Shown here: one piece after another, positions 1 through 64,000 of the stretch
How positions within the stretch are numbered: position 1 is the stretch's first letter
Layout: each line of letters begins with the position of its first letter
NCBI GenBank assembly: GCA_021801345.1
Contig: JAJYYA010000065.1
Coordinates: 1-64,000 of the forward strand
DNA from: Nitrospirota bacterium
Lineage (GTDB): Bacteria > Nitrospirota > Leptospirillia > Leptospirillales > Leptospirillaceae
DNA length: 64,000 nucleotides
Reading direction: 5' to 3'
Position numbers and translations under genes: made by a program
Notes under the pieces: generated by a model
Database searches by the model: none
What the model was told of the DNA's origin: nothing
What the model saw: only the letters and a program-made list of their open reading frames with translations

Positions 1-1
1 C

Positions 2-490
2 GTCTCCCGGCCGGTGAGGGAGGCGGCGGGTGCGCCGTCTCTTGGGGCAAAACCGCCCGCGCCGGGAGTGGGGCGGGCCCCGAAAATCAGCCTGAAGCCT
101 TCCGTTTCCCAGGTCGAGATTGCCCGGATCGAGCCGTGGATGATGCCCGAGACGGCGGATATCTCGCACGACCTTCCCGCCTTTGGGGGAGAGTCGGTCT
201 CGCGGGGCGGGGGCTCGGGGGGATCTGTGCCGGGCGCGACGCCTGGGGCTTCGGTCTCGCCTGCTTCCGGATCGAAAATTGTCCCCCCGGTCCCGGTCGC
301 TTCCTCTCAAGGGAGTGCCGTCTCCCGGCCGGTGAGGGAGGCGGCGGTTGCGCCGGCGCTTGGGGCAAAAACGTCCGCGCCGGGAGTGGGTCGGGCCCCC
401 AAAATCAGTCCGAAGCCTTCCGTTTCCCAGGTCGAGATTCCCCGGATCGAGCCGTGGATGACGCCAGAGCCACAGCCATTCTATCATTAG
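2..490 (+). CDS. C-terminal part of a Pro/Ala-rich repeat protein (5' end outside window)
   Basis: The reading frame is open from the first bases of the window, so this is the tail of a longer gene. It ends at TAG 488-490. The visible 162 residues are low-complexity (Pro, Ala, Gly, Ser) and contain two copies of a block of about 45 residues, each beginning SRPVREAA and ending RIEPWM, set 106 codons apart. Between them is a Gly/Ser/Pro linker. No known domain is recognisable. The repeat and composition suggest a flexible linker or a surface-exposed region. The function is unknown. Confidence 0.55.
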   Translation, partial: VSRPVREAAGAPSLGAKPPAPGVGRAPKISLKPSVSQVEIARIEPWMMPETADISHDLPAFGGESVSRGGGSGGSVPGATPGASVSPASGSKIVPPVPVASSQGSAVSRPVREAAVAPALGAKTSAPGVGRAPKISPKPSVSQVEIPRIEPWMTPEPQPFYH

Positions 491-640
491 AGTCGGCCGC
501 TCCCTTCCGACCCCTTTTTCGCCGGTACGGTTTTGTCTTCTCCCCAAAAATAGGCCTGACGGCCCCGGACATTCCTGTGCCGTCATTTTCCGAAAGTCCC
601 CCAGCGGGTCTTTGACTTGTAAAGAAGCATGCGTGCGAGT

Positions 641-2854
641 TCAGGAGGGGGGCGTCTTTTCGGGAAACGGGGAGAAGACCTTCCACCCGTCCTTCCCCGA
701 CTTCTTGACGGCATACATCGCGTGGTCGGCGTTGATCACGAGCTGGTCGACCTCCGACTTGTCCCGGGGGAAGACCGTGACTCCAAGGCATCCCGAGATG
801 TGAACGGAGGCGCCCTCCACGTCCCGGATCCCCCGGATGCCCTCGAGGATGCGCGACAGGGTGGCGTCGAGTCCGAGAATAACGGCTGGATGGGAGGTGT
901 CCGTCGGATCCCCGGGGGAGAGCTCTGAGAGGATGATCCCGAACTCGTCTCCTCCGAGACGGGCCACGGTATCGGAGTCGCGGAGAAGGCCCTTGATAAG
1001 GTCTGAGACGGCGATCAAAATCCTGTCTCCGGCCTTGTGTCCCAGCCGGTCGTTGACCTCCTTGAATCCGTCCAAGTCCAGAATGCCCACGGCAAAGGCC
1101 ATGCCGTAGCGGAGCGCTCCCCTTCGCGCATGGTCGAGCCTGTCGTAAAAGAGCCTTCGGTTGGGAAGGCCCGTCAGGGGATCGTGAAGCGAGAGAAAGA
1201 GCGCTTTCTCCTCCTGGGATCTTCTCTCCCGTTCCCGGTCGTAGTTGTCCAGGGCAAAGGAGAGATTCCGGGAGACCTCGTCGAGAAGGTCCGAGATCTC
1301 CGGATTGAAAAAGCCGATCTGACGCGAGACGACGGCGATGACGCCGATGAGTCTTCCCCCCCGTTCGACCGGAAACATTGCCGCGGAGCGGATCCCGTAC
1401 CTCTTGAAAATGGGCTTCAGGGGATTGTCCGGGATCTCGTTCATATAGTCGTTGACGACGAGGCCTTTTTTTTCCTGGAAGATGCGCTGGCTCATATTGG
1501 CGGGAGCGGCCCCTCCCGGAGGGGGGAGGGCCGGAATGCGAAGAGCCGGGACCCACTCGGATTCGGGGCCGGTAAAATGATTCCAGACGAGAAGGCCCGT
1601 CTTCTGATCGATCTCGCCTATGGCGACGATGCTGGTCTGCTCGCTCTCGTGGAGGATCTCGCAGGTCTTTTTGAAGAGCTCTTCGGGAGGCGGAACATTG
1701 GCCACGAGCCGGTTGATTCGCGACAGGGCCCGATAGTAGTTCTTCAAGGTGAAAATGGTCTGTTCGTTCTTTTTCTGCTCAATTTTCCGGTCATAGTTGT
1801 CCACCGAAAAGGAGATGTTCCGGCTCATCTCCCCCAGCAACTGGTCCATCTCCCGTCCGAAAAAGCCCGAATACTGGGAAAACGAAATCAGAACCCCGAT
1901 GGGTTTCCCCGAGCGGTAAAGGGGGTAGACTGCGGCGGAGCGAATGTTCTGCTCTTCGAACTTCCCGCGCAAGGTCTGGCCGACCGGATGGTGAAGGTAG
2001 TCGTTCAAGATCATGGGCTTTCCGGTTCGGAGAACCGTTCCGGTCATCGTCTGCCCCTCCGGCTTGTCGGATCTGACGGTCAGGCTGATGGAGTAGACCC
2101 ATTCCGTGGGAAGGCCCGCAAAGGCGGTCCAGACGATTTCGTCGGTCTTTGTGTCGACGATGCCGATGACCGCTCCCTTCGGGTCTCCCCGCGCGTAGAG
2201 GGTGTCGCAGACCTTCTGGAAAAGCGACTGGGGGGAGGGGATATGGACGAGAAACTCGTTGACCTCTCCCAGAGCCCGGTAGTAGTTCTTGATGGTGAGG
2301 AGCGTTTCCTCGTGGAGGGTCTGCGCCATTCTCCGGTCGATGTTGTCGAGGCCGAATGAGAGGGAGATGACCATGCCCTTGAGAAGGTCGACGTATTCGG
2401 GAGTAAAGAAGTCCTGGGAGGCGGAGTGAACCGAGAGGCATCCGTGGACGTTGCCGGACCGGTAAAAGGGAAAGACGGCCGACGCCCCGGTTCCCATGTC
2501 GGAGAGGATCGTGCGCCAGATCTGCATCTCGGGAAGATCGAGGAGCCTGTTTTCGACGATGGGGCTCGAGGCGCGGAAAGCCCGTCCGAAGATGCCGCAC
2601 CCCTCCAGCCGGTTTTCGTTCACGGATATTTTGGCGTCGAAGAGAGCGTCCCGATGCTTGCCGCGGGCGCTTTTTACCTGGACCCAGCCCTCCCGGTCAG
2701 GGACTCCCACCATGGCATGGCTCATCCCGCATTCGTCCACGGCGATGCGGCAGATGCCCTCGTAGAGTGTCTCTTCGTCGGGCAATGAGGCGACGAGGCG
2801 GTTGAGGTTCGCCAAGGCTTTTGTCATCTGTTTCAGCTGGTCGTTCGGGTCCAC
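641..2854 (-). CDS. diguanylate cyclase with three GAF domains and C-terminal GGDEF
   Basis: This 737-aa protein would make c-di-GMP from GTP. The GGDEF motif sits at about residue 634 (RLGGDEF). An RxxD product-inhibition site (RDSD) lies five residues before it, so feedback inhibition is expected. The N-terminal part holds three homologous GAF units of about 180 residues. The second and third open with closely similar NYYRAL..(I/V)N segments; the first opens with a related LNRLVASLP. There is no signal peptide or membrane segment, so the enzyme is probably cytoplasmic and senses a small ligand or redox state through GAF. The start is GTG at 2854 with GGAG upstream. The GGDEF identity is certain; the signal is unknown. 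Confidence 0.9.
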   Translation of the reverse strand: MDPNDQLKQMTKALANLNRLVASLPDEETLYEGICRIAVDECGMSHAMVGVPDREGWVQVKSARGKHRDALFDAKISVNENRLEGCGIFGRAFRASSPIVENRLLDLPEMQIWRTILSDMGTGASAVFPFYRSGNVHGCLSVHSASQDFFTPEYVDLLKGMVISLSFGLDNIDRRMAQTLHEETLLTIKNYYRALGEVNEFLVHIPSPQSLFQKVCDTLYARGDPKGAVIGIVDTKTDEIVWTAFAGLPTEWVYSISLTVRSDKPEGQTMTGTVLRTGKPMILNDYLHHPVGQTLRGKFEEQNIRSAAVYPLYRSGKPIGVLISFSQYSGFFGREMDQLLGEMSRNISFSVDNYDRKIEQKKNEQTIFTLKNYYRALSRINRLVANVPPPEELFKKTCEILHESEQTSIVAIGEIDQKTGLLVWNHFTGPESEWVPALRIPALPPPGGAAPANMSQRIFQEKKGLVVNDYMNEIPDNPLKPIFKRYGIRSAAMFPVERGGRLIGVIAVVSRQIGFFNPEISDLLDEVSRNLSFALDNYDRERERRSQEEKALFLSLHDPLTGLPNRRLFYDRLDHARRGALRYGMAFAVGILDLDGFKEVNDRLGHKAGDRILIAVSDLIKGLLRDSDTVARLGGDEFGIILSELSPGDPTDTSHPAVILGLDATLSRILEGIRGIRDVEGASVHISGCLGVTVFPRDKSEVDQLVINADHAMYAVKKSGKDGWKVFSPFPEKTPPS

Positions 2855-3167
2855 TGTCCGGGGCTCCGGGAAAGATGCGGAAGGTTGCTCAACGATGTTG
2901 ACGTAACCGGTCTTTTTTTCGCTATTTTACCATTGTCGAAAGAGAAAAAGACAGTGGACATCAGTTTGCTGTAATATGAAGAATCGGCTTGACCAGGGTG
3001 AGTGCCGACGGGAAGGATGGAGAGAGACGAGGGATTCTTTCATCGTGCGACAGGACAGGCGGAGCGAACTGCGGTCGAACACTTGACGTCAAGAAATAAG
3101 TCTCATGGTTCGTGTTTTTTTCTTGTTTAACCTCGGTTGACAACCCCCTGTAAGGAGGGAAATGAAA
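2855..3167. other. intergenic region without a supported gene
   Basis: These 313 bases separate the diguanylate cyclase from the broken NYN gene. I see no convincing coding sequence or RNA. Base composition drops towards AT at about 2915-2940 and 3105-3130. A minus-strand TAAAAT at about 2930 could be a -10 element for the cyclase, but I found no good -35 partner. Confidence 0.4.
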
Positions 3168-3989
3168 TTACCAGGTATTGGGCTTATGGAGAGAGGTCCC
3201 TGGAATCGGGTTGGGGAGTTGAGAGGAAGCAAGAACATCCTTTCGGATTTTTTTTGTAAAATCTGCCTGATTCATGAGTTCTTTGGAGGGATGCCCCCCA
3301 TCATTGGGACAAATGAGTCCGATCAGTTTTCTGTGATGTTGTCTCACCAATCGCATCGCTTCGGCAAGATCGCTGTCATTTGAAATGACGACAGCACATT
3401 CATATGCGTCAAGCCATGCATCATGCAGAAGGTGGACGGCCAAATTGACATCCGATCCTTTTTCTTCTGTTTTGATGACTTGGACTTTTCTTGTGGTTTT
3501 TGTAGGATTGGCCAATGGAGCCCAAACCGAATGGGAAAGGAAATGACCGTAAATCACTTCAATCTCAGGGATGCACTGTTTAAGTGCCCGAATATAAGTC
3601 TGCTGGCGAATGGGCTGATTAGCGAAATATACCGTCCCGGCCGGGCGCGGTAAAGAAACAACGCTGCGGGCTCCAATCTGGGATACGCTTTTTACTTTTC
3701 CAGCCCCTCACACCGCCCCGAGCGGGCCGATTGAAGGGGGGACCAAAACGGGGAAAAGGGGGGAAAATCGCCCCCAAAAAACCTTTTCCCCACAACCGCT
3801 TGCGCGTTGTTTCTTGAGAGGATCGATCTTTCCGGATACCCGGGCCGTGAAATATTTGATTTTAACAATGTCGTGATGGGGGGCGAGAATCTTTTGACAG
3901 ACAACCTTGAGATCAAGCCATTTGTGGGGAGTTCTTTTGAGGGCGCTGTAATAGAGATTGAACCCATCGATATAGAGGAAGGTTTTCAT
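3168..3989 (-). pseudogene. broken NYN-domain (LabA/DUF88-like, PIN-fold) ribonuclease gene
   Basis: The N-terminal piece starts at ATG 3989 (GAGG just upstream) and reads MKTFLYIDGFNLYYSALK, the typical first strand and acidic residue of NYN nucleases, up to DPLKKQR near 3804. The C-terminal piece, from RQQTYIRALK near 3608 to the stop at 3168, carries the later NYN core (YGHFLSHS, VVISNDSDLAEAMRLV) with the conserved Asp residues. The two pieces are in the same frame. They are separated by about 195 bases of non-homologous sequence holding an in-frame TGA at 3708-3710. The simplest reading is an insertion or rearrangement that destroyed a gene of about 210 codons. A readthrough or programmed product is less likely. 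Confidence 0.75.
3653..3815. repeat. 163-bp segment bounded by a perfect 12-bp inverted repeat inside the NYN gene
   Basis: AAGAAACAACGC at 3653-3664 recurs as its exact reverse complement at 3804-3815. The right copy is coding sequence of the NYN gene (codons LKKQR). The DNA between is G- and C-tract-rich and unlike the NYN gene. It carries the in-frame stop. This could be a small insertion with terminal inverted repeats, or an inversion between the two copies. I cannot tell which from one genome. Confidence 0.5.
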
Positions 3990-3998
3990 TGAGCCTCA

Positions 3999-4027
3999 CA
4001 AAAAACAGGGGGCACCGAAGTGCCCCC
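3999..4027 (-). terminator. strong hairpin plus U-run just upstream of the NYN gene (terminator or attenuator)
   Basis: On the minus strand a perfect 8-bp stem (GGGGGCAC/GTGCCCCC, 4008-4015 with 4020-4027) with a four-base TTCG loop is followed by TGTTTTTT. This is an intrinsic terminator reading leftward, yet it lies only about 10 bases before the NYN start. A minus-strand TTGACA sits at 4091-4096. The hairpin may therefore attenuate the leader of the NYN gene or end a short leader RNA. Confidence 0.6.
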
Positions 4028-4175
4028 GCACCCTGGGTCGAAACCACAGGGGGTATCTTGAAAGAAAGCTTACACTTTGAAATGGCACAATGTCAAATTG
4101 TAATTTGAATTAAAACTTATGTGGATCATAATTTAAGGAAAAAAATGGGTAGAACGGAAAAAAGGAAGGAAGTCG

Positions 4176-5783
4176 ATGCCGGCGATTCCGACCCGTGAAT
4201 GGGTCCTGACGGAGGAACAGGAAACGATTCTCTCGCTGGCCGACAAGGGCGGCGACCTGGTGATCATGGCCCTGGCGGGAACGGGAAAGACGACGACGGT
4301 CGGACTTGTCGCAAAAAGTCTCGGCCGCCGCTCGAAAAAAGGGCTTTATCTCGCCTACAACGCCGAGATGAAGAGGACGGCCGTCGAATGGGGCTTCCCC
4401 GCCGAATGCTCGACAATCCATGGCTTGGCCTACCGGAAGGTCGTGGGAACGGGCCCGGACGCCCTTTTCCGACCCTCCCGGATTTTTAACGGCTCTCTTC
4501 CGGGACGAATGATTGCCGAGGCCCTCGGCTTTCGGAGTGTCGGGTTTGCCGGACGGGTCATCATGCCTCCGGGAGTCGGCGCCCTGAGTCTCGCCACCGT
4601 CCGGAACTCCTGCTATTCCGACAGCCGTGAACTCTCCCTCTCCCATGTCTCTCTCGGCGATTACGGGAAGCTTCTCCGGGGAGGCGTGGAGAAGCTCCAA
4701 ATGCAAAAGGCCAAAGACCTGGCGAAGGGCGACTCCCAGGCGGCGGCCTCGTGCGACAACAGGATCGCCGAGTATTTCGAGGCGGGGGAGTCCCTGCGGA
4801 AGGAAGTTCTCGGCAATGCAAAAATCCTGTGGAACGAGATGAACAAGCCGCCCGGGGAAGGGAAACTTCCGATCACGCACGACATCTACCTCAAGCGATA
4901 CGTCGAAGGGGTGGCCGAGGGGAAGTTCTCCCTACCTTCCGTCGATTTCGTCATCCTCGACGAGGCCCAGGACTCGAACTCCCTCACACTGAAGCTTTTA
5001 AACGCCTTCAGAAACAACGGGGCTCAGTCCATCGTTGTCGGGGACCACTACCAGCAGATCTACGAGTGGCGCGGCACGGAAAACAGCATGAAGAAGATCC
5101 TGGAATCCCCGGGCGTCTCTTCGGCCACACTGAGCCAAAGCTTCCGGTTCGGAGAGGAGATCGCGACATTTGTCAACGCCTATATGACACGTTATCTGAA
5201 CGAAAGCTTCCGGATCCGGGGAAACCCGACCATCGGAAGCCGGGTGGGGGAGACCTCCCGTCCCGACGCGATCGTCTGCCGGACGAACGCCGGATGTCTC
5301 GCGGCTCTCTATCGGGAGAAGGAATCAAGACGGCGGGTCTACGTTCCGAAAGGAAAAGAGATCGCCCGGATGATCGAGGATATCGAAGCCCTCCGGGAAA
5401 AACGGCGCCCCAAAACGAGCGCCTTCCAGGTGTTCCGGAACTACGAGGAATTGGAGGAGTTTTCCGAAACGGAGGAGGGGAAACAGATCTCCATGCTCAT
5501 CAAGATGATCGATAAAAACGAAGCCGAAAACCTTCAGGGAACCCTCGCGCGGGCCGGAGAATGCAGAGTTGGCCCGGGAGTCGTGACGATCACGACAGGC
5601 CACGGAAGCAAGGGGCTGGAGTGGAACAAGGTGTCCTTGTGGGAGGACTTTCCCTCCGAAGACGCTCTTTCGAAAAACGAAGAGGAACAGAGGCTGGGGT
5701 ATGTCGTCCTGACCCGGGCGAAACATCTCCTGGACCCGTTCTCGTGGAGCCTCTTTTCGGAGACCGTCGACGTCGGGATCTAA
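4176..5783 (+). CDS. UvrD/Rep-like superfamily 1 helicase
   Basis: The 535-aa protein carries the SF1A helicase motifs in order: Walker A AGTGKTTT (about residue 35), Walker B LDEAQD (about 263) followed by GDHYQQIYEWRG (motif III), FRFGEE (motif IV region), TTGHGSKGLEW (motif V) and LGYVVLTRAK (motif VI). It is shorter than UvrD/Rep (about 700 aa) and nearer to compact FBH1- or phage-type helicases. It should unwind DNA 3'-5' using ATP. The ATG is preceded by AAGGAAGGAAG. No nuclease domain is visible. It stands alone between a broken NYN gene and a toxin-antitoxin pair, with AT-rich flanks, which suggests accessory DNA. Confidence 0.85.
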   Translation: MPAIPTREWVLTEEQETILSLADKGGDLVIMALAGTGKTTTVGLVAKSLGRRSKKGLYLAYNAEMKRTAVEWGFPAECSTIHGLAYRKVVGTGPDALFRPSRIFNGSLPGRMIAEALGFRSVGFAGRVIMPPGVGALSLATVRNSCYSDSRELSLSHVSLGDYGKLLRGGVEKLQMQKAKDLAKGDSQAAASCDNRIAEYFEAGESLRKEVLGNAKILWNEMNKPPGEGKLPITHDIYLKRYVEGVAEGKFSLPSVDFVILDEAQDSNSLTLKLLNAFRNNGAQSIVVGDHYQQIYEWRGTENSMKKILESPGVSSATLSQSFRFGEEIATFVNAYMTRYLNESFRIRGNPTIGSRVGETSRPDAIVCRTNAGCLAALYREKESRRRVYVPKGKEIARMIEDIEALREKRRPKTSAFQVFRNYEELEEFSETEEGKQISMLIKMIDKNEAENLQGTLARAGECRVGPGVVTITTGHGSKGLEWNKVSLWEDFPSEDALSKNEEEQRLGYVVLTRAKHLLDPFSWSLFSETVDVGI

Positions 5784-5942
5784 GCCGCATCAATTCCAAA
5801 TTTAGCTCCCACAGGCTCTCTCTGAAAATATTTTTTCAGGAAGCCCCACCCAGAGATATTTTCTGACTATTTCATTAATATCATTTGTTTGCAGTAGTTT
5901 ATGCGACTGGACATCGGATCCTGCTTCTGATATCCTGTCGGC

Positions 5943-6068
5943 ATGTCAAATTCCAAACCCCAAAAGTCCCGCTCCGGCCGGGGCACCAATAAGGGTCGCT
6001 CGTCGAAGGGAGACTTGTCCTCGTTTCGCGATGTCGTCAGTCGTCTGCTTGCAGAACGCAAAAAATGA
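5943..6068 (+). CDS. small basic protein, 41 aa, unknown
   Basis: An ATG at 5943 opens 41 codons rich in Lys, Arg and Ser (start MSNSKPQKSRSGRG, end VVSRLLAERKK). The C-terminal third could form an amphipathic helix. There is no clear ribosome-binding site. It lies alone between the helicase and the TumA-like gene. The skewed basic composition resembles a small nucleic-acid-binding protein, but this is weak and the ORF may not be real. Confidence 0.3.
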   Translation: MSNSKPQKSRSGRGTNKGRSSKGDLSSFRDVVSRLLAERKK

Positions 6069-6167
6069 CCTCTCCACATTCTTTTCGAACCGTCCTCAGG
6101 GGAAATCGACCAGCCGAGTCAAACGCCTCTTCAGAAGGCTTGAGTGTCACAAAGGTCAGCTTAGCCT

Positions 6168-6545
6168 TTACGCCAGTTCAAGCCGATCATTTTGAGAGAA
6201 TGGGTCAATGTTGATCCGGAGAGAATGAACGGATGCCGTTGGGATTTTGCGGCGTTCTACGCTCTTGAGCCGCACGAAACCGATGGCTTCCAGCTTTCCA
6301 AGTGTGCGTGTGAGGTTCGACTGTGCTCTGCCTGTCAGCTTGGCCAGTTCTGCGATCGATTGCGGTTTCTTGTCACGAATGACGGCTAGGAGCTCCCGGT
6401 TTTGCGGCGTCAAAAGACGCAACAACACTTCGATAGAATCGACGCTCATGACGTCGGCATCCTTCGGCGCTTCCTTTTTCCCGCGGGCAACCATCTTCAT
6501 CTCTTCACGCAGAGCCGCGTGCCCCTGGATTTTGACGCGCTTCAT
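6168..6545 (-). CDS. HTH antitoxin / transcriptional repressor, TumA-like
   Basis: The 125-aa protein has a MarR/ArsR-type winged helix in its second half: LLTPQNRELLAVIRDKKP, then IAELAKLTGRAQSNLTRTLG as the recognition region and the GFVRLKS wing. This layout is that of the HVO_A0114-type DNA-binding antitoxins found next to DUF6516 (TumE) toxins. It overlaps the toxin gene upstream by four bases (ATGA), so the two are translationally coupled. In such systems the antitoxin usually represses its own promoter, which should lie upstream of 6865. The HTH is clear; the antitoxin role follows from the neighbour. Confidence 0.7.
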   Translation of the reverse strand: MKRVKIQGHAALREEMKMVARGKKEAPKDADVMSVDSIEVLLRLLTPQNRELLAVIRDKKPQSIAELAKLTGRAQSNLTRTLGKLEAIGFVRLKSVERRKIPTASVHSLRINIDPFSQNDRLELA

Positions 6546-6865
6546 GGTCTGCCTCCTTCTTTTGTTTCGACGGTTTGAAATGAAATTCCGTGCTCAGTTA
6601 GCACACGTTCGACTTCATTAAAAAAATCATCAATCAATGTTTCGGCATCCTTGAAGTAGTAAGGACGACCTTCGTCTGCTTCCGTTCTGTGCCAGTGATC
6701 CACCGCCTTTGGCTGGTTCTTGAAGCGTGACCCCTTAGCCGGAACAGCATGTGCGTTGTCAAAGCCGATCAGCCTACTGTTATCTGGGCTGTGCAGGGTA
6801 AACGAATAGCTTAGTCCGTGAGGCCGCTCTTCGCTTTCTTCCGTCTTTGTTATCTCGAATTTCAA
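6542..6865 (-). CDS. TumE-like toxin (DUF6516 family)
   Basis: This 107-aa protein shows the pattern I associate with DUF6516/TumE: a beta-rich start with YSFTLHS, then RLIGFDNAHAVP, a basic segment, HWHR, and a C-terminal helix ending in FFNEVERVLTEHG. It is the first gene of a two-gene unit with the HTH partner, matching the toxin-first order of TumE/TumA modules. Family members are thought to act on RNA, but I see no catalytic residues I could name. Family recognition is from memory of motifs and should be confirmed by profile search. Confidence 0.6.
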   Translation of the reverse strand: MKFEITKTEESEERPHGLSYSFTLHSPDNSRLIGFDNAHAVPAKGSRFKNQPKAVDHWHRTEADEGRPYYFKDAETLIDDFFNEVERVLTEHGISFQTVETKEGGRP

Positions 6866-7296
6866 CTAGAAGCCCCTTTCGTAACGATGGATGCGACCGT
6901 TGAAAAACAGCAGGAATTCCAGCGTATGTTCAGGGTCTTTTTTTATCATATCCTATCCTCACAAGATAAGTATGGACCCAATTTGTCTGCGGAGTCAATG
7001 CAAGTCTGACGATTGATTAACTTTGCGACCATAATTGGTTAATAGAACCCGGAAGAAAGCCAAATCCTACCGCCTTCCGAAAGAGGTTTTGAGCGAGATC
7101 TGTTCAGGTGAAGAGATCTCCCAATCTCCGACCACCAAGCCCCTGTCGCGCAGGAGAAGCTTTTCTTTGACCACAACCCTTCCCTGTATCGTGATCTGTA
7201 GGTGTTCAAGCGAAAGCGAGGGAGTGATGAGTGTTTTTTTGTGACGACCACGAATTTTATATGAGGGGGGATGATTCGGTAACTACTGATGAAATA
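6866..7296. other. gene-poor stretch between the TA pair and tRNA-Ala, with a possible ORF remnant
   Basis: About 430 bases have no confident gene. On the minus strand an open frame from about 7280 to a TAG at 7067-7069 reads like a decayed C-terminus (for example ITIQGRVVVKEKLLLRDRG and VVGDWEISSPEQISLKTS). It has no start codon and no ribosome-binding site. It begins directly at the 3' side of the tRNA gene, a usual place for integrated elements, so it may be a scar of one. No direct repeat of the tRNA end was found nearby. Confidence 0.3.
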
Positions 7297-7372
7297 TGGT
7301 GGAGCTGACGGGGGTCGAACCCGTGACCTCAAGACTGCCAGTCTTGCGCGCTCCCAACTGCGCCACAGCCCC
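7297..7372 (-). tRNA. tRNA-Ala (anticodon GGC)
   Basis: A 76-base cloverleaf on the minus strand. The acceptor stem GGGGCTG pairs with CAGCTCC and contains the G3:U70 wobble pair that identifies alanine tRNAs. The anticodon loop CTGGCAG gives GGC. The T arm has GTTCGAC, and CCA is encoded at the 3' end. All stems pair well. Confidence 0.95.
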
Positions 7373-7405
7373 ACGAGGGAAGGATGCCGGCGAACCGGTC
7401 AGAGA

Positions 7406-7434
7406 ATCCTAGCAAAAGATCGTGTTCATTTCAA
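7406..7434 (-). promoter_or_regulatory. sigma70-type promoter of tRNA-Ala
   Basis: On the minus strand TTGAAA (7434-7429) and TAGGAT (7411-7406) are separated by 17 bases, about 34 bases before the tRNA 5' end. Confidence 0.6.
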
Positions 7435-7558
7435 GGGGGCCAAAAATCCTCATTGTCCGGGATCAGGCGAGTTTTCCCGTGTGCGGGAACCCCTTCCGTT
7501 TCGGAGGGTAAGGAGGTCTGTCTTTTCAAACCCTTTTCGGACAAGAAAAAAAATAGTG

Positions 7559-7587
7559 TTGACACCGGGGGGTGTCCGCGTTAACAT
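7559..7587 (+). promoter_or_regulatory. sigma70-type promoter of the metK cluster
   Basis: A perfect -35 TTGACA (7559-7564), a 17-base spacer and a -10 TAACAT (7582-7587). Transcription would begin near 7594, exactly at the 5' edge of the riboswitch-like leader. This supports both calls. Confidence 0.75.
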
Positions 7588-7592
7588 GAACC

Positions 7593-7669
7593 TAATCGAA
7601 GCGGTGGAGTGATTTGAGACGATTGCAACCACCTTAAAAAAAAGTGCTAAAAGTCCAGGATCCGCGACT
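7593..7669 (+). promoter_or_regulatory. SAM-riboswitch-like leader (S-box clan) upstream of metK
   Basis: The leader has the ordered core elements of the SAM-I/S-box clan: GGTGGAGTGA (about 7603), GCAACCAC (about 7625), an A-rich loop, then GTGCTAA and a TCC that can pair with the GGA of the first element. CAC/GTG forms the short P3-like helix, and TCG..CGG near 7596 can pair with CCGCGA near 7662 as P1. The kink-turn arm is shorter than in classical SAM-I, closer to SAM-I/IV variants. Its position between a strong promoter and a terminator before SAM synthetase fits feedback by SAM. A covariance-model search was not possible here. Confidence 0.65.
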
Positions 7670-7677
7670 TTATCGGT

Positions 7678-7712
7678 AAACCCTGTGCTTAATTGGCACC
7701 GGGTTTTTTTTT
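7678..7712 (+). terminator. intrinsic terminator, probable expression platform of the leader
   Basis: AAACCC(TG)TGC...GGCA(CC)GGGTTT forms a stem with one mismatch and an AATT-containing loop, followed by nine T residues. It lies between the SAM-binding core and metK, as expected for transcription-attenuation control. Confidence 0.7.
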
Positions 7713-7736
7713 GTCTTCAATCCATGGAGGGTTTTG

Positions 7737-8894
7737 ATGGCCAAGAGCCACTACCTGTTTACCTCGGAGTCCGTGACGGAAGGACATCCCGACAAGATGT
7801 GCGATCAGATCTCCGACGGGATCCTCGATGCGATCCTCGCTCAGGACCCCATGGCACGCGTGGCCTGCGAGTCGCTGACCACAACCGGACTCGTCATGCT
7901 CGCCGGAGAAATCACCGCGCGCCATAATGTCATGTACGACGAAGTGGCCCGGGATGTCGTCAAGGATATCGGCTATACCGATTCCGAGACCGGATTCGAC
8001 TACAAGACCTGTGCCGTCCTCACGACCCTCCATTCCCAGTCTCCCGACATCTCGATGGGAGTCGATACCGGCGGGGCAGGCGATCAGGGCCTCATGTTCG
8101 GCATGGCGGTAAACGAGACGGAAGAGCTCATGCCGATGCCGATCCTTCTGGCCCATCGCCTCACCCGCCAGCTGGCCCACCTTCGGAAGTCCGGCGTCCT
8201 TCCGTACCTCCGCCCGGACGGGAAGGCCCAGGTCACGCTGGAATATGACGAGAACGGCCCGGTGGCGGTCGACACGATCGTCGTTTCCACCCAGCACTCT
8301 CCCGATGTGACACAGGAGCAGATCTATGCCGATGTGATCGAGAAGGTGGTTCGGCCGGTGTTACCGGAGCATCTTCTTTCCAGCCGTCCGGTGACCTTCC
8401 ACATCAACCCCACCGGCCGCTTCGTCACAGGCGGTCCCCACGGGGATGCGGGACTTACCGGCCGCAAGATCATCGTCGACACCTACGGCGGCGCCGGCCG
8501 CCATGGCGGAGGAGCGTTTTCGGGCAAGGACCCCACGAAGGTGGACCGCTCGGCCTGCTATATGGCCCGCTATGTGGCTAAGAATATTGTGGGTGCCGGA
8601 CTTGCCAAAAAATGCGAGGTTCAGCTGGCCTATGCCATCGGCGTTGCGGAGCCGGTTTCGGTCCATGTGAACTCCTACCAGACCTCTCCGGTCTCCGACC
8701 GCCTGATCGAGAAGGTCGTCCGGGAGCTCTTCCCCCTGACGCCCAAGGGGATCATCGAGCATCTGAGACTTCGTCGCCCGATCTACCGCAAAACCGCCTC
8801 CTATGGCCATTTCGGCCGGAACGAGGAAGACTTCACCTGGGAGCGCCTCGACATGGCCGAGAGCCTTCGGCGCGAGACGGAGCGGTTGGCCTAG
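7737..8894 (+). CDS. metK: S-adenosylmethionine synthetase
   Basis: The 385-aa enzyme makes SAM from methionine and ATP. It shows the family signatures: [13 protein letters not shown] at the N-terminus (ATP-binding His), a [10 protein letters not shown] loop in the middle and [16 protein letters not shown] near residue 260, the P-loop-like GGGAFSGKD of MetK. The length matches the family. The start is ATG 7737, with GGAGG seven bases upstream, rather than the TTG one codon before. It is the first gene of the sulfur/methyl cluster and lies under the SAM-responsive leader. Confidence 0.97.
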
Positions 8895-8955
8895 CGCCTT
8901 TTGCCCTCTTATAACTTACTCTATGGACTGACCTAACGACAGAACGGGAGATCGA

Positions 8956-10212
8956 ATGAAGTACGATATCAAGGACAAAAAACTGGCCGACATGGGCGCC
9001 CGCCGCATCGAGTGGGCCGGACGCGACATGCCGGTGCTGGCCAATATTTCCAAGGACTTTGCCAAGGCGAAGCCTCTCAAGGGGATAAAGATCGCTGCCT
9101 GCCTCCACGTCACCAGTGAGACGGCGAACCTCATGAAGACGCTGAAGGCCGGGGGAGCCGACGTCATGCTCTGCGCCTCCAACCCCCTCTCCACCCAGGA
9201 CGATGTGGCGGCCTCCCTTGTCGTGAACGACGGGATCCCCGTCTTCGCAATCAAGGGGGAGGATCACGACACCTATTACAGCCATATCCGGGCCGTCCTC
9301 GAGGCCAAGCCCCAGATCACCATGGACGACGGGGCGGACCTCGTCTCGATGCTCCACTCCGATCTCAAGGCGCTCCTTCCTCATGTCATCGGGGGAACCG
9401 AGGAGACCACGACCGGCGTCATCCGTCTCAAGGCGATGGCCCAGAAGAAGGTTCTCTCCTATCCTATCGTGGCGGTGAACGACTCGGAGACGAAGCACCT
9501 CTTCGACAATCGCTACGGGACAGGCCAGTCCACCCTCGACGGGATCATGCGGGCTACCAACCGTCTTTTTGCCGGTTCGACGGTCGTCGTCTGCGGCTAC
9601 GGCTGGTGCGGACGCGGCATCGCCCGGCGCGCCTCCGGCATGGGAGCGAAGGTGGTCGTGACGGAAATCGATCCGATCAAGGGGCTCGAGGCGGCCATGG
9701 ACGGATACGCTGTGATGCCGATCCGCGAAGCAGCCAAGGTGGGCGACTTCTTCATCACCGTGACGGGGGATATCAACGTCATCGCCAAGGATGCGTTCAA
9801 GGTCATGAAGGACGGAGCGATCGTCTGCAACTCCGGCCATTTCAACGCCGAGATCGATATCCCGGCACTCGAGAAGCTTTCCACCAAGAAGTCCCTTCTT
9901 CGAGACTTCGTCGAGGAGTATGTCATGAAGGACGGCCGGCGGATCATGCTGCTGGGCGAAGGGCGCCTGATCAATCTGGCCTCGGCCGAGGGCCATCCCG
10001 CCCAGGTCATGGACATGAGCTTTGCCAACCAGGCCCTGGGTGCCGAATACATCGTAAAGCATGCCAAGAAGCTTCCCAAGGACGTCATCACCATCCCCCG
10101 CGAGGTGGATCGCGAGATCGCAAGCCGCAAGCTTGCCGCACTGGGAATCGCCATCGACACCCTGACGGCAGAGCAGGAAAAGTATCTGGCGTCCTGGGAA
10201 ATGGGGACCTAG
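8956..10212 (+). CDS. ahcY: adenosylhomocysteinase
   Basis: The 418-aa enzyme hydrolyses S-adenosylhomocysteine to adenosine and homocysteine, completing the methyl cycle begun by MetK. Visible signatures are [13 protein letters not shown] near the N-terminus, [12 protein letters not shown], the NAD-binding [18 protein letters not shown] (about residue 215) and SGHFNAEID. It is 61 bases downstream of metK with no terminator between, so it is likely co-transcribed and under the same leader. The length is typical of bacterial forms that lack the roughly 40-residue insertion. Confidence 0.97.
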
Positions 10213-10216
10213 TCCG

Positions 10217-10423
10217 ATGGACGTCCGCATCAACGGGAAGCCGGAGACCGTTCCCGACGGGAGTTCCGTCAAAGCTGTCCTGGCCCTTCGGGATCTCGAC
10301 CCGGCATTGGTGTCCGTCGAACACAACGGAAAGATTCTGGAGCGCTCCGACCTCGAGACGACCCTTTTGGCCGCGGGCGACGAGCTCGAAATTCTCTTTT
10401 TCATGGGAGGAGGCCAGGCCTGA
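10217..10423 (+). CDS. ThiS/MoaD-like sulfur carrier with Gly-Gly-Gln-Ala tail
   Basis: A 68-aa ubiquitin-fold carrier beginning MDVRINGKPE and ending MGGGQA. ThiS-family proteins carry sulfide as a thiocarboxylate on a terminal Gly-Gly. Here Gln-Ala follows, so the protein would need trimming before activation. The JAMM peptidase later in the cluster is the obvious candidate. It lies four bases after ahcY and just before the cysM-like synthase, so it probably feeds sulfur to cysteine or homocysteine synthesis rather than thiazole. A second gene at 41203 looks like the true thiazole ThiS. Confidence 0.85.
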   Translation: MDVRINGKPETVPDGSSVKAVLALRDLDPALVSVEHNGKILERSDLETTLLAAGDELEILFFMGGGQA

Positions 10424-10452
10424 TCCGGCCGGCATCCTCCGGAGCGACGCCA

Positions 10453-11397
10453 TTGAACAAGACTCCTGCGACGGGGGGGATCGACTCCCCCCTGATCGCA
10501 CTTATCGGAAAGACGCCTCTGGTGCCTCTTTCGGGGATCAGCTTCGACCTGGGCCGGACCGTTTTGGTCAAGCTCGAGTCGAAAAACCTCGGCGGAAGCA
10601 TCAAGGACCGTCCAGCACTTTTTATGATCGAGGATGCGCGGCGCAAGGGGCTTCTCAAATCCCGGGCCCCCATCGTCGAGGCCACGAGCGGAAACATGGG
10701 CATAGGTCTGGCCCAGATAGGGGTTCTCGCCCACCATCCTGTGACGATCGTTATGCCCGAAGGCATGAGTCAGGAGCGGGTCTCCCATCTCCGGGCGCTT
10801 GGCGCCACTGTGGAGCTGACCCCCGCCGCCGGCGGCATGAGCGCCGCCATCCGGCGCGCCGAGGAGATCGCCTCCGGTCTCCCGGGATCCTACATGCCCC
10901 GTCAGTTTGAAAACCCTGCCAACCCGGACTCCCATTACCGAACGACCGGACCGGAGATCGTCGAGGCGTTGGGAGGAACACCCGACGGCTTTGTTGCCGG
11001 CATCGGCACGGGCGGAACGATTACCGGCGTCGGCCGCTTTCTCAAGGAACAGGGGGAGGGGATTCCCGTCTGGGGGGTGGAGCCGGAAAGCTCTCCCGTC
11101 CTCTCCGGGGGAGCCCCAGGCCCTCACAGGATCCAGGGGATCGGGGCAGGATTCGTGCCCCGCATTCTCGACCGGAGCGTGGTCACCCGTATCTTCACCG
11201 TGACCGACCGGCAGGCGATCGACACGGCAGGAAGGCTTGCCCGGGAGGAGGGGATTTTGGCCGGCATTTCTTCGGGGGCCAACGTTTTCGCCGCGATCGC
11301 CCTGGCCAGGACGCTTCCCGAAGGATCGCGCGTCGTGACCGTCGTCTGCGACAGCTATGAGCGCTACTTCTCCATCGAAAAATATCTCCAGCTTTAG
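10453..11397 (+). CDS. cysM: cysteine synthase (CysK/CysM family, PLP-dependent)
   Basis: The 314-aa fold-type II PLP enzyme has LIGKTPLVPL, the Schiff-base lysine in GGSIKDRPA, the substrate loop EATSGNMGIGLA and the phosphate loop GIGTGGTITG (about residue 179). It makes cysteine from an activated serine and a sulfur donor. Its place between two sulfur-carrier systems and near a JAMM peptidase suggests a CysM that uses protein-bound thiocarboxylate, as in the Mycobacterium CysO-CysM-Mec route; this is inference. The start is TTG 10453 with GGAG upstream. The 3' end borders the IscB element. Confidence 0.9.
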   Translation: MNKTPATGGIDSPLIALIGKTPLVPLSGISFDLGRTVLVKLESKNLGGSIKDRPALFMIEDARRKGLLKSRAPIVEATSGNMGIGLAQIGVLAHHPVTIVMPEGMSQERVSHLRALGATVELTPAAGGMSAAIRRAEEIASGLPGSYMPRQFENPANPDSHYRTTGPEIVEALGGTPDGFVAGIGTGGTITGVGRFLKEQGEGIPVWGVEPESSPVLSGGAPGPHRIQGIGAGFVPRILDRSVVTRIFTVTDRQAIDTAGRLAREEGILAGISSGANVFAAIALARTLPEGSRVVTVVCDSYERYFSIEKYLQL

Positions 11398-11410
11398 GGA
11401 GGACGGCATG

Positions 11411-11719
11411 GACGTCAACCACCCCGCCGTGAACGGCGGAGCTTGAAAGGAGGTTCTTTTTAGCTCGGGTTGACCAGGGACAGCGGTACCCAACCCGCTA
11501 CGTTGACCATAGGCAAGAAGACCCACCCCGGGGTGCTTCCTCAGCTCCGGGCTCTGGAACGTGCGGATGCAGACAACCGAGAGGGCAAGGACGAAACGGT
11601 CCGCACGAGGGGGAGAGATCTCCTAAAGCCGGTGGTCGCCATTCCCGAGGGGAGACGCTTCGCAAGAGGCGCGTTACGGCGGAAAGCGCCAGTGAAACGT
11701 AAGTTTTTCAGGAGTTCTC
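11411..11719 (+). ncRNA. omega-RNA (IscB guide RNA) scaffold
   Basis: About 300 bases between the left element end and iscB hold no coding sequence but many possible stems: the terminal hairpin at 11424-11439, CGGGTTG/CAACCCG (about 11466-11503), CACCCCGGGGTG near 11523, and CGGTCCGCACG pairing with CGTGCGGATG farther upstream. This is the position and size known for IscB omega-RNAs. In that family the guide is the roughly 16 bases directly 5' of the scaffold, here the end of cysM and its downstream spacer. Transcription could come from the host operon. Confidence 0.75.
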
Positions 11720-13095
11720 ATGCAGGTTTTCGTACTCGACAAGCACAAAAAGCCTCTCATGCCCTGCCACCCGGCCCGGGCCCGGGAGCTTCTCGGGAAT
11801 GGGAAGGCGGTGGTCCACAAGAGGACCCCCTTCACCATCCGCCTGAAAGACCGGATCTCCGGGGAGGTCCAGCCGGTCCGGATCAAGATCGATCCGGGAT
11901 CGAAGATCACCGGAATTGCCGTGGTCCGGGAAGAGACGACCGTCTTCCCCGAGACGGGAGAGGCGGAGACGACCGCCCACGTCCTCTTCCTGGCGAAGCT
12001 TACCCACCGGGGCGGAGCGATCAGGGACCGGCTGACCGCCCGGAGAGCCTTCAGAAGACGACGACGGTCGAATCTCCGGCACCGGGCCCCGCGCTTCGAC
12101 AATCGGACGAAGCCGGAAGGGGGACTGGCCCCATCCCTGCAACACCGTGTCGATACGACCGCGGCGTGGGTGGATCGTTTCCGAAAACTGGTTCCGGTGA
12201 CTGCCATAAGTCAGGAACTCGTGCGGTTCAATATGCAGAAGATGGAAAATCCGGAGATTTCCGGAGCCGAGTATCAGCAGGGCACCTTGGCCGGGTACGA
12301 GGTTCGGGAATACCTGTTGGAGAAGTGGGGCCGGACCTGCGCCTACTGCGGAAAGACGGACGTTCCTCTGGAGGTCGACCATATCCACCCCCGGTCGAAG
12401 GGCGGGTCGGACCGGGTGGCAAACCTGACGTTCTCCTGCCGTCCCTGCAACAAGAAGAAGGGAAATCGCCCGGTCGAGGCATTTCTGGCGAAGAAGCCGG
12501 AGGTTCTGTCCCGGATTCTGGCAAAAGCCAAGGCCCCCCTCCGGGATGCCGCTGCGGTGAACGCCACCCGGTGGAATCTCTTCGAGCGGCTGAAACGGAC
12601 AGGTCTTCCGGTCGAAACAGGATCCGGAGGAAGGACGAAGTGGAACCGGACCCGGCTCGGGCTTCCGAAGGCCCACGCCCTCGACGCCGCCTGCGTCGGA
12701 ACCGTGGATCGGGTGGAAGGCGGCACCCGCCCCGTCTTGACAATCAAGGCCACGGGACGGGGAAGCTACCAGAGGACCCGCCTCGACGCTTTCGGATTCC
12801 CGAGAGGGATCCTCACCAGAAAGAAAGCACACTTTGGATTTCGGACCGGGGATCTGGTCCGGGCCGTTGTGACGACGGGCAAGAAGATCGGAACCTATGT
12901 CGGACGGGTGGCTGTCCGGGCTTCGGGGAGTTTCAACATCCAAGCCGGATCGGGACTGGTTCAGGGGATTTCTCACAAGGTTTGCCGGCTTCTCCAGAGA
13001 GCCGACGGGTACGGGTATTCGTTGGCAACGTCCAACAGAAAGGAGAGCGCATTCCTCCCCGGCATCAATGCCGGGGTTTCCATTGCGCGCAGAGG
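11411..13095 (+). mobile_element. IscB element (IS200/IS605-like, non-autonomous), about 1.7 kb
   Basis: The element holds an omega-RNA region followed by iscB and no tnpA. The left end has a perfect 7-bp hairpin (CCGCCGT/ACGGCGG, 11424-11439). The right end has a perfect 9-bp hairpin (CCCCGGCAT/ATGCCGGGG, 13057-13076), which lies inside the last codons of iscB. Left of the element the host DNA reads GGAGGACGGCATG; right of it ATGACAGAGG follows. Joining these restores a normal ribosome-binding site and start codon for the thiF-like gene. There is no target-site duplication beyond the shared ATG, which fits IS200/605-type single-strand transposition. The exact ends are uncertain by a few bases. 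Confidence 0.8.
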
Positions 13096-13099
13096 ATGA
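11720..13099 (+). CDS. iscB: IscB RNA-guided endonuclease (RuvC + HNH)
   Basis: The 459-aa protein has all IscB parts in order: the PLMP domain (KPLMP at 11-15), RuvC-I with Asp58 (KIDPGSKITG), an Arg-rich bridge helix (about 101-130), RuvC-II with Glu166 (SQELVRF), an HNH domain at 205-250 (CAYC, LEVDHIHP, CRPCNKKKG), RuvC-III with His319 and Asp322 (KAHALDAACVG), and a C-terminal target-interaction region ending FLPGINAGVSIARRG. Every catalytic residue I can place is intact, so the nuclease should be active. IscBs nick or cut DNA matching an omega-RNA guide next to a TAM and are ancestors of Cas9. The start ATG has CAGGAG upstream. The stop overlaps the next gene's ATG. Confidence 0.93.
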   Translation: MQVFVLDKHKKPLMPCHPARARELLGNGKAVVHKRTPFTIRLKDRISGEVQPVRIKIDPGSKITGIAVVREETTVFPETGEAETTAHVLFLAKLTHRGGAIRDRLTARRAFRRRRRSNLRHRAPRFDNRTKPEGGLAPSLQHRVDTTAAWVDRFRKLVPVTAISQELVRFNMQKMENPEISGAEYQQGTLAGYEVREYLLEKWGRTCAYCGKTDVPLEVDHIHPRSKGGSDRVANLTFSCRPCNKKKGNRPVEAFLAKKPEVLSRILAKAKAPLRDAAAVNATRWNLFERLKRTGLPVETGSGGRTKWNRTRLGLPKAHALDAACVGTVDRVEGGTRPVLTIKATGRGSYQRTRLDAFGFPRGILTRKKAHFGFRTGDLVRAVVTTGKKIGTYVGRVAVRASGSFNIQAGSGLVQGISHKVCRLLQRADGYGYSLATSNRKESAFLPGINAGVSIARRG

Positions 13100-13899
13100 C
13101 AGAGGAACAGATCGAGCGCTATTCGCGCCATATCCTCCTTCCCGAGGTCGGGGGCAAGGGACAGATTTCCCTTCTCTCCTCCCGGGTTCTCATCATCGGC
13201 GCCGGAGGGCTCGGGAGCCCCGCCGCCCTTTATCTCGCCGCCGCCGGGGTCGGAACCATCGGGCTCGTCGACATGGACGTGGTCGACCTCTCGAACCTCC
13301 AGCGGCAGATTCTCCATGGAACCCCGGATGTCGACCACCCCAAGGTCCTCTCCGGCAAGGAGAAGATCGAAGCCTTGAACCCTGACGTCAAAGTCGAGAC
13401 GTATCCCTTTGCGCTCACCGCCGCAAACGCCCGGGATGTCGTTTCGGGATACGACGTCATCCTCGACGGGACGGACAACTTTCCCGCGAAGTTTCTGATC
13501 AACGACCTGGCCGTTCTCTCGGGAAAACCCCTTGTCCACGGGGGAATCCTCCGCTTTGTCGGCCAGGTTCTTACCATTCGGCCCGGGGAGTCGGCCTGCT
13601 ACCGCTGCCTCTTCCGGGAGCCGCCGCCTGCCGGAGCCGTTCCGAGCTGTTCCGAGGCGGGAGTCCTGGGCGTCATCGCGGGAGTCATCGGAACGATCCA
13701 GGCCACCGAGGTGCTGAAGCTTCTTCTCGGGAAGGGGGATCTTCTGACCAACAGACTCCTGACCTATGACGCCCTGACGGTTGCATTCCGGAACGTCGCC
13801 GTCCGCAAGAACCCCAAGTGCCCCGTTTGCGGGGATCATCCTGTGATTACGGAGTTGATCGACTATGAACAGACCGTCTGCACCACACCGGGAGTCTGA
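13096..13899 (+). CDS. ThiF/MoeB-type adenylyltransferase (sulfur-carrier activase), copy 1
   Basis: The 267-aa E1-like enzyme adenylates the C-terminal glycine of a sulfur carrier. It shows ERYSRHILLPEVGG, the nucleotide-binding GAGGLGSPAALYLAAAG, DLSNLQRQ, DGTDNF, the catalytic Cys region PSCSEAGVLG and a CPVC zinc half-site. There is no C-terminal rhodanese domain, unlike MoeZ. Its ATG overlaps the iscB stop (ATGA), and its original ribosome-binding site now lies 1.7 kb upstream on the far side of the IscB element, so translation probably depends on coupling to iscB. It overlaps thrC by 35 bases. Confidence 0.9.
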   Translation: MTEEQIERYSRHILLPEVGGKGQISLLSSRVLIIGAGGLGSPAALYLAAAGVGTIGLVDMDVVDLSNLQRQILHGTPDVDHPKVLSGKEKIEALNPDVKVETYPFALTAANARDVVSGYDVILDGTDNFPAKFLINDLAVLSGKPLVHGGILRFVGQVLTIRPGESACYRCLFREPPPAGAVPSCSEAGVLGVIAGVIGTIQATEVLKLLLGKGDLLTNRLLTYDALTVAFRNVAVRKNPKCPVCGDHPVITELIDYEQTVCTTPGV

Positions 13900-15172
13900 T
13901 ACGGCCAGGGGAGAAGGCTCTTCGCCCTCTTCCACGGCTTCTAAGATAAAAGGTCTCAAGTGCCGCGAGTGCGGCCGGCTCTATCCGGCCGTTGCGATGC
14001 ATATCTGCGAGTTTTGCTTCGGTCCTCTCGAGGTCGACTACGACTATGAGGCGATCGCGGCTCGTCTTACGCGCCGTTCGATCGAGGAGGGGCCCAAGTC
14101 TCTCTGGCGCTATCACGAGCTGCTTCCCGTGACGGGAGCTCCGACGGTGGGGCTCCATGCCGGTATGACCCCGCTGGTTCACGCGAAGCGTCTGGGCAAG
14201 CTCCTGGGTCTCGACAACCTCTACCTGAAGAACGATACGGTCAACCATCCGACCCTTTCCTTCAAGGACCGGGTGGTGGCCGTTGCCATGACCCGGGCTC
14301 GGGAGCTGGGGTTCGATACGGTGGCCTGCGCCTCGACCGGCAATCTGGCCAACTCCGTCTCGGCCCACGCCGCAAGCGTCGGCATGAAGTGCTTCGTCTT
14401 CATTCCTCACGATCTCGAGGCCGGAAAGATCCTCGGCAACCTGATCTACAGCCCGACCGTGGTGGCCGTCCGGGGAAACTACGACGACGTCAACAGGCTC
14501 TGCAGCGAGATCGGCGGAGAGTATCCCTGGGCCTTCGTCAACATCAACATCCGGCCCTACTACGCGGAAGGCTCCAAGTCGCTGGCCTTCGAGACGGCCG
14601 AGCAGCTGGGGTGGAGGATTCCCGACCAGGTCGTGGTGCCGATCGCCTCCGGCTCTCTTCTCACAAAAATCAAGAAGGGATTCCAGGAGTTCGAGAAGCT
14701 GGGGATCGTTCCGGCCAATCCGGGCCTTCGGGTCAACGGCGCCCAGGCGGAGGGGTGCTCCCCCGTCTACCGGGCCTTCATCTCCGGCAAGAACCACCTC
14801 GTGCCGGTCAAGCCGAACACCATCGCCAAGTCCCTGGCCATCGGCAACCCCGCCGACGGTTTCTACTCGCTTGACGTGGTCTTCAAGTCGAAGGGAGCGA
14901 TCGCTGCCGCCACAGATCCCGAGATCGTCGAAGGGATGAAGCTTCTGGCCGAGACGGAAGGGATCTTTGCAGAAACGGCGGGAGGCGTGACGGTCGCCTC
15001 CCTGAAGAAGCTTTGCGAGGAAGGGCGCATCAAACGCTCCGAGCTGACGGTCGCCTACATCACCGGCAACGGGCTCAAGACCATGGAGGCCCTATCGGGA
15101 GCGCTTCCCGAGCCGGTCTCCATCGACGCCTCTCTCGCCTCCTTCCGGAAGAACGTAAACCCCTCGAACTGA
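13865..15172 (+). CDS. thrC: threonine synthase
   Basis: The 435-aa PLP enzyme converts O-phosphohomoserine to threonine. An N-terminal zinc-ribbon-like segment (CRECGRLYPAVAMHICEFC) precedes the fold-type II core with the PLP lysine in TLSFKDRVV, ASTGNLANS and PIASGSLLTKI. This is the shorter, archaeal/plant-like class. The start at 13865 lies inside the preceding gene; a later start is possible because the first 30 residues are low in homology features. Placement among sulfur-carrier genes links the threonine and methionine branches, both from homoserine. Confidence 0.9.
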   Translation: MNRPSAPHRESDTARGEGSSPSSTASKIKGLKCRECGRLYPAVAMHICEFCFGPLEVDYDYEAIAARLTRRSIEEGPKSLWRYHELLPVTGAPTVGLHAGMTPLVHAKRLGKLLGLDNLYLKNDTVNHPTLSFKDRVVAVAMTRARELGFDTVACASTGNLANSVSAHAASVGMKCFVFIPHDLEAGKILGNLIYSPTVVAVRGNYDDVNRLCSEIGGEYPWAFVNINIRPYYAEGSKSLAFETAEQLGWRIPDQVVVPIASGSLLTKIKKGFQEFEKLGIVPANPGLRVNGAQAEGCSPVYRAFISGKNHLVPVKPNTIAKSLAIGNPADGFYSLDVVFKSKGAIAAATDPEIVEGMKLLAETEGIFAETAGGVTVASLKKLCEEGRIKRSELTVAYITGNGLKTMEALSGALPEPVSIDASLASFRKNVNPSN

Positions 15173-15195
15173 CGAAAAAAACGAAAGGAATCTCC

Positions 15196-15477
15196 ATGTC
15201 CGTTGTCGTACGCATCCCCACCCCCCTGAGAAAGCTCACCGGCAACCAGGGTGAGGTTCGCGAGGAGGGAGGAACGGTCCGCGAGATCCTCGACGGCCTC
15301 GAGAGCCACTATCCGGGGATCCGGGAGCGCCTGACCGACGAGGCGGGGGAGCTTCGCCGCTTCATCAATATCTACCTCAACGAAGAAGACATCCGCTTTG
15401 CGGAGGGCCTCGACACGAAGGTCAAGGCGGGCGACGAGGTCTCGATCATCCCCGCGATCGCCGGAGGCGCCCGATGA
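15196..15477 (+). CDS. CysO/MoaD-like sulfur carrier with Gly-Gly-Ala-Arg tail
   Basis: A 93-aa ubiquitin-fold protein very like mycobacterial CysO in length and landmarks: VRIPTPLRKLTGN near the N-terminus, RRFINIYLNEEDIRF in the middle and SIIPAIAGG near the end. After Gly-Gly come Ala-Arg, so maturation by a peptidase is needed before thiocarboxylation. The ATG at 15196 has AAAGGAA upstream. The gene overlaps the NIL-domain gene by four bases and precedes a ThiF-like activase and a JAMM peptidase, the partners expected for a CysO cysteine route. Confidence 0.88.
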   Translation: MSVVVRIPTPLRKLTGNQGEVREEGGTVREILDGLESHYPGIRERLTDEAGELRRFINIYLNEEDIRFAEGLDTKVKAGDEVSIIPAIAGGAR

Positions 15478-15716
15478 CCCAGATGCGGCTCCATTTGACC
15501 TTCCCCGAGGAGCGAGTCCGGGAGCCGATCGTCTACGAGATCTGCAAGACCTTTCCGGTCGTCGTCAATATCCGGCGGGCGGATATCTCAGAGGACAGCG
15601 GCTGGATGGAGCTCGAGATGGACGGGGAACTTGCCGATATCGAACGCACAGTCGCCTATCTGCGCGACCGGGGTGTCGTCGTCGCCCCTCTCGAGAAGAG
15701 CATTCTCGAAGGATAG
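15474..15716 (+). CDS. NIL-domain protein
   Basis: An 80-aa stand-alone NIL domain (ferredoxin-like fold, also found at the C-terminus of the methionine importer ATPase MetN, where it binds methionine). The core reads LHLTFPEERVREPIVYEI, VNIRRADISEDSGWMELEM and a C-terminal helix with LRDRGVVVAPLE. Free NIL proteins occur beside homocysteine-forming genes in anaerobes and archaea. Here it is translationally coupled to the CysO-like gene, so it may sense methionine or assist sulfur transfer; both are inference. Confidence 0.8.
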   Translation: MTQMRLHLTFPEERVREPIVYEICKTFPVVVNIRRADISEDSGWMELEMDGELADIERTVAYLRDRGVVVAPLEKSILEG

Positions 15717-15732
15717 GAAGAAGGAGAACGTC

Positions 15733-16545
15733 ATGGCCTTTCGCGAGGACCAGATCGCACGCTACAGCCGTCACATCATTCTGAAGGAGGTCGGAGGCCG
15801 GGGGCAGGAGAAGCTTCTCTCAGCCCGGGTTCTCGTGATCGGGGCCGGGGGGCTCGGAAGTCCGGTGGCCATGTATCTTGCCGCCGCCGGGGTCGGAACC
15901 ATCGGCCTCGTCGACATGGATGTGGTCGATGTCTCCAATCTCCAACGCCAGATCATGCACTCCCAGGCGACCGTGGGCGTCCCCAAGGTCGTCTCGGGGG
16001 CCCGAACCCTCTCCCGCATGAATCCCGACGTCACGGTGGTTCCGATCCAGGACCGGCTGACGGCCGAGAATGCCATGGAGCTCTTTTCCGGCTACGATGT
16101 CATCGTGGACGGGTCGGACAACTTCGGAACCCGCTATATCGTCAACGACGCCGCCTTCTTCCTGAAGAAGACGCTCGTTTCGGGCTCCATCCTCCGCTTC
16201 GAAGGACAGGTGACCGTTCTCGAGGGCCACACCGGGGCCCCCTGCTACCGGTGTCTCTATCCCGAGGCGCCCCCTCCCGGGCTTGTTCCCTCCTGCTCCG
16301 AGGCCGGGGTTCTGGGGGTGCTGGCCGGCACGATCGGGACCTTGCAGGCCGCCGAGGTGGTCAAGAAGATTCTCGGGGTCGGGGAGCTTCTGACGGGCCG
16401 CCTCCTTCTCTACGATGCGCTTTCCATGTCCTTCCGCAAGCTGCGGGTCCCCAAGGACCCCCATTGCGCCCTCTGCGGTCCGAAGGCGACCATCACGACC
16501 GTCTCGGGCTCCTCGGAGTGGGTCTGCCAGATGCCGGCCTCCTGA
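15733..16545 (+). CDS. ThiF/MoeB-type adenylyltransferase, copy 2
   Basis: This 270-aa paralogue of the gene at 13096 has the same motifs: ARYSRHIILKEVGG, GAGGLGSPVAMYLAAAG, DVSNLQRQ, DGSDNF, PSCSEAGVLGVLAG and CALCGP. It starts at ATG 15733 with AAGGAG upstream. The two copies sit one per carrier protein, so each may serve one carrier. It overlaps the JAMM gene (TGATG). No rhodanese domain is present, so the sulfur donor enzyme must be separate. Confidence 0.9.
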   Translation: MAFREDQIARYSRHIILKEVGGRGQEKLLSARVLVIGAGGLGSPVAMYLAAAGVGTIGLVDMDVVDVSNLQRQIMHSQATVGVPKVVSGARTLSRMNPDVTVVPIQDRLTAENAMELFSGYDVIVDGSDNFGTRYIVNDAAFFLKKTLVSGSILRFEGQVTVLEGHTGAPCYRCLYPEAPPPGLVPSCSEAGVLGVLAGTIGTLQAAEVVKKILGVGELLTGRLLLYDALSMSFRKLRVPKDPHCALCGPKATITTVSGSSEWVCQMPAS

Positions 16546-16988
16546 TGGGGGGGGCGGAGGAGATCCTCCTTCCGCCGGAGATTCTCCGGGAGATCCTCGA
16601 TCACTGCCGGAGTCTCCGGCCTGAAGAGGCTTGCGGCCTTGTCGCCTCGGACGCCTCGGGCCGCCCGGTGGCCGTTATTCCGGTGACGAACAGCCTTCGC
16701 TCTCCGGTCCGCTACCAGATGGAGACGCGGGAGCAGTTTGCGGCAATGAAGAGAATCCGCAACGAAGGGTGGTCCCTCTTCGCGATCTTCCACTCTCACC
16801 CCCTCTCCGACCCGATCCCTTCTCCGACCGACATCCGCCAGGCCTTCTATCCGGAGGCCTATATGATCATCGTGGGGCTCGAAAGAGAGCCGGCCGTCGT
16901 CCGGGGGTATGTCGTCCGCGAGGGAGAGGTCTTCGAACGCCCTCTCCGCACCGAGCTGTCGTCTTCTTCCGGCGAATCCCCCCCTTAA
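16545..16988 (+). CDS. JAMM/MPN+ metallopeptidase (Mec/HcyD-like)
   Basis: A 147-aa zinc peptidase with the full JAMM signature: an upstream Glu (PEEACGL, about 27-28) and HSHP at 83-86 followed by Ser93 and Asp96. Relatives cut after the terminal Gly-Gly of ubiquitin-like carriers, for example Mec, which frees cysteine from CysO-Cys, and HcyD, which trims a carrier before activation. Both carriers in this cluster end in Gly-Gly plus two residues, which matches such a job. The start overlaps the preceding stop. Confidence 0.9.
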   Translation: MGGAEEILLPPEILREILDHCRSLRPEEACGLVASDASGRPVAVIPVTNSLRSPVRYQMETREQFAAMKRIRNEGWSLFAIFHSHPLSDPIPSPTDIRQAFYPEAYMIIVGLEREPAVVRGYVVREGEVFERPLRTELSSSSGESPP

Positions 16989-17156
16989 CCGGTCGGTCTG
17001 TTTTGGAGGGACTCGGCCGCAATGGCTTGGACCCCCTTTTTTGCGCCCCGTCCGGAGGCGCTTCCAAAGACTTGTCTAGATTGACCTTTTGCCGATCCTC
17101 TTCTATTCTTGACGAAAGGTTCGGCACTTCCTTATCCTTCCCGGAGAAAAGACGAC

Positions 17157-17843
17157 ATGGCCAAAAGGATCCTTCTGATCGAGGATGATCCGGATATCGC
17201 CGGACTCATCATGCACTATCTCAAGATGGAAAGCTTCGAGTGCGAACATGTCTCCGACGGGACGGCCGGACTTTCTCTTGCCCGTCGAGCGAAGCCCGAC
17301 GTCATTCTTCTCGATCTCATGCTTCCGGGCATCGACGGGCTGACAATCAACCGGCTCATCAAGCAGGATCCCGCCATCTCGGCGACTCCGGTGGTCATTG
17401 TCACGGCCAAGGGGGAGGAGACCGACCGGGTCGTGGGGCTCGAGATGGGGGCCGACGACTATATCGTCAAGCCCTTCCACCCCAAGGAGATGGTCGCCAG
17501 GGTCAAGGCGGTCCTTCGTCGTCGCGAGACCCAGCAACGTCTTTCCGAACGCCTCTCCATCGGCCCGGTCTCCATCGACATCGGTCGCCACGAGGCGACC
17601 TTCGAGGGGGTTCCCGCCCCGCTGACGGCGAAGGAGTTCGACCTTCTCGTGGCCCTCATGCGGGTGGCGGGGCGGGTCATGGACCGGGACACCCTCCTCG
17701 ATGCGGTCTGGGGCGACGATTACGAGGGGACCGATCGGACGGTCGACGTCCACATCCGGCGCCTTCGCAAAAAGATGGGGGCCACGGCCTCCTGGGTCGA
17801 GACGGTCAAGCAGATCGGGTATCGATTCCGGGAAGAGGGGTAG
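17157..17843 (+). CDS. OmpR/PhoB-family response regulator
   Basis: The 228-aa protein joins a receiver domain (acidic pocket IEDDPD at 8-13, phosphoacceptor Asp53 in LLDLMLPG, Lys in YIVKPFHP) to a winged-helix DNA-binding domain (TAKEFDLLVALMRVAGR ... DVHIRRLRKKMG). It is activated by the adjacent kinase and binds DNA as a dimer. ATG 17157 was chosen because the receiver starts right there. It lies nine bases before the kinase gene. The pair resembles PhoBR, but no phosphate genes are in the window, so the signal is open. Confidence 0.92.
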   Translation: MAKRILLIEDDPDIAGLIMHYLKMESFECEHVSDGTAGLSLARRAKPDVILLDLMLPGIDGLTINRLIKQDPAISATPVVIVTAKGEETDRVVGLEMGADDYIVKPFHPKEMVARVKAVLRRRETQQRLSERLSIGPVSIDIGRHEATFEGVPAPLTAKEFDLLVALMRVAGRVMDRDTLLDAVWGDDYEGTDRTVDVHIRRLRKKMGATASWVETVKQIGYRFREEG

Positions 17844-17852
17844 GGGCGGTCC

Positions 17853-19205
17853 ATGAGCTTTCGCGCCTTCGTCCTCCTTCTCGGAGGGGGCGCCTTCGTC
17901 GCGGGCGGGATCTTCGTGGCCATGGCCGGCCACGGGATGGGCCGCCTGATTCTTTTCGCCGGTCTCTTCCTCTCCTTTTTTCTTGTCGTCCGGCTGGTCT
18001 ACCGGATCGTGGCCCGCCAGGCCGAAGCGGCACTGAAAAATCCCCTGACGATCGCCGCTCAGGGATTTTTTGACGACCTTTTCGATCCCATGCTCTCGGG
18101 GCTGATCCGTCTTCTCCGCGAAAAACACGAGACCTCCGGACGTCTGGCCGAGGTGGCGAGCCGGTTCGAAGGGGTCTTTGAAAACATGGTGGAGGGGGTC
18201 GTCGTGACCGCCTCCAACTCCCAGATCCTGATGGTCAACCCGGCCTTCGAACGGATCCTGGCCATTCCCGCCTCCGAGGCGGTGGGGAACCGGCTCGGGA
18301 TCGTCGTGCGGGAAGCGGGGATCCATCAGCTGGTGGAGGAGGTCTTTCGGACCCGCTCCCGGGTGGTTCGCGAACTGGGGTACCGGACCCGGGGCGCGAC
18401 GAAGGTTTTGAGCGTGGTGGCCACGATCTCCGAGCCCCGGGACGGATCGGGCAAAAACTACGGGATCTTTCTCTTCTACGACATGACGACCATCCGGGGG
18501 CTCGAGCGGATCCGGAAGGACTTCGTCGCCAATGTCTCCCACGAGATCCGCACCCCCCTGACCTCCATTCGCGGCTATGCCGAAGCCTTGAACGACGGGG
18601 CGCTTGCCGACCCGGAGATGGCCCGGAAGTTTCTTGAGATCATCTCGGTCCAGGCCGACCGGCTCTCGCGGCTTGTGAACGATCTGCTCGAGCTCTCGCG
18701 CCTTGAGTCCGGAACGGTCGATCTCCGCCTTGTTTCTCTGGATCTGGGGGCGCTTGCCGACCGTCTCAGGGAAGACTTCTCCGACCGGCTTGCCAAAAAA
18801 GGGATGACTCTTTTGTCGGAGTTCGACCGCCCCGTTTCCCTGGTCTCCGACGAGTCCCTTCTGGGGCTTGTCCTGACCAATCTCGTCGACAATGCGATCA
18901 AGTACTCCTCTCCGGGGTCGGTTGTCCGTCTGTCCGTCGCGATGTCGGAGGCCGGAGTCGAAATCTCGGTGAAGGACGCCGGTATCGGAATCCCCGAAGA
19001 GGATCTTCCTCGCATCTTCGAGCGATTCTACCGGGTCGACCGCTCCCGGAGCCCCTCGGTTCCGGGAACCGGCCTGGGTCTTTCCATCGTTCGCCACGTC
19101 ATGACCCTTCTCTCCGGCCGGGTCGATGTCAAAAGCGTTCTCGGCCAAGGAACGACCGTTTCTCTTTTTCTGCCCTCCCGAAGTCTTCCTCCCCGGTCGT
19201 TGTAG
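17853..19205 (+). CDS. PhoR-like membrane sensor histidine kinase
   Basis: The 450-aa kinase has two N-terminal membrane helices (about 5-25 and 31-52) with almost no periplasmic loop, a PAS domain (about 105-215), HisKA with phosphoacceptor His230 in VSHEIRTPLTSIRGY, and a HATPase_c domain (NLVDNAIKYSS, DAGIGIPEEDLPRIF, GTGLGLSIV). The lack of a sensor loop suggests sensing within the membrane, through a partner, or in the cytoplasm by PAS. This is typical of PhoR-type kinases. Confidence 0.92.
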   Translation: MSFRAFVLLLGGGAFVAGGIFVAMAGHGMGRLILFAGLFLSFFLVVRLVYRIVARQAEAALKNPLTIAAQGFFDDLFDPMLSGLIRLLREKHETSGRLAEVASRFEGVFENMVEGVVVTASNSQILMVNPAFERILAIPASEAVGNRLGIVVREAGIHQLVEEVFRTRSRVVRELGYRTRGATKVLSVVATISEPRDGSGKNYGIFLFYDMTTIRGLERIRKDFVANVSHEIRTPLTSIRGYAEALNDGALADPEMARKFLEIISVQADRLSRLVNDLLELSRLESGTVDLRLVSLDLGALADRLREDFSDRLAKKGMTLLSEFDRPVSLVSDESLLGLVLTNLVDNAIKYSSPGSVVRLSVAMSEAGVEISVKDAGIGIPEEDLPRIFERFYRVDRSRSPSVPGTGLGLSIVRHVMTLLSGRVDVKSVLGQGTTVSLFLPSRSLPPRSL

Positions 19206-19326
19206 GGAGGGGGCGATCCTTCCTTGTTTCTTTCCAAGAGGACTCGATTGGGACTAAAATAAACTGAACCGGTACCAAATGTCCGGAGAGTGTCTTCCGG
19301 ACCCATCATTTTTCAAGGGGGTTGCC

Positions 19327-19815
19327 ATGATACAAAGACGTCTCGTCGCCTTTCTTGCCATCATTCTGTTTGTGGCGGCGCAAGTCACGCTTCCGAGGAC
19401 GGCCTCGGCCGGAATGCACCACCACGGCCATATGGGTCCCATCGGATTCTACCTCATGAACCAGGATCGCCTGGGGCTCTCCTCCGACCAGACCAAAAAG
19501 CTCATGGCTCTCAAGATGGAGTTCATGAAGACGAGAGTCATGGAAAAGGCCCGCATGCACGTTCTTCATATGGAGACGATGGCCCTCATGATGCGCCACA
19601 ACATCGACGTGGGACAGGTCCAGAAGAATATGGACAAGGTTCTGGTCCACAAGAAGAAGATCATGCGCGCCTTTGTGACGATGGTCGCGGGAGCCCACAA
19701 GGTCCTGACAAAGGAACAGTTCTCACAGGTCAAGAAACTCTGGCGGGAGATGATGATGATGCACCACGGCATGATGATGGGGCCCCATCCGCCGCTTCAC
19801 CATCCCGGCATGTGA
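19327..19815 (+). CDS. Spy/CpxP-like periplasmic protein, His/Met-rich
   Basis: The 162-aa product has a signal peptide (MIQRRLVAFLAIILFVAAQ... cleaved after about residue 28, ASA-GM). The mature helical protein has two LT/LSxxQ-like turns (GLSSDQTKKL and LTKEQFSQV), the hallmark of the Spy/CpxP/CnrX family of periplasmic chaperones and metal sensors. Both ends of the mature part are packed with His and Met (MHHHGHM and MMMMHHGMMM), suggesting copper or other metal binding. It follows a two-component system, as such proteins often do. Confidence 0.75.
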   Translation: MIQRRLVAFLAIILFVAAQVTLPRTASAGMHHHGHMGPIGFYLMNQDRLGLSSDQTKKLMALKMEFMKTRVMEKARMHVLHMETMALMMRHNIDVGQVQKNMDKVLVHKKKIMRAFVTMVAGAHKVLTKEQFSQVKKLWREMMMMHHGMMMGPHPPLHHPGM

Positions 19816-19822
19816 GGACTTC

Positions 19823-20734
19823 TTGACAAAGGATTCGACCCTGGGCCGGACCGGGGGCGCAAGCCCCCGTTTCGGCCTTCATGTCTCTGTGGCCGGCGGT
19901 CTCGACCGCATCTTTGCCCGCGGCGAGTCCCTCGCGTGCGGTACGGTCCAGATCTTTTCCCACTCCTCCCGGAGCTGGGACTTTTCGCCTCCCGACCCCG
20001 AAAGGCTCTCGGTCTATTTTCAGGCCCGCTCGGCGGCCTCCTTCTCCGATGTTTTTATCCATGCGAGCTATCTGATCAATATGGCCTCCGACGATCCCGA
20101 GATCGCCGGACGCTCGATTGCGGCCCTTGAAAAGGAGCTTGCGACGGCGGATCTTCTCGGCGCGAACGGGCTGGTGCTCCACCCGGGATCGGCCCGGGGC
20201 GGGGACCGCTCGGGGGCGGTCCATCGGGCGGCTTCGCGGATCCGGGAGATCCTCGACCGTCTTCCCGAGGGGAAGACCCCCCTTCTTCTGGAAAACACGG
20301 CCGGGGCCGGGAGCATGCTGGGAGCCACTCCCGAAGAGATGGCCTCTCTTTACTCCGCCATCGGCCGGCCCTTGCGGACCGGTCTCTGTCTCGACTCCTG
20401 CCATCTTTTTGCCAGCGGCTTCGACCTCTCAAATCCCGATGCCTGTCGGGAGATCGTCGCCCGATTCTGCCAGGGGATCCCCGGAGCCCAGCCCGCCCTG
20501 TGGCATATCAACGATGCGCTTTTTCCGCGAGGCTCGGGACGCGACCGGCATGCGGGCCTGGGAGAAGGCCATATCGGCCTCGATGCCCTGGGACATCTGG
20601 TCTCCTCGGCGGCCGCGGCCGGCCTTCCCATGATCCTTGAAACGCCCAAGGGAGAGGGAGACGAGGCGGATCGTCTGAATATGCGGCGGCTCTACGGGCT
20701 GGCCGGGCTTCCCGTTCCGGAGAGGATCGCCTAA
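19823..20734 (+). CDS. nfo: endonuclease IV (AP endonuclease)
   Basis: The 303-aa TIM-barrel zinc enzyme cuts DNA 5' of abasic sites. Motifs include GLHVSVAGGLDRI, QIFSHSSRSW, VLHPGS, LLENTAGAG, LCLDSCHLFASGFD, HINDA and RHAGLGEGHIGLDAL, which supply the zinc-binding His, Glu and Asp residues. The start is TTG 19823. It is followed after two bases by mlaE, an unusual neighbour. Confidence 0.93.
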   Translation: MTKDSTLGRTGGASPRFGLHVSVAGGLDRIFARGESLACGTVQIFSHSSRSWDFSPPDPERLSVYFQARSAASFSDVFIHASYLINMASDDPEIAGRSIAALEKELATADLLGANGLVLHPGSARGGDRSGAVHRAASRIREILDRLPEGKTPLLLENTAGAGSMLGATPEEMASLYSAIGRPLRTGLCLDSCHLFASGFDLSNPDACREIVARFCQGIPGAQPALWHINDALFPRGSGRDRHAGLGEGHIGLDALGHLVSSAAAAGLPMILETPKGEGDEADRLNMRRLYGLAGLPVPERIA

Positions 20735-20736
20735 GG

Positions 20737-21516
20737 ATGTTCGAGAAGAGTCTCGGTCTTGCCCTTGGTCTCCTCGGGACGGTCCAGAGCTTTACCCTGA
20801 TGGTCTCCCGATCCTTCCGCTACCTCTTCGTCCACTTTCGTCTCCGGGAAAGCCTGCTCGAGATGGACCGTCTGGGCGTGGGGTCGATCCCCATCGTCTT
20901 TCTGGCGAACCTCTTCGCCGGTCTCGACATGGCCTTGCAGTTCAGCGTCGTGATGGCTCCCTACGGGGCCACGAACCTTTTGGGCAAGGTGGTGGCCACC
21001 TCGGTGATCCGCGACATGGGGCCGGTTCTGGCCTCGCTTGTCATGTCGGCCCGGGTGACCGCCGGTATCGCTTCGGAGCTCGGCATGATGGCCACCACCC
21101 AGCAGATCGAGGCGCTTCTTGTCATGGGGGTCGACCCCGTCGACCGTCTGGTCGCCCCCAAGCTCCTGGCCGGCATGGTGATGCTTCCTGTTCTTTCGGT
21201 GGTGGGCGACTTTCTGGGGGTGCTGGCCGGTCTGGCGGTGGCCATGTTCGGGGCCCACGTTCCCGCACCTCTCTACTGGTCCGGGGTGAGGACGGCGCTT
21301 ACCCTGCCCAACCTGGTCAACGGGATGGTCAAGCCCTTTGTCTTCGGCTTTATTCTGGTCTCGATCGGCTGCTACTACGGTTTGAGAACCAGCGGTGGCG
21401 CCCAGGGCGTGGGCCGGGCGACCACCAAGGCGGTCGTCTATGCCGCAATCTGGATCCTGATCGCCAACTTCCTTATCAGCAAGCTCCTGATCGACGTCTG
21501 GGGGTGGAAGCTGTGA
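20737..21516 (+). CDS. mlaE: MlaE-family ABC permease
   Basis: The 259-aa membrane protein of the MlaE family is the transmembrane part of the phospholipid (Mla) transporter that keeps outer-membrane lipid asymmetry. It shows GVGSIPIVFLANLFAGLDMALQ, then ATSVIRDMGPVLASLVMSARVTAGIASELG, the family's most conserved block, and EALLVMGVDPVDRLVAPK. Five to six hydrophobic helices are visible. It overlaps mlaF by four bases. Confidence 0.92.
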   Translation: MFEKSLGLALGLLGTVQSFTLMVSRSFRYLFVHFRLRESLLEMDRLGVGSIPIVFLANLFAGLDMALQFSVVMAPYGATNLLGKVVATSVIRDMGPVLASLVMSARVTAGIASELGMMATTQQIEALLVMGVDPVDRLVAPKLLAGMVMLPVLSVVGDFLGVLAGLAVAMFGAHVPAPLYWSGVRTALTLPNLVNGMVKPFVFGFILVSIGCYYGLRTSGGAQGVGRATTKAVVYAAIWILIANFLISKLLIDVWGWKL

Positions 21517-22241
21517 TCCGGCTGGAAAAGGTCACGGTCGCCTACGGGAGCCGGGTCATCCTCGACGCGATCGACCTCGAGGTTCCGACGGGAAAGACCA
21601 TGGTGATTCTGGGAGAGAGCGGCTCCGGAAAAACGACCATCCTCAAATGCGTGCTGGGGACCCTCCATCCGCATTCGGGCCGGGTCCTGGCCAACGGGCA
21701 GAACATCGCGACTCTCAACGACGATGAGCTTCTCCGCTTCCGACAGCGCATGGGAATGGTCTTCCAGGAGGGAGCGCTCTTCGACTCTCTGACCGTCGGG
21801 GAAAATGTCGCCTTCTGGCTCTGGGAGCACACCGACCTCTCGGAGGAGAAGGTCGAGGCCCGCGTCCGGACCCTTCTCCGGTTCGTGGGGCTGGAGGACT
21901 CCATCGATTTCAGGCCGTCGGACCTGTCGGGTGGAATGCGCCGCCGCGTGGCCATCGCTCGGGCCATGGCCGCAGAGGACCCTGCCTTCATGCTTTACGA
22001 CGAGCCCACGACCGGCCTCGATCCCTTTACTTCGAAGTCTATCTGCGACCTCATGCGGCGTGTCCAGCGAGAGTTCTCGACGACGAACATTGTCGTGACC
22101 CACGACCTGACCGATGCCTACCGGGTGGGCGACCTCTTCACCTTTATCAAGGATGCCAGGGTGATCGCCACCGGGAGCCGTCAGGAGATCGAACGCTCCT
22201 CGGATCCTTTCATAAGAACCTTCCTCTCCCTCGACTCCTGA
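21513..22241 (+). CDS. mlaF: MlaF-family ABC ATPase
   Basis: A 242-aa ATPase from GTG 21513 (GTGA overlap with mlaE); an in-frame GTG at 21504 would add three residues. It has Walker A GESGSGKTT, a Q-loop VFQEGALFDSLTV, signature LSGGMRRRVAIARA, Walker B FMLYDEPTTGLDP and the switch His in VTHDL. It drives MlaE for lipid transport. Confidence 0.93.
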   Translation: MIRLEKVTVAYGSRVILDAIDLEVPTGKTMVILGESGSGKTTILKCVLGTLHPHSGRVLANGQNIATLNDDELLRFRQRMGMVFQEGALFDSLTVGENVAFWLWEHTDLSEEKVEARVRTLLRFVGLEDSIDFRPSDLSGGMRRRVAIARAMAAEDPAFMLYDEPTTGLDPFTSKSICDLMRRVQREFSTTNIVVTHDLTDAYRVGDLFTFIKDARVIATGSRQEIERSSDPFIRTFLSLDS

Positions 22242-22254
22242 AAGGGGTTTTCTG

Positions 22255-23226
22255 ATGAAGCGCAGTACAAATCTCACGCTCTCCGAGTTCCGGGTGGGGC
22301 TAATCGTGGCCGTGAGCTTTCTGGTGGGGGCGACGGTCATCATCGCCTACGGGAAGATCTCCGGGATCTTCTCCCGTCAGGTCGAACTCACGGCTCTTTT
22401 CCGGAATGTCCAGGGACTGACCCAGGGGGCCCCTGTCCGCCTCATGGGCATCGACAGCGGCTATGTCTCGGGGGTGGCGTTTGTCCACTTCCAGGGGAAG
22501 CGGTATGTGCGCGTCTCCATGCATCTGGCCCGGAATCGATTTGCGGATCTGACGGCGGGGACGACGGCCGAGATCCATACCCAGGGGCTCATGGGGATCA
22601 AGTATGTGGAGCTCACCTCCGGAAAAAGCTCGGACGGCCCGCTGAACCCCTCCCTTCCCATCCTCGGGCGGGAGTCGAACTCCCTCGGGGCGGTCATGAA
22701 GTCGGGCAAGGACGTGGTCAAGAACATGAAGGATCTTTCCCGCTCTCTAAGCTCCCTCGTGGCGGAAGCCCAGAATGGGGAAGGGACGGTCGGCCACCTC
22801 ATGAAGGATCCCACTCTCTACAACAACGTGAATCAGGCGGCAAAAAACCTGTCGTCGCTGGCCGACAGGATCGACCAGGGACCCGGAACGGTCTCGAAGC
22901 TTCTCTCGTCGGACGAGCTCTACCGTCGCCTCGACCGGTCGCTTGCGAACCTCAACCTTCTCCTCGAGAGCGCCAGAAGTGGGCAGGGACTGGCGGGAAG
23001 CCTTTTTAACGACAAAAAGACCGCCGAGTCCTTCCGAGACTCTCTCGCCAGGCTCGACGCCATTCTTCGTCAGATCCAGAGCGGGCAGGGGGCGGCAGGA
23101 CGGCTTCTCTACGACCCTGCGACGGCCAGGCATATCGACGGGATACTTGACCGGGTGGACAGCCTCCTCGGCGACATGAAAAAGAATCCTAAGAAGTACT
23201 TTACCGTCGAGGTTCATGTCTTTTGA
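22255..23226 (+). CDS. mlaD: MlaD-like MCE-domain lipid-binding protein
   Basis: The 323-aa protein has one N-terminal membrane helix (about 15-35), then an MCE domain (LFRNVQGLTQGAPVRLMGIDSGYVSGV ... EIHTQGLMGIKYVEL), and a long helical C-terminal region with repeated sequences around GTVSKLL, GQGLAGSLF and GQGAAGRLL. Such turns recur every 45-50 residues in MlaD proteins and may line a lipid channel. It is anchored in the inner membrane facing the periplasm. MlaB and MlaC partners are not adjacent. Confidence 0.9.
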   Translation: MKRSTNLTLSEFRVGLIVAVSFLVGATVIIAYGKISGIFSRQVELTALFRNVQGLTQGAPVRLMGIDSGYVSGVAFVHFQGKRYVRVSMHLARNRFADLTAGTTAEIHTQGLMGIKYVELTSGKSSDGPLNPSLPILGRESNSLGAVMKSGKDVVKNMKDLSRSLSSLVAEAQNGEGTVGHLMKDPTLYNNVNQAAKNLSSLADRIDQGPGTVSKLLSSDELYRRLDRSLANLNLLLESARSGQGLAGSLFNDKKTAESFRDSLARLDAILRQIQSGQGAAGRLLYDPATARHIDGILDRVDSLLGDMKKNPKKYFTVEVHVF

Positions 23227-24419
23227 GCGTTCGGCGCTCCCGCTTCATGCGGGTTCTCTGGGGGGCGCTGGCTCTCTATGAGATTTTGAACCTCCTCTTT
23301 TTTGCCCTTCTTCGCGCCCTTCCGTCCTCCCTGCTTCCCGGAGCGGTCAAGCGTGCCGGGGAGGCGGCGGGGATCCTCGCCATGATCCTGCCGCTCTGGC
23401 TCATCCTCTCCTTCCGGGAGATCCTTCCCCGGGTCCGGATCCTCTCCCGGATCTTTTTTCTCTGGTACTTCGTTCTGGGGACCTTCTTGATCGGCGCCCT
23501 CCCGGGGATGATGCTCGCAGTTTTGGCACGAGGAGGCCAAAATGCCGATCCTTATGTCGGGTCCATCCCGGAGGGGGCCCTGGCGGGAGGTCTCCTTTTT
23601 ACGGGAGCGATTTTCGTTCTCTCTCTCAGGTCGCGCTTTTTGCCGCCGCGGATCATCAAAAAGACGCTCGCCTTCGAAGGGCTCGACCCCCGCCTTGCCG
23701 GAACGACGATCCTCCACCTCTCCGACCTCCATGTGGGCGCCTGGCAGGGGGAGTCCCGTCTGCGGACCTTTGCCGACATGGTCCGCACTCTTTCCCCCGA
23801 TATCCTGGCGATCACCGGCGATGTGGTGGACCACCGGGAGGAGGAGGGGAGGATCTTCGAGCGGATCTTCTCTCCCCTGTCGGGAAAGATTGGAACGGTG
23901 GCCGTATTGGGTAATCATGAATACTGGACCCTGGAAAAAGAGGCGGCGGAGATCATGCGCCGGCACGGGTATCCCCTCCTCAAAAACGAGAGCCGCCTCC
24001 TCGTCACGAGCGGAGGAGGGGAGATCCGGGTGGTGGGAATCGACGATCCTGCGGGAGCCGACTACGCTCCCGACTGTGGTCCCGACCTCGACAGGGCCTT
24101 GGGCAACGTGAGAGCCGGCGAGTTTGTCCTGGCGCTCGTCCACCAGCCCACGCTGTGGGAGGGCCGCCTCTGTGAGGCGGCCCATCTGACCCTCTCGGGC
24201 CACACGCACGGGGGACAGATCGGCGGCCATCCCCCCTTTCCCAACCTTGCCTCCTTGTTCTTCCGCCACTCGGCCGGACTCTTTTCCTCCTCCGACTCCG
24301 CCTCTCATGGTCATGTTCTCCATGTCAGCGCCGGTCTCGGCTACTACGGAATCCCTGTCCGGGTGGGGATGGTGCCCGAGATGACGCTGCTTACCCTTCT
24401 TCCGGCCGAAAGGAGGTGA
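23223..24419 (+). CDS. membrane-anchored calcineurin-like metallophosphoesterase (YkuE/YaeI type)
   Basis: The 398-aa product begins with about four hydrophobic helices (first 140 residues), then a metallophosphoesterase domain with HLSDLHVG, ITGDVVDHRE, LGNHEYW and SGHTHGGQIGG, which carry all the metal-binding Asp, His and Asn residues. Relatives hydrolyse phospholipid-linked pyrophosphates or UDP-lipids. The start may be TTG 23223 (overlapping the mlaD stop) or ATG 23247. Linkage to mlaEFD suggests a lipid substrate. Confidence 0.85.
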   Translation: MSVRRSRFMRVLWGALALYEILNLLFFALLRALPSSLLPGAVKRAGEAAGILAMILPLWLILSFREILPRVRILSRIFFLWYFVLGTFLIGALPGMMLAVLARGGQNADPYVGSIPEGALAGGLLFTGAIFVLSLRSRFLPPRIIKKTLAFEGLDPRLAGTTILHLSDLHVGAWQGESRLRTFADMVRTLSPDILAITGDVVDHREEEGRIFERIFSPLSGKIGTVAVLGNHEYWTLEKEAAEIMRRHGYPLLKNESRLLVTSGGGEIRVVGIDDPAGADYAPDCGPDLDRALGNVRAGEFVLALVHQPTLWEGRLCEAAHLTLSGHTHGGQIGGHPPFPNLASLFFRHSAGLFSSSDSASHGHVLHVSAGLGYYGIPVRVGMVPEMTLLTLLPAERR

Positions 24420-24547
24420 GGATGTCGGAGAGAATGTCAGAAACTTTGGCAGTTTGGTCGGGAAGAGCAGTCGCATTCCGGAAGGTTTAAATATTTTATC
24501 TTTTAATCACAATATCTTGTGTCGAATATTTTTTTTTAATCGAGCCC

Positions 24548-24576
24548 TTGCGAATCCAAATTCGCTTTTGTATACT
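24548..24576 (+). promoter_or_regulatory. promoter of ccoN with a palindrome in the spacer
   Basis: TTGCGA (24548-24553), a 17-base spacer and TATACT (24571-24576). A perfect inverted repeat GCGAAT-CCAA-ATTCGC (24550-24565) overlaps the -35 and the spacer and is well placed for a dimeric repressor. An 85-base leader follows before the ATG, which has AAGGAGGGGG. Confidence 0.6.
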
Positions 24577-24661
24577 GATTCGTGGGCTGAAATGTAAGGG
24601 TCCGGGACGGGCCGTTACAGGTCGGCAGTTCCTTCTATCTGTGCCAATTTAAGGAGGGGGT

Positions 24662-26035
24662 ATGGCTTCCAACAAAGAAATTCCGAACGGTACCGCAGCA
24701 AAGACGGCGATTATCTCGTCCGTTTTTTGGCTGGCGATGGGAACGACCCTCGGGTTCGTGACCTCGCTGAAACTTTCTTACCCTGATGTTCTTTCGGGAA
24801 CACCTTACCTGAATTTCGGGCACATTCGGCCGGTCCACGTCCTGACGGTGATCTACGCCTGGATCTCGATGGCTTTTGCCGCGGCCATGTACTACATGAC
24901 CCCCGTTCTCTGCGGAACGAAGCTCTGGAGCGAACGGCTCGGCGTCATGAACATCTGGCTCTGGAATCTGGGCATCATGGTCGCCGACGTCTCTTTGGAC
25001 CTCGGGATGAGCTCTGGCCGTGAGTACTCGGACTTCGCCTGGCCGATCGACATTTACGTCATTGCCTTCATTCTCGTTCCCCTGGGAGTGAATGTCTGGA
25101 TGACCGTCCTGACCCGTACCGTGAAGGGAATCTACCCGACCACCTGGATCATGATGGCCGGACTTCTCTATCTCGTGACGGTCTACTCCATGTCCCAGTC
25201 GGTGGAAGTTTTCCATGTGACCGGTCTCAACGAGGCTCTCATCACCTGGTGGAACGCTCACAACCAGCTTGGAATCTGGATCACTCCGATCTCCATCGGA
25301 ATTGCCATGTACCTGATTCCGAAACTGTCGGGGAACCCCCTCTACAGCCACAAGCTGGCGCATCTGACCTTCTGGGGTCTCTTCGCCTTCTACTCCACTC
25401 CCGGTGCGCACCACATGATGGGTGCTCCCGTTCCCGAGTGGCTCAAGTCCTTCGCCTCCGTCTCCGGCGTGCTGATCCTCGTGCCCGGAATGGCCTTCAT
25501 CGCCAATGCCCTTCTGACCATGCAGGGCAAGTGGAAGCTCTTCGTTGAAGTTCCCTCTCTCCGCTGGGCGATCACCGGAACCCTGATGGGTATCCCCCTC
25601 TTCTTCCAGGGCGGATTCCAGCAGACCCGGGCGATCAACTGGTACATCCACGGGACCCACTGGATCGTGGCGCACGCGCATCTGGCCCTCCTGGGCTTCT
25701 CCTCCTTTGTGGAGATCGGCGCCATGTACTATGGTCTCGAGCGGCTCTTGAAGCGCAAGTTCAACCCGACCCTTGAGCTCTATCACTACTGGCTCATGAC
25801 CATCGGCTTCATCATCTTCTGGACCTCTCTGACGGCGGCCGGTCTCATCCAGGCTGCGGCCAAGGTCTACGAGATCCCCTATGTCGCGTCCGTTCAGGCC
25901 TCCCACCCCTACATGGTGGCCCGGTCCTGGGGCGGGTTCATGATCATCACCGGACAGTGGATCTTCCTATACAATCTCTACCGGACCGCGACGGCACCGG
26001 CGTCCAAGGCTGTTCCCTACGAAGCCAAGGCCTAG
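24662..26035 (+). CDS. ccoN: cbb3-type cytochrome c oxidase subunit I
   Basis: The 457-aa, roughly 12-helix haem-copper oxidase subunit reduces O2 at a haem b3-CuB centre. Ligand motifs are visible: RPVHV (haem b), WWNAHN (CuB His), FYSTPGAHHMM with both CuB His residues and the cbb3-type Tyr seven residues before them, and THWIVAHAHLALLG (haem b3 and b). This Tyr position separates it from NorB and from aa3 oxidases. The usual neighbour ccoO is absent, and a strong terminator follows the gene, so it is transcribed alone. Subunits II/III must come from elsewhere. Confidence 0.92.
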   Translation: MASNKEIPNGTAAKTAIISSVFWLAMGTTLGFVTSLKLSYPDVLSGTPYLNFGHIRPVHVLTVIYAWISMAFAAAMYYMTPVLCGTKLWSERLGVMNIWLWNLGIMVADVSLDLGMSSGREYSDFAWPIDIYVIAFILVPLGVNVWMTVLTRTVKGIYPTTWIMMAGLLYLVTVYSMSQSVEVFHVTGLNEALITWWNAHNQLGIWITPISIGIAMYLIPKLSGNPLYSHKLAHLTFWGLFAFYSTPGAHHMMGAPVPEWLKSFASVSGVLILVPGMAFIANALLTMQGKWKLFVEVPSLRWAITGTLMGIPLFFQGGFQQTRAINWYIHGTHWIVAHAHLALLGFSSFVEIGAMYYGLERLLKRKFNPTLELYHYWLMTIGFIIFWTSLTAAGLIQAAAKVYEIPYVASVQASHPYMVARSWGGFMIITGQWIFLYNLYRTATAPASKAVPYEAKA

Positions 26036-26066
26036 TCGACCGTTCCACGGTTTTGGGTTTCAAAAT

Positions 26067-26101
26067 GGGGGGGTGGCAATTTGCTGCCCCCCTTTTTTTT
26101 T
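26067..26101 (+). terminator. intrinsic terminator after ccoN
   Basis: A stem of GGGGGG...CCCCCC with inner GC pairs and a loop containing AATTT is followed by nine T residues, 31 bases after the ccoN stop. Confidence 0.85.
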
Positions 26102-26166
26102 AGCATTGACATGAGCTCTCCCGTGTTGTCCGTTGGACAAATGGGATTGAAAGGGGAAAGGCGTTA

Positions 26167-27513
26167 ATGGGAAACAATGCAGGGTTCGGGACCGTTATCA
26201 GCTATGTTGTCATTCTCGGGCTTCTGATCCTGGGGAGTCGCTCCTTCTCCGCGACATTTCGTCGGATTAGCTATGGAATCTTTGTCTTTATCACCCTCTC
26301 CATGTTTCTCCTGATTGTGGGCGCCAACTTTCATTACTTTTCCCCGGCACTGGCCGTCGAGATCATGTCCTCGGGGTTGGCCGTTGTCGCCATCTTTCTT
26401 TTTATCGTCTTTCTCTACTTTCGGAAGAGGAAGGTCCTTCCTCCCTCCTCCGATTTTTTCGGGGTCCGTAAAAAGCCTGTCGCCGAAGCCGAAAAAGGAG
26501 GCCTTTCCATGAAGAATGCCGAGAGACAAGAAGAGTCAGCGGTTTTGCCGGACGCTCCCCAGGCCGACCTGCCCGCTCCCGATCCCTTTTCTCTCCGGAC
26601 GATTTTTGAAAAGGGCTTCTCCGTCCTTCTGTATGGTCCCACCGGATCCGGCAAGACCTTCTCGATCGTCGTCGAACACCTTCAGGCCCTCAAAAACGAA
26701 GGGCAAATCGACCAGATCGTCATGATTCCCTGTTCCGATGGGATGGAGGACTATGATCTCCTCTCCAAGCCCATCCCCATCGGCCCCCAGGAAAAGATGC
26801 GGATGATGATGACGCTTTCCCGGGAATACGCCGACGTTCCCCTTTCGGTCATTGCCCAGACGCTGGGAGACTGGACCCGCGTCGAGGGTCCCTTGAAGCG
26901 GGTCTTTCGCCTGGCCCATGAAGGCCAGCGGATCGCCGTGGTCTTCGATGAGCTCAACCGGGCCTCCCGCGCCGCAAGAAATCTCATTCTCAAGGCGATC
27001 GATCCCGTCTTGGAACATTACGAGCTGCACGACTTCATCACCGGCGACGTCATCACCGTTCCCCTCGACCGTCTTCAGTTCTGTGCGACGAGCAATATCG
27101 GCGCCTCCTACTCCCAGACCCACGACCTCGACGAATCCCTTCTCGACCGGTTCCAGTCGATCGTCTTTGTCGACTACAATGTCGAGCTCGAACGGGAGAT
27201 CTTCAAAAAACAGGGACTTCCCCCCGCCATTGCCCAAAGCATCATGAATGTGGCGGCCACGCTGAGGGAGGCCTACAAGCAGGGCCATCTCTCGGCGCCT
27301 CTTTCCACGCGCCACATCAAGAACTGGGGACAGTCGATCCTCGACGGAGCCGATCCCGTCTCCTCGGCCCGGGGGCTCTGGCTCAACCGCCTCATCTCTC
27401 ACGACCAGCACGGGTATCCCGACGAGGAGCAGCTCGAAGCCATCGAACAGGTGCTCGAGGGAGCCTTCAGCCGCCAGCCGCTTCCTCGCGAGAGCTCCCG
27501 AAAGGCCGTCTAG
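26167..27513 (+). CDS. MoxR-type AAA+ ATPase with three N-terminal membrane helices
   Basis: The 448-aa protein starts with three hydrophobic helices (about 10-28, 36-60, 63-84), then a linker, then a MoxR-like AAA+ core: Walker A GPTGSGKTFS (about residue 158), Walker B VVFDELNRAS, sensor 1 CATSNIG and the Arg-rich LLDRFQSI. MoxR ATPases work with VWA proteins as chaperones that insert cofactors or assemble oxidoreductases (CbbQ, NorQ). Membrane helices are unusual in this family. Within the frame AGGAGG stands seven bases before ATG 26509, so a soluble form from residue 115 may also be made. The next gene follows without a gap. Confidence 0.85.
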   Translation: MGNNAGFGTVISYVVILGLLILGSRSFSATFRRISYGIFVFITLSMFLLIVGANFHYFSPALAVEIMSSGLAVVAIFLFIVFLYFRKRKVLPPSSDFFGVRKKPVAEAEKGGLSMKNAERQEESAVLPDAPQADLPAPDPFSLRTIFEKGFSVLLYGPTGSGKTFSIVVEHLQALKNEGQIDQIVMIPCSDGMEDYDLLSKPIPIGPQEKMRMMMTLSREYADVPLSVIAQTLGDWTRVEGPLKRVFRLAHEGQRIAVVFDELNRASRAARNLILKAIDPVLEHYELHDFITGDVITVPLDRLQFCATSNIGASYSQTHDLDESLLDRFQSIVFVDYNVELEREIFKKQGLPPAIAQSIMNVAATLREAYKQGHLSAPLSTRHIKNWGQSILDGADPVSSARGLWLNRLISHDQHGYPDEEQLEAIEQVLEGAFSRQPLPRESSRKAV

Positions 27514-29211
27514 GTGGCATCACGACAGACAGATCTCAGGTCTCTCGAGCGGCGTCTTTCGATCCTCTCCTCCCGGATGTCGGGCGGGAGTCCCGTCCGG
27601 ATCGTTCTTCGCACCGACACCGATCGCCCCGAGTGGAACGCCTCAGGAAGGGTGCTCTCTCTGGGGATCCGCTCTCTGTTGACCCACCGCAACCTCTCCG
27701 CTCTCCTTGAGCTTCTCGCGCTCCACGAGCTCGGGAAGCTTCGCTCCTCTCTACGCCTCGAAGGCGAGGAGTCGGCCCTCCTCGCCCTGCCGCCGGGGCT
27801 TGTGACCCTCTTTGAGGACTACCGAAGCGACCGGGTCCAGCAGAGAAGGCTCGGGCTTCCGGAGGAGGCTTTCGGGGAGCTTTACGAGTCCCTCTTCCCT
27901 CAACGGGTCCGGAGGAAGCGGCTGGCGATCAATACCTTTCGTCAGGGCTTCGATCCCTTTGTCCTGGGAGAGGTTCTTTTGGGCAAGGCGCTGGGGGCAC
28001 GGCTTTTTCTTCCTCACGAGCGCCACCCCTTGCTTGTGCGGTCCGGGATCGTCCTGAGCCGATACCGGGTTTTTTCCCGCTATCGGGCGTTTCTCGGGGA
28101 GTTTCGGGAGGCGCTGGAGGCGGTGGCCGATAAAGCCGACCGTGAGGAGAGCCTCTCGGCGATCCGGGCGTTTTATGACAAATGGCGGAAGATCTTCGAT
28201 CGCTCCTCCCGGAGAGGGCGCCAGGCGGAGGGGACCTCCGTCCGTCAGCCCGACCCCGGACAGGGGGAGGGGAGCGGCTCCGGGTCGGGGGGCGGCGGAG
28301 CCTTCGGAAAGTCCTCGGGAGCCCCAAAAAACGACTCCGACCCTCCCCCTCCCGAATGGGACTACCGTCCTCCCGATATCACCCATGGATATGCGTCGGA
28401 GGGAGGAAAGGGCGGTCCGTCCTCCCGGAAGGGCGCAGGCCTCGGGGCCGCACAGGAGCTTTCGGCGCCTCCCCCGACGACCGGAGAGATCCCGCTCTTT
28501 TACCCTCCCTCCCATCGCCGGGAGGTCTTTCCCTGGGATACGGCCCTGATCCGGTCGGAGACCCGGAGTCTGGCCCGATTCCTCAAGGTCGGCATCGAAG
28601 AGGCGCCCTTGGCGGGCCTTACCGGGAGGCTGATCTCCCAGAAGCTTTTCCAGCCGACGCTCAAGGTTATGAACCGTCCGGCCCCCTTCCGGGAGGGGGC
28701 GACCGAGCTCAAAATTCTGGCGATCGTCGACTTCTCGTTTTCGATGGATGGATGGCCTCACTACTATGGTGCCCATCTGACCGAGGTGATCGCCCTCTCC
28801 CGCGTGGCCTCGACCTTCGATGTCATCGCCTGCTCAAGTCGCTTCCAGTTCCGGATCGCGCCCGACGAGCTCAACTTGCTCCAGCCGGACGAGATGGAGG
28901 GATTTCAGAACCTTCTTCCCATGATCGAACGGGTGGGGCATCAGTACGATGCCGCCATCGTTCTCACCGACTGTCAGATCAGCGACAAAAGTGCCGATGC
29001 CCTGGCGGAGCTGAGAAAGCGCGTCCTGACCATCGGCTGCTATGTCGTGCCCGAGACGGTCGAGCACGTCCGGGGCCGGCCGATCGAGCGCGTGGTCGAA
29101 GACGGACGTCAGATGTTTCCCGCCACATTCCTCTACGCCACCACCTTCCGCGGTCTGGGCCGCAAGCTTGCCCTCAATCTCAACAGGATGAGGGTCCGGT
29201 CCCGGGACTGA
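27514..29211 (+). CDS. VWA-domain partner protein (CbbO/NorD-like)
   Basis: The 565-aa protein starts at GTG 27514, directly after the MoxR stop. A helical N-terminal region with LLALHELGKL is followed by a Gly/Ser/Pro-rich spacer (about 245-300) and a C-terminal VWA domain with the MIDAS motif DFSFSMDG and a second Asp in VLTDCQ. It resembles VWA-like metallopeptidase-fold proteins paired with MoxR ATPases. Together they are likely to mature a metalloenzyme; the orphan ccoN just upstream is the nearest candidate, though it is separated by a terminator. Confidence 0.82.
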   Translation: MASRQTDLRSLERRLSILSSRMSGGSPVRIVLRTDTDRPEWNASGRVLSLGIRSLLTHRNLSALLELLALHELGKLRSSLRLEGEESALLALPPGLVTLFEDYRSDRVQQRRLGLPEEAFGELYESLFPQRVRRKRLAINTFRQGFDPFVLGEVLLGKALGARLFLPHERHPLLVRSGIVLSRYRVFSRYRAFLGEFREALEAVADKADREESLSAIRAFYDKWRKIFDRSSRRGRQAEGTSVRQPDPGQGEGSGSGSGGGGAFGKSSGAPKNDSDPPPPEWDYRPPDITHGYASEGGKGGPSSRKGAGLGAAQELSAPPPTTGEIPLFYPPSHRREVFPWDTALIRSETRSLARFLKVGIEEAPLAGLTGRLISQKLFQPTLKVMNRPAPFREGATELKILAIVDFSFSMDGWPHYYGAHLTEVIALSRVASTFDVIACSSRFQFRIAPDELNLLQPDEMEGFQNLLPMIERVGHQYDAAIVLTDCQISDKSADALAELRKRVLTIGCYVVPETVEHVRGRPIERVVEDGRQMFPATFLYATTFRGLGRKLALNLNRMRVRSRD

Positions 29212-29235
29212 CCTCCGGGCTTTTCAGACGCCAAG

Positions 29236-30534
29236 TCAAAAATGCTGTTCGGCTTTTTTTATTTTTTCGAGATCGAAGGCCGATTGCGTAGCACCTTTTC
29301 CGGAGTGCCCCAAAACCAGAGAGTCGGCAATCTGCTCAGGGGAAAGTCCGACTTCCCTGTGGTGGTATGTTTTTCGAACCGTCGTTTTGTCGAGGGTGGG
29401 CAGGGTTTCGCGGAAGGGTTTTTTGACGGGACGATTCAGCCGTTCGAAAAGGATGAGAATACCGACCCTTCCGTCGTGCGTCTCGGGACTTTCGTAGTCG
29501 GTGACCAGACCGATCCTTTGGTCCGCAAGCTCGACAACCGATCCGACCGGATAGACGCCCACGAGATGGATCAGATCGGAGACCGCGGCGGGATCGATCG
29601 CTCCGCGTGCGGCTTCGAGAAGATAGGCCAGGGTCTTCCCGGGAGACGCCGGAGATCTGTAAACCCGTCCCGCCGTCAGGGCCTCATAGATGTCGATGGC
29701 CATGAACGAGCGGCTCAGTTTGTTGAGATCGGGGAGGTCGAGTCCCGACGGGTAGCCTGTGCCTCCCCCTCTTTCGTGGTGCTCCAGGGCGACTGTGGCA
29801 CAGAGCCCCCGGACGGTCTCGTCCTTGTTTTTCGAGAGAAGCGCGTGGCCGAGAGCCGGATGTTTCTTTATCGTGAGCCACTCGAGTTCGGAGAATGGGC
29901 CGGATTTTTTCAGGAGATCCGGGGGGATGAGGGCCTTTCCGATATCGTGGAGAAGTGCGGCCAGACCCCACCGGACCTGCTCTTCGCGAGGGAGGCCGGC
30001 GATTGCGGCAAGCCCCAGAGTCAGGATCATCGTATTTGTGGAATGAACATAGGTTTCGTCGTCGTTCTCCGAGAGTGCGACCAGATACGACGTCGACTGG
30101 GGATCGTTGAGCGTGCATTCGATCGTTTCGACCACTTGCTGCCGGAGGGGAAGGACATGGAAGGATTCTCCCATTCGGACCTCATTGAAGCTTTTCTTGA
30201 CGACGTTGACCGTCTTGTTCTGAAGGGCCATCCAATGCCGGATTGTCGCTGGAGGGGGAAGGCCAATCTCTCTCATCCGTGGCGCTTCCGTTCTTTTTTC
30301 CGGTTCGGGCTCCGTCCTCTGAGGGAGATTCTTCCCGGTGGCGGCTTCCGTGGGGGAGCCGTCGGGAAGTTCGACGGTCACCTTTCGGACTCCGTTCTGC
30401 CGGAGTTTCTCGATGTCGTTTGGGGAGTCGACCCGGAACCGGTGGAAAAGGAGATTGGTCTCAAGCCAGCTCCGGTCGAGAGCGACGACATTCATGCCGA
30501 CAGACAATTGCTCGAGAGAAATGATTTTCTTCAA
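29236..30534 (-). CDS. HD-GYP c-di-GMP phosphodiesterase with DUF3391 N-terminus
   Basis: From TTG 30534 (AAGGAG seven bases upstream) the product is 432 aa. An N-terminal DUF3391 segment (LEQLSVGMNVVALDRSW ... GVRKVTVEL) precedes the HD-GYP domain with LLHDIGKALIP (HD), EHHERGGGTGYPSG (GYP) and DIYEALTAGRVYR. It should hydrolyse c-di-GMP, opposing the GGDEF proteins at both window ends. An upstream in-frame start at 30678 would add 48 residues of non-conserved sequence and is less likely. Confidence 0.9.
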   Translation of the reverse strand: MKKIISLEQLSVGMNVVALDRSWLETNLLFHRFRVDSPNDIEKLRQNGVRKVTVELPDGSPTEAATGKNLPQRTEPEPEKRTEAPRMREIGLPPPATIRHWMALQNKTVNVVKKSFNEVRMGESFHVLPLRQQVVETIECTLNDPQSTSYLVALSENDDETYVHSTNTMILTLGLAAIAGLPREEQVRWGLAALLHDIGKALIPPDLLKKSGPFSELEWLTIKKHPALGHALLSKNKDETVRGLCATVALEHHERGGGTGYPSGLDLPDLNKLSRSFMAIDIYEALTAGRVYRSPASPGKTLAYLLEAARGAIDPAAVSDLIHLVGVYPVGSVVELADQRIGLVTDYESPETHDGRVGILILFERLNRPVKKPFRETLPTLDKTTVRKTYHHREVGLSPEQIADSLVLGHSGKGATQSAFDLEKIKKAEQHF

Positions 30535-30801
30535 GGTCCTCTCCTTCGGCCCTCTCCGGGATGGGGAACCGTCCGCCGGCCCATAAGGAACGGACCGACA
30601 ACGGGTTTCTCGCCGTTTTCCGGCTGCTTCCAGTATGGAGGAATATCGGGATCTCATGCAAGGAACGGGGCATCCCAAAGGGGCCGGCTTTTGAGGGGAT
30701 CGCGGGGGCTCTGTTTGTAACGGTTTGGGGGACCAGTCCGGCTCTCCCGAAAGGCCGGACCCCGGTCGGCGGCCATCGCTGCTCGGGGCGATCGGTGCGC
30801 T

Positions 30802-31878
30802 TTAGGGGCCCCCTCCCGCCGGAAGAACCGGGATCGTCGGACTCTCCCCGCCGCCGGGGGGAAGGGGGGCATTTTTGAGGAGCGTGTCGATTTGGTAGAG
30901 GAGCCGGTTTCCTCCGATTCGGTAGGAGAGCGTCTGGGTCTGCATGCCGTTGACCGAGAGGACGGCCCGGATCGCCACCTTGGTCTCTCCTGCGATTCCC
31001 ACCGCGCTCACGGAGAAAATCTGGCTGGTAAGGGTGACGTCCCCGGAGATGTTCCCGTAAACGGAGGCGCCGACCGCCTGCTGGAACTGGGCCATCGTGA
31101 GAAAGGGCCGACGGGAGACGATCTGCTGGGCGATGGCCGGCGTGATGCCCGGATCGAGGGCGGACAGGACGATGGGGCTTGCGGTATTGACGTTGATCTG
31201 TCCCGGGGTGTAGACGGTGAGGTAGGGTTCAAGGGCCTGATAGGCTCCTTCGGTCATCCCTGCGATCTGGTGGAGCTCCGAGAGGACGTCCATGGGGCCG
31301 CCGCGGTTTCGGTAGGGGGGAACGAACCCCCCATAGGGTCCGGGAGGCCCGATATTGTTGGGGGCGGGTGTGACCCACTGGGAGATGGCCGGAAGGAGGG
31401 CCGGATCGGCGCCGACTGATGTAAAGAGCCGGGTGAACTGGAGGAGGCGGTGGGGATCGATCGCGCCCCCGATCCCGGTCAGCATATTGATGTTGAACTT
31501 GCCCGCCTCGTCGCTCACGAGCCCCGAGACGAAGCCCGCATTGGCCACGGGATAGTTGATGATGGGGGTGGCCCAGGGCTGGGAGGTCGTCACGACGTTC
31601 ATCCCCGACTGGGTCGCCACCTGGAGACTTTCGACGAGGGCGACCTTGGCGATACTGACGGCCGCCCGGGCGATATAGAGAGCCGAGACGCTGTGGGCGT
31701 AGATCTCGGTCTGCCGGAGGAAGGCGCGGCTCGTGAGGACAAACCGGGTGATGACCCCCGTCAGAAGAAGGATCATGAAGAGGACCAGAACGAGGACGAC
31801 TCCCCGGTCCTGCCCCCGGCGCAGGATCCTGCTCCCCGGTTGCGAGCCGGGGTCAGGAGGGCTGGACGGCTTCCACAT
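30802..31878 (-). CDS. gspK: type II secretion minor pseudopilin GspK
   Basis: The 358-aa protein has a short basic N-terminus, then the pseudopilin helix GVVLVLVLFMILLLTGVITRFV. GspK lacks the Glu5 of other pilins, as here. Later come EAGKFNIN and two helix-hairpin-helix stretches with INVNTAS typical of GspK. It caps the pseudopilus tip, normally with GspI and GspJ, neither of which is in this cluster. The C-terminus is Pro/Gly-rich. It overlaps gspM by 26 bases. Confidence 0.9.
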   Translation of the reverse strand: MWKPSSPPDPGSQPGSRILRRGQDRGVVLVLVLFMILLLTGVITRFVLTSRAFLRQTEIYAHSVSALYIARAAVSIAKVALVESLQVATQSGMNVVTTSQPWATPIINYPVANAGFVSGLVSDEAGKFNINMLTGIGGAIDPHRLLQFTRLFTSVGADPALLPAISQWVTPAPNNIGPPGPYGGFVPPYRNRGGPMDVLSELHQIAGMTEGAYQALEPYLTVYTPGQINVNTASPIVLSALDPGITPAIAQQIVSRRPFLTMAQFQQAVGASVYGNISGDVTLTSQIFSVSAVGIAGETKVAIRAVLSVNGMQTQTLSYRIGGNRLLYQIDTLLKNAPLPPGGGESPTIPVLPAGGGP

Positions 31879-32461
31879 CGAGGCTGACGTCGATCTTCGA
31901 GTGATCGTTGAACCGGCGTTTCATGGAGAGCCGGGTGACCCGGATGAAGTGCGGGGAGCGCTCGAGCCTGGCCAGAAAGAAGAGGGCGTGGGGAAGATCC
32001 ACCGAGTCGATCTCGAGGGAGACCATGGCGATGCGGTAGGCTCCCTCCGGAGGAAGGGTCCGGGGGGTCATCCGGGTGATCTTGGACTTGATGTGGGCGT
32101 GGTCGGCCTCCTCCTCGAGGGTGGCAATGAGCGAGAACCCCCGTTCCTCCCGGGCAAGCCGTTGCGACTGTGCCTGGATCAGGGCGCGCGAGGCGGCGAT
32201 CTCGCGCGCAAGCGAGGCGACCTGCAGCATCTCCGAATGAAGGTCGGCAAGCTCCGCCTCCCGGGCCTGGTAGGGGTCCCAGAAGAGTGTCGTCACCGAC
32301 TGCCAAAGGACAAGTCCCGCCAGAAGCGATGCCAAAAGGCGAACCAGCTTCTGTTCGCGTGGGGTCAGGCGCTCGAAGGTCAGGCGGGCGCGTCTTAGGA
32401 GTGGCTCCGAAACTGTCACAACCTTCCGGGGGAGGATTCGAAGGAGGGAGCCCCTAGTCAT
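31853..32461 (-). CDS. gspM: type II secretion inner-membrane protein GspM-like
   Basis: The 202-aa protein has a cytoplasmic N-terminus, one membrane helix (about 40-60, KLVRLLASLLAGLVLW), a coiled-coil region, and a small ferredoxin-like periplasmic domain with VSLEIDSVDLPHALFFLARLE. Size, topology and position between gspL and gspK identify it more than sequence, which is poorly conserved in this family. It forms the inner-membrane platform with GspL. Confidence 0.8.
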   Translation of the reverse strand: MTRGSLLRILPRKVVTVSEPLLRRARLTFERLTPREQKLVRLLASLLAGLVLWQSVTTLFWDPYQAREAELADLHSEMLQVASLAREIAASRALIQAQSQRLAREERGFSLIATLEEEADHAHIKSKITRMTPRTLPPEGAYRIAMVSLEIDSVDLPHALFFLARLERSPHFIRVTRLSMKRRFNDHSKIDVSLDVEAVQPS

Positions 32462-33842
32462 GGCGTCCCCGCATCCGGAATGTGACGGTCTTGCGATCGA
32501 TATCGAGTCCGGCGCTCATGATGGAGAGGTCGTGCATGAGCCCGGTGGCGGCGAAGGACTTCTTCAGGGTGTCCACGCTCCTGAAGCTGTCGGTCTTGCC
32601 GGAGAGAGTCACGAACCTTCGGGTAATGGAGAGCGAGACGAGCTCGTAGCTCGTTCCCGCAGGAGGCGCGGTGGTCAGCGCCTTCATGAGGCCGATGATG
32701 TCGGGCCCCCGGGAGAGAAGGTGGCGCTGTCGGTCAAGTGCGGCCTTTTCCTGCGTCAGCTGCTCGACCGGCATGACGATCCGGTGTCCCGGGAGCGCGC
32801 TCTGGGCCTCGGTGTCGAGCGCCCGTCGTGCCCGGGCGACCCGATGGTCCATCCGGGTGAGGTGGGCCGAGGCGTCGCCCACCAAGACGGCGACCAGAAA
32901 AAGGGAGAGGACGGCGAGAGCCCGGATCCCCGCCCGGCGTTCGGCGGTCTCTCCCTGCCAGGCCAGGGTCCCCTTCCGGAAGGAGAGGGCCGCCAGCTCC
33001 TCCCGGGAGAGCTCGGACAGGAGTTCTTCGGCCCGGGAGGCCGGGAGAAGGTTTTTCGGGGTGCCAAGAAGGACGAGGGGGAAGAGGGGGCTCTCCGCCG
33101 CCACGGGACGATTGATGGAGAATCGTTCGGGAAGGGGCACGCCCGAGGCGGCCAACGAGAGGATCAGATCGAGGGCCCGTTGGTCTCGTTCAAGAGGCGA
33201 GGCCGAAAAAACGATGCGTCCGGCCGCAACCCCCGCGATCTGCCCCCCCTCGCGGACCTGGCAGAGGACCCGGTGGTTGTCGACGTGGATGAGCCCCCCC
33301 GTCGAAGGGGCGAGCGTCCCCTCCTTTCCGGTGAAGTAAAGAAGAGACTCGGGGAGGATCCATCGCGGTTCGAGCCCCGCCTCCGCAAGCCTTGCGATGA
33401 GGCGGGAGACCTCCGGGCGATGGGCGGCCCAGACCTGGATCTTCGAGGGGTTCTTTCTCTGGGGAAGGAAGGCCAAAAGCGCCTCCTCCAGGGGCCAGGG
33501 AAGGAGGGATTCGATTTCGACGCCCGCCGCCGCTTCCCGCTCCTTTGCCGTCACGGAGGGGGGAAGGGTCACGGGGGCGGTCAGGGTCCGTTCGTCCGGC
33601 CAGAAGAGCAGAAAGGGGATGCGCGCCCGAGCCTCCCGGGAGAGGCCGAGGAGCTCGGAGTCCGGCTCTCTCTCCAGCATGTCGAGCCGGACGGCCGTCT
33701 CAGCGCTCTCCCGATGGCGACCGTCGGGGGTGGTCAGGGAGAGGTGGAGGGTCCCCGGGGTCAGCCGCCCTGCGAGAAAATGGGCGTGGGCAAAGAGGCG
33801 TTTGAGCCTTGTGGCCCTGTCAGTGAGGGATCGGGATGCCAT
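32454..33842 (-). CDS. gspL: type II secretion protein GspL (actin-like cytoplasmic domain)
   Basis: The 462-aa protein has a long cytoplasmic domain of the GspL/PilM actin-like kind (about 1-285), one membrane helix (about 300-325, IRALAVLSLFLVAVLVGDA), and a periplasmic coiled coil plus ferredoxin-like domain. It recruits GspE to the membrane. It overlaps gspM by eight bases and the gspN-like gene by 23. Confidence 0.85.
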   Translation of the reverse strand: MASRSLTDRATRLKRLFAHAHFLAGRLTPGTLHLSLTTPDGRHRESAETAVRLDMLEREPDSELLGLSREARARIPFLLFWPDERTLTAPVTLPPSVTAKEREAAAGVEIESLLPWPLEEALLAFLPQRKNPSKIQVWAAHRPEVSRLIARLAEAGLEPRWILPESLLYFTGKEGTLAPSTGGLIHVDNHRVLCQVREGGQIAGVAAGRIVFSASPLERDQRALDLILSLAASGVPLPERFSINRPVAAESPLFPLVLLGTPKNLLPASRAEELLSELSREELAALSFRKGTLAWQGETAERRAGIRALAVLSLFLVAVLVGDASAHLTRMDHRVARARRALDTEAQSALPGHRIVMPVEQLTQEKAALDRQRHLLSRGPDIIGLMKALTTAPPAGTSYELVSLSITRRFVTLSGKTDSFRSVDTLKKSFAATGLMHDLSIMSAGLDIDRKTVTFRMRGRHD

Positions 33843-34824
33843 TCATCGCGATGGTCAGATTTTGGGCGGGTCCGTCGAGGGTCAGAACCAGAAGCCGGGA
33901 GGGTCCCGATCCGGGGACTCCGGGAAAAGGGATCGACGCAAGGGTGCCCTTGAGGCGGATGTCGAGCCTCACGTGAAGGACGGTGTTCTGGTAGGGGGTG
34001 GCCAAAGTGAAGGTTCCCCCCCCATTGATGTCGGCTAAGGGGCCGGTGGCGGAGAGGCGCTCGAGCCGTCCCCGACCGCCCGAGACGAAGACCTGCGAGC
34101 GGACCGCATCGAAGGTGACGGGAGGCAGAGGAAATCCCCCCACGGCAAGCGAACTCAGGACAAGGTGCCGGATCACCGCCCGAATGACCCCGTGGCCGTC
34201 GATCTCTGCCCCGGAGCGCCAGGTATAGTCGGTGTCGAGGGCGAGTGTGCCGCCGATCTTCTGGTGGAGGACCTTCTGTGTCAGCCGCAGGTCGACGGGG
34301 GTGACGGTGGCGCCCTTGAGGTGGTTTTCGGCATGGGCAAGACGCCGGAGGTGTCCCTCGAAGAGCCCTCCGTAGGCCCGGACCCGAAAGTTCATCCGGG
34401 GACTTCTTGTGGCAAGACTTGACAGGACAAGCGTGCCCTCGGCCCGGTCGACGGAGAGGCTTGTCGGTCCGGCGGGGGTTTCGGCGACGAGGACAAGGTT
34501 TCGGTAGGTGAGTGTGGCGGGAAGGTCGAAGCGGCCCGAGGCGGCCGAAAGCCCGACCCCCCCCTGCTGCCCCGCCTGCCCCAGGATGTAGCGTGCCAGC
34601 TCCCGGTGGGGGAATCCCTGGAAGAGCCCGAAGATAAAGCTGCCGACGGCGACGGAGGCCAGAAGGAGAATCTGGGGGCGGGAGATCCTCTTGGGAGAGG
34701 ATGGACGAAGATTCTCCGGCGGAAGGGGGGGGGAGGACTCCTCCTTCCGGCCTCTCCGGAGTAGTCGCGCAAGGGGGCTCCTCAATGGGCCGGAAAGGCG
34801 ATCGATTCCCGTCAAGAGAGCCAT
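33820..34824 (-). CDS. gspN: type II secretion protein GspN
   Basis: From ATG 34824 (AAGGGGG upstream) the product is 334 aa with a basic N-terminus, one membrane helix (ILLLASVAVGSFIFGLF, about 50-68) and a beta-rich periplasmic part (LSVDRAEGTLVLSSL, FPGVPGSGPSRLLV), the layout of GspN in delta-proteobacterial and Leptospira-type systems. Its exact role is unclear. An ATG at 34866 would add 14 residues but lacks a ribosome-binding site. Confidence 0.75.
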   Translation of the reverse strand: MALLTGIDRLSGPLRSPLARLLRRGRKEESSPPLPPENLRPSSPKRISRPQILLLASVAVGSFIFGLFQGFPHRELARYILGQAGQQGGVGLSAASGRFDLPATLTYRNLVLVAETPAGPTSLSVDRAEGTLVLSSLATRSPRMNFRVRAYGGLFEGHLRRLAHAENHLKGATVTPVDLRLTQKVLHQKIGGTLALDTDYTWRSGAEIDGHGVIRAVIRHLVLSSLAVGGFPLPPVTFDAVRSQVFVSGGRGRLERLSATGPLADINGGGTFTLATPYQNTVLHVRLDIRLKGTLASIPFPGVPGSGPSRLLVLTLDGPAQNLTIAMNGIPIPH

Positions 34825-34888
34825 GGGGCCCCCTTCCCTGATGCGATCCGGGAGGGCAGGGTCCATGCGTGCGCCCGTCGAAGCCGGA

Positions 34889-35377
34889 TCACTTTTCGAG
34901 ATCCCAGGAGACGATGTCCTTGTTGTTGCCCTTGCCGCCTCGGGCGCCGTCCGCCCCGTAACTCATGATGTCGAACTCTCCGTGGCTGCCGGGAGAGAGG
35001 TAGATATAGGGGTGGCCCCAGGGGTCCTTGGGGATCTTCGAGATGTAGCCCCCCGCCTTGTAGTTGTTCGGCTCCGGCGGAAGGGTCGGTTTTTTTACCA
35101 ATGCGGCAAGCCCCTGCTCGGTCGTGGGGTAGGAGCCGCTGTCGAGGTGGTAGAGGGAGAGCGCATTCTCGAACTCCCGGATCTGGGTCATGGCTGCGGT
35201 CCTCTTGGCCTCCTCGGTCCGTCCCACGATCTTGGGGACGACCAGGGCGGCCAAAAGGGCAATAATGAAGATGACGACCATGATCTCGATCAACGTGAAC
35301 CCTCCGTCGCGGCGCAGATAAGATCCAACGCGGCGTCTCGGCGTCGGAAGGGCGGAAGAGGGAAGGTTTTCGGGCAT
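34889..35377 (-). CDS. gspG: type II secretion major pseudopilin GspG
   Basis: The 162-aa prepilin has a type III leader of 26 residues ending in Gly before FTLIEIMVVIFIIALLAAL, with Glu5 present, followed by the family block VPKIVGRTEEAKRTAA, LDSGSYPTTEQGLAALV and DPWGHPYIYLSPG. A prepilin peptidase must process it; none is in the window. It builds the pseudopilus. Confidence 0.95.
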   Translation of the reverse strand: MPENLPSSALPTPRRRVGSYLRRDGGFTLIEIMVVIFIIALLAALVVPKIVGRTEEAKRTAAMTQIREFENALSLYHLDSGSYPTTEQGLAALVKKPTLPPEPNNYKAGGYISKIPKDPWGHPYIYLSPGSHGEFDIMSYGADGARGGKGNNKDIVSWDLEK

Positions 35378-35402
35378 GTCGTTGCCTCCGGGCGTAAAGA
35401 TG

Positions 35403-36617
35403 TCAGGAGACCGCCTGGCTCATCTCGAAGATGGGCAGGAGGACGGAGAGGACCATGAAAAGGACGAGTCCCCCTATAAAGAGTATCATAACCGGTTCGA
35501 TCAGGGATGTCAGCGTGGCGACGGTCTGGTCGACCTCCGACTCGTAGCCCTGGGCGAGCTTGAGGAGAAGCTCCTCGAGCTTGCCGGTCCGCTCCCCCAC
35601 CGCGATCATGTGGACGGCCAGGACGGGAAAGACCTTCGACTCCCGGAGGCTCCGGGAGAGAGAGTCCCCCCCGGAGATCTCCTCGCGCGCCCGGATGACC
35701 GCCTCCCGGACCGGCCCGTTGGTGATCCCCGCCTGAGAGACCTCGAGGGCCTTCTGGAGAGGGGTCCCCGCCGCGAGAAGGACGCCCAGCGTCCGTGCGA
35801 ACCGTGCCACCTGGCCGGCCAGAAGGAGGGATCCCACCTTGGGAAGAGAGAGGACGAGGCGGTCGATGGCGGCCCGTTGCGTGCGGATGGCCCGGATGAG
35901 AAGGAGAACCGTCCCCCCGGCCACCCCGGACGCCAGGAGAAGGTGGTCGTTGAGCCATCGGGAGCTTCCCATCAAAATCCGTGTCGGAAGCGGCAGGGTG
36001 GCCTTGAGCCCTTCGAAGACGGCGGTGATGCGGGGCATGACCACCAGAAGAAGAAAGACCACCATGAGAAGCCCCACCCCCATGAGAAGGATCGGGTAGA
36101 AGAGGGCGCCGAGGACCTTTCTCCGGGTTCCGACCTGCTTTTCCATGAGGTCGGCCAGCCGGTCGAGCATGATCTCGAGAGTCCCCGACTCCTCCCCCGC
36201 CCGCACCATGCTGAGATAGATCCCCGAGAAGACGGCCGGAAGCGTGGCCATGGCCGCCGAGAGGGGGCGCCCCTCCTTCACGAGTTCGCGGACCTTGGAG
36301 GCCACGCGGGCCATGGGGGTCTCGGGTCCCTGGTCGAGGATCGCCCCCAGGGCCTCGACGATGGGAACGCCCGCTCCCACGAGGATCGCCATCTGGCGCG
36401 TAAAGAGGGAGAGGTCGGCGGCAGAGGGGCGGCGTCCCTTTCGTGCGGCACGCTCCTGCCCGGAGATTGCGCCCTCCCCCGAATGGGCCTCGAGGGAGAG
36501 GGGAAGGATCCCCTCCTTCCGAAGCTTCTGGCGGGCGGAGGCGAGACTGTCGGCGTCGACAAGTCCGCGGGTGCGTTCGCCGTTTCCCCGCACCCCCGAA
36601 TAGTTCCAGACGGGCAA
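35403..36617 (-). CDS. gspF: type II secretion inner-membrane protein GspF
   Basis: The 404-aa polytopic protein has two homologous T2SF domains (TRQMAILVGAGVPIVEAL ... and VARFARTLGVLLAAGTPLQKAL ...) and three membrane helices. It is the platform protein next to GspE. The terminal LLPIFEMSQAV is family-typical. Confidence 0.95.
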   Translation of the reverse strand: MPVWNYSGVRGNGERTRGLVDADSLASARQKLRKEGILPLSLEAHSGEGAISGQERAARKGRRPSAADLSLFTRQMAILVGAGVPIVEALGAILDQGPETPMARVASKVRELVKEGRPLSAAMATLPAVFSGIYLSMVRAGEESGTLEIMLDRLADLMEKQVGTRRKVLGALFYPILLMGVGLLMVVFLLLVVMPRITAVFEGLKATLPLPTRILMGSSRWLNDHLLLASGVAGGTVLLLIRAIRTQRAAIDRLVLSLPKVGSLLLAGQVARFARTLGVLLAAGTPLQKALEVSQAGITNGPVREAVIRAREEISGGDSLSRSLRESKVFPVLAVHMIAVGERTGKLEELLLKLAQGYESEVDQTVATLTSLIEPVMILFIGGLVLFMVLSVLLPIFEMSQAVS

Positions 36618-36635
36618 TGGATCTCCTTGGGCGTT

Positions 36636-38336
36636 TTAGCCGGTCTCGATCTCGCTCTGGGCCACCCGGAGGACCTCCTCGATGGTGGTGATCCCCTCGA
36701 GAACCTTCCGGCGTCCGTCGTCGGTCAAACTCTGCATGCCCTTCTTTCGGGCGGCCTCCCGAAGGGCCGCCGCATCCTCCCGGATGTTGACGAGATGGGC
36801 GATGTCGGGATCGAGGACAAAGAGCTCGTAGATCCCCTGACGCCCCTTGTAGCCCGTCCCCAGACAGTCCGGACAGCCCGCTCCGTGGAGGAGCCGGCCG
36901 TCCGGAAGCAGGACCGGGTCGATCGACAGGCGGGCGAGCTCGTCCTGCGTCGGCCGGTAGGGGGTCCGGCAGGAGGGGCAGATCTTGCGGACGAGCCGCT
37001 GGGCCAGGACGGCCCGGACCGAGGTGGAGATCAGGAAGGGCTCGACCCCCATGTCGATAAGGCGCGTCATGGCGGAAGGGGCGTCGTTGGTGTGAAGCGT
37101 CGAGAAGACGAGATGACCGGTGAGGGAGGCCTGAATGGCGATCTCGGCAGTTTCGGTGTCGCGGATCTCTCCGATGAGGATGACGTCCGGGTCCTGCCGG
37201 AGGATCGATCGAAGCCCAGAGGCAAAGGTGAGGGAGATGCGGGGATTGACCTGGATCTGGCCGATGCCCCGGAGCTGGTACTCGACCGGATCTTCGATGG
37301 TGATGATGTTCTTGTCCGGGCTGTTGATGGTGTTGAGAATGGCGTAGAGCGTGGTGGTCTTGCCGGCCCCCGTGGGGCCGGTGACGAGGACGATGCCGCT
37401 CGTGAGGGAGATCAGCCGGTTTAACTGGACGAGATCTTCCGGCGAAAAGCCGATCTCGGACAGCGGCAGAAGCAGGGTTCCCTGCTCGAGGATACGGAGG
37501 ACCACCCGCTCCCCGTGGCGGACCGGGATGGTCGAGACCCGGATGTCCACGTCGCGGCCCGCCGCCCGGATCCGGATCCGGCCGTCCTGGGGCAGGCGTT
37601 TTTCGGCGATGTTGAGGTTGGCCATGAGCTTGAATCGGGAGAGGATCCCCGCCTTGAGCTTCTGGGGGATCGAAAGGATGTTGTAGAGGACACCGTCGAG
37701 ACGGTATCGCACCTTCACCTCTTCCTCGAAGGGTTCGAGGTGGATGTCGGAGGCCTTCTGCTTGACGGCCTGGGAGAGGATGGAGTTGGCAAGCCGGATG
37801 ATGGGAGCATCATCCTTGGCGTCGAGGAGGTCGACCGTCTCCTGGATGGAGAGAAGATCGAAGGCGTCGTCGGTCTGCTCTTCCGCCCGGTCGAGGATCT
37901 GGCCGGTCTCGGCCTGACCGTGGCGCTCGTAGGCGTTGTTGATGAGAGAGAGAAGGGTGCCGGAGGGGAGAAGAAGGGGCCGGATCCTGACCGGAGGCTC
38001 GTGGGGCAGGAGAAGGTCCGCGATCCTGTCGAGGACCCCGAAGGAGGCGGGGGAGCCGCAGAGAACGGAGAGGTCGAAGGTCCCGGACTCCTCCGTCAGG
38101 GAGAGGGGAAGGACGAGGTGGCTCTTGGCAAAGCCGATGGGAATCCGCGGGATAAGGCTTCCGTCGAGATCGGTGAGGGCGACCGTGCTCCGGTAGCCGT
38201 AGCCCTGAGCCTCGGCCCAGCTCTTCTGGAGTGTCTCCCTCGAAAGGCCCACCGCCTCCAGCCGGTCGTCGAAGTCTGGAGAGTCTGCGATGGTCGTCCG
38301 GATCGCTCCGAGGATCCCGGCCGGAGTCGTCTCCAT
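36636..38336 (-). CDS. gspE: type II secretion ATPase GspE
   Basis: The 566-aa hexameric ATPase powers pseudopilus assembly. It shows an N-terminal GspL-binding domain, Walker A GPTGAGKTTTLYA, Asp box ITIEDPVEY, Walker B LRQDPDVILIGEIRD, His box LVFSTLHTNDA and a zinc domain (CPSC about 30 residues before CPDC). All are intact. Confidence 0.96.
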   Translation of the reverse strand: METTPAGILGAIRTTIADSPDFDDRLEAVGLSRETLQKSWAEAQGYGYRSTVALTDLDGSLIPRIPIGFAKSHLVLPLSLTEESGTFDLSVLCGSPASFGVLDRIADLLLPHEPPVRIRPLLLPSGTLLSLINNAYERHGQAETGQILDRAEEQTDDAFDLLSIQETVDLLDAKDDAPIIRLANSILSQAVKQKASDIHLEPFEEEVKVRYRLDGVLYNILSIPQKLKAGILSRFKLMANLNIAEKRLPQDGRIRIRAAGRDVDIRVSTIPVRHGERVVLRILEQGTLLLPLSEIGFSPEDLVQLNRLISLTSGIVLVTGPTGAGKTTTLYAILNTINSPDKNIITIEDPVEYQLRGIGQIQVNPRISLTFASGLRSILRQDPDVILIGEIRDTETAEIAIQASLTGHLVFSTLHTNDAPSAMTRLIDMGVEPFLISTSVRAVLAQRLVRKICPSCRTPYRPTQDELARLSIDPVLLPDGRLLHGAGCPDCLGTGYKGRQGIYELFVLDPDIAHLVNIREDAAALREAARKKGMQSLTDDGRRKVLEGITTIEEVLRVAQSEIETG

Positions 38337-38344
38337 CTCCGTCC

Positions 38345-40003
38345 CTATTCGGGGGCGCCCGGATCTCCCGGGACATCGACGGTGTTCAGAAACTGCTCGC
38401 TCGAGACGGAGGTGGTCTTGTGGTCGAGCATCAGCTTCTGGAGCAGCTTGTTGTTGCTGGCGAACTTTTTGAGGGCCTCCGGGGCGTCGTGCTTCACGAC
38501 GGCCAGATCCTGGGGGCTCCGGATGACGTACGGGGTCAAAAAGATCAAAAGGTCGTCGCGTTTTTTCTCGTGGTTGGTGTTGGAGAAGAGATATCCGAGG
38601 ATGGGGATGTCGGAGAGGAAGGGGATCCCCTGGTCGTTGATGCTGGTCTCCTTCGAGATGAGACCCCCGATGACGACCGTCTGTCCCGAGGAGACGGTGA
38701 GGTTGGTCTTGGCCGAGCGCTTTGTGGTCGTGGGGCCGACCGCGATCGTTCCGATGACCTGGGAGGCGTTGGTGAGAGCGGAGATCGTCTGCTTCACGTC
38801 GAGGCGGACCCGGTCGTGGGAGAGGATGTGGGGGGTGAGTTCGAGGGTGATCCCCACGTTCTGCCGCTGGATCATGGTCATGACGTTGCCCCCCACCGTC
38901 TGGCTCTGGCCGGTGATGAAGGGAACATCTTCGCCGACAGTGATCTTGGCCTTTACGCCGTCGGTCGCCAGGATCTCCGGGGTGGAAAGAGTCCGGACGT
39001 CGGAGTAGGTCTCGAGGGCGTTTAAAAGGGCTCCGACGTTGGGGTAGCTCACGCCGTTGTAGTTGAATGTGCCTCCGGTCAGGACGCCGGCGACGAGGCC
39101 GCTGAGGCCGGAGAGGGACTGTGCCGCCCCGGCCGCTCCCGAGACGACCCCGAGAGAGCCGGCGGCGCCGGTTCCCGTCGAGCCGAGTGAGGAGGCTCCG
39201 GTCGCGCCGTTGACGATCCCTCCCAGGATGCCGTAGTTGGTGATGCCGACGACGCCGGAGTTGTTGGCGCCGAGAAGACCGCTAAGGATATTCACCTGGA
39301 TATTGTTGAGCTTGTCGGTCGAGATCTCGACGAGGGAGGCCTTCACGTAAACCTCTCCCGGCTGGGCGTCGAGGGAGTGGAGGATCGGCTTCAGCCTGTC
39401 GTAGTCGTGGGCGGTGGCCGATATGATCAGGCTGTTCGAGCCCTTGTCGGCCACGATCTGGATGGGGCCGTCGAAGCCCCCCTCGCGGACGCCCCCGACG
39501 GGGCGGGGGGCGAAGCCCTTCGAAAGGATGGCGTTGACCGTCTTCGAGATCGACTTGGCCGAGGTGTTCTCGAGGGTGTAGAGGAACATCTCCCGGTTTG
39601 GGGGGGCCTGGGTTTCCGGGACGATATAGATCATGCCCTTCTTGTTCACCGTTTCGAAGCCCTTCATCCGGAGTGCGTCGGAAAAAATCCGGAAGGCCTG
39701 GGGAACGGTGACCTCCGCAGGGGAGAGGATGGTGAGTTTTCCCTTGACCCGCTCGTCCATGACGATGTTGCGCTGCAGGAGCTCGCTCATGAAGTGCACC
39801 AGGACGGAGACGTCGACATTCCTGAAGTTCATCGAGACCTTCTGGAGCGGAGCCGAAACCGCCAGAGGGGAAGGAGGGGGCGGGGGGGCCGCCTTCGCCG
39901 GGTTGGCCCCTCCCGGGATCCCGCCCAGGATCCAGAAAAAGGCCAGAAGGGATCCAAGAAGCCCTCTCCGGGGGAGGAGACGGAAAGGGGGCCGGAAGGT
40001 CAT
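38345..40003 (-). CDS. gspD: type II secretion secretin GspD
   Basis: The outer-membrane channel, 552 aa from ATG 40003 with a signal peptide (residues about 1-35). N0-N2 domains (VSMNFRNVDVSVLVHFM, KGMIYIVPE, IQIVADKGSNSLII) precede the secretin core (EVYVKASLVEIST, VGITLELTPHI, VIGGLISKE, DIPILGYLFSNT). A Gly/Ser/Ala-rich insert at about 225-320 is longer than usual. An in-frame TTG at 40039 is an alternative start. No pilotin gene is nearby. Confidence 0.94.
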   Translation of the reverse strand: MTFRPPFRLLPRRGLLGSLLAFFWILGGIPGGANPAKAAPPPPPSPLAVSAPLQKVSMNFRNVDVSVLVHFMSELLQRNIVMDERVKGKLTILSPAEVTVPQAFRIFSDALRMKGFETVNKKGMIYIVPETQAPPNREMFLYTLENTSAKSISKTVNAILSKGFAPRPVGGVREGGFDGPIQIVADKGSNSLIISATAHDYDRLKPILHSLDAQPGEVYVKASLVEISTDKLNNIQVNILSGLLGANNSGVVGITNYGILGGIVNGATGASSLGSTGTGAAGSLGVVSGAAGAAQSLSGLSGLVAGVLTGGTFNYNGVSYPNVGALLNALETYSDVRTLSTPEILATDGVKAKITVGEDVPFITGQSQTVGGNVMTMIQRQNVGITLELTPHILSHDRVRLDVKQTISALTNASQVIGTIAVGPTTTKRSAKTNLTVSSGQTVVIGGLISKETSINDQGIPFLSDIPILGYLFSNTNHEKKRDDLLIFLTPYVIRSPQDLAVVKHDAPEALKKFASNNKLLQKLMLDHKTTSVSSEQFLNTVDVPGDPGAPE

Positions 40004-40094
40004 GGTTGTCGGTCTGTCCACGGTCTCGGTCGGTCTCAAGTGAGGAGCGTCCTGTCTATTGTTGCCGGCTGGTAACGTCCGGGCCGTTCGCCGG

Positions 40095-41069
40095 TTACTG
40101 GATCTGGTAGCTGAAGGTCTGGGGGGCCCCGTTTCTGACGAGGTCGATGCTCACCTGGGAGGCCGTTCCCAGGGTCGACAAGGCCTTCATGAAGTTCTGG
40201 GGGTCGCTCATCGACATCCCGTTGATCGACTCGATGACATCTCCCGGCAGAAGCCCCACCTCCTGATAGAGGCTTCCCGGCTGGATCTCGACGATGCGGA
40301 AGCCGTTGGGTTTGCCGGCCACCATGTTGGGGATGGCCCGGGCCTGCAGCATGAGCTGGTTGAGGTTCCGGACCGCCGAGTGGATGGCCCGGGCCTCGAT
40401 GAGCCAGTGGGTCCCGTCGAGTTTCCTGATGCCGTGGTTTGCCTTTGAGCCCGATACGGAGAGGGCCTGGCCGCTGTCGTCCTCGGAGGTATATCGGGCC
40501 TTGAGGATCCCGTAGGAGCTCCCGACCCGCAGGATGACGGCCGCCTTCTCGACATGGGCCAAAAGAACCTTTCCCGGAACGACGCTGTCGTTCACGTGGT
40601 AGAATTTCTGGCTCTTGTTGGCGGTGTCCTCGAGGACGGCTCCGGAAAGGGTTCCCGACCCCATGAGGGTGCCCACGAGGCGAAGCTTGAGGCTCTCGCT
40701 TTTGAGAACGGGAAGGTTCTTCTGGTTCTGCCAGCCGCCGATGGCGACGATCGGTTCCTCGCTCCGAAGGGCGGGGGCGCTTCCCAGGTCGAGATCTCCG
40801 GGGAGAATCGCATCCGCTCCCCGTTTGGCCCGATCGAAGATGTTCCCTCTGGCGATGGAGGCCAAATCGGTCGCCGTGGGAAGGGTTTCACGGGGTCCGA
40901 CCATCAGGGAGTGGATTTCGGGGACAGTGTAGGAGCCCGAGATGTGATCGCGTATGGTCTCGTTCACGGCATCGGCCGCCATGTACGAGGTGGCCGAGAC
41001 GAGGGCGATCTGTCCGAGAAGAAATGTTCGCTGGATTCGCGTGTCGAGCATGCTGAGTCCTGCCGTCAT
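40095..41069 (-). CDS. gspC: type II secretion protein GspC with PDZ domain
   Basis: From ATG 41069 the product is 324 aa. One membrane helix (FLLGQIALVSATSYMAADAV), a homology region (LRLVGTLMGSG...AVLED) and a C-terminal PDZ domain (GSLYQEVGLLPGDVIESINGMSM) give the GspC layout that links GspD to the inner platform. ATG 41051 is an alternative start. It is the first gene of the gsp run; its promoter should lie in 41070-41180, where a palindromic AATTATAATT supplies -10-like sequences on both strands. Confidence 0.88.
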   Translation of the reverse strand: MTAGLSMLDTRIQRTFLLGQIALVSATSYMAADAVNETIRDHISGSYTVPEIHSLMVGPRETLPTATDLASIARGNIFDRAKRGADAILPGDLDLGSAPALRSEEPIVAIGGWQNQKNLPVLKSESLKLRLVGTLMGSGTLSGAVLEDTANKSQKFYHVNDSVVPGKVLLAHVEKAAVILRVGSSYGILKARYTSEDDSGQALSVSGSKANHGIRKLDGTHWLIEARAIHSAVRNLNQLMLQARAIPNMVAGKPNGFRIVEIQPGSLYQEVGLLPGDVIESINGMSMSDPQNFMKALSTLGTASQVSIDLVRNGAPQTFSYQIQ

Positions 41070-41202
41070 CTGACGGCCCTGTCCAAAGTGAGGGGCTCTC
41101 GCCGGAGATCTGGCCAAAAGATCGTGTCTTTCAAAAGGGTCACCTTTTTGAATTATAATACAAAAAGAGGCAAAAAAACATCGAATGGGGAGGCTGTGGG
41201 GG

Positions 41203-41406
41203 ATGATCGAGGTAACGGTCAACGGGGAACGACGGTCTGTGGCGGAGGGCACAACTCTCAAGCTCCTTCTCGAGGAGGTCGGACTTGCGGAGAGACCGGT
41301 GGTCTGCGAGCTCAACCTCTCCATCGTCTCCCGGAGTGACTGGGGGACGACGGCGCTCTCCCCGGGGGATCGGGTCGAGATTATCGGCTTTGTCGGCGGA
41401 GGGTGA
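41203..41406 (+). CDS. thiS: sulfur carrier ThiS
   Basis: A 67-aa ThiS from ATG 41203 (GGGAGG nine bases upstream; ATG 41185 would add six residues). It starts MIEVTVNGERRSV and ends IIGFVGGG, a free Gly-Gly terminus as needed for thiocarboxylate formation in thiazole synthesis. This contrasts with the two tailed carriers in the metK cluster. No thiG or thiF follows it. Confidence 0.88.
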   Translation: MIEVTVNGERRSVAEGTTLKLLLEEVGLAERPVVCELNLSIVSRSDWGTTALSPGDRVEIIGFVGGG

Positions 41407-41812
41407 GGGGCGTTCCCCTTGTGCATTTCTCTTCAGATATCCGTTTGGGGATCGCGAACCCCAGGAAGTATTGGCCCTCCGTGGGCCCTTTTGAGGCCAT
41501 AGTGCATTCGGCGTGCCTTAAGACCCTATGGGCGCAAGGCGGGCTGACCGGGGCGGAACCTACGACAACCAAGGTCTCAGTCGATCCCGCTCGGACGCAT
41601 GCTCAAAAGGCCCTTCGGCAATCTCGTCGAAGGGGAAGGTTCGAATGTTTCCTTGTTATCTTCCTTGGCAGGAAGGTCTTTTTTCTGTGAAAGAACTTCT
41701 GGAGGGAGGTCTTTGTGAGTCTCTTCCTGCGCTCCTTCTGTTTCGTTCCGAAATAACGGCTTGAATTTTTTTGCGAAGGTATGGTAAAAAGAATCATCAC
41801 ACCATACCAAGG
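41407..41812. other. non-coding stretch between thiS and tRNA-Gly
   Basis: About 400 bases hold no supported protein gene. The first half contains the structured RNA candidate listed separately. A hairpin CCCTTCG...CGAAGGG lies at about 41611-41634 and could end that RNA, though no T-run follows. The last 110 bases are AT-rich and should hold the tRNA promoter. Confidence 0.5.
41440..41560 (+). ncRNA. structured RNA candidate, 6S-like
   Basis: The sequence folds as a long rod on paper: CCCCAGG/CCGGGG (41459-41465 with 41548-41553), GGCCCTCC/GGCGGGCT (41473-41480 with 41538-41545, one mismatch) and CCATAG/CTATGG (41497-41502 with 41526-41531). This leaves an asymmetric internal bubble of 16 and 6 bases. 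It contains TTCGGCGTGCCTTAAGAC, similar to the GCCTTAAAAC part of 6S RNA. A rod with a central bubble is the 6S shape, which mimics an open promoter for RNA polymerase. Ends and strand are provisional. Confidence 0.4.
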
Positions 41813-41887
41813 GCGGGATTAACTCAGCGGTAGAGTGTCAGCTTCCCAAGCTGAAGGTCGTGGGTTCGAATCCCATATCCCGCTCCA
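41813..41887 (+). tRNA. tRNA-Gly (anticodon CCC)
   Basis: A 75-base cloverleaf: acceptor GCGGGAT/ATCCCGC, anticodon stem CAGCT/AGCTG with loop TCCCA giving CCC, T arm GGTTCGAAT, discriminator U as usual for glycine, and encoded CCA. Confidence 0.95.
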
Positions 41888-42239
41888 ATCCTTAATAAAC
41901 ATCAAAAAGTCATTGCCAATAAAAGAGATTTTTCTGCATAATCCTGTTGACTTTTCTATGCTCCCGAAGACCCCAAAATATCCTTTTTTTAAGAGGTTCC
42001 TGAACTTGGGGCCACCCGGAACATGGGGGGCGGATTCCCCTCTACTCAGAAGACCCAGATGAGGTTTCCGGGGAGGCCCGGAGAGGGGGGGGCGGTTTTA
42101 CCCCCTCATCCCCGAAAGACCGTGTCAGGGAATCACAAGGGAGACCTCATAAGGCGGAACTCCGCAAAAAAGGCACGACGCTTGGGGACGGTTATGGTAT
42201 AGTGGGGTACATTATATCTTCGGGGGAGGGACGATCTCT
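41888..42239. other. intergenic region upstream of rcnR-like gene
   Basis: About 350 bases without a gene. The central part has G and C tracts (GGGGGGCGG near 42090, CCCCCTCATCCCC near 42100) that could form a strong stem. The last 60 bases hold the probable rcnR promoter and operator. Nothing else is recognisable. Confidence 0.4.
42194..42220 (+). promoter_or_regulatory. candidate RcnR-type operator/promoter
   Basis: ATAGTGGGGTACATTATAT at 42199-42217 shows a G-tract flanked by TA-rich arms, the general look of CsoR/RcnR operators, about 25 bases before the repressor ATG. No clean -35/-10 pair could be fixed. Confidence 0.35.
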
Positions 42240-42521
42240 ATGCATACCGTTCGAAACCAAAAGAAACTTCTGGACCGCCTCCGGAAGATCAAGGGGCAGA
42301 TCGAAGCACTGGAGCGCTTGATCGGCGCCGGAAAAAACGAAGACATGTCTCTCATTCTTCAAACGGTCGCATCCACGCGCGGGGCCCTGAACGCGCTGAT
42401 GGGCGAACTGATCGAAGGACACGTCCGGGAGCATATCCTAAGAGGCGACGACCTCTCGGTCGAAGGGCGGGAGCAGGCGGTAGAGGATGTGGTGGATATC
42501 GTTTTGCGCTATTTGAAGTAA
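42240..42521 (+). CDS. CsoR/RcnR-family metal-responsive repressor
   Basis: A 93-aa all-helical DNA-binding protein of the CsoR/RcnR/FrmR family (RLRKIKGQIEALERL, TRGALNALMGELIEGH). RcnR-type metal ligands are largely present: His2 at the N-terminus and both His of EGHVREH. The key Cys (Cys35 of E. coli RcnR) is replaced by Met (NEDMS). This should alter metal preference or affinity, with a His/Met-type site. It lies 17 bases before an RcnA-like exporter, which it probably represses. Confidence 0.85.
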   Translation: MHTVRNQKKLLDRLRKIKGQIEALERLIGAGKNEDMSLILQTVASTRGALNALMGELIEGHVREHILRGDDLSVEGREQAVEDVVDIVLRYLK

Positions 42522-42538
42522 CGTTCGGGAGGTGTTCG

Positions 42539-43459
42539 TTGTTGGGATCGGAGGGGGCCGCAGCGACAGGCTTCGGGTCGGAAGGGATGCTGTTGGCCTC
42601 GATGGCCGTAATCGGAGTCCTGCATACCATGGTCCCGGACCATTGGGTTCCGATCACGCTGGTTGCCCGTCAGTACCGGTGGTCGAAGCGGGAGACGGGA
42701 CGCTTTGCCGCCCTGGCCGGGATGGGACACGTCCTGACGACGTTGCTTCTGGGGCTTTTTGTTTGGGGGGCCGGGAAGGCGGCCGCCTTCCGGTTCGGCC
42801 ACGCCCTCGACACCTATGCTAGCCTGGGGCTTGTCCTCTTCGGGGGAGGATTTGCCTTGCGGGCCTTTTGGGAGGCGAGGGAGTCCGGAGAAGAGGGCCA
42901 CTCCCACGCGCACAGCCACGGGAATATTCCTCTCCCATTACACGGCCATGCCTCGTCCGACGGAAAGGGGAGCCCATCCGGTCCGGCCGCCTTGGCGGTG
43001 AAGGATGCCCTCTATCGTCCGGAGCCGCAGGGGAGCCTTGTGACCCACATTCACGACCATCGGCACGAGCCGGGCGGAGAGCCCCACGCTCACTTCCACG
43101 ACCACAAGGAACCTTCGGCCCATTCGCTTCGGGCCGCAGACGAACGCCGTCCTCCGGTTCACGACCATCGGCACAAGATCGCCTCCCGGACCTATCTGCT
43201 GCTCCTTCTGGGCGCCTCTCCGATGGTGGAGGGGATTCCGCTCTTTTTTGCGGCCGGCAAGCAGGGAGTCGGGACGATCGCGCTCATGTCGGCAGTCTTT
43301 TCCGCAAGCACGATCCTGACCTATATCGTGCTGTGCACATACTCGGCAGCCACCATGCAGCGCGTCTTTTTCGGGCGCATGGAGCGCTACGGAGAGGTTT
43401 TGAGCGGACTTTTCATCGTGGTCGTCGGGGCGGTCTTCTGGTTCTTCCCCCTGTTCTGA
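42539..43459 (+). CDS. nickel/cobalt exporter, RcnA/NicO family
   Basis: The 306-aa membrane protein starts at TTG 42539 (GGGAGG six bases upstream). The first helices carry HTMVPDHWVPI, the NicO-type metal-binding signature. A central cytoplasmic or periplasmic loop of about 90 residues contains many His (HSHAHSHG, HIHDHRH, HAHFHDH), and three more helices follow. Such loops bind Ni(II) or Co(II). Pairing with an RcnR-like repressor supports efflux in a metal-rich habitat. Confidence 0.85.
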   Translation: MLGSEGAAATGFGSEGMLLASMAVIGVLHTMVPDHWVPITLVARQYRWSKRETGRFAALAGMGHVLTTLLLGLFVWGAGKAAAFRFGHALDTYASLGLVLFGGGFALRAFWEARESGEEGHSHAHSHGNIPLPLHGHASSDGKGSPSGPAALAVKDALYRPEPQGSLVTHIHDHRHEPGGEPHAHFHDHKEPSAHSLRAADERRPPVHDHRHKIASRTYLLLLLGASPMVEGIPLFFAAGKQGVGTIALMSAVFSASTILTYIVLCTYSAATMQRVFFGRMERYGEVLSGLFIVVVGAVFWFFPLF

Positions 43460-43706
43460 CCGGCATCGTCGATCTTGCCCCATTGTCCTTGAAGCACATG
43501 AACAGAAAGAGCGTCTCTAACGACATCCGTTTACGAAGGGGGGCTCAAATTTGTACGTATTCGTTTGGACCTCGGGCTCTTCCCCGTCAGTGGTGGGGGC
43601 CGCATCGAAAGCGCCTCCCGCTCTTGCCGAGAAGTCCGGATGCCCCCGGGACTTCTCCGGGCCCGCTTTCTCCGGATAAGACCGTCGCGACGGAAGGGCG
43701 GCTGTG

Positions 43707-44588
43707 ATGGACTCCTTCTTCGCGATCCTCTCGACCCTGCTCTTCTCCCTTTCGACTCCGTTTTCGAAGGTCCTGGCCGCGCGCTACCCCCCTCTCTTTC
43801 TGGCGGGACTCTTCTACGCCGGCTCTGCCCTGGGGGCTCTGTCGGGACTGTTCCGGCCCCTGGGTCTGGGTCCGGAGAGCCTGCGCGCCTTCCTTGATCT
43901 TCGGGGACTTCCGCGCCGGGCTCGCCTGGCGCTTGCCGCCTCTATCGTGGTCGGCGGAGGCGTCGCCCCCGTTCTCTTCGTGGTGGGACTTGCGGGCGCG
44001 CGCGCCTCGGCAGGAAGTCTTTTGATGAACGCCGAGGGCATCCTGACGGTGGTCCTCGCCGTCATTCTCTTCCGGGAGCGCCTCACTCTCCGACTGGTTC
44101 TGGGCACCCTTCTGGGGGCGGGGGGCTGCGCGCTGCTCTCCCTCCACGCCTCCCTGGGAACAGGGCTCTGGGCCCTCCCCTTTCTGGGCGCCTCCTTCCT
44201 CTGGGCCCTGGACTCGAACCTCCTCCGGTATCTCCCGGGGATCAATCCTCTGGTCCTCACCGTCTGGAAGGGCGTCGGCTCGTCGGCGCTCCTGCTTTCG
44301 GTCTCCGAGCGAATCGAACCCTGGTCCTTTCCCCCGCTTTCCGACATGGCGCTCATCCTGACGGTGGGGGGGATCGGGTACGGGGTGAGTCTCGTCTTCT
44401 TCGTCCGATCGATCCGGACGATCGGCGTCTCCCGGACGGGGGCGTGGTTCTCCTTCTCCCCCTTCCTCGGTGCGATCCTCTCTCTCTGGCTTCTCCGGGA
44501 GAGGGTCCCCGAGGTCTTTTACTGGGCGGCGGGGATTCTGTTTTTGGCGGCGCTCCTCCTTACGGAGCGGACGGGGGAGGAGTCTTAG
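43707..44588 (+). CDS. EamA/DMT-family transporter
   Basis: The 293-aa protein has ten hydrophobic helices in two EamA repeats (for example SLSTPFSKVLAARYPPLFLAGL and the second-half start WALPFLGASFLWALDSNLLR). Family members export metabolites, often amino acids or nucleobases; the substrate is unknown. ATG 43707 is preferred to GTG 43704. It stands alone. Confidence 0.85.
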   Translation: MDSFFAILSTLLFSLSTPFSKVLAARYPPLFLAGLFYAGSALGALSGLFRPLGLGPESLRAFLDLRGLPRRARLALAASIVVGGGVAPVLFVVGLAGARASAGSLLMNAEGILTVVLAVILFRERLTLRLVLGTLLGAGGCALLSLHASLGTGLWALPFLGASFLWALDSNLLRYLPGINPLVLTVWKGVGSSALLLSVSERIEPWSFPPLSDMALILTVGGIGYGVSLVFFVRSIRTIGVSRTGAWFSFSPFLGAILSLWLLRERVPEVFYWAAGILFLAALLLTERTGEES

Positions 44589-44610
44589 ACGAAGGCGGGG
44601 CTTGCGACCT

Positions 44611-45459
44611 TCAGCGGGTCAGGCGTCCGCTCCGGTAGTCGTCGATCGCCTGTTCGATCTCGCTTCGGGTCGTCATGACGAAGGGGCCGTAGGCCGCAAT
44701 GGGTTCGCGTAAAGGAACGGCGGAGGCGAAAAAGATCCGGGCGCCCTCTGCCCCGGCTCCCATCGCGAGGGAGGCGCCTTGAGCCTCCCCCGAAGAGAGC
44801 ACCGCAAGTGTCTCCTGCGGAAGGGGTTTCCCCGAGAGGGTGGCCTCGCCCGTGATCAGAAAGGCGAAGGCCGACCGGCCGGAAAGAAGGTCGGGGGGGA
44901 GAGGAAGGGAGGCGCCGGGGGAGAGACGGATATCGGCGCAGACAAGGCCGGTGATGACGTCGAGGTCGGGGCCCAAGGCGGTTCCCCAGGATCCGGCAAG
45001 GAGACGGATCTCTCCGCCGGACAAGGGAAGTCGTCCCATCTGGTCCGGAAGGATCTCCCGGTAGGCGGGATCGGAGAGCTTCTCCCGGGCCGGAAGATTG
45101 ACCCAAAGCTGGAAGCCGCTCATCCGGCCCGCAGTCTGCTGCGGCATCTCGGAGTGGATCACCCCCCGGGCCGCCTTCATCCATTGGGCGCCTCCGGTGA
45201 CGAGGTCCCCCTCGTGGCCGAGGCTGTCCCGATGAAGCATGTGTCCCTCGACGAGGTAGGTCAACGTCGAAAATCCCCGGTGGGGATGGTCAGGAAACCC
45301 CGCGATATAGTCTCCGGGATGGAGAGAGTTGAAGTGGTCGAGCATCAGGAACGGGTCGAGCGTCCGGAGAGCGGGCGTGCCGATGGTCCGGTGGACGACG
45401 ACCCCCGCGCCCTCCATGAGGCGCGTTGCCGGGACAAGGGTGACGGCCTCCGCGCTCAT
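44611..45459 (-). CDS. pirin-family bicupin
   Basis: The 282-aa protein from ATG 45459 has the pirin N-terminal cupin with the iron ligands in FPDHPHRGFSTLTYL and the later His and Glu of a motif ending GVIHSEMP, then a second cupin. Pirins are iron-binding and may act as quercetinases or regulators. It overlaps the small upstream gene by four bases. Confidence 0.9.
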   Translation of the reverse strand: MSAEAVTLVPATRLMEGAGVVVHRTIGTPALRTLDPFLMLDHFNSLHPGDYIAGFPDHPHRGFSTLTYLVEGHMLHRDSLGHEGDLVTGGAQWMKAARGVIHSEMPQQTAGRMSGFQLWVNLPAREKLSDPAYREILPDQMGRLPLSGGEIRLLAGSWGTALGPDLDVITGLVCADIRLSPGASLPLPPDLLSGRSAFAFLITGEATLSGKPLPQETLAVLSSGEAQGASLAMGAGAEGARIFFASAVPLREPIAAYGPFVMTTRSEIEQAIDDYRSGRLTR

Positions 45460-45665
45460 GCGTTCTCCACGTCCATGTTCTGTGCCTCCGACTCCCCCAG
45501 GGCCTCCAGAAGAATCTGGTAGGTCCGAAGATCGATCCTGTTTTCGGCCCAGGCGCGGTCGAGCTTTTCCATGAGGGTCTCCCACATGGGGGAGGAGATG
45601 GAGGTTCCGTCGAGGTTCTGGGCAGGGGTGGGCTTGCCGTTCTTGCCTGAAGTGGGATGCGCCAT
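45456..45665 (-). CDS. small hypothetical protein, 69 aa
   Basis: The product is hydrophilic: MAHPTSGKNGKP, then a helical part with MWETLMEKLDRAWAENRIDLRTY. It has no known domain. It lies between a clear promoter and pirin, with AGGAGGTCC before the ATG and a TGA/ATG overlap with pirin, so it is very likely translated. The function is unknown. Confidence 0.65.
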   Translation of the reverse strand: MAHPTSGKNGKPTPAQNLDGTSISSPMWETLMEKLDRAWAENRIDLRTYQILLEALGESEAQNMDVENA

Positions 45666-45758
45666 GGGACCTCCTGAGGTTGTGTCGGTGGCGGGCGGGA
45701 GGCGCCCACCGCCGCGGACTAACGGGCCGCGGGTGTCGGGACGGAGACGTTCCTGCTG

Positions 45759-45786
45759 GTTTTAGACGATTCCGCCTCACTGTCAA
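45759..45786 (-). promoter_or_regulatory. promoter of the small-protein/pirin unit
   Basis: On the minus strand TTGACA (45786-45781), a 16-base spacer and TAAAAC (45764-45759). The transcript would begin about 85 bases before the 69-aa gene. Confidence 0.6.
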
Positions 45787-46192
45787 GAGGCGGGGGCGTC
45801 GCTCTCAAGGATATCCCGAACACTCACCATGATCTGTCGTGACGCGTGACTAGAGATAGTCTACCACACCCAAGAGCGCCTCTTCCTGCCTCTTGCGGAT
45901 CGTCCCATGGCCTTGGGGGCAAGGTCAGATCTTAAAGGCGGGGCTTAAAAAAACATCCGGGGGCGCGGTCGGCCTTCGTCTGCGGCCCCTTCTCAATAAA
46001 AGCCCCGAGCGAGGTTGGGGACACCGCGAAGCGTTCTTGAAAAAGTGGCCGGACTTTGAGAGACTTCTTGGGATGGTCCCGGGGGGCTTCCTGAGGTTCT
46101 TGCCCGGAACGATCCCGCAGTGGCTGCTCTCATAGGAGGCCCTTCCCAAACTATTATTTATGATCCCCCTTTCGAGAGATCAAAAGAGGTCG
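45787..46192. other. intergenic region between the pirin unit and the DruA-like gene
   Basis: About 400 bases with no supported gene. It contains a small palindrome GACTA-GAGA-TAGTC (about 45850) upstream of the pirin promoter, a possible operator. A plus-strand open frame at 45893-46135 looks like chance. Confidence 0.4.
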
Positions 46193-47071
46193 ATGGACGC
46201 CGAGACTCCCCGCATCTTCAGTGGTCGCCCCTTCACAAAGGAAGAACTCGACCTTGTGAAGTCCTGGACGGAGGATGCCAGCCTTTCGCGGGCGGATATC
46301 TCTCGCCGCATCTGCGAGAGCTTCAACTGGGTCCATGCCGACGGCAAGCGTCCCAAGGTCATGAGTGCCCGGGTCGCCATGCTCCAGATGGAAAAAAGAG
46401 GGCTCATCGTCCTCCCGCCCCCCCTGTCTCCGGCCCCTGTCCGGGGGCGATGGCGGATCCAGAACAAGCTCGAGACATCCCCCTCCCCCGTCGACACCCG
46501 GCCGGCAGGCGCCTGGGGGCCGATCGATCTTCGCCCGGTGGCCAAGGGCTACGAATCGGAGTTCTGGAACGACTTCATCGAGCGCTACCACTACCTGGGC
46601 TATACGGTCCTCCCCGGGGCCCAGATCCGCTACATCGCCTGGGTAGGGGACAAGCCGCTGGCATGCCTCGGATTCTCGGCGGCGGCATGGAAGACGATGC
46701 CCCGGGACAAGTGGATCGGCTGGACCCCCGAGGTCCAGAAGAAAAATCTCCAGCTCGTGGTCAACAACTCCCGCTATCTGATCCTTCCCTGGATCCAGTC
46801 GAAGAATCTGGCCTCCATGCTTCTCGGCATGGCGGCACGGAGGCTCGAGGCCGACTGGCTGGCCCGCTACCACTATGCCCCGGTTCTTCTCGAGACCTTC
46901 GTCGACTCCGAGCAGTTTGCCGGAACCTGTTACAAGGCGGCCAACTGGATCTATGTGGGGCAGACCCAGGGCCGGGGAAAGAAGGACGTCAAGAAGGAGT
47001 TCCCCGTGCCGGTCAAGGACATCTGGCTCTATCCCCTCAGGAAGGACTTCCGGGAGATCCTTCTTAAGTAG
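46193..47071 (+). CDS. DUF4338 protein (DruA-like), solitary
   Basis: From ATG 46193 the product is 292 aa; an ATG at 46160 lacks a ribosome-binding site. The N-terminal part is a helical DNA-binding-like domain (FTKEELDLVKSWTED ... RADISRRICESFNW, then MSARVAMLQMEKRGLI). The C-terminal DUF4338 core has YHYLGYTVLPGAQIRY, CLGFSAAAWKT, NSRYLILPWIQSKNLASMLLG, LLETFVD and CYKAANWIYVGQT. DruA of the Druantia anti-phage systems belongs to this family, but the helicase DruE is absent. Solitary copies are common and may be transposase-like or unlinked defence genes. Confidence 0.8.
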   Translation: MDAETPRIFSGRPFTKEELDLVKSWTEDASLSRADISRRICESFNWVHADGKRPKVMSARVAMLQMEKRGLIVLPPPLSPAPVRGRWRIQNKLETSPSPVDTRPAGAWGPIDLRPVAKGYESEFWNDFIERYHYLGYTVLPGAQIRYIAWVGDKPLACLGFSAAAWKTMPRDKWIGWTPEVQKKNLQLVVNNSRYLILPWIQSKNLASMLLGMAARRLEADWLARYHYAPVLLETFVDSEQFAGTCYKAANWIYVGQTQGRGKKDVKKEFPVPVKDIWLYPLRKDFREILLK

Positions 47072-47215
47072 CGGCACATTTTCCTTCTGAGAAGCCCTGT
47101 CAAGAACTCGCGCCTCTTGCCGGCGGTCTTCCTCCTTTATCCCACATCCTCTTTTCCTCCCGATCCGTACGCTCCCCTGTTCGTCTTGTTGTCCGGTCCC
47201 CGCCGGGAGTCGCTG

Positions 47216-48433
47216 CTAGAAGGCCCAGAAGGGGGTCTGCGACCCCGTCTGGTATCCCACCGCCACCGTCTTCCCGAAGAAAAAGGGGAGACCTGCATCG
47301 AAGGTCCCGCTGGATCCGTACGGCCCGGCCAGATCGTTCCAGGCGATGTTGCCCGACTGGGCAATGGTTTTCTCGCTCAGAATGGAAAGCGTGAAGCTTC
47401 CCGTGGCGCCGTTGGCTCCCGTCACCGAGAAGGCGGTCGAGGAGGGGGAGGGGGAGGGGCAATACCAGCTCCCGCCGGACCCGCAGGTCGGATAGGCCGT
47501 CGTCCCGAAAAAAAGGCCGTTCGAGCCCGAGTCGAGGAAGGCGCAGGAGCCGCTTGGCCCCCCGGTGAAGGAGGCGTCGAGGAAGTTGGAGCTTCCGCAC
47601 CCGGAGGTGGCGGAGGTATCGACTGTGTAGGTCGTCACTCCCGAGAGGGTATTGTCGCTCTGGGTTCCGATCCCGAAGGTGAGGACCCCGTAGACCGGAG
47701 AGGCGCTCCCGGTCAGCTCGGGGACGGAGGGCAAAGAGAGCGTGACCCCGTTGTTGTCGGTGGGGAAGGAGAAGACGGGGTTGGCCACCTGGCAGGGGGC
47801 GGAGGGGTTCGTGAGGCGCGAGCAGGAGAGGGTGGAGGTCCCCGACGAGCATCCGGAGGCGCTGCAGGCATAGTAGTCGCCGGTGTCGTATTGGGCAAAG
47901 GGGTAGCCCACCCCCAGGATCCCGTTGACTCCGGAGGCGGTGATGGTTGAAGGGGTGCAGGAGGAGGGGGCGGAAAGGGTGTGGTTCGAGATCTGAACGT
48001 CCAGGTTTGTCGCGGCCGGTTCCCCGCCCAACGTCACATCGGCCGAGACGACCGGGCCGAAGGTGTCGCTTGTGCTGAACTTGTAGCACTCGAAGACCTC
48101 CGACGATCCGTCCGTCACCTGCGGAAGGGAGAGGGAGAGGACGCTGTGGGAGATGCGGAGCCCCACCGAGGCGGTGTCGAGGAGGATGTTGTCGATCGTC
48201 TGGCAGGTGGAGGTGCCGGGAACGCAGAGGGTGACGCTCACCGTCGGGATGTTGAGCTGCCCGGGAAGAAGCTGCACCACGATCTGGTTTTTGTAGACGG
48301 GAGGAGGAGAAGAAGAAGAGGAGGAGCCGCCTCCTCCGCCCCCCCCGCCCCCTCCGCAGCCGGAGAGAAAAAACAGGAGAAGGAGGAAGCGCGAAAGGGC
48401 GGAAAAACTCCCCCGCCTTCTCTCCCTCGTCAC
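47216..48433 (-). CDS. DUF3443 lipoprotein
   Basis: The 405-aa protein from GTG 48433 (GGAG upstream, overlapping the previous stop) has a lipoprotein signal (LLLLFFLSGC lipobox), a run of ten Gly, six Ser and then Pro as a tether, and a large beta-rich Ser/Thr/Gly domain with several Cys pairs. ILLDTASVGLR near residue 85 and AFLDSGSNGLFF near 300 resemble the two DTG/DSG motifs of pepsin-like aspartic proteases, as DUF3443 is known to. It is probably on the outer membrane surface or in the periplasm, with DUF2844 as partner. Confidence 0.85.
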   Translation of the reverse strand: MTRERRRGSFSALSRFLLLLFFLSGCGGGGGGGGGGSSSSSSPPPVYKNQIVVQLLPGQLNIPTVSVTLCVPGTSTCQTIDNILLDTASVGLRISHSVLSLSLPQVTDGSSEVFECYKFSTSDTFGPVVSADVTLGGEPAATNLDVQISNHTLSAPSSCTPSTITASGVNGILGVGYPFAQYDTGDYYACSASGCSSGTSTLSCSRLTNPSAPCQVANPVFSFPTDNNGVTLSLPSVPELTGSASPVYGVLTFGIGTQSDNTLSGVTTYTVDTSATSGCGSSNFLDASFTGGPSGSCAFLDSGSNGLFFGTTAYPTCGSGGSWYCPSPSPSSTAFSVTGANGATGSFTLSILSEKTIAQSGNIAWNDLAGPYGSSGTFDAGLPFFFGKTVAVGYQTGSQTPFWAF

Positions 48434-48936
48434 GGAAGCTCCAAAAGTCTCCGGAGATCGGCTCCGGGGGGAAGAAGTCGGGGGTCCCAGGCCGTTCCTT
48501 CGGAATGAATGACCGTTCCCCCCATGCGAAGTTCGAGTGTGGGGGTCGAGAGGATGCGCGCCCCCCGGGTGAAGGGAAGGGGGGTGGGAAGACGCCCCCC
48601 CAGAAGCCTTCCAAGGTCGGGGTGATGGATCCCGGACCAGGAGAGGGCAAAGATCCGTCCGTCGGGGCCGGCCACCTCCCGGATCCGCTCCGTCAGATCC
48701 CCTCTTCCCAGAGGGCTTTTCCGGGTGCGGCTCAGGGTGTAGAGGGTGATCCCCCCGGCTTCCGGGGTCGTCACAAGGGAGGAGTAGTGGAGACGGGCCA
48801 TCTCTCCGGAGGAGAAGATCTCCCCCAGGGCCGCCCGGGCGGGCGGGGGAGAGGACAGAAGGATCAAGAGAAGTCCGGCCCAAAGGAACGGGCCTTTGGA
48901 AAATGATGGACGTGACTGTCTCGGAAGACGATTCAC
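48430..48936 (-). CDS. DUF2844 exported protein
   Basis: A 168-aa protein from GTG 48936 (GGGAGG seven bases upstream) with a signal peptide (FLWAGLLLILLSSPPPARAALG). The mature part has ITLYTLSRT, IFALSWSGIHHPDLGRLLGG and a C-terminal LRRLLELP. DUF2844 genes are regularly found beside DUF3443. It overlaps the next gene by four bases, supporting a joint function, still undefined. Confidence 0.8.
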   Translation of the reverse strand: MNRLPRQSRPSFSKGPFLWAGLLLILLSSPPPARAALGEIFSSGEMARLHYSSLVTTPEAGGITLYTLSRTRKSPLGRGDLTERIREVAGPDGRIFALSWSGIHHPDLGRLLGGRLPTPLPFTRGARILSTPTLELRMGGTVIHSEGTAWDPRLLPPGADLRRLLELP

Positions 48937-48940
48937 GAGG

Positions 48941-50851
48941 CTACCTCCCGAAGGGGAAAAAGTGAGGAATGGAAAAGAGCCCCCAGGCAAAGGCCAGAAC
49001 AAAGACGCCGGCTCCCCGCCGGAGAAAGTCCCCCACCCGGTAGTCCCCCGGCCCCCAGAGAAGAGTGTTGACAGGGTGGGAGAAGGGGGTGAGAAAGGCG
49101 AGTGTCGAGGCAAAGGCGACCCCCATCATGAGAGGGTAGGGGGAGAGGTGGAAGGTCCGGGACAGGTCCATGGCGATCGGGGCCATGATGAGCGCGACCA
49201 GATTGTGCGAGAGAAACTGCACGACCAGCGCTGTCGTTCCCATGAGAAGAGCCAGGAGAAGTGTGGGGTTTGACCCGAGCCCCAGCCCGTCGATATGGGT
49301 GGCCAGGGCCTCTCCGATCCCCGTGGCCGAGAGCGCCCATCCCAGAGGGAAGAGACCTCCCAGAAGCACGACCACCCGCCACTCGATCGCGCCCTTCGCC
49401 TCCTCGATGGTCAGGCATCCCGACAGGACCATCAAAAGCGCTCCGATAACGGCAGAGAGGCTAAGCGGAAGCCAGCCTGTGACATTTGAGAGCACGACCC
49501 CCCCCAGGATGAGGAGGGCTGAGACGGCCTTCCCCGACCGGAAGGTCTCCCGCTCGTACCGGTCGAGATAGAGAAAGATGTTGCGGCCGGAGAGCTCCTC
49601 GACCGCCTGCCGGGGCCCAAGGAGGAGGAGCAGGTCTCCGGCCTCGATCGTCATGTCGGCGAGATGTCCGAGAACATGACGGCCGCCTTCGCGGTGAACC
49701 CCCACGATATCGACCTCGGGCGGCAGGAGAAAGTGAAGGGAGGAAAGCTTGCGCCCGACCATCCCCGAACGGGGGGAGAGGACGGCCTGGGCAAAAATCC
49801 ACTCTGCGGACTCCATAAGGGGGCCCAAGGTCGTCCGGGACCTTCTCTCATCCCCACCCGGCAGAGATCCGTGGACCGGTTCGAGGGAGAGCCCCCGGAT
49901 GTCCGAGAGGCGATGGAGCTGCGCCAGCGTTCCGACGACGTGGATGTGCTGTCCCGGAGAGAGGGTCTCCTTCCCGGCCGCGAGGGGCTCCTGGGCACTC
50001 CTGGGAGGCGGCCCCACAGGGGCGATCCGGCGGCTCCAGTCCCACGAGGCCCGGAGAAAGGTCTGGGCGCGCTCCCGGGCAGAAAGGGGCGGGAGCTCCT
50101 GGCTTCGGGAAAGGGAGAGGCCGATGGTGGTCGCAAGGGGGGTCTCCTCGAAGCTCTGGCCGTGATAGGGAAAATCCGGGCCCAGGACAAGCTCGAAGTC
50201 GTAGGCGCGGTCCTCTCCTCCGTGGAGCAGGGGTTCGGGGGGGGCCGGGCTTGCCGGGTTTCGACCTCCGACGAGAAGAAGCCAGAGGATCCCCAGAAGG
50301 AAGGCCCCCCCGCCGACCGGCAGGAAGTCGAACATCCGGAAGGGGTGGACCGACAGGCTTTCGAGGTAGCCCGAGACGACGATGTTGGAGGAGGTGCCGA
50401 TGAGGGTCGCCGAGCCGCCGAGGATCGCCGCATAGCCCAGGGGAAGGAGGAGGGGCTTCCGGGAGAGGTTGGACTCCCGCAAAAGCGAAAGGGCAACCGG
50501 AAGAAAAAGCGCCGTCGTCCCCGTATCGTTTAAGAACATGGAAAAGAGCCCGACCGTCAAAAGGAGCGCCGGAAGGAGAAGCCGGGGGCTTTTCTGTCTC
50601 AGGATGCCGAGAAAGAGGGCGACCTTCCGGACGACCTTGGTGCGGGAGAGCCCCTCGGAGAGGATGAAGAGGGCGACGATCGCGATGACCGCCGGCTGGG
50701 AAAACCCCGAGAAGGCCCTGTCGAGGGGGAGGACCCCCGTGAGCGCGAGGGCGACAGGGACGGAGAGGACGACGACCTCGAGCGGGAGAAGACGCGAGGA
50801 GAGGAGGGCGACGACGGCAAAAAGGAGAGAAATCACGACGATTGTGTGCAT
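48941..50851 (-). CDS. SLC13/DASS-type ion transporter with two TrkA-C domains
   Basis: The 636-aa membrane protein has about 11 helices. The N-terminal half has LFILSEGLSRTKVVRKVALFLG and MFLNDTGTTALFLPVAL; the C-terminal half has FLSHNLVALIMAPIAMDL. A soluble part (about 195-420) holds two RCK-C/TrkA-C domains. Relatives carry dicarboxylates, sulfate or other anions with Na+ or H+. The substrate cannot be read from sequence; sulfate would suit the metabolism seen elsewhere in the window, but that is a guess. The start is ATG 50851. Confidence 0.85.
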   Translation of the reverse strand: MHTIVVISLLFAVVALLSSRLLPLEVVVLSVPVALALTGVLPLDRAFSGFSQPAVIAIVALFILSEGLSRTKVVRKVALFLGILRQKSPRLLLPALLLTVGLFSMFLNDTGTTALFLPVALSLLRESNLSRKPLLLPLGYAAILGGSATLIGTSSNIVVSGYLESLSVHPFRMFDFLPVGGGAFLLGILWLLLVGGRNPASPAPPEPLLHGGEDRAYDFELVLGPDFPYHGQSFEETPLATTIGLSLSRSQELPPLSARERAQTFLRASWDWSRRIAPVGPPPRSAQEPLAAGKETLSPGQHIHVVGTLAQLHRLSDIRGLSLEPVHGSLPGGDERRSRTTLGPLMESAEWIFAQAVLSPRSGMVGRKLSSLHFLLPPEVDIVGVHREGGRHVLGHLADMTIEAGDLLLLLGPRQAVEELSGRNIFLYLDRYERETFRSGKAVSALLILGGVVLSNVTGWLPLSLSAVIGALLMVLSGCLTIEEAKGAIEWRVVVLLGGLFPLGWALSATGIGEALATHIDGLGLGSNPTLLLALLMGTTALVVQFLSHNLVALIMAPIAMDLSRTFHLSPYPLMMGVAFASTLAFLTPFSHPVNTLLWGPGDYRVGDFLRRGAGVFVLAFAWGLFSIPHFFPFGR

Positions 50852-50963
50852 CGGTCTCCAGCGGGAGGGGTGGACGGTCGGGAAAATCTTACCATTTTTC
50901 CCCCGTCTCTGTTAGTCTTTTCTTGTGACTGGCTCCTCAATCCTTAAAGCCCGGGAGGCTCCC

Positions 50964-51782
50964 ATGACAAGAAGACCGGCGACGGCCCTGTGCGCGTTTT
51001 TGATCGCTCTCCTTTCGTCCTGCGCCTCCTCTCCTCCTCTTCCGGACTGGGTCGCCACTCCCGGGAGTGTCCCGGGAGTCATCCGCACCGTGGGGTTCGG
51101 ACAGGGGAAGGAGGTGCCGGAGGCCATGGAGAGGGCCAGGCGGCATGCCCTCCTTCAGATCGTCGACAGCGTCTTCGGGGAGAGGATCCGCTACCGATAC
51201 CAGAAGGCCGCCCATCATGACGAACGAGGCGATGCCGCGACCGTCCGGGATTTCTTCGAGGCCGCCTCGCGGGGGATCCTTGCCGGCCAACGGGTCGTCC
51301 ACAACGAGGTCCGGAGGGTCTCCTCCGGCTATACCGCCTATGTGATGGTCGAGGTTTCCAAAAAGGATCTCGAGAAGGCCTATAAAAGGTTCGTTCTGGA
51401 GGAGAAGGCCAGGCGGCAGGTTTACGAGGCGGAGGTCGCGGGCGCCGTTCTCCTCGATGAGGGGCACTATCGGAAGGCCCTGCGCTACTATCGCCGGAGG
51501 GTGGCGAAGGAGCCCGAAGGCGATGTCTGGTGGATCGGGGTCGGTGCCGCCCTCTACAGGCTGGGGCGCTACGATGAGGCCCTCGCGGCGACCGACCGGG
51601 CTCTTGGGATAAACAGGCGCTCTTTCTACGGATACTGGAACAGGGCCAGCATCCTCGAGCGTCTCGGCCGCCTGAGGGAAGGGGTGGCAGACCGCCGGGA
51701 GGCCTGCCGGATCAGGCCATCCGAGGCCTGTTCCGCACGTCTTGCCGCCGATCGTCTCCGGCTTTCCGGGGCCGGCCGGTAG
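50964..51782 (+). CDS. TPR lipoprotein with LPP20-like N-terminus
   Basis: From ATG 50964 (GGGAGG upstream) the product is 272 aa. A lipobox (LIALLSSCASS) is followed by an LPP20-like domain (PDWVATPGS ... RTVGFGQGKEVPEAMERARRHALLQI ... VEVSKKD) and two or three TPR units (DEGHYRKALRYYRRRVAKEP, RLGRYDEALAATDRAL). It is probably a periplasmic or outer-membrane scaffold. Its partner is unknown. Confidence 0.75.
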   Translation: MTRRPATALCAFLIALLSSCASSPPLPDWVATPGSVPGVIRTVGFGQGKEVPEAMERARRHALLQIVDSVFGERIRYRYQKAAHHDERGDAATVRDFFEAASRGILAGQRVVHNEVRRVSSGYTAYVMVEVSKKDLEKAYKRFVLEEKARRQVYEAEVAGAVLLDEGHYRKALRYYRRRVAKEPEGDVWWIGVGAALYRLGRYDEALAATDRALGINRRSFYGYWNRASILERLGRLREGVADRREACRIRPSEACSARLAADRLRLSGAGR

Positions 51783-51888
51783 CGCTTTCGCCACACACGG
51801 CAAGACTGAAAATCCCCCTCCTTACCCCGAGAGCTCCAAGTGCCGGAGGCGGGGAGAGGGGAATCCCGAAGGGGCAGGGGGTTTTTCG

Positions 51889-52452
51889 TCAGGAGGATCG
51901 GGAAGGGCGTTTCTCTCCCTTGCTCCCTCCCCGGAAGGTGTCGCGCATGCGAAGAAGCAGGGGGCGGATCATGTCCATCTCCTCCGGGGTGAGGCTTCTT
52001 TCGAAGTAGCTCTCGAGGTGGCGGATGTGGCGGGGAAAGACCTTTTCGTAAAGGGCGTCCCCCGCCGGAGTCAGACGGATGATCTGTCCGCGCTTGTCCT
52101 GGGGGTTCTGGGTTCGGGTGACGAGCTTCTTTTTCTCAAGCCGCGAGAGAACGCCGGTCAACGTGCCCTTCGTCACCAGCGTCTCATGGGCGATGTCGGT
52201 GCAGCGAAGGCCTTCCGTCCTTCCGAGGGTGACGATGACGTCAAACTGTCCGCGGGTCAACCCCATCGAGGCGATGTTCCTGTCGGAAACCTGAAGAAAG
52301 GCCTGGTAGGCCTCGACCAGTGGCCGCAGGATCTTGAGAAAATGGGGGTCGGGAAAGGGGAGTCCGCTTTGGGACGAAAGGGTGTCGCCTCCCGCTTTTG
52401 CGCAAGGCGAGATCTCAGAAGAGTGCGGTCTAGTGGACTGTGAGCGTGGCAT
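51889..52452 (-). CDS. MarR-family transcriptional regulator
   Basis: A winged-helix regulator of 187 aa from ATG 52452 (an upstream start at 52479 is possible). The MarR core includes GLTRGQFDVIVTLG, the recognition region CTDIAHETLVTKGTLTGVLSRLEKK, the wing RTQNPQDKRGQIIRLT and a dimerisation helix. It overlaps the cupredoxin gene, so it is the last gene of the FTR1 unit and may regulate it. Confidence 0.88.
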   Translation of the reverse strand: MPRSQSTRPHSSEISPCAKAGGDTLSSQSGLPFPDPHFLKILRPLVEAYQAFLQVSDRNIASMGLTRGQFDVIVTLGRTEGLRCTDIAHETLVTKGTLTGVLSRLEKKKLVTRTQNPQDKRGQIIRLTPAGDALYEKVFPRHIRHLESYFERSLTPEEMDMIRPLLLRMRDTFRGGSKGEKRPSRSS

Positions 52453-52810
52453 GCGCTGTCCCCGGGTGAAAGTCTCCAAAGTAATCGTAGTGGCCCTTGC
52501 CGAGCCCCGAGACCGGGACGAGAATGGTCTGTCCGGGCCGGACGACCACCTCGAAGCCCATATCGTAGCTTTCGAACTCCTCCATCTGGGGGTCGAGATT
52601 GGTCACCCGGAAGACGATCGGCTCTCCGGGGGGGACGGTCAGCACCGAGGTCACGAAGCGGTGATCTTTAATGGTGACGGCGATGGTCCGGGGGGCACCC
52701 GTGGCGTCGGCACGGACCAAGCCCAAAGACACACTCATCGTCGCAAGGAAAAGGGACCACAGGGCAATCGCCCAGGTCCGCGGGGTCAGGATGTCGATTC
52801 CTCTTTTCAT
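52430..52810 (-). CDS. periplasmic cupredoxin-like protein of the iron-uptake unit
   Basis: The 126-aa protein has a signal peptide and a single cupredoxin domain with IKDHRFVTSVLTVPPGEPIVFRV near the start and HYDYFGDFHPG near the end. Such domains accompany FTR1/EfeU permeases (EfeO, P19 types) and bind Cu or Fe. The usual Cys of blue-copper proteins is missing; Met, His, Asp and Glu residues (DPQMEEFES, FGDFH) suggest a different metal site, as in iron-associated cupredoxins. Confidence 0.85.
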   Translation of the reverse strand: MKRGIDILTPRTWAIALWSLFLATMSVSLGLVRADATGAPRTIAVTIKDHRFVTSVLTVPPGEPIVFRVTNLDPQMEEFESYDMGFEVVVRPGQTILVPVSGLGKGHYDYFGDFHPGTAHATLTVH

Positions 52811-52960
52811 AAATATATTTTACCTGTATTTTATAGCGTTTTCAAAAGGAGCCCCGTCCCGGATTTCGGCAGGGCGGGAGAGGTCAGACGACAGGCGAGA
52901 GGGGGGCTCGGAGCGGGAAGGGAGGATCGGCTCCCTCCGGCTGCCCCTCGCGACTTCGCT

Positions 52961-53803
52961 CTATTTGTCACGTCGGGCTCCGGAGAGGACTGTCCCGCTC
53001 CCGATCCGGTGGACGCGGATCCACCATGCGAGCATGATCCCGGTGTAGGCGAAGGTGGTGAGGACGACGGTAAGGGAGGGGCGGGCCCGGTAGCCGAAAA
53101 AGTCCGCCATGAACCCCCCGATGAGCGTGTGTTCGGGGAGGATGCGGCTTGTGTCCCAGACCTGGCTTACAAGCGGCGGAAGAGCACCGATCATCACCAG
53201 CCGCCCGACCCCCGCGGAGACCATGCCGGAGGCAAAGAAGATGAGCAGGACCGACGTGACGGAGAAAAATGTGCCGAGGGGGATCCGGACGAGCCCCGTG
53301 AAGATCAGAACGACAATTCCGATTCCCGCCAGAACGCCCAGGATCCCGAAGGCGAGCTCGGAGGTGCCGGTCTCGCCGCTCTGGGTGACGATGCCCCAAA
53401 GGAAGAGGATCGTTTCGAGTCCTTCGCGGAAGACCCCGAAGAAGGAGAGAAGGAAGAGCGCTCCGTGCTCGCCCGACTCGAGGAGCCGGGTGGCCCGGCC
53501 GGAGATCTCCCGGGAGAGATCCCGTCCGTGGTAGTGCATCCAGACGACCATCGTCGTGAGAAAAAAGGCGGCGAGGAAGAAGATCAGGATGTCGATGCCG
53601 GTGCGAAAGCGGGTCGAAAAGAGGGCGGGGATGTCCCGGGAGCCCGCCAGGACAATCCCGCAGAGAGCCAGTGCCGTGACAACCCCCGCGAGCACATAGC
53701 GCCGGTCTTCCGGTCTCCCCGCCTTCTTAACGGTCGTGAGAAGGATCCCGACCAGAAGGGCGGCCTCCAGGGACTCTCTCATGACGATCAGGAATGTTTC
53801 CAT
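52961..53803 (-). CDS. efeU: FTR1-family iron permease
   Basis: From ATG 53803 (GGGAGG upstream) the product is 280 aa with seven hydrophobic helices and both REXXE iron-binding motifs: RESLE in the first helix and REGLE in the fourth. It imports iron across the inner membrane. It heads a unit with the cupredoxin and a MarR regulator. A Fur-like sequence overlaps its promoter. Confidence 0.93.
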   Translation of the reverse strand: METFLIVMRESLEAALLVGILLTTVKKAGRPEDRRYVLAGVVTALALCGIVLAGSRDIPALFSTRFRTGIDILIFFLAAFFLTTMVVWMHYHGRDLSREISGRATRLLESGEHGALFLLSFFGVFREGLETILFLWGIVTQSGETGTSELAFGILGVLAGIGIVVLIFTGLVRIPLGTFFSVTSVLLIFFASGMVSAGVGRLVMIGALPPLVSQVWDTSRILPEHTLIGGFMADFFGYRARPSLTVVLTTFAYTGIMLAWWIRVHRIGSGTVLSGARRDK

Positions 53804-53822
53804 GACTCCTCCCGACATTTTA

Positions 53823-53871
53823 TGAGAATAACTATCATTTCTATAATACCTTTCCGGGCTTCGGGGGTCAA
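53823..53871 (-). promoter_or_regulatory. promoter and Fur-box-like site of the FTR1 unit
   Basis: On the minus strand TTGACC (53871-53866), a 17-base spacer and TATTAT (53848-53843). Directly downstream, at 53840-53823, is AAATGATAGTTATTCTCA, close to the Fur consensus built from GATAAT hexamers. This placement fits iron repression at the transcription start. Confidence 0.6.
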
Positions 53872-53919
53872 GGGCCGATGGGGGCTCCGGCACCTCTCCT
53901 GCCGGAATAAAAAGGCGAT

Positions 53920-53947
53920 TTGGGATTGTCCGGAGGTATGGTAGACT
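53920..53947 (+). promoter_or_regulatory. candidate promoter of the beta-CASP RNase gene
   Basis: TTGGGA (53920-53925), a 16-base spacer and TAGACT (53942-53947), about 48 bases before the TTG start at 53995. Confidence 0.4.
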
Positions 53948-53994
53948 GAGCAGGTCTCTTCCTTTTTACCCACAACGCGATAGGGGACTGGCAA

Positions 53995-55392
53995 TTGAAG
54001 ATAACCTTCCATGGAGCGGCGCGCCGCGTGACAGGCTCCTGTTATCGGGTGACGGCCGGGGGACGGGAGTTTCTCGTCGACTGTGGCATGTTTCAGGGCC
54101 ACGACGACTTGGGCCATGAAAACAGCCAGCCTCTGGGCTTCGACCCGCGCGAGATCTCGGCCGTTCTTCTGACTCATGCCCATCTCGATCACTGCGGCCG
54201 GCTTCCCCTTCTCGTCAAGGGAGGCTTCCGGGGGCCCATCATTGCGACTCCCGCGACGAGGGACCTCGCCTCCATCGTCCTTCTGGACGCGGCCCATATT
54301 CTCTCCGAGCACGCTCTCCATCAGTCCCGTCATGGCAGGGGCGCCGACGCTCCCCTCTACACCGCGACCGACGTCTTCGACACCCTTCGCCTCTTTCAGA
54401 TCCCGGCCGAGTATGGCGAACGGATCCCCCTGGCACCGGGAGTCGAGGCCTTCTTCCACAACGCGGGCCACATTCTGGGGTCGGCCTCCGTCCAGATCGT
54501 GGAGCGGCAGGGGGGCGTTCGGACCCGAACGCTCTTTTCCGGCGACCTCGGCTCTTCCGGCCGATCCTTCCTCTCCCCCCCCGCCCCTCCGGTCGACTCC
54601 GATGTGGTGGTGATGGAGACGACGTATGGCGACCGGAACCATCGTTCCTACCAGGATTCCGTTGCCGAGCTCCGGGAGACGGTCTCCGCCACATTCCGGC
54701 GGGGGGGAAGCGTTCTCATCCCCACCTTCGCCCTCGAGCGCACTCAGGAGCTCCTCTATCTGTTCCGGGCCTGGGACCGGGAAGGGTTCTTTCCCTCCGA
54801 CGCCCGGGTCTATCTCGACTCCCCCATGGCGATCCGGTCGACCGATGTCTTCGAACGGTACTCCCGTGACTTTACTCCGGAGATCCGGGACATGCTCGAT
54901 CGCCGCGAGGACCCCTTCCACTTCGAGCGCCTGGTCATGTCCCGGTCGGCCGACGACTCCCGCCGGATCAATACGGCCAAGGGGCCGGCACTGATTTTGG
55001 CCGGCTCGGGGATGCTCTCCGGGGGCCGGATGATGTACCACCTCGAACGCGAGATCGAGAACCCCAACGCCTCCCTGATCTTTGTGGGCTATCAGGGGGA
55101 GGGGACCCTGGGACGGACTCTGGTTGACGGGGCCCGGCAGGTCCGGATCCTGGGAACGCAGAGGCAGGTGCGGATCAATATGGCAATGATCAACGGCTTC
55201 TCCGCCCACGCCGACCAGAAGGACCTCCTGGACTGGTGTCGCTCCATGGCGGTTCCCGGCCTTGCCATTCTCGTCCATGGGGAGTCCCGGTCGATGGAAG
55301 GATTCAGGAAGGTTCTTCCGGAGATCGGCTGGAACCGCTCGACCATGCCGGACATGGGAGAGAGCATCACCCTTCCGGCCCTGCCCCCCTGA
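53995..55392 (+). CDS. beta-CASP metallo-beta-lactamase ribonuclease (YSH1/CPSF-like)
   Basis: The 465-aa protein starts at TTG 53995. Its MBL core has LLTHAHLDHCGRLP (HxHxDH), HNAGHILGSA and FSGDLG; beta-CASP motifs include METTYGDR, PTFALERTQEL and a final HADQKDL region (GFSAHADQ). Such enzymes cut RNA. It overlaps the next gene's start region by a few bases. Confidence 0.92.
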   Translation: MKITFHGAARRVTGSCYRVTAGGREFLVDCGMFQGHDDLGHENSQPLGFDPREISAVLLTHAHLDHCGRLPLLVKGGFRGPIIATPATRDLASIVLLDAAHILSEHALHQSRHGRGADAPLYTATDVFDTLRLFQIPAEYGERIPLAPGVEAFFHNAGHILGSASVQIVERQGGVRTRTLFSGDLGSSGRSFLSPPAPPVDSDVVVMETTYGDRNHRSYQDSVAELRETVSATFRRGGSVLIPTFALERTQELLYLFRAWDREGFFPSDARVYLDSPMAIRSTDVFERYSRDFTPEIRDMLDRREDPFHFERLVMSRSADDSRRINTAKGPALILAGSGMLSGGRMMYHLEREIENPNASLIFVGYQGEGTLGRTLVDGARQVRILGTQRQVRINMAMINGFSAHADQKDLLDWCRSMAVPGLAILVHGESRSMEGFRKVLPEIGWNRSTMPDMGESITLPALPP

Positions 55393-58151
55393 CCGGCCGG
55401 CGGAGGGACCCGACGACGGACGACCTCTCAGTCCTTCACAGATTTTTTCGGATTGCCCGCAGCCATTTTTCGAGGCCCTTTTTCGAGTGGCAGAGCCGGG
55501 ATCCCGGGCGGGAGGAGGGGGCGCTTCTCCGCCGATCCCTGACCTATGGCGAGACGGAAGAGGCGATTGTTTTGCGGGCCCGGGAGTTTTGCCGGATGCT
55601 GCCGCCCGGACCGGTCCTTCTGGCCCTGCCCCCCGGGCCGGAGTTTGTGGTGGGAGAGTTCGCCCTCATGCTCTCCGGCCGTCTTCCCATTCTTCTCGAC
55701 CACCTCCTTCCGGCCGAGGGGGTTCGGGAGGTGGCCGATCTTTTCGCCGCCTCGGCGATTCTCTGCTCCCCGGATCTCTATGGCGCCCTCGAGCGCCCCT
55801 CGCTTCTTTCGATCTCCCCGGAGATGCCGCCCCTCACCGGTCGCCCCTCCGACCCCTCCGACCTTCTCGACCGGGCGCTGCCGCAGGGGGCCGAAACGAT
55901 CGCGCATCTTCTCCTCACTTCGGGGACCACGGGGCGGCCCAAAGGGGTGCCCCTGACCCACAAGAACCTTCTTTCCAACGCCGACGGGGTACTCTCCAGG
56001 GGCGTCTACGCAGACGGCGACAGGATCCTCTCGGTTCTTCCTCTCCACCATTCCTATCCCTACATGGTCACGCTCCTTCTGCCGCTCTCGGTCGGGGGGA
56101 CGGTGGTCTTCGCGTTCGACCTCGCCCCCGGAACCCTTCGGGAGATCCTCGCCAAGGACAGGATCACCCTTTTTCCTGCCGTTCCCGTTCTCTGGGAGGG
56201 GTTCCACAAGAGGATTCGGGAGGAGATCGACCGGCGTCCGCCGGCTCTTTCGGCCGTGATCCGGAAGGTCCTGATCCCCGTCTCCTTTTTTCTTCGCAAA
56301 ACCTTCGGCCTCAACGTGGGGAAGCTCCTTTTTGCCTCCTTCGGGAGGCGTTTCGGGAAGGGGATGAAGGCCTTGGCCTCCGGAGGGGCGGCCCTTCGTC
56401 CCGAGATCGCCCGGGACTTCATTGCGATGGGGGCTGTGATGCTCGAGGGGTATGGTCTCACCGAGACATCGCCCGTTGTCGCGATGACGACGCCGGAGGA
56501 TCTTGCCGTGGGGACGGTGGGGCGGCCTCTTCCAGGGGTCGAGCTCCGGGTGCTCCCTCCGGAGGAGGGGCGTCCGGGAGGGCGCATCCTTGTTCGGGGG
56601 GCGTCGGTGGCGGAGTGCTGGTGGACGGGGAAGGAGGAGCGGCTCCCGCTGAAAGATGACGACGGCTGGTTCGACACCGGAGATCTCGGTGTTCTTTCGG
56701 AGGGGCGACTGAGGCTTGTCGGCCGGGAGAAGGAGGTGATCGTCCTTCCCAGCGGCAAGAACATCTTTGCCGAGCCCCTCGAACGACGTCTTTCCTTTTT
56801 TCCCGGAGTCTCCGAGGCGGCGGTCCTTTTAGAGGGGAAGGCGCTCGTGGCCCTGCTGAGGCCCGATCCGAACGCCCCTGCCTCCATTGAAGAGCTGGCC
56901 GCTCAAGTCGATTCGGTCAATCGCGAAAGCGCCTCCCACAGCCGGATCTCCGCCTTTGAAACGGTGTCGGAGCCTCTTCCCCGGACCCGCCTGGGAAAGC
57001 TTCGCCGCTTTCTCCTCCCCGAAATCTACCGCATGGCGAGATCTCTCCGCCTGGAAAGGAAGAAATCCGAAGACAGATCCCCCGACAGCCCGCTTTTTGC
57101 CAGGGTCCGGGAGGCGATCGCCCGGGTGTCGGTTGAGGGAGGGAGCGTGGTCGACGAGGCAAGACTCGAGGCCGATCTGGGGCTTGACAGCCTCCTTCGG
57201 ATCGAGCTTCTGCAGGAGCTCGAGAAGATTCTCGGGCGACGCGTTCCCGACGATCTTCTGACCGGCGTCCTGACGGTCGGCGATCTCATGGGTCGGATCG
57301 CCTCACGGGAGGCCTTGGGAGAGGGCCCCGGAGAAGAGATCCTCCTCCGTCCCCTGAGCGCCGCGGAGGAGTCCCGGATCCCCGACCGGGGACGCGTCCT
57401 GCGGGGGCTCTCGACAGGAGAGCGCCTTCTCTATCATCTTTTCCGGGGAGTGGGGCGGGTCTTCTTCCGGATCCGGTGGCCGAGATGGCGACGGGAAGGG
57501 GAGGACGTTCTTTTGGTAAGAGAGGGCGGCGAAGGGGGCGAGCGAGAGGAGGAGGTACGGATCGGGTCGGGGCCCTTCGTGATCGTAGCCAACCATGGAA
57601 GCTACCTCGATGGCCCGCTGCTCGCCCTCATGCTTCCGCCGTCGCTTCTCTCCCGGACCCTTTTCTGGGGATTTGCCCCGCTCTTCGACGGGCCTTTGGC
57701 CCCTTTCAAGAACCTTTTCGGCATCGTCTCGATCGCCCCGGATTCGGCTCTGTCGGGCCTTCGCGTAGCCTTGCGGCTTCTCGTCTCGGGCCGGGGTCTG
57801 GGGGTCTTTCCCGAGGGGGAGCGCTCGACGGATGGACGGATGGCGCCCTTTCGTCCGGGCGTGGGGGTGATCCTTGCGCGGAGGAAGGTTCCGGTTCTTC
57901 CGGTAGGGATCGTGGGAACATTTGAGGCGTATCCTCCCCATCGTACTCTCCCCCGGCCGGCGAGGGTGGCTTTCTGTTTCGGGGAGATGGTCCAGCCCTC
58001 CGGGCTTGCCGGTTTTTCCGACCATGAGATCGCACAGGTTCTTGAGGAGCGGGTCAGAAGAGCGCTCTGGCTTCAAAGGGAGAGGAGTCCGTTCGCCGGC
58101 TCCGGAAACAGCTCTTCAGAGGACCGAACGGGGGAAGGCCTCTCTTTTTGA
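55389..58151 (+). CDS. acyl-ACP synthetase / acyl carrier / acyltransferase fusion (Aas-like)
   Basis: The frame runs about 920 codons after the RNase stop. The start is unclear: a CTG overlaps that stop, GGAGGG follows at about 55401, and no early ATG, GTG or TTG is in frame. Domains: an AMP-forming acyl synthetase (LLTSGTTGRPKGVPLTHKN, GYGLTETSP, FDTGDLG), an acyl carrier domain with the phosphopantetheine Ser in LGLDSLLRIE, and a PlsC-type acyltransferase with NHGSYLDG (HX4D) and FPEGERSTDG. One chain could activate a fatty acid, hold it and transfer it to a lysophospholipid or glycolipid. Confidence 0.85.
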   Translation: MTGRRRDPTTDDLSVLHRFFRIARSHFSRPFFEWQSRDPGREEGALLRRSLTYGETEEAIVLRAREFCRMLPPGPVLLALPPGPEFVVGEFALMLSGRLPILLDHLLPAEGVREVADLFAASAILCSPDLYGALERPSLLSISPEMPPLTGRPSDPSDLLDRALPQGAETIAHLLLTSGTTGRPKGVPLTHKNLLSNADGVLSRGVYADGDRILSVLPLHHSYPYMVTLLLPLSVGGTVVFAFDLAPGTLREILAKDRITLFPAVPVLWEGFHKRIREEIDRRPPALSAVIRKVLIPVSFFLRKTFGLNVGKLLFASFGRRFGKGMKALASGGAALRPEIARDFIAMGAVMLEGYGLTETSPVVAMTTPEDLAVGTVGRPLPGVELRVLPPEEGRPGGRILVRGASVAECWWTGKEERLPLKDDDGWFDTGDLGVLSEGRLRLVGREKEVIVLPSGKNIFAEPLERRLSFFPGVSEAAVLLEGKALVALLRPDPNAPASIEELAAQVDSVNRESASHSRISAFETVSEPLPRTRLGKLRRFLLPEIYRMARSLRLERKKSEDRSPDSPLFARVREAIARVSVEGGSVVDEARLEADLGLDSLLRIELLQELEKILGRRVPDDLLTGVLTVGDLMGRIASREALGEGPGEEILLRPLSAAEESRIPDRGRVLRGLSTGERLLYHLFRGVGRVFFRIRWPRWRREGEDVLLVREGGEGGEREEEVRIGSGPFVIVANHGSYLDGPLLALMLPPSLLSRTLFWGFAPLFDGPLAPFKNLFGIVSIAPDSALSGLRVALRLLVSGRGLGVFPEGERSTDGRMAPFRPGVGVILARRKVPVLPVGIVGTFEAYPPHRTLPRPARVAFCFGEMVQPSGLAGFSDHEIAQVLEERVRRALWLQRERSPFAGSGNSSSEDRTGEGLSF

Positions 58152-58444
58152 CAAAGTCGAGGGGGCCTGATTCCCAGAAGTTTGCGAGAAGATCGGACTC
58201 TGAGACGATCGGAGAGGCCGGGGGGGGATAAACAGGAAGTGAGAGCGGAAACCTTTCGTCAAGACGCACTCGGGGGGGCTCGGGAGGTCCATCGGATCTT
58301 TTTGGGGGAGAGGAATGGAGAATGTTTCCTCTCTTGAAATCCAAAGGAATATCTGGACTTTTCTTGACAGGATATGATTTTTCCATTAGATTTTCGTGGT
58401 TTTATTTTTTATGATCGATTTTACTGTTTAACCAAGGAGAGTGC

Positions 58445-59473
58445 GTGGCAGGAAAAAGAAGAAGAGGTCCAGGCTGGCAACCTCACGACACCATGGTCAA
58501 AAATGCGCTTTCCGATCCGGCCCTTCTGGGGAGCTTTCTCGAGAGGTTCGTTCCCCCTCCCGTGGCCCCGCTCCTTGCGGGGAGCACGATCCGCTTCTGC
58601 GACTCCGAGGCCGAAGGGATCCGGAGGACGCGACGCCACTTCGACCTGGTCGTCGAGGTCGTGGGGAACGACGGGAGCTTCCGGGTGCAGATCTTAGTCG
58701 AGCACAAGTCCTGGCGCGATCCCGGGAGCCTTTTCCAGATCCTCGAGTACAAGGTCGCCCTCTGGTCCCGGCAGCGGCGACAGGGACGGGCCCTGACTCC
58801 GGTTCTTCCGATTCTCTTCTACCACGGGGAGACCCCCTGGGGACTGTCGGGAAGCTTCCAGGGGGTCTACGGATTTTCTGAGGAGTTCCGGAGCGTCTGC
58901 GTCGACTTTTCTCCGGTGATCGTCGATACCGCCTCCGAAGACGAAAGCGCTCTTCTCGACGGAGTCGCCTCCCTCAAGACGGCGCTTTTTCTGGTCGCGA
59001 TGAAGTACGCCCGAGACAGGGAGCGGATGGAGCGGGCCATCCGCAAGGTTCTGGAGGAGCGATTTCGGGGGGAAGTGCTGGACCCAGATTCGGTCTTTTT
59101 GGTCGATATGCTAAACTTTTACTCAAGTGTTTTCGAGGTGGACGACCGTTCTGAACTCGAACAGGTCTTTGGATCGCTATTCGGAAAGGAGGCGGCGATG
59201 ACAGCCGTGGAGAAGATCCGTCAGGAGGGGATTGAGACGGGCCGGATGGAAGGCCGGATAGAAGGCCGCCAGGAAGGCCGGATAGAAGGCCGCCAGGAAG
59301 GCCGGATAGAAGGCCGCCAGGAAGGCCGGATGGAGGGGAGTGTGGAGACTCGGGAGGACTTCGTGAAAAAACTCCTTGCGAAAGGGACGATGAGTCCGGA
59401 AGAGATCTCCCGAACTCTCGATCTCGACCTTCTGTGGGTGAAGGAACTGGCGGATTCCCTCCGGAAGGCGTGA
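58445..59473 (+). CDS. Rpn/YhgA-like PD-(D/E)XK nuclease (transposase_31 family)
   Basis: The 342-aa protein starts at GTG 58445 with AAGGAG six bases upstream. The family core is clear: HDTMVKNALSDPALLGSFLE at the start, then RRHFDLVVEV with the active-site Asp and QILVEHKSWRDPG as the ExK element, followed by LPILFYHGE. RpnA-like proteins promote recombination through their nuclease. The C-terminal part has an octapeptide repeat (GRIEGRQE) from a perfect 24-bp DNA repeat, then a helical end. It has its own AT-rich upstream region. Confidence 0.85.
   Translation: MAGKRRRGPGWQPHDTMVKNALSDPALLGSFLERFVPPPVAPLLAGSTIRFCDSEAEGIRRTRRHFDLVVEVVGNDGSFRVQILVEHKSWRDPGSLFQILEYKVALWSRQRRQGRALTPVLPILFYHGETPWGLSGSFQGVYGFSEEFRSVCVDFSPVIVDTASEDESALLDGVASLKTALFLVAMKYARDRERMERAIRKVLEERFRGEVLDPDSVFLVDMLNFYSSVFEVDDRSELEQVFGSLFGKEAAMTAVEKIRQEGIETGRMEGRIEGRQEGRIEGRQEGRIEGRQEGRMEGSVETREDFVKKLLAKGTMSPEEISRTLDLDLLWVKELADSLRKA
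59252..59323 (+). repeat. three perfect 24-bp tandem repeats in the Rpn-like gene
   Basis: Three identical 24-base units (starting GGCCGGATAGAAGG) run head to tail, with degenerate half-units on both sides (59241-59251 and from 59324). The unit is in frame and codes GRIEGRQE. Copy-number change would not shift the frame. Confidence 0.95.
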
Positions 59474-59610
59474 TACGAGGCGAAGGCCCTGTTTCGTCAG
59501 CCGAAACGGGAAGAACCCCAGCAGGATTGGCAGGGCGGGTTTGGGAGGCTTTGGGTCTCGACAACGGGTGAACAGTGCCTCTTCAGGTGATCGGGTGCAA
59601 CGGGGGGACG

Positions 59611-61044
59611 CTAGTGATGGGAGGCGTCCTTCGTGGCGAGGGACGGGTCAAGCCCGACGTCTTCCATGGCACGGGCAAGCTCTCCCGTCAGAAGGTCCCG
59701 GATCTCCGACATGCGGGCAGATGTGTCCCCCTCGAATCGGAGAACGAGCGCCGGCTGGGTGTTCGATGCCCGGATGAGCCCCCATCCGTCGAGGAACTCC
59801 ACCCGGATCCCGTCGATCGGATTGATTTCGAGGGATCGTCCGAGAAGGCGGGCCTTGAGAGATTCGATGACGGCGAACTTCTTTTCGTCGGGACATTCTC
59901 TTCGAAGTTCCGGTGTGGAGAAGGTTTGGGGAAGTCCCGAGAGAAGCTCCGAGAGCGACCGCCCCGTACGGGCGAGAAGCGCCATGAGACGGGCCCCCGC
60001 ATAGAGGGCGTCGTCATAGCCGTAATAGTCGTCGGCAAAAAAGATATGGCCGCTCATCTCGCCGGCCAGAGGGGCTCCGGTCTCCCGCATCCGGGCCTTG
60101 ATGAGGGAGTGGCCGGCCTTGTACATGTCGGGAATCCCCCCAAGGGCTCTGATTCGGTCGTAGAGAAATCGGGAGGCCTTGACCTCCGAGATGATGCGGC
60201 TTCCCGGACGACGCTTTAAAAGATCTTCGGCAAAAAGGACCATGAGCTGGTCGCCAAAAAGGATACGCCCGGTTCCGTCGCAGGCGCCGATGCGGTCGGA
60301 GTCCCCGTCGAAGGCCAGCCCCAGATCGGCCTTTTTTTCGATCACGGCCCGGGTAAGGCTGGCCAGGTTTTCGGGGACGGTGGGGTCGGGATGGTGGTTG
60401 GGAAAGCGGCCGTCGGGCTCTTCGAACAGGTAGTCCGCCTCCACACCCAGTGCGCGGTAAAGGTCTCGAACGACAAGTCCTGCCGTGGCATTGCCGCAGT
60501 CGACGACGACGCGAAGAGGGCGTCCTTCAAAGAGGGGCAGTGTCCCGAGGCCGGCTGCGACCTCCCGGATGTAGCGCTCCCGAACCGGCTCGGCCCGTTT
60601 TGTGCCGCGGGGCCCGGAAAAGGGTGGGGGAGGAGTCCTGTCGAATTCCAGCGCCCGGTCGCGGACCGTGGCGATATCCTCCCCGTAGATCGTCTCCCGC
60701 CCGATTGCCATCTTGATGCCGTTGTCGGGGGAGGGGTTATGGCTTGCCGTGACCATGACGCCGCCCGAGACGGGGAGTGAGAAGAGGGCATAGTAGAGAA
60801 GGGGCGTCGGAACCACCCCCACATCGAGGAGGGAGATCCCGCGGGAGAGAAGGGTCTCCGCAAGGGTTGCGGCGATACGCGGAGAGGTGAGGCGCACGTC
60901 CTGCCCCAAGGCGATCGTTGTGGCCCCCCGTTCGTGAAGGAGGGATGCGAGGGCCAGGCCGATGGCCCGGACGGAGGAGTCTGTAAGATCGGTCTCAGCC
61001 CGCCCCCGGATATCGTATTCGCGAAAGATGCCGGGATTGATCAC
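59611..61044 (-). CDS. algC: phosphomannomutase/phosphoglucomutase
   Basis: The 477-aa alpha-D-phosphohexomutase interconverts mannose-6-P and mannose-1-P. It has FREYDIRG at the start, the phosphoserine loop VTASHNPSPDNGIKM, metal loop FDGDSDRIG, sugar loop GEMSGHIFF and phosphate loop RASNTQPALVLRFEG. It overlaps manC by four bases, and the two make GDP-mannose. algC or manB would both be fitting names. Confidence 0.93.
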   Translation of the reverse strand: MINPGIFREYDIRGRAETDLTDSSVRAIGLALASLLHERGATTIALGQDVRLTSPRIAATLAETLLSRGISLLDVGVVPTPLLYYALFSLPVSGGVMVTASHNPSPDNGIKMAIGRETIYGEDIATVRDRALEFDRTPPPPFSGPRGTKRAEPVRERYIREVAAGLGTLPLFEGRPLRVVVDCGNATAGLVVRDLYRALGVEADYLFEEPDGRFPNHHPDPTVPENLASLTRAVIEKKADLGLAFDGDSDRIGACDGTGRILFGDQLMVLFAEDLLKRRPGSRIISEVKASRFLYDRIRALGGIPDMYKAGHSLIKARMRETGAPLAGEMSGHIFFADDYYGYDDALYAGARLMALLARTGRSLSELLSGLPQTFSTPELRRECPDEKKFAVIESLKARLLGRSLEINPIDGIRVEFLDGWGLIRASNTQPALVLRFEGDTSARMSEIRDLLTGELARAMEDVGLDPSLATKDASHH

Positions 61045-62525
61045 GAGCCCTTGCTCCGGAGAGGGGGGCTGTCGAGTCCGGGAGCCTCCTCCATGCGCCG
61101 GTAGTCGTCCTGAAAGCGGATGATATCGTCCTCCTCGAGATACTCCCCGTTTTGGACCTCGATCACGATCAGGGGGACCTTGCCGGGGTTTTCGATGCGG
61201 TGGCGGGTGGACTTGGGGATATCGATGCTCTGGTTCGTGTGGAGAAAGATCTCTTCCTCTCCCAGTGTGACGCGGGCCGTTCCGGCGATCACGACCCAGT
61301 GCTCGGATCGGTGGAGGTGCATCTGGAGAGAGAGGCGGGCCTGGGGGTTCACCGTCACGCTCTTGATCTTGTACATCGGTCCCTGATCGAGAATCGTGTA
61401 GGATCCCCAGGGCCGGTGAGTCGTCCGGTGCTCCAATGCCTCGACGGCGTTTCTCTCCCGGAGGCGGGAGACGACCTCCCGGACCTTCTGTGCCTGGTCC
61501 TTGGCGCAGATCAATGTGGCGTCGTCGGTGTCGACGACGATCATGTCCTTGAGGCCGATGGTGGCGATCACCCGCTTGTCCGCCTGGACGATCGTGTTGT
61601 CGGAGTCGATGACGAGGGCGTTGCCGCGGACGACGTTCCCTCGGGAATCTTTCGGGGCGATGTCGTCGAGGGCCGACCAGGATCCCACGTCCTTCCAGTC
61701 GATGGGGCCTGAGAGGGACCAGACCCGGGAGGAGAGCTCCATGAGCCCGTAGTCGATGGAGACGGAGGAGGCGGTGCGGTAGAAGTGGTCGAGCTCCCTG
61801 CGCTCTCCGGATGTTCCCAGCGCCTCTTTGAGGGGCTGGAGGGAGGCGAAAAGAGTCGGCTGGAAACGTTCCAGCTCTTCGAAGAAGACCTTGACCGAAA
61901 AGACAAACATCCCAGAGTTCCAGTGGTGGTTCTTTCCCTCGACAAATCGGCGGGCGGTCTCGATATCGGGCTTCTCGACGAACCGGGCGACCTTCGCCGC
62001 CGCAAAAAGTCCGGTCGAGAAGGCGGGCAGAGCCTCCCCCAGTTCAAGATATCCGAAGCCCGTTTCGGGACGGTGGGGGGGGATGCCGAAGGTCAGAAGG
62101 ACCTTTTCGGTCTGGGCGATCTGGGCGGCATGCTGAAGAAGCGCCAGGAAGTGGTCCTGGGGAGAGATCAGGTGGTCGGAGGCCATGACCGAGACCACGG
62201 CGTCGGGATCCTCCTTTTCGACGGCAAGGGAGGCAACAGCGATGGCCGGCAGAGTGTTGAGGGAGCGGGGCTCCACGATCAGTCTGGGATGTCGTCCCTG
62301 GCCACCGTTCATGGACTGGAGGATCCGACGCGTTTCGGAGGCGTGGGCGGTCCCGACCACGAGGGCGATCCGCTCTTCGGGAATCAGCGGAAGGATGCGG
62401 TCGATCGTCCGGGAGAGCAGGGATCCCTCCTTCTCGAAGGAGAGAAACTGCTTCGGAAAAAGCTCCCGGCTCATGGGCCAGAAGCGGGTGCCGGAACCTC
62501 CGGCCATGACAAGGCTGTAAAGCAT
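61041..62525 (-). CDS. manC: mannose-1-phosphate guanylyltransferase / mannose-6-phosphate isomerase
   Basis: The 494-aa bifunctional enzyme has an N-terminal GDP-mannose pyrophosphorylase domain (MAGGSGTRFWPMSR, FVEKPD, WNSGMFVFS, DWKDVGSW) and a C-terminal type II isomerase cupin (RPWGSYTILDQG, LSLQMHLHRSEHW). With the mutase it makes GDP-mannose for exopolysaccharide or LPS. Confidence 0.95.
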   Translation of the reverse strand: MLYSLVMAGGSGTRFWPMSRELFPKQFLSFEKEGSLLSRTIDRILPLIPEERIALVVGTAHASETRRILQSMNGGQGRHPRLIVEPRSLNTLPAIAVASLAVEKEDPDAVVSVMASDHLISPQDHFLALLQHAAQIAQTEKVLLTFGIPPHRPETGFGYLELGEALPAFSTGLFAAAKVARFVEKPDIETARRFVEGKNHHWNSGMFVFSVKVFFEELERFQPTLFASLQPLKEALGTSGERRELDHFYRTASSVSIDYGLMELSSRVWSLSGPIDWKDVGSWSALDDIAPKDSRGNVVRGNALVIDSDNTIVQADKRVIATIGLKDMIVVDTDDATLICAKDQAQKVREVVSRLRERNAVEALEHRTTHRPWGSYTILDQGPMYKIKSVTVNPQARLSLQMHLHRSEHWVVIAGTARVTLGEEEIFLHTNQSIDIPKSTRHRIENPGKVPLIVIEVQNGEYLEEDDIIRFQDDYRRMEEAPGLDSPPLRSKGS

Positions 62526-62623
62526 TTTCGATCCTTTCTCGCTGTCCCGGCCGTAAGAGGCAGAAATCGTTCAGATGGGCCTATTATGCCCTTTTTTTTG
62601 CGTCAAAGACAAGAACGCTTCGG

Positions 62624-64000
62624 TCAGGGCGTTTTATCAAAAGGGCGGAGAAGGGCCTCCCGGGAGAGGGTCAGGCGGGTCCGGAGCGCCAGGGCAAACT
62701 GGCGCATCGCCTCGGAGTCGAACTGATGGAAGAAGTTTCCGAAGAGGACAAAAAAGAGTCGACGGCCGGGGCGGGTGTCGATGGCGAGGGAGAGGGCGCT
62801 GCGCAAGGGGGAGTCTGAGAACGTCCCGTCGGCGGAAGAGAGGAATGCGGCGAGCGAGGAGACGAAAGAGATCCCGCCGGCCTCTGCGCCGAGGAGCGCC
62901 TCGACGAGGGGGGAGGGAGGATCCGTTCTGAGGTCGGAGGCCCCGGGGATCCTTCCCCGGACCTCCCAAAGGCCAAGGGATCCGGGGGCCCTGTCTTTGA
63001 GAAAGCAGGCACCGGCCATTCCGGAGAGGGCGACGATCCTGTCGAGAGTCTCTCCGGGAATGTCCTCCGAAGACGACGCGGCAAGGGCCGCTTCGAGGTA
63101 GGATGTGCGCATTTCGGCTTGGGCGTGTACCTCGGTTGAGACGTGGATTTCGATGCGCCTGTCGGCGGTGTCGAGGAGGATGCGTCTCTCCCGGTCGTAG
63201 ATGAGAGACCTCTTGAGGTGCGAGGAAAGGAGGCGGCGGTAAAGGGAGGTCGCCTCGATCAACAGTTCGCTCGAGACGCCGGTGAGAAAGTGGATCTGTC
63301 CGATATGGCGCGACAATTCGACGAGAGCCTCCCGGCTGGTCTCCGGGGAGAGAACCTGCTCGAGATACTGCTGTTGCTTCTCTGCGAGATGATGGACCTC
63401 CCGGGGGGAGAGGCGGGAGAGGACCTTCCCGGCCTCCGGGTTTTGGGGGAGGCTGCGGTAGAACTCGTCGACGAAGCTTTTGATGCTGTCCTTGATCAGG
63501 GGGGCCTGCTTTTGGAGAAGTCTCCGGGCCTCTCCGCCAAACTCGGCCTCCTCCCGGGAGATCTCTGCGCCCTCTTTCGTCAGGATCTCTCGGGCCGTTC
63601 CCCACCAGCGCTCCCTGTCGGTTTTATGCTCCTTGAGCCTCCCCAACACCGTGTCGGCCGCCCTGATAAGATCGTCGGGCGTCGATCCGTCTTCCGGATA
63701 AAAGGCGACTCCCATGGAGAGTCCTACGCGAATCGTGGCCTCGTCGCCCACGGTAAAGGGGGAGGTCAGGGCCTGGTGGATTCTCTGGAGGAGGGCGGCG
63801 AAGGCGGGGCTTGTCCCCCCTTCGGGAAGGTCCTCCACGACGATGACGAATTCGTCCCCTCCCAGCCGTGCGGCCAGATCGTGATGGCGCAGGGATCCAG
63901 ACAGTCTCCGGGCCAGCTCCCGCAGGAGCTGGTCCCCCGCCTGGTGCCCCCAGGTGTCGTTTACGGGCTTGAAGTCGTCGAGGTCGATCATGCCGACGGC
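62624..64000 (-). CDS. GGDEF protein with a protoglobin-like sensor domain after GGDEF (N-terminus outside window)
   Basis: The frame is open to the window edge, so the N-terminal part is missing. Visible order: a GGDEF domain (MIDLDDFKPVNDTWGHQ, then RLGGDEFVIV, near-complete), then a helical domain with KSFVDEFYRSLPQNPEA and RHIGQIHFLTGVSSELLIEA. The latter matches globin-coupled-sensor protoglobins, with the proximal His in the IGQIH segment. A C-terminal GAF-like region follows, ending FDKTP. Globin sensors normally precede GGDEF, so the order is unusual. A SLRHHD segment occupies the I-site position instead of RxxD, so feedback inhibition is probably absent. Confidence 0.75.
   Translation of the reverse strand, partial: AVGMIDLDDFKPVNDTWGHQAGDQLLRELARRLSGSLRHHDLAARLGGDEFVIVVEDLPEGGTSPAFAALLQRIHQALTSPFTVGDEATIRVGLSMGVAFYPEDGSTPDDLIRAADTVLGRLKEHKTDRERWWGTAREILTKEGAEISREEAEFGGEARRLLQKQAPLIKDSIKSFVDEFYRSLPQNPEAGKVLSRLSPREVHHLAEKQQQYLEQVLSPETSREALVELSRHIGQIHFLTGVSSELLIEATSLYRRLLSSHLKRSLIYDRERRILLDTADRRIEIHVSTEVHAQAEMRTSYLEAALAASSSEDIPGETLDRIVALSGMAGACFLKDRAPGSLGLWEVRGRIPGASDLRTDPPSPLVEALLGAEAGGISFVSSLAAFLSSADGTFSDSPLRSALSLAIDTRPGRRLFFVLFGNFFHQFDSEAMRQFALALRTRLTLSREALLRPFDKTP

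Follow-up and report, generated by a model that had tools for sequence, protein, structure and literature searches.

A SAM-II riboswitch in a Nitrospirota bacterium very probably acts as a transcriptional OFF switch over the genes of the methyl cycle and of a sulfur-carrier pathway, reaching to the gene for a JAMM protease-like protein. It lies on contig JAJYYA010000065.1 of assembly GCA_021801345.1 (the source genome), of which a stretch of 64,000 nucleotides was analyzed; this whole stretch is called the window, and all positions refer to it. Families of the phylum are designated f1 (that of the source genome), f4, f7, f24, f28 and f43.

Class, promoter and terminator of the metK leader

The leader in front of metK comprises the following elements:

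7559-7564 and 7582-7587, + strand: sigma-70-type promoter, TTGACA and TAACAT separated by 17 nt
7598-7660, + strand: SAM-II aptamer (RF01726, 47.3 bits)
7603-7607 with 7629-7633, + strand: helix P1 of the aptamer
7623-7626 with 7646-7650, + strand: pseudoknot P2 of the aptamer
7644-7659, + strand: pseudoknot 3' strand and tail (GUGCUAAAAGUCCAGG), the proposed 5' strand of an antiterminator (from folding and leader comparison)
7678-7712, + strand: intrinsic terminator, stem 7678-7688 with 7696-7706, U-run 7704-7712
7682-7699, + strand: proposed 3' strand of the antiterminator (-16.7 kcal/mol; 3 of 200 shuffles as stable)

The promoter matches the consensus at 10 of 12 positions and is the best of seven promoter-like sites between 7000 and 19500, where shuffled sequences average 2.2 sites. 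Across the phylum, TTGACN at 16-18 nt spacing precedes 25 of 27 aptamers. The promoter sits a few nucleotides before P1, as described for SAM-II (Corbino 2005, PMC1273637), and transcription would start near position 7594, about 4 nt upstream of the aptamer. At the other end of the leader, the terminator hairpin (7678-7706) has a computed stability of -14.6 kcal/mol, reached by none of 200 shuffles, and is followed by nine T (7704-7712). A Shine-Dalgarno-like GGAGGG separates the terminator from metK, which starts at 7737 and was identified with 580 bits (TIGR01034). Promoter, terminator and metK had been named in the original prediction, and all three were borne out.

The same prediction had ascribed S-box-clan core elements to the leader, with a kink-turn arm shorter than in SAM-I, and had proposed an Rfam covariance search as a check. 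This search did return a SAM riboswitch, of another class: positions 7598-7660 match the SAM-II pseudoknot riboswitch RF01726 with 47.3 bits against a gathering threshold of 44 (E = 6.4e-6 when the window was searched, E = 2.4e-8 for the 241 nt from 7500 to 7740). The match covers the entire model (positions 1-60), and the sister model RF00521 came second with 34.3 bits, under its cut-off of 36. The leader before metK is the only RF01726 match in the source genome. SAM-I, SAM-IV and the SAM-I-IV-variant were absent among the nine matches at E <=10 in the Rfam search of 7500-7740; in addition, a covariance search with RF00162 (SAM-I) gave no match in the source genome, and across 41 genomes SAM-I was detected in three, all of family f4. 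Riboswitches of the SAM-II class fold as a pseudoknot and lack a kink-turn. Therefore, the S-box assignment and the remark on the kink-turn arm, which does not apply to this class, were wrong, whereas a leader of SAM-sensing kind with promoter and terminator before metK was correctly recognized. Membership of the S-box clan (SAM-I, SAM-IV or a variant), with the kink-turn arm shortened, has in its favor that SAM-I leaders likewise stand before metK between a promoter and a terminator, but with no S-box-clan family at E <=10 and the full SAM-II model matched, the covariance search ruled it out and we give it practically no chance. The covariance match thus points to a SAM-sensing leader of the SAM-II class, which would bind SAM.

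For comparison, 26 of the 27 leaders were aligned (25 distinct sequences), leaving out the variant L026, which the sequence pattern had missed. All five pairs of P1 are kept in 25/25 distinct leaders, with one compensatory change from G-C to C-G. The four pairs of the pseudoknot P2, as described for SAM-II (PMC6061858), are likewise found in all 25; because they are invariant, P2 is without covariation support. The P2a extension helix can form three to four pairs in 26/26 leaders, but 410 of 2000 shuffles did as well, so that statistical support for it is lacking.

A candidate antiterminator formed by the aptamer strand

Folding and comparison of the leaders revealed a second pairing partner for the 3' strand of the pseudoknot. 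The predicted antiterminator consists of three blocks: GUGCUAA (7644-7650) with UUGGCAC (7693-7699), AAGU (7651-7654) with GCUU (7687-7690), and CAGG (7656-7659) with CCUG (7682-7685). It uses both arms of the terminator together with the pseudoknot strand; therefore, a SAM-bound pseudoknot excludes the antiterminator, which in turn excludes the terminator. By folding and comparison, terminator and antiterminator are mutually exclusive and share the ligand-binding strand.

When folding was computed for transcripts cut off at the position matching C7699, the antiterminator formed with a probability of 0.58-1.00 and the terminator stem with 0.00 in 26/26 leaders. When the aptamer strand was held unavailable, the terminator formed with a probability of 0.99-1.00, again in all 26. 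The interaction gain provided by the real upstream strand was matched by 0 of 200 dinucleotide shuffles for the window and by 0 to 24 of 200 across the 26 leaders. From these pairings a switching cycle can be proposed. At low SAM, the strand 7644-7659 would be free and would pair with 7682-7699 as polymerase passes, and the resulting antiterminator would let transcription read into metK and beyond. At high SAM, the pseudoknot would lock 7646-7650, and probably also the tail, in the binding pocket; the 3' arm GGCAC would then pair with GUGC (7685-7688), the terminator would form and a leader RNA of roughly 120 nt would be released.

A simpler arrangement would be a SAM-II aptamer followed by a constitutive terminator, with most transcripts stopping at 7712, SAM acting weakly or via RNA stability, and other promoters serving the downstream genes. 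Indeed, the full leader of the window at equilibrium without SAM prefers the terminator (P 0.99), the aptamer being mispaired as well in that fold, and the structure with the antiterminator enforced is 2.6 kcal/mol less stable than the equilibrium fold. Therefore, switching must depend on folding during transcription, which our calculations represent by a single stopping point. There is also a precedent, since a terminator near the SAM-II aptamer of Sinorhizobium meliloti metA was not predicted to respond to SAM (PMC9373788). In that case, however, the Shine-Dalgarno sequence directly follows the aptamer according to the same paper, whereas here the Shine-Dalgarno-like sequence lies beyond the terminator. 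The antiterminator found at the critical transcript length in 26/26 leaders also speaks against a constitutive terminator, as does the preservation of a mismatch at U7684 in the terminator alongside a preserved antiterminator pair. We consider it improbable.

U7684 (alignment column 106) appears to be the most telling position for the antiterminator. In 17 of the 25 distinct leaders it has no terminator partner, while its combination with A7657 (column 67) in the antiterminator is A-U in 18, G-C in three, G-U in two and unpaired in two. In family f7 both sides have changed together, U7684 to C and A7657 to G. This compensatory change occurred once, within one clade, and 245 of 500 shuffles equal it on two covariation measures. 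Moreover, 35 of 138 other, unrelated terminators pair with the aptamer strand of the window no less well than the terminator that follows it; therefore, the window taken alone is no proof of a designed antiterminator. The preferred reading, in which the aptamer strand doubles as antiterminator, provides a model of the switch at the level of individual pairings.

Genes behind the switch and probable extent of the controlled unit

The run of genes from metK to the JAMM gene contains, apart from an inserted IscB element:

7737-8894, + strand: metK, methionine adenosyltransferase (TIGR01034, 580 bits)
8956-10212, + strand: ahcY, adenosylhomocysteinase (TIGR00936, 628.8 bits)
10217-10423, + strand: small ThiS-like sulfur carrier ending in ...FFMGGGQA (named from sequence and conservation)
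10453-11397, + strand: cysteine synthase family enzyme, cysK/cysM-like (TIGR01139, 375.5 bits)
13096-13899, + strand: ThiF/MoeB-like E1 enzyme, first copy (family search)
13865-15172, + strand: threonine-synthase-like PLP enzyme (TIGR00260, 289.6 bits; the true start may lie inside the ORF)
15193-15477, + strand: CysO/SAMP1-like sulfur carrier ending in ...AGGAR (NF041918, 67.8 bits)
15474-15716, + strand: NIL-domain protein (PF09383, 57.8 bits)
15724-16545, + strand: ThiF/MoeB-like E1 enzyme, second copy (family search)
16539-16988, + strand: JAMM (Prok-JAB) protease-like protein (PF14464, 69.2 bits)

ThiS-fold carriers, E1-like ThiF, JAMM protein and PLP synthase thus make up the set of a protein-thiocarboxylate relay within one cluster. 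Residues follow the GG of the second carrier in 13/13 clusters including the window, and follow the glycines of the first carrier in 12/13, with a tail of eight in L148; the carrier of L147 ends in GGGG. We propose that the JAMM protein trims the carriers, which would fit the residues after GG, as in the CysO-Mec and HcyS-HcyD pairs. With the desampylase model it scored 61 bits, below the cut-off of 130. The source genome also contains one strong match to PF01053 (Cys/Met metabolism PLP enzymes), a family matched in 31/31 genomes and over the cut-off in 29; therefore, thiocarboxylate chemistry of the cluster may not be the sole route. As a partner for the NIL-domain protein, COG1900-type homocysteine synthesis (PF01837) was considered and dropped, being found in 0 of the 19 f1 genomes searched.

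The original prediction had considered that control by the leader might extend as far as the JAMM gene, and for this part the support is indirect, coming from gene order, short gaps, weak terminators and the layout in family f7. The switch and, behind it, the order metK-ahcY-thiS-cysM-thiF-thrC-like-cysO-like-NIL-thiF-JAMM recur in 11/11 family loci from five genera (in one of the 11, L154, the contig stretch ends in JAMM). Within the operon the genes overlap or are separated by 4-61 nt, the IscB insertion excepted. Between metK and the insertion, the terminator-like sites found by a scan were all weak, and on the + strand from 7587 to 17081 no promoter-like site at the scan threshold. The JAMM gene is followed, after a gap of 165 nt, by genes for a response regulator and a histidine kinase with promoter-like sites of their own, so that the controlled unit probably ends near 16988. 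Two such sites lie next to each other at 17081-17138, just before this gene pair.

It is conceivable that the riboswitch controls metK and ahcY alone and that the sulfur-carrier genes are under their own control. Loci of families f24, f28 and f43 have metK-ahcY behind the switch and no sulfur genes within the reach of the contigs (4/4 loci), and the 61-nt gap between metK and ahcY could hold a weak promoter missed by the scan. The gene order fixed across five genera, the short gaps and overlaps and the lack of promoter-like sites at the scan threshold argue against this separation, and so does family f7, in which the switch lies directly before JAMM-thiS-cysM-thrC-like, without metK, in 3/3 loci. 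In both f7 loci whose stretches extend further, the cysO-like carrier, thiF and NIL genes come next; one of these two, L158, has a gene read from its sequence as TusA-like between the thrC-like and cysO-like genes. We therefore regard control of metK and ahcY alone as unlikely. Joint control is preferred, and the f7 layout together with the gene order suggests SAM feedback on the protein-thiocarboxylate sulfur relay, in two arrangements in two families. With this reading, the role of the cluster in methionine and cysteine supply becomes directly testable.

The run is interrupted by a mobile element:

11414-13095, + strand: IscB element, inserted exactly and without target duplication as judged from the uninterrupted site of the nearest relative
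11414-11660, + strand: omega/HEARO RNA of the element
11720-13099, + strand: IscB open reading frame of the element

That iscB and its guide RNA belong to the SAM-controlled run, as had been considered, holds for their position inside it; the element itself is an insertion, absent from the same operon site in 12/12 relatives examined (the nearest relative and the 11 family loci). SAM control of IscB is therefore possible, but it would be an incidental by-product of the landing place. HEARO elements are known to prefer ATGA. Including six other long copies examined in the source genome, of which one is truncated on the left where its contig stops, IscB copies lie directly 5' of ATGA in 7/7 cases, two of which were placed by eye where the alignment was a few bases short. 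The site matches the NTGA motif of IsrB (PMC9581776). In four of the seven copies the TGA within the target ATGA serves as stop codon of IscB, while its ATG opens an ORF of 191-541 aa; stop and start thus overlap, and insertion links IscB to the gene that follows. At 13057-13076, shortly before the element's right end, lies a GC-rich hairpin, which recurs in the same place in other copies with constant shape and varying sequence. This is as expected of an end recognized by the transposase; the hairpin could also dampen transcription into thiF.

The guide of IscB-family elements is copied from the left flank and so needs a host promoter. In the window this would be the SAM-II-controlled one, unless a nearer promoter went unseen. 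A more far-reaching idea is that SAM-II directly gates, in Nitrospirota, a ubiquitin-like (protein-thiocarboxylate) sulfur-assimilation operon and, in the source genome alone, also the inserted IscB, whose guide could be transcribed from the host promoter only and would match the empty site of the element. We hold this combination to be rather doubtful; if true, a shortage of SAM would activate an RNA-guided nuclease directed against alleles that lack the element.

Distribution of the element and relation to known systems

The SAM-II element was detected in 25 of 395 genomes of the phylum, in 12 of these over the curated cut-off. Family f1 accounts for 18 of its 21 genomes, the three without the element being 71-80% complete; the others belong to f7 (three genomes), f24 (two), f28 (one) and f43 (one). 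A pattern scan of named genomes yielded at least 118 SAM-II-like stretches, mostly Bacteroidota by title, and among the matches listed are also Fermentibacteria-type, Tectomicrobia and Nitrospirae titles. Among 80 stretches examined (of the at least 118), 12 have a terminator as scored here, namely all six Nitrospirae and six of Fermentibacteria type, and 68 have none. Of five regions retrieved in another step, the analysis covered one, L166.

Three side observations concern other SAM riboswitches. In the Fermentibacteria-type loci L033, L070, L072 and L074, SAM-II stands before metK and is followed by a terminator with GACGGC in its arm. This sequence can form a complete or partial helix with GCYGUC, located immediately behind the aptamer strand; by their sequence, such leaders can follow a similar antiterminator logic in different letters. 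Genomes G004 and G013, of the same genus, each have an additional SAM-II, again accompanied by a promoter-like sequence and a terminator (L159, about position 3535 on the reverse strand; L160, about 779) before a small conserved ORF, between genes that read as diguanylate-cyclase-like and secretion-type. In family f4 (G023:C38 and G032:C6), SAM-I lies roughly 200-300 bases before a PF01837 homocysteine-biosynthesis gene on the same strand, which places another SAM riboswitch class beside another sulfur route.

With the SAM-II models RF01726 ("SAM-II long loops") and RF00521 (SAM_alpha), the leader shares P1, the H-type pseudoknot, the blocks GAUUUG, AUUGCAACC and GUGCUAAA, a promoter just upstream of P1 and methionine/SAM genes downstream. 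RF01726 is reported for "Bacteroidetes, marine" (PMC2864571), whereas here it occurs in Nitrospirota with a transcription terminator. Most SAM-II riboswitches are considered transcriptional (PMC6061858), and the order promoter-aptamer-terminator has been described for alpha-proteobacteria (Corbino 2005, PMC1273637) and for S. meliloti (PMC9373788). A close counterpart in mechanism is S. meliloti metZ, for which a Rho-independent terminator is predicted to form upon SAM binding and an sRNA of about 100 nt was seen (PMC9373788). Both systems share predicted SAM-dependent Rho-independent termination with a short leader RNA; they differ in target genes and phylum, and for metZ the changes of sRNA and mRNA come from measurements in cells, whereas the present results are computed. 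SAM-II control by termination would thereby be extended to Nitrospirota.

In its HEARO RNA upstream of IscB and its insertion 5' of ATGA, the inserted element resembles IscB/HEARO elements of the IS200/605 kind, from which the present copy differs by its location inside a SAM-II-led operon. Our literature search, to which most subscription journals were closed, returned no paper on SAM-II in Nitrospirota or Leptospirillum and none that ties a thiocarboxylate sulfur cluster to a riboswitch; a search on the HcyS pathway gave nothing relevant. While the SAM-II class is known, its location before a putative protein-carried sulfur pathway was thus not found described, and the target operon is unusual. 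CysO-CysM-Mec and HcyS-HcyF-HcyD are thiocarboxylate pathways with ThiS-fold carriers, a ThiF-like E1, a JAMM protein and a PLP enzyme. The present cluster shares with them the grouping of E1, JAMM and PLP enzyme genes and carriers that end in glycines plus extra residues; it differs, at the level of genes, by two carriers, two E1 copies, a NIL protein and a threonine-synthase-like enzyme.
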